Source: Candidatus Poribacteria bacterium (lineage in GTDB: Bacteria; Poribacteria; DTPJ01; WJIO01). Taken from it: a stretch of 7,255 nucleotides of DNA. This document shows, in pieces, positions 1 through 7,255 of this stretch. Within the stretch, counting starts at the first letter, position 1; every line of letters begins with the position of its first letter. The notes under the pieces are model-generated. The model saw only the letters and a program-made list of their open reading frames with translations, was not told the DNA's origin and searched no databases. Made by a program: the position numbers and the translations under genes. The stretch is from the NCBI GenBank assembly GCA_014730235.1, contig WJIO01000099.1:1-7255 (forward strand), given 5' to 3'.

Positions 1-173
1 ATTATTATGTTTTTGGGCGCGACTTCCTCCCGCATCTCAGATGGAAGCATCTGGCGTCGGGACCTGTTTCGCAAAGCTATTGCCACAGATTTTTTTGCTT
101 CTTCCTGTCCGATAATATATTTGTCTAGTTCTTGAACGATTTGACGTGGTGTAAGTTTTTTATCTAATCCCAC
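1..173 (-). CDS. hslU: HslU, ATPase subunit of the HslVU protease (5' part only)
   Basis: HslU is the AAA+ unfoldase that feeds substrates to the HslV peptidase in the cytoplasm. Only the first 57 codons are present; the gene runs off the left edge before the Walker A motif. The translation has the diagnostic family N-terminus: [17 protein letters not shown] (residues 7-23), then [14 protein letters not shown], then the [12 protein letters not shown] stretch that precedes the P-loop. The start is GTG at 173-171, chosen because AAGGAGG (179-185 on the minus strand) lies five bases upstream and the family motif begins immediately after. One small oddity is Ser38, where many HslU proteins have Trp (RNRWRR). 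The gene lies downstream of hslV after a 115-base gap and is probably cotranscribed with it, since I see no strong promoter in the gap. Confidence 0.95.
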
Positions 174-288
174 GTTTGCCTCCTTGTCAAAATTCGACGT
201 TCCCGCCTTTTAGGTTTAAATAATGTGTTAGAGGCTATTCTTGTTTTTAGGGAAAATTTGAGTAGAAAAGCTAAATACTCAGACACAA

Positions 289-825
289 CTAGGCGGGACC
301 CAATTCCTCGACCAGTATTTGATCGTTGGTATAGATACATATCTCTGAAGCAATCTTCAGAGCCTCTCTGACGATTTCAGGAGCTGTTAAAGTCGAGTGC
401 CGAACAAGGACTTTGGCAGCGGCCAGGGCGAAGTTTCCTCCACTACCTATGGCTAATATTCCATCATCTGCGGAGATTATGTCGCCGCTTCCTGAGATCA
501 CATAAGAATGATCCCGGTCTGCGACAGCAAGCATAGCTTCAAGTCTTCTTAAAACCCGGTCTGATCTCCATTCTTTGGCAAGCTCTACTGTGGCGTTCAC
601 AAGATTGCCGTTATATTTATCCAGGTTATTTTCCAACTTTTCGTAGAGAGCCATAGCATCTGCAACTGCACCAGAGAATCCTAAAAGAACCCTATCTTTG
701 TAGATTCTTCTTATTTTCTTTGCATTCTGTTTGACTATGGCATTATCCAGGGTGACTTGACCGTCACCTCCTAATGCAACTTTGCCGTTATGTCTAACAG
801 AAAGAATAGTGGTACCATGAAACAT
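289..825 (-). CDS. hslV: HslV, peptidase subunit of the HslVU protease
   Basis: HslV is the proteasome-like threonine protease that degrades proteins unfolded by HslU. The protein has 178 residues, normal for the family. It starts [11 protein letters not shown], so a four-residue propeptide would be removed to expose Thr5 as the catalytic N-terminal nucleophile. The other active-site residues are in register: Asp21 in GGDGQVT, Lys37 (mature Lys33) in KKIRR, and Ser128 in the IGSGG loop. [17 protein letters not shown] and the C-terminal EICIYTND are also typical. The reading frame is open 18 codons further upstream (to 879), but that start would lie inside the -35 box. The start at 825 follows a purine-rich AGGGGG Shine-Dalgarno (831-836) and matches the family N-terminus. 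hslU follows downstream. Confidence 0.96.
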
Positions 826-840
826 AATTTCCCCCTGAAT

Positions 841-862
841 TTGCAACATAATGATATTGCAA
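841..862. promoter_or_regulatory. Operator-like imperfect palindrome over the hslV -10 box
   Basis: The 22 bases 841-862 form an imperfect palindrome, with TTGCAA at each end and 9 of 11 base-pair positions symmetric. It covers the -10 element and the predicted transcription start of hslV. The placement fits a repressor site, but A+T-rich palindromes arise easily by chance and no regulator gene is nearby. Confidence 0.3.
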
Positions 863-879
863 TACAAGGTATTTGTCAA
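851..879 (-). promoter_or_regulatory. Sigma-70 type promoter of hslVU
   Basis: Reading the minus strand, TTGACA (879-874, perfect -35) is followed by a 17-base spacer and TATCAT (856-851, five of six -10 bases). The predicted transcription start is near 844, giving a leader of about 20 bases that contains the hslV Shine-Dalgarno. It lies directly between the end of the upstream aldolase gene (898) and hslV, so hslVU has its own promoter. I see no heat-shock (sigma-32) signature. Confidence 0.8.
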
Positions 880-897
880 GTACAGATTTCCCCATAT

Positions 898-1662
898 CTA
901 CTGATTGAGGCACGTTATTTCTGAGACAATCTTGGAGGCGGAAGATTTTAACATTCCTGCATCTGAGCTAATGGCCACGAACTGAAACCCCTGTTCCACT
1001 CGCCTGTTTACAGCTTCGGTAGTTGCGCAGTGTATACCCGCAGGTTTCCCGACTTCCTTAGCTGATTGCAAAACACTCATGACGGCGGCTTCGTGTTCTG
1101 GATCAGAGCAATGGATATCGGGTTTAATGCCCATTGATCCAGCCAGATCGTTAGGGCCAATGAAGCATGCGTCTACTCCGTCCACAGCAAGAATTTCTTG
1201 TGCGCTTTTAACCGCTTCGATATGTTCAATCTGCACTATAACGGCTATTTCGTTATTTGCTTCGGCGAAATAATCCGAGCCATAGACCATAGCTCTTCCA
1301 CCGCCTAATGATCGCAGCCCTTCAGGTGGAAATTTCATGGCTTTTACGGCCTGCTCCGCTTCTTCCGGGGAATTTACCATAGGGATCACAAGCCCCATGG
1401 CGCCAGCGTCTAAAAGCCTCTTTATAAGAATAGGATCGTTCCATGTTACCCTTGCCATAGGTATAGTATCCGTTGTGCAGATGGCCTGGAAACAATGGAC
1501 AGTAGTTTCAAATCCTACCGGGCTGTGTTCTGTATCAACCACCAGCCAGTCGAATCCAGCATGGGCCATGTATTCGGCTGATACCCATGAAGCCAGAGAA
1601 AGCCATGCTCCAATGGCTGGTTTTTCTGATGCTAATTTTTTCTTTACTGTGTTTTTTTTCAT
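898..1662 (-). CDS. HpcH/HpaI-family aldolase (2-keto-3-deoxy acid aldolase type)
   Basis: This is a 254-residue class II pyruvate aldolase of the HpcH/HpaI family. Members cleave 4-hydroxy-2-keto acids, such as 4-hydroxy-2-ketoheptane-1,7-dioate or 2-keto-3-deoxy sugar acids, into pyruvate and an aldehyde using a divalent metal in the cytoplasm. The active-site set is complete by comparison with E. coli HpaI: His46 in VVDTEHSP, Arg71 in MARVTW, metal ligands Glu146 in QIEHIEA and Asp172 in IGPNDLAGSMG. GAMGLVIPMVNSPEEA and FPPEGLRS are also family motifs. The frame is open to 1785, but its first 41 codons translate an inverted-repeat element (including CFRRND from the dispersed palindrome). 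The start at 1662 has AGGAGA eight bases upstream (1671-1676) and gives the normal family length. The exact substrate cannot be read from sequence. No pathway partner is adjacent. Confidence 0.9.
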   Translation of the reverse strand: MKKNTVKKKLASEKPAIGAWLSLASWVSAEYMAHAGFDWLVVDTEHSPVGFETTVHCFQAICTTDTIPMARVTWNDPILIKRLLDAGAMGLVIPMVNSPEEAEQAVKAMKFPPEGLRSLGGGRAMVYGSDYFAEANNEIAVIVQIEHIEAVKSAQEILAVDGVDACFIGPNDLAGSMGIKPDIHCSDPEHEAAVMSVLQSAKEVGKPAGIHCATTEAVNRRVEQGFQFVAISSDAGMLKSSASKIVSEITCLNQ

Positions 1663-1685
1663 GTGTTGCTTCTCCTGAAGTGTTA

Positions 1686-1821
1686 AAATATTTGGTTCTT
1701 CCGGGTTCAGTGTGGTAAAGATAAGAAACTTCTTTACGCTGTCATTCCTGCGAAAGCAGGAATGAAAAGCTGAGAGCATTTTCAATTATTACCACACTGA
1801 ACCCGGAAGAACCAAATATTT
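1686..1821. repeat. 33-bp perfect inverted repeat enclosing a palindromic repeat (MITE-like)
   Basis: Bases 1686-1718 and 1789-1821 are perfect reverse complements over 33 bases, separated by 70 bases. Each arm ends with the self-complementary AAATATTT on its outer side. The interior carries a full copy of the dispersed palindrome (1741-1765). The 136-base layout resembles a miniature transposable element with long terminal repeats, or a large cruciform or RNA hairpin. In the minus-strand transcript the structure would end nine bases before the Shine-Dalgarno of the aldolase gene, so it could influence that gene's expression. No transposase is present in the window. A clear target-site duplication is not seen, unless AAATATTT itself is one. 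Confidence 0.85.
1741..1765. repeat. Dispersed palindromic repeat, copy 1
   Basis: CATTCCTGC (1743-1751) and GCAGGAATG (1756-1764) form a perfect nine-base-pair stem closed by a GAAA loop. The same core (GTCATTCCTGCGAA) recurs near 6976, at 7024 and, inverted, at 7093. This marks a short dispersed intergenic family of REP/MITE type. Repeats of this general form are known from many bacterial genomes. Confidence 0.8.
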
Positions 1822-1869
1822 AGACTGAGAATTCTAAAAAAGTTCTTAAAGCGAAAAACCTGATCTTTT

Positions 1870-1897
1870 TGTCATTCCTGCTTTCACAGCATTTTCA
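1870..1897. repeat. Internally deleted copy of the palindromic repeat unit
   Basis: Bases 1870-1881 (TGTCATTCCTGC) repeat 1740-1751, and 1888-1897 (AGCATTTTCA) repeat 1775-1784, in the same order and orientation. The two blocks are six bases apart here and 23 apart in the full copy. This looks like a duplicate of the neighbouring element that has lost the right half of its palindrome. No gene overlaps it. Confidence 0.6.
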
Positions 1898-1934
1898 TTT
1901 TTTAGTATATCCTTAAGCGTCAGCATTATAATTC

Positions 1935-1963
1935 AGGATACCAGAATGTAAGTTTTAGGTCAA
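1935..1963 (-). promoter_or_regulatory. Candidate sigma-70 promoter for the HpcH/HpaI aldolase gene
   Basis: On the minus strand TTGACC (1963-1958) is followed by 17 bases and TATCCT (1940-1935). This gives five of six -35 and four of six -10 matches. A perfect TATAAT also lies at 1930-1925, but with no good -35 at the right distance. Either would give a leader of about 260 bases that includes the 33-bp inverted repeat. The promoter begins just after the terminator of the upstream gene. Confidence 0.45.
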
Positions 1964-1978
1964 TATGGATTTTGCTTT

Positions 1979-2020
1979 AAAAAACATAAGTTCGAAACTG
2001 TATACAGTTTCGAACTTATG
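1979..2020 (-). terminator. Rho-independent terminator after the Omp85 fusion gene
   Basis: Bases 1985-2020 are a perfect 36-base palindrome: 18-base arms starting CATAAGTTCG with no designed loop. In the minus-strand direction six T residues follow (1984-1979). It begins 37 bases after the stop codon at 2058. The stem is A+T-rich and unusually long. A terminator is the simplest reading. A symmetric protein-binding site is possible as well. Confidence 0.75.
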
Positions 2021-2057
2021 AGAGAGCTGGCTGAGTTGTGGTTGTGACTGAATTGAC

Positions 2058-5000
2058 TTAAAACATTCGGGCTATGCGCGCACTGACGATAAAATCAACA
2101 TCCTCGTCATCCCTGACCGGAGAGGCAAAATTAACCCTTAATGACCCAAGTTGTAAGCCTATACCCAGATCGGTATTCAAATCATCAAAGTCTATATTAT
2201 CGTTATAGAACCATGCGTTACCTGAGTCCACAAAGAACACTATACCTATTCCCGGAGGCCATTTTGTCATAACCCAGTATTCAGCGTTGATCAATACCAT
2301 TTTGTCTCCTGCAAATTCCTTAAACGGATAACCCCGGAGAGTTCCTATGCCACCGAGAAAGAGTTTGCGTGGATGTAAAATGGAAAGTTCCCGGTCTGTT
2401 GAGGCTGCTTTTATACGGAACATAAGGAACTGGTTTCCAGAAAGACGATTGTACCTTCTTATATTAACTTTATAAAGGGAAAAATCGAAGTCACCGCCTA
2501 ACTGGTTACCAGCCCACTCGGCAGAAAAAGTGTTATACCAACCGTTACTGGGGTTTTTACTTGAATTTCGGGTGTCTATTGTGTATTCTGCGATAACACT
2601 TTTCATTCTGCCCTCTTCAATAGGTGGATTTTCGGGTTTATATTTTTCGTCTTCCAAACGATATTTTATGCGCGTTTCGCTGTCCTGAGTCCACCGGAAT
2701 TCATCGGACCAATCGTCATCTGCGTAGGCCCTGTCAAGTAAGCTCCAATCGCTGTTTTTAGCAAGGCTTCTATATTCGTCATTTCTGTATTTAATTTTGA
2801 ATTCTGTATCTGAAGTTACCTTTTGTCTGAGATTAAGCTCATAACCTTCCCGCTGATAGAAATCCCTCCAGGCTTCACCAAGTATAAATTCTGCTATAAA
2901 GTGCTCAGTGTCAGAAACAAGATTTCTATCGTTTGTATCGGTTATTTTGTGAACATCAATACCTATTATCGGCCTATTTTTCGTTCCAAACAGGGATTTT
3001 TCCACTCCAAAACGATAGTTCCAGATTTTGCTGGAAAAACCATAAAGGAATTCGCAGTAGGCCTTTGAGCCGGTGTAATTGTTTTCCAGAGCTAAGTATG
3101 GACCCCATTGAACGCCATGAACCCGGTTGAATTCGCCTTCTCCATCAAATTTAAATTTCGTCAACCTGCCTTCTTCAACGTTAATATAAACTATATTGGT
3201 TCCATCATCAGCCTTTTCTGTTCCCCAATCCGCGCTGCGTATATATGAAAGCCGGGATGTCATAGTATAAACAGCGTTATCTATGCTTTCCTTCTTAATA
3301 AGCTGTCCTGTTTTCAGATCCAGGGCTTTTGTTATATCCCTGGTTCGGACTTTTTCGTTACCGCGTATTTCAATTTTATCTATTAATCCCTCCTCAATAT
3401 CAAGGGTAAGGGTGTTGGCTATTACAGAACACCTGACAGCCGCCACCTGATAGCCTTTTTGTTTATAAAGTTTTTCTACAAGCCCACATTTAGCTCTTAT
3501 TGCCTTCCTGGTAGTAACAGGAGATTCAAGGTTAAAATAGTCAATAAGCTGTTCTTTTGAAAATACTGTTGCGCCATTAACCTGTACCCTGGATATTGAA
3601 ATTATCTCTTTTTCCACAACTTTAACAACAACATGAACTCCGTTGTCATTTTCAGTTAAATCTATACCTGTTTTTTCAAACCAACCTGTAGATTCCAGGC
3701 GTTTTTTGGCTTTTGATAAATTATCTACATCTGCTATGTCTCCAACCCTTAGCTTCATGGCCTTTATTATCTTTTTCCGGGATATTCTTTCGTTGCCCTC
3801 AACTGATATATGGGATATAGTTAAGGCCTGTTCAGATGGGGTCAAAGGCTCATCTTCCATTTCTATTTCCATCAATTCTGAGACAAATTTTACCTCGCCA
3901 AATCTCTCAGGTACATGGGGCCAATCACCATATTCATAGGTAGGAGACCAGAAACTGTATTCTTTTCTACGCTGTTCCATGCGAAAGATATTCATCATCA
4001 ATGTATCCCCTTCCTTAATTTCTACCTGCATGGATGAATGGGGTATACCCATCTCTATACTCCAGAAGTCCTCCCTGATTTCGGTTTCATATATCCCCTC
4101 TGAATCCCAGTCAATACCAAGCTCAGATTCGACAGCGCTTCGCTTTTCAGGCACGGCCTTGGCTACATGCTGATCAAATACTGCACCGATGGCATTTATG
4201 GCAATATGATAGTAGTCTTCATTTCCATTGAATGTAGGATCAAGAAATATCTGAACCAGATCATCATTCCAGGCATGTCTGTCATCTTCAGTATTTAACA
4301 CCGCTATATTTTCTATAGATGATTCATAGCATTTAACTCCTATGTATACGCTTTGTTCATCCCAGAGTATATAAGCTTCAGTTGGCTCTTTGGGTTCTTC
4401 CATACCATCAGGCCAAAGGAAATTATCTATTTTAGCCGCCTTGTTCCAACAATCGTCGTCAAGAAGTCCGTCAATATCAGGTGGATCCAGTGTATAAAGG
4501 GCTTCTATATAAGGAACTTCCTTTATCTGTTCTTCCATTTCCATATCTTCAATTTTATATTCTTTTGGCTGAAATCCTGGTCTTGCAATAATTTTTTCAC
4601 CTGACAGTATATTAACTTTTCCGGTTACTGCTTCGACTTTAAGCAAAGGCCCACCGTCATGTAATTCCATTTTTAACTTATTTTTATCTACAGTTTCGGT
4701 CTTTGTTATGGCATCTGAATGTATTTTATAGTTTACAGAACCGGTATGGGAAACGACATCTAAATTTGCGGCATAGCCATCGGGTATGGTAACAGTCACC
4801 GGGCCAGAGACTGTAACAATTTTTATGGGTACGGAGAAATCATCGCCGATTACCAGGTTTATTGGGCCATTTGCTGTGCCAAACAAACTTTCGCTGTCCA
4901 GAAGCATCTGGACATCTATTCTTCCGTTAATTGTCTTTACTGATGCAGAACCAATTGAATTTTTTATGTCAACATCTCCGTTTACACTCTCTGTTTCAAT

Positions 5001-5414
5001 TTCACCTTTGATTCCTGATACAGTTATTGATCCATTCGTTGTCTCCAATTCCAGATTTGAATCTTCCGGGACAAGTATATCGTAATTTATGGAAAGGTCT
5101 TTTGGTTTAAATATTGAAAAATTCGGGGATATTTTGACTTTATCATCTTCCTTCTCTATCTTTATATTAACATCATCCAACCTATCCCGATCCTTACCAG
5201 ACATCTTGCTGGCTTTAATCTCTATTTCAGCTTTCTCCCATCCTCTCATCCTTATATTCCCATTTATATTTTTAAGCTGGATGGTCGAGAACCTGTCTAC
5301 AGGCATTAATTGTTGATATTCATCTCCATAGCTGGCGGATACAAGACAAAATAATAAAATTGAATAAATAATAATTGGAATATCCGTTTTTTTTGTTATC
5401 AATCCCGCTTTCAT
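2058..5414 (-). CDS. Omp85-family outer-membrane protein with DUF4097-like and CBM9-like N-terminal domains
   Basis: This 1118-residue protein is predicted to sit in the outer membrane with its N-terminal domains in the periplasm. A signal peptide (about 1-30; hydrophobic 13-27, likely cut after SYG) is followed by a DUF4097-type beta-solenoid (about 33-275, with turns such as TTNGSITVSG, ESVNGDVDI and KTINGRIDV). Next is a CBM9-like domain (about 303-512; DPPDIDGLLDDDCWNKA, VYIGVKCYES). Three POTRA domains follow (about 530-602, 604-676, 677-749; ISVEGNERISRKKI opens the first, IEIRGNEKVRTRDI the third). A C-terminal barrel (about 750-1118) has the Omp85 signature LRGY at 1026-1029, FVDSGNAW at 1061-1068 and a terminal Phe. 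Family members insert or translocate proteins across the outer membrane. Three POTRAs recall TamA more than five-POTRA BamA. ATG at 5414 follows AGGAGGT by four bases. A sigma-54 promoter match lies upstream. The client and the ligand are unknown. Confidence 0.9.
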   Translation of the reverse strand: MKAGLITKKTDIPIIIYSILLFCLVSASYGDEYQQLMPVDRFSTIQLKNINGNIRMRGWEKAEIEIKASKMSGKDRDRLDDVNIKIEKEDDKVKISPNFSIFKPKDLSINYDILVPEDSNLELETTNGSITVSGIKGEIETESVNGDVDIKNSIGSASVKTINGRIDVQMLLDSESLFGTANGPINLVIGDDFSVPIKIVTVSGPVTVTIPDGYAANLDVVSHTGSVNYKIHSDAITKTETVDKNKLKMELHDGGPLLKVEAVTGKVNILSGEKIIARPGFQPKEYKIEDMEMEEQIKEVPYIEALYTLDPPDIDGLLDDDCWNKAAKIDNFLWPDGMEEPKEPTEAYILWDEQSVYIGVKCYESSIENIAVLNTEDDRHAWNDDLVQIFLDPTFNGNEDYYHIAINAIGAVFDQHVAKAVPEKRSAVESELGIDWDSEGIYETEIREDFWSIEMGIPHSSMQVEIKEGDTLMMNIFRMEQRRKEYSFWSPTYEYGDWPHVPERFGEVKFVSELMEIEMEDEPLTPSEQALTISHISVEGNERISRKKIIKAMKLRVGDIADVDNLSKAKKRLESTGWFEKTGIDLTENDNGVHVVVKVVEKEIISISRVQVNGATVFSKEQLIDYFNLESPVTTRKAIRAKCGLVEKLYKQKGYQVAAVRCSVIANTLTLDIEEGLIDKIEIRGNEKVRTRDITKALDLKTGQLIKKESIDNAVYTMTSRLSYIRSADWGTEKADDGTNIVYINVEEGRLTKFKFDGEGEFNRVHGVQWGPYLALENNYTGSKAYCEFLYGFSSKIWNYRFGVEKSLFGTKNRPIIGIDVHKITDTNDRNLVSDTEHFIAEFILGEAWRDFYQREGYELNLRQKVTSDTEFKIKYRNDEYRSLAKNSDWSLLDRAYADDDWSDEFRWTQDSETRIKYRLEDEKYKPENPPIEEGRMKSVIAEYTIDTRNSSKNPSNGWYNTFSAEWAGNQLGGDFDFSLYKVNIRRYNRLSGNQFLMFRIKAASTDRELSILHPRKLFLGGIGTLRGYPFKEFAGDKMVLINAEYWVMTKWPPGIGIVFFVDSGNAWFYNDNIDFDDLNTDLGIGLQLGSLRVNFASPVRDDEDVDFIVSARIARMF

Positions 5415-5491
5415 GTTTACCTCCTGATTTCATCAATTAAACGTGCAACGGATCAACCTGCAATCTCGTGGAATTATCTGATTTAAGTTAG

Positions 5492-5507
5492 CGCAAGCAT
5501 TGTGCCA
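5492..5507 (-). promoter_or_regulatory. Sigma-54 promoter for the Omp85 fusion gene
   Basis: The minus strand reads TGGCACAATGCTTGCG, matching the sigma-54 consensus TGGCAYRNNNNTTGCW at every specified base except the last. GG and GC have the correct -24/-12 spacing. The predicted start near 5481 gives a leader of about 65 bases to the ATG at 5414. Transcription would require an ATP-dependent enhancer-binding activator. None is encoded in the window. Confidence 0.7.
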
Positions 5508-5523
5508 AATACAATTCCCTATG

Positions 5524-5536
5524 TATCAAACTATTA
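5524..5536 (+). promoter_or_regulatory. Candidate IHF-binding site
   Basis: TATCAAACTATTA matches the IHF consensus WATCAANNNNTTR at all specified positions. It lies about 17 bases upstream of the minus-strand sigma-54 promoter, between that promoter and the direct repeat at 5598-5650. IHF often bends DNA in that position. The local A+T richness makes a chance match plausible. Confidence 0.35.
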
Positions 5537-5597
5537 TATGTCTATGTCTCCAATAAAGGCAGTAATTCTTTAATCGCTGATATTATTCATGCTCAAA

Positions 5598-5650
5598 TAC
5601 AGAATATTGTTTTATGACACACCTCTTGTTGTAATATGACTACAGAATAT
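5598..5650. repeat. Direct repeat TACAGAATAT, possible activator sites
   Basis: TACAGAATAT occurs at 5598-5607 and 5641-5650, 43 bases apart start to start (close to four helical turns). The pair lies between the two sigma-54 promoters, about 85-140 bases from each predicted start. That is a normal distance for upstream activator sequences of enhancer-binding proteins. The assignment is inferred from position and repetition only. Confidence 0.35.
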
Positions 5651-5708
5651 CATAATAAATTAATTGGGTAAAACATCTTTTTAGCAGTATTGCAACTAAA
5701 AACCCCAT

Positions 5709-5724
5709 TGGCATACAGGTTGCA
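5709..5724 (+). promoter_or_regulatory. Sigma-54 promoter, plus strand
   Basis: TGGCATACAGGTTGCA matches TGGCAYRNNNNTTGCW at every specified base. The predicted start is near 5735. Downstream are a perfect Shine-Dalgarno and a very short ORF (5782-5808), and then a long hairpin with a T-rich tail. The plus-strand unit would therefore be only about 240 bases long. Confidence 0.7.
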
Positions 5725-5781
5725 TATAAAATCTGACTGTTATAAATGATTCAGATTTGCGAAAACAAGGAGGTATAAGAT

Positions 5782-5808
5782 ATGCAGTTCTCGCGTTCAA
5801 TTCTATAG
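5782..5808 (+). CDS. Eight-codon ORF (leader peptide or truncated gene remnant)
   Basis: ATG at 5782 is preceded by AAGGAGG (5767-5773) with an ideal eight-base spacer, and the frame reads MQFSRSIL before TAG. The initiation signal is as good as that of any real gene in the window, and it sits about 47 bases after the predicted sigma-54 start. The ORF may be a leader peptide, the start of a gene whose body has been lost, or a dual-function small RNA. No further open frame continues from it. I do not recognise the peptide. Confidence 0.3.
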   Translation: MQFSRSIL

Positions 5809-5847
5809 TCGGGTTTAAAATAGCATTTTAATTGAAACTCATGCTTT

Positions 5848-5980
5848 CGGGAGGAAGAAGTTCCTGTTGAGGCTTGTATTAGACAATAGACTCTGAGTTT
5901 CTGGATTTTAACTAACTGGTTAATTAATCCCTGAATGAAAGTCTCAACAGGAAATTCGTCCTCCCGGTTTTAAATTTTCC
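5848..5980 (+). terminator. Long hairpin with T-rich tail, candidate terminator of the plus-strand transcript
   Basis: Bases 5848-5871 (CGGGAGGAAGAAG...) and 5943-5966 (...GTCCTCCCG) are reverse complements at 22 of 24 positions, the two exceptions being A/G mismatches. Weaker pairing continues inward across the 71-base loop. On the plus strand GTTTTAAATTTT follows (5967-5978), as expected for a terminator of the sigma-54 transcript. No T-tract follows in the minus direction, so it suits the GH29-like gene (stop at 5985) less well. The 119-base layout could instead be a MITE with 24-base terminal repeats. Confidence 0.55.
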
Positions 5981-5984
5981 ATGA

Positions 5985-6929
5985 TTAAATCTGAAGAGCC
6001 AGTTTTTTTAGCTGTCCGACTGAATCTGCTCCCATAGTTCCATCCTGATAGATACCCACATTGAAACACATAGGGCATTGATGCTCATTACATATCCTGA
6101 CAAAATCAATAACTTCTTCATCCGCATAAAGCGGGGAGGGTATATCGGTATTCATTTTTGAGTGAACCCACGCCCGGTCTTCCAGGCATGTCCATCCATG
6201 CCATTGCAGGCCGTTATCCATAAAGCGGTTCTTCGGGCGATGATTCAGGTTAACCAGTTCCCCGGCCCAGTAATCCTGGTGGGTGGTATAGAGGTATGTC
6301 TGATTAACACCTGCGTTATAAGTCACCAGCCGGTCTGGAAATCCGGCTTTTGCGGCTTCTGTAAATTTCTCCCAGGGGAACTGGAAGCCGGTCATATCTG
6401 TGGTAACTGAATTATGCGGGCCTCTTGTGTCCAGGGAATAGGGGCTGTCGAACCACCAGGCCCTGATTTTATCCTTATACCTGCGGCCCATCCACTCCAC
6501 AATTTCAAGAAGGTTGCCGGCAAGGCGATCCTTTGACGCATCATGATAACCCACAGCCTTTTCCCATCCGGGATCGTCCTTATGGTTGCATGAATGATTG
6601 TAGTATGCTACAAGGTCTATTCCATGATCCCGCAGACCAGAGGCGATTTCATCTATAAGGTCTCTCTGGCAGGTTCGTCCTGGAGATATTTCATCCACCA
6701 CAGGATGTGGCCCGGGTATCATCTGGAGCGCGTGGGCGATGGTGAAAATAAGGTAATCAGCCCCGCTTTCCAGCACAGCTTCAATAAAGACGGGCAGTTT
6801 AAAATTTTCCACCGAATCCTGAAACGAAAGGGGATTCCCCCGGCGGGGCTTTGTCTGCGCTGTCCAGTGAACCCCTATGCCGTAACGACAATCCGCCAGC
6901 CAATCCGTATTTGCTTTTACATAAGACAT
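5985..6929 (-). CDS. GH29-like (alpha-L-fucosidase-type) TIM-barrel protein
   Basis: This 314-residue protein has no signal peptide and is probably cytoplasmic. It resembles the catalytic barrel of GH29 alpha-L-fucosidases, which release L-fucose from glycans. Visible correspondences are YGIGVHWTA (16-24), SGADYLIFTIAHAL (55-68, equivalent to the GAKYxVLTxKHHDG strand), RDLIDEIASGLRDHGIDLVAYYNHS (89-113), AWWFDSPYS (157-165) and a late PMCFNVGIYQDGTM (286-299) like the LLNVGPxxDG segment. Asp161 in WWFD is the likely nucleophile by position. The second His of the HH pair is replaced (His66-Ala67). The protein is shorter than typical GH29 enzymes (over 400 residues) and lacks a C-terminal beta-sandwich. 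The ATG at 6929 has only a weak GGGG ten bases upstream. Substrate specificity is uncertain, and a related TIM-barrel hydrolase family is possible. Confidence 0.65.
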   Translation of the reverse strand: MSYVKANTDWLADCRYGIGVHWTAQTKPRRGNPLSFQDSVENFKLPVFIEAVLESGADYLIFTIAHALQMIPGPHPVVDEISPGRTCQRDLIDEIASGLRDHGIDLVAYYNHSCNHKDDPGWEKAVGYHDASKDRLAGNLLEIVEWMGRRYKDKIRAWWFDSPYSLDTRGPHNSVTTDMTGFQFPWEKFTEAAKAGFPDRLVTYNAGVNQTYLYTTHQDYWAGELVNLNHRPKNRFMDNGLQWHGWTCLEDRAWVHSKMNTDIPSPLYADEEVIDFVRICNEHQCPMCFNVGIYQDGTMGADSVGQLKKLALQI

Positions 6930-6972
6930 GGTTATAATTCCCCGTATTTTATTGGTTTACTCGCTTAACTGC

Positions 6973-6988
6973 TATGTCATTCCTGCGA
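6973..6988. repeat. Half copy of the palindromic repeat
   Basis: TATGTCATTCCTGCGA at 6973-6988 is identical to 7021-7036, but the sequence then diverges before the second half of the palindrome. It is a truncated copy 48 bases from the full one. A weaker trace (TATCATTCTTA) follows near 6999. Confidence 0.7.
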
Positions 6989-7023
6989 GTAAACACTATA
7001 TCATTCTTATAAATAACCAATAT

Positions 7024-7093
7024 GTCATTCCTGCGAAGGCAGGAATCCAGAAGCTTAACATAATGACTGGATTCATGCCTTCGCAGGAATGAC
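7024..7093. repeat. Inverted pair of the dispersed palindromic repeat
   Basis: Bases 7024-7050 and 7067-7093 are reverse complements at 26 of 27 positions, separated by 16 bases. The right arm carries an ATGCC change from CTGCC. Each arm itself folds as ATTCCTGC/GCAGGAAT with a four-base loop. The nested-palindrome form is typical of REP-like or MITE elements. It lies about 95 bases upstream of the GH29-like gene. Confidence 0.85.
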
Positions 7094-7255
7094 AAGCAAA
7101 ATAATTCTTCTTAATTACCAAACCTAATTCTGAAAAGCCGAATTTTAACGCCTCTTTGCTAAGTGGTCCAATCGCTAATTTACTTGTTTTATTATGAGTG
7201 AAAGCATGGTTATACAGACAGAAAACCAGAAAGGCTTAATGTAGGTTGGGTTGGG

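Follow-up and report, generated by a model that had tools for sequence, protein, structure and literature searches.

Omp85 proteins build the outer membranes of Gram-negative bacteria or carry proteins across them, and how this activity is tuned by extra modules is poorly known. A 2014 survey of the superfamily distinguishes ten subfamilies; proteins with an Omp85 barrel and POTRA domains are most conservatively taken to act in assembly or translocation (PMC4104836). It includes a BamA-like subfamily, with one to three POTRAs and present besides BamA; the WD40-Omp85 proteins, with a large β-structured propeller module N-terminal to the barrel that was read as reminiscent of a BamA-BamB fusion; and PlpD of the type Vd systems (PMC4104836). 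In PlpD a non-POTRA module (the patatin enzyme passenger), POTRA and barrel lie in one chain. Toastrack (DUF4097) proteins are partners of the envelope-stress systems PSP and Lia, where most of them are joined to membrane domains of PspC or LiaI-LiaF; they have been argued to be intracellular (PMC11237479). The CBM9 modules whose structures have been solved have plant-type glycans as ligands (PMC8280721).

None of the ten subfamilies is described with a Toastrack or CBM9 module (PMC4104836), and Omp85 and the outer membrane are both absent from the Toastrack survey (PMC11237479). A literature search for the architecture reported here, which joins Toastrack, CBM9, three POTRAs and an Omp85 barrel, found no description, subscription papers lying mostly outside that search.

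Domain architecture

The window is a whole contig of 7,255 nucleotides (C15) from a 5.5 Mb draft genome of a Candidatus Poribacteria bacterium. Its minus strand carries an uninterrupted frame at bp 2058–5414, which, as the original prediction held, comprises 1118 codons from an ATG that is preceded by an AGGAGG ribosome-binding site. The predicted order of domains also held up: signal peptide, Toastrack/DUF4097 β-helix, CBM9, three POTRAs and an Omp85 barrel, all of these modules being supported by profile matches and AlphaFold models (coordinates below are likewise on the minus strand). In the full-chain model (alignment of 42 rows, pLDDT 79.9) the β-helix spans residues 32–272, the CBM9 sandwich 302–512 and the POTRAs extend to about 749, followed by the barrel; its pTM of 0.50 makes the relative placement of the domains uncertain.

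The putative signal peptide (residues 1–30, MKAGLITKKTDIPIIIYSILLFCLVSASYG, bp 5325–5414) is recognized by its sequence and contains a helix at residues 12–28 in the model; a scan of it for a lipobox was negative. The Toastrack module (residues 32–272, bp 4599–5321) is recognized mainly by its fold. A separate model of residues 31–292 has a pLDDT of 91.6, and a Foldseek search with it returned 4qrk and 4opw, both cited as Toastrack examples (PMC11237479), as the top two solved structures by E-value; 3pet and 3ljy were matched as well. The sequence profile of this part matched no solved structure, the fold search alone giving matches, and Pfam DUF4097 (PF13349) is below its cut-off in the window protein and above it in two of the orthologues tested (L007, 47% identical, 1e-9; and L012). 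The modeled β-helix also weakly resembles the HMW1 secretion domain (Z 7.5).

The CBM9 module (residues 302–512, bp 3879–4511) matches Pfam CBM9_1 at 314–509 (7e-8; 32.9 bits versus a cut-off of 23.4). In the full-chain model it superposes on 7nwn with Z 21.4 (2.2 Å over 176 residues), on 1i82 with Z 21.0 and on 4jpq with a similar Z of 21. It shares its fold and an aromatic clamp with TmCBM9-2 and with CBM9.3 of CkXyn10C, but those modules are located in xylanases. The clamp residues of TmCBM9-2 are Trp71 and Trp175 (PMC8280721), with which W382 and W498, respectively, align in a profile alignment (with a one-residue numbering offset that was inferred), although the placing of W498 on Trp175 lies in a weak stretch of that alignment. 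Each of the two is Trp in 41 of 42 aligned orthologue rows, and since both are conserved, binding of carbohydrate by this module is plausible. About eleven CBM9 matches are present in the genome; the original expectation that CBM9 usually belongs to other proteins agrees with matches found in proteins of about 700–750 amino acids.

Three stretches match Pfam POTRA (residues 531–602, 604–675 and 679–749, bp 3168–3824; 7e-20) and are seen in the model. The barrel (residues 752–1118, bp 2061–3161) matches Pfam Omp85 at 939–1105 (5e-18) and has 16 strands, as counted in the full-chain model, in which it superposes on TamA, Sam50 and BamA at Z 20–23 (22 for TamA and 20–22 for BamA). It contains the motifs LRGY at 1026–1029 and FVDSGNAW at 1061–1068. 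A 16-strand barrel with an LRGY-type motif, preceded by POTRAs, places the protein in the Omp85 (BamA/TamA) superfamily. A weak likeness to DUF5686 (Pfam PF18939) covers the barrel start, and none of the proteins tested reaches the curated cut-off for this family.

The window protein thus resembles the BamA-like subfamily in its barrel, its three POTRAs and its presence besides BamA (see below), but its POTRAs are preceded by Toastrack and CBM9, together about 500 residues, an arrangement absent from that survey (PMC4104836). Like the WD40-Omp85 proteins it carries a large β-structured N-terminal module, which is a β-helix plus CBM9 instead of a propeller; a peptidase-PD40-Omp85 protein (L109) is encoded separately in the same genome. 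Its domain order can be likened to that of PlpD, whose patatin is unlike the Toastrack-CBM9 part. And in contrast to the PSP and Lia Toastracks, with which it has the fold in common, the Toastrack here lies behind a signal peptide and on an outer-membrane barrel. The superfamily is known, and what is new is a Toastrack-CBM9 fusion variant within it, together with the putative σ54 promoter and the terminator described below.

Relationship to other Omp85 proteins

The genome encodes a canonical BamA (L107; 797 amino acids, five POTRAs) with an OmpH/Skp-like gene behind it, and because of this BamA beside Skp the window protein is an additional Omp85. A three-POTRA Omp85 and the peptidase-PD40-Omp85 protein are also encoded. 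A second five-POTRA Omp85, of 1201 amino acids, lies at L106, bp 1671–5273. Identity with BamA was rejected, since the TIGR03303 score of 119 bits lies below the cut-off of 297, there are three POTRAs here, and the five-POTRA BamA is separate; identity with TamA was likewise rejected (NF047950, 29.5 bits against a cut-off of 625). The separate BamA and the scores below these cut-offs bear out the part of the original prediction that set this protein apart from housekeeping BamA, and the other part, that it is a specialized secretion or assembly device, is plausible.

In a tree of barrels, the window protein falls with its orthologues into a clade that also holds DUF4097-Omp85, DUF4252-Omp85 and DUF4252-CBM9-Omp85 proteins of Poribacteria, and the four further Omp85s encoded in the genome lie outside it (support 100/98); the inner order of the tree is poorly resolved, and its outgroup rows on long branches call for caution. 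Because such domain-swapped Omp85s share a barrel clade, it seems that a single barrel type has had its N-terminal modules exchanged. Some of the DUF4252(-CBM9)-Omp85 genes (L082, bp 5971–11,290; L111, bp 508–4499) lie beside free-standing DUF4252 genes and genes for an ECF sigma factor and an anti-sigma factor; the anti-sigma genes are of the zf-HC2 type, and some of the free-standing DUF4252 genes have a lipobox-like N-terminus. We know of no description of this type of operon. In a WOR-3 contig (L086, bp 1258–5467), genes for a GntR regulator, an ABC ATPase, a permease-like protein and a DUF4097 lipoprotein are followed by one for a DUF4097-barrel protein; this protein has a DUF5686-like barrel, and its gene is directly behind the DUF4097 gene, which has a lipobox.

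Distribution in the Poribacteria

The search covered 58 genomes: that of the window and those of 57 relatives. In 53 of them one frame matches both the N-terminal and the C-terminal halves, a number that rose to 54 once the frame in G016 had been read; the CBM9 part of the G016 protein is divergent, and Pfam recognized neither CBM9 nor POTRAs in it. A full-length match is absent from G003, G023, G040 and G055, and G023 has a 687-amino-acid DUF4097-Omp85 protein with no recognizable CBM9 or POTRA. The recurrence of one domain order in 54 of 58 genomes rules out mis-assembly or chance fusion. The architecture had been called unusual, which it is not within the Poribacteria, where it is close to universal; this speaks against a niche-specific accessory.

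In a scan of 84,980 species genomes, which starts from two short conserved peptides and so may miss distant relatives, full-length relatives were confined to the Poribacteria; the DUF4097-barrel fusion of the WOR-3 contig and a Zipacnadia contig that matches in the CBM9 part only were also found. A search for plasmid-borne relatives gave weak partial matches only. The mean pairwise identities of the modules are 0.46 for Toastrack, 0.52 for CBM9, 0.44–0.54 for the POTRAs and 0.53 for the barrel, so that Toastrack and CBM9 are conserved about as well as the POTRAs and barrel.

The locus and its transcription

At the left end of the window, bp 1–879 of the minus strand hold hslV (289–879) and then the first part of hslU, which runs into the contig end. 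HslV-HslU also directly precede an Omp85 orthologue at locus L034, so that two distant members of the group have these protease genes close to the Omp85 gene. Upstream, bp 5985–6929 (minus strand) encode a 314-amino-acid protein with a match to α-L-fucosidase. In the closest relative (L026, bp 3592–4284) a DUF4390 gene begins 24 bases after the Omp85 gene; it is absent in the window. Clusters with GcvT-like, adenylate kinase and TRAP transporter parts, named from their sequences, adjoin the gene, and only some members of the phylum keep them. Among the orthologue loci inspected, no neighboring gene is kept across Poribacteria families, and no polysaccharide or lipid transport genes kept near the Omp85 gene were found; neither the window gene nor the inspected orthologues have a sigma or anti-sigma gene beside them. 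Since no neighbor is kept and the gene is apparently its own transcription unit, the idea of a dedicated client finds no support.

A candidate σ54 -24/-12 promoter, TTGGCACAATGCTTGC (bp 5493–5508, minus strand), ends 78 bases before the start codon. It has the GG and GC elements ten bases apart. We first noticed the site by eye and then turned to control counts and to the relative: the genome contains 24 copies of the motif YTGGCAYRNNNNTTGC, versus 3 for the reversed control, and the closest relative, G001 (47% identical), has TTGGCACGATAATTGC 85 bp 5′ of the ATG, about the same place, the site keeping its position while the flanks align poorly. A consensus σ54 site at this gene was found in these two genomes only and in none of the orthologues of other Poribacteria families. 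The window genome encodes one RpoN and some 28 strong matches to the σ54 activator domain, and further σ54 sites precede groES, two hsp20 genes, a desulfoferrodoxin (superoxide reductase) gene, a flagellar rod gene and a response regulator gene; a site before groES is also present in the distant G057. Bacteroidota are reported to control heat-shock genes by σ54, and the same has been predicted of Planctomycetota (PMC12316311); in this branch of Poribacteria the Omp85 gene and heat-shock genes seem, by these motifs, to have a promoter type in common. A σ70 scan did no better than shuffled sequences.

A predicted intrinsic terminator (bp 1985–2020, minus strand; 16-bp stem then TTTTTT, -22.2 kcal/mol, z = -8.1) follows the stop codon, so the gene is seemingly monocistronic; it looks like a transcription unit of its own, from σ54 promoter to strong terminator. 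A second σ54 consensus site, TTGGCATACAGGTTGC, lies on the opposite strand (bp 5708–5723), 200 bases away from the first one. Within 400 bases downstream of it, no frame of at least 50 amino acids begins, and an Rfam search of the window gave no match; the site is possibly the promoter of a non-coding RNA, or due to chance.

Possible functions

For an Omp85 protein with barrel and POTRAs, the most conservative reading is that it acts in assembly or translocation (PMC4104836). We propose, with a probability of about 0.5, that the protein is an accessory factor of outer-membrane assembly (or translocation), inducible by stress, whose periplasmic modules serve for docking and for binding glycans. 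The signal peptide would export the protein, and the 16-strand barrel would span the outer membrane, with the three POTRAs facing the periplasm. Both N-terminal modules, some 500 residues, likely remain in the periplasm, as originally suggested; the AlphaFold model gives no membrane side for them, and we place them there because the like conservation of all modules argues for a constant internal ligand and not a changing outer one. The Toastrack β-helix could be a scaffold on which other proteins dock (chaperones, perhaps, or clients, or lipoproteins that share its fold), and CBM9 could bind the end of a carbohydrate, most likely a cell-wall or envelope glycan, tethering or licensing the machine. 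In this order of Poribacteria the gene would be transcribed alone from its σ54 promoter, probably with the heat-shock and oxidative-stress genes; the σ54 context, the Toastrack module and the operons of the sister proteins are suggestive of envelope stress. The protein may thus be induced under stress and assist outer-membrane biogenesis or quality control, and for such an assembly factor the G023 DUF4097-barrel protein without recognizable POTRA or CBM9 is an odd relative.

The main rival of this assembly factor is a type Vd-like autotransporter, in which the Toastrack-CBM9 part would, like the PlpD patatin, be a passenger that moves through the barrel to the surface, where CBM9 would bind surrounding polysaccharides. 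We consider it rather unlikely, but a real alternative, because the order of passenger, POTRA and barrel is that of PlpD. β-helices are typical passengers and substrates of two-partner secretion, and the weak resemblance to the HMW1 secretion domain fits this, as do the plant-type ligands of CBM9 modules (PMC8280721) and the number of CBM9 matches in the genome. It is less easily reconciled with extra modules conserved like the barrel across the phylum, with a promoter type held in common with heat-shock genes, or with sister proteins that adjoin free-standing genes of the same N-terminal domain. In addition, PlpD has one POTRA, not three.

The ECF sigma and anti-sigma genes that adjoin the sister DUF4252(-CBM9)-Omp85 genes, and the place of Toastrack proteins in stress-sensing systems (PMC11237479), would also suit an outer-membrane signal transducer whose N-terminal sensor detects envelope damage or glycan and relays this to a sigma factor pathway. 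This seems improbable, since no sigma or anti-sigma gene adjoins the window gene or its inspected orthologues, an Omp85 gene next to a sigma gene may simply be its target, and the POTRAs and assembly-type LRGY loop are retained. The intact sugar clamp would also accord with a channel that translocates lipid, polysaccharide or other non-protein cargo with CBM9 as cargo receptor, but transport genes for such cargo are not kept nearby at the inspected loci and we know of no Omp85 shown to carry it, so this appears very improbable.

More speculatively, the window protein may belong to a domain-shuffled class of Omp85s centered on a single phylum, in which Toastrack or DUF4252, alone or together with a CBM9 that reads glycans, would be periplasmic sensor modules that can replace one another on the barrel. 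Such proteins would act as envelope-stress sensor-effectors and would tie the assembly of the outer membrane to the state of glycans and to σ54 or ECF control. A Toastrack behind a signal peptide runs counter to the published argument for an intracellular Toastrack, and the architecture provides a marker gene for the biology of the little-cultivated phylum Poribacteria. The near-universal occurrence there, in one chain, of an assembly-type barrel, a stress-type β-helix and an intact sugar clamp turns a coupling of outer-membrane assembly to the state of the cell wall or of glycans into a testable idea.
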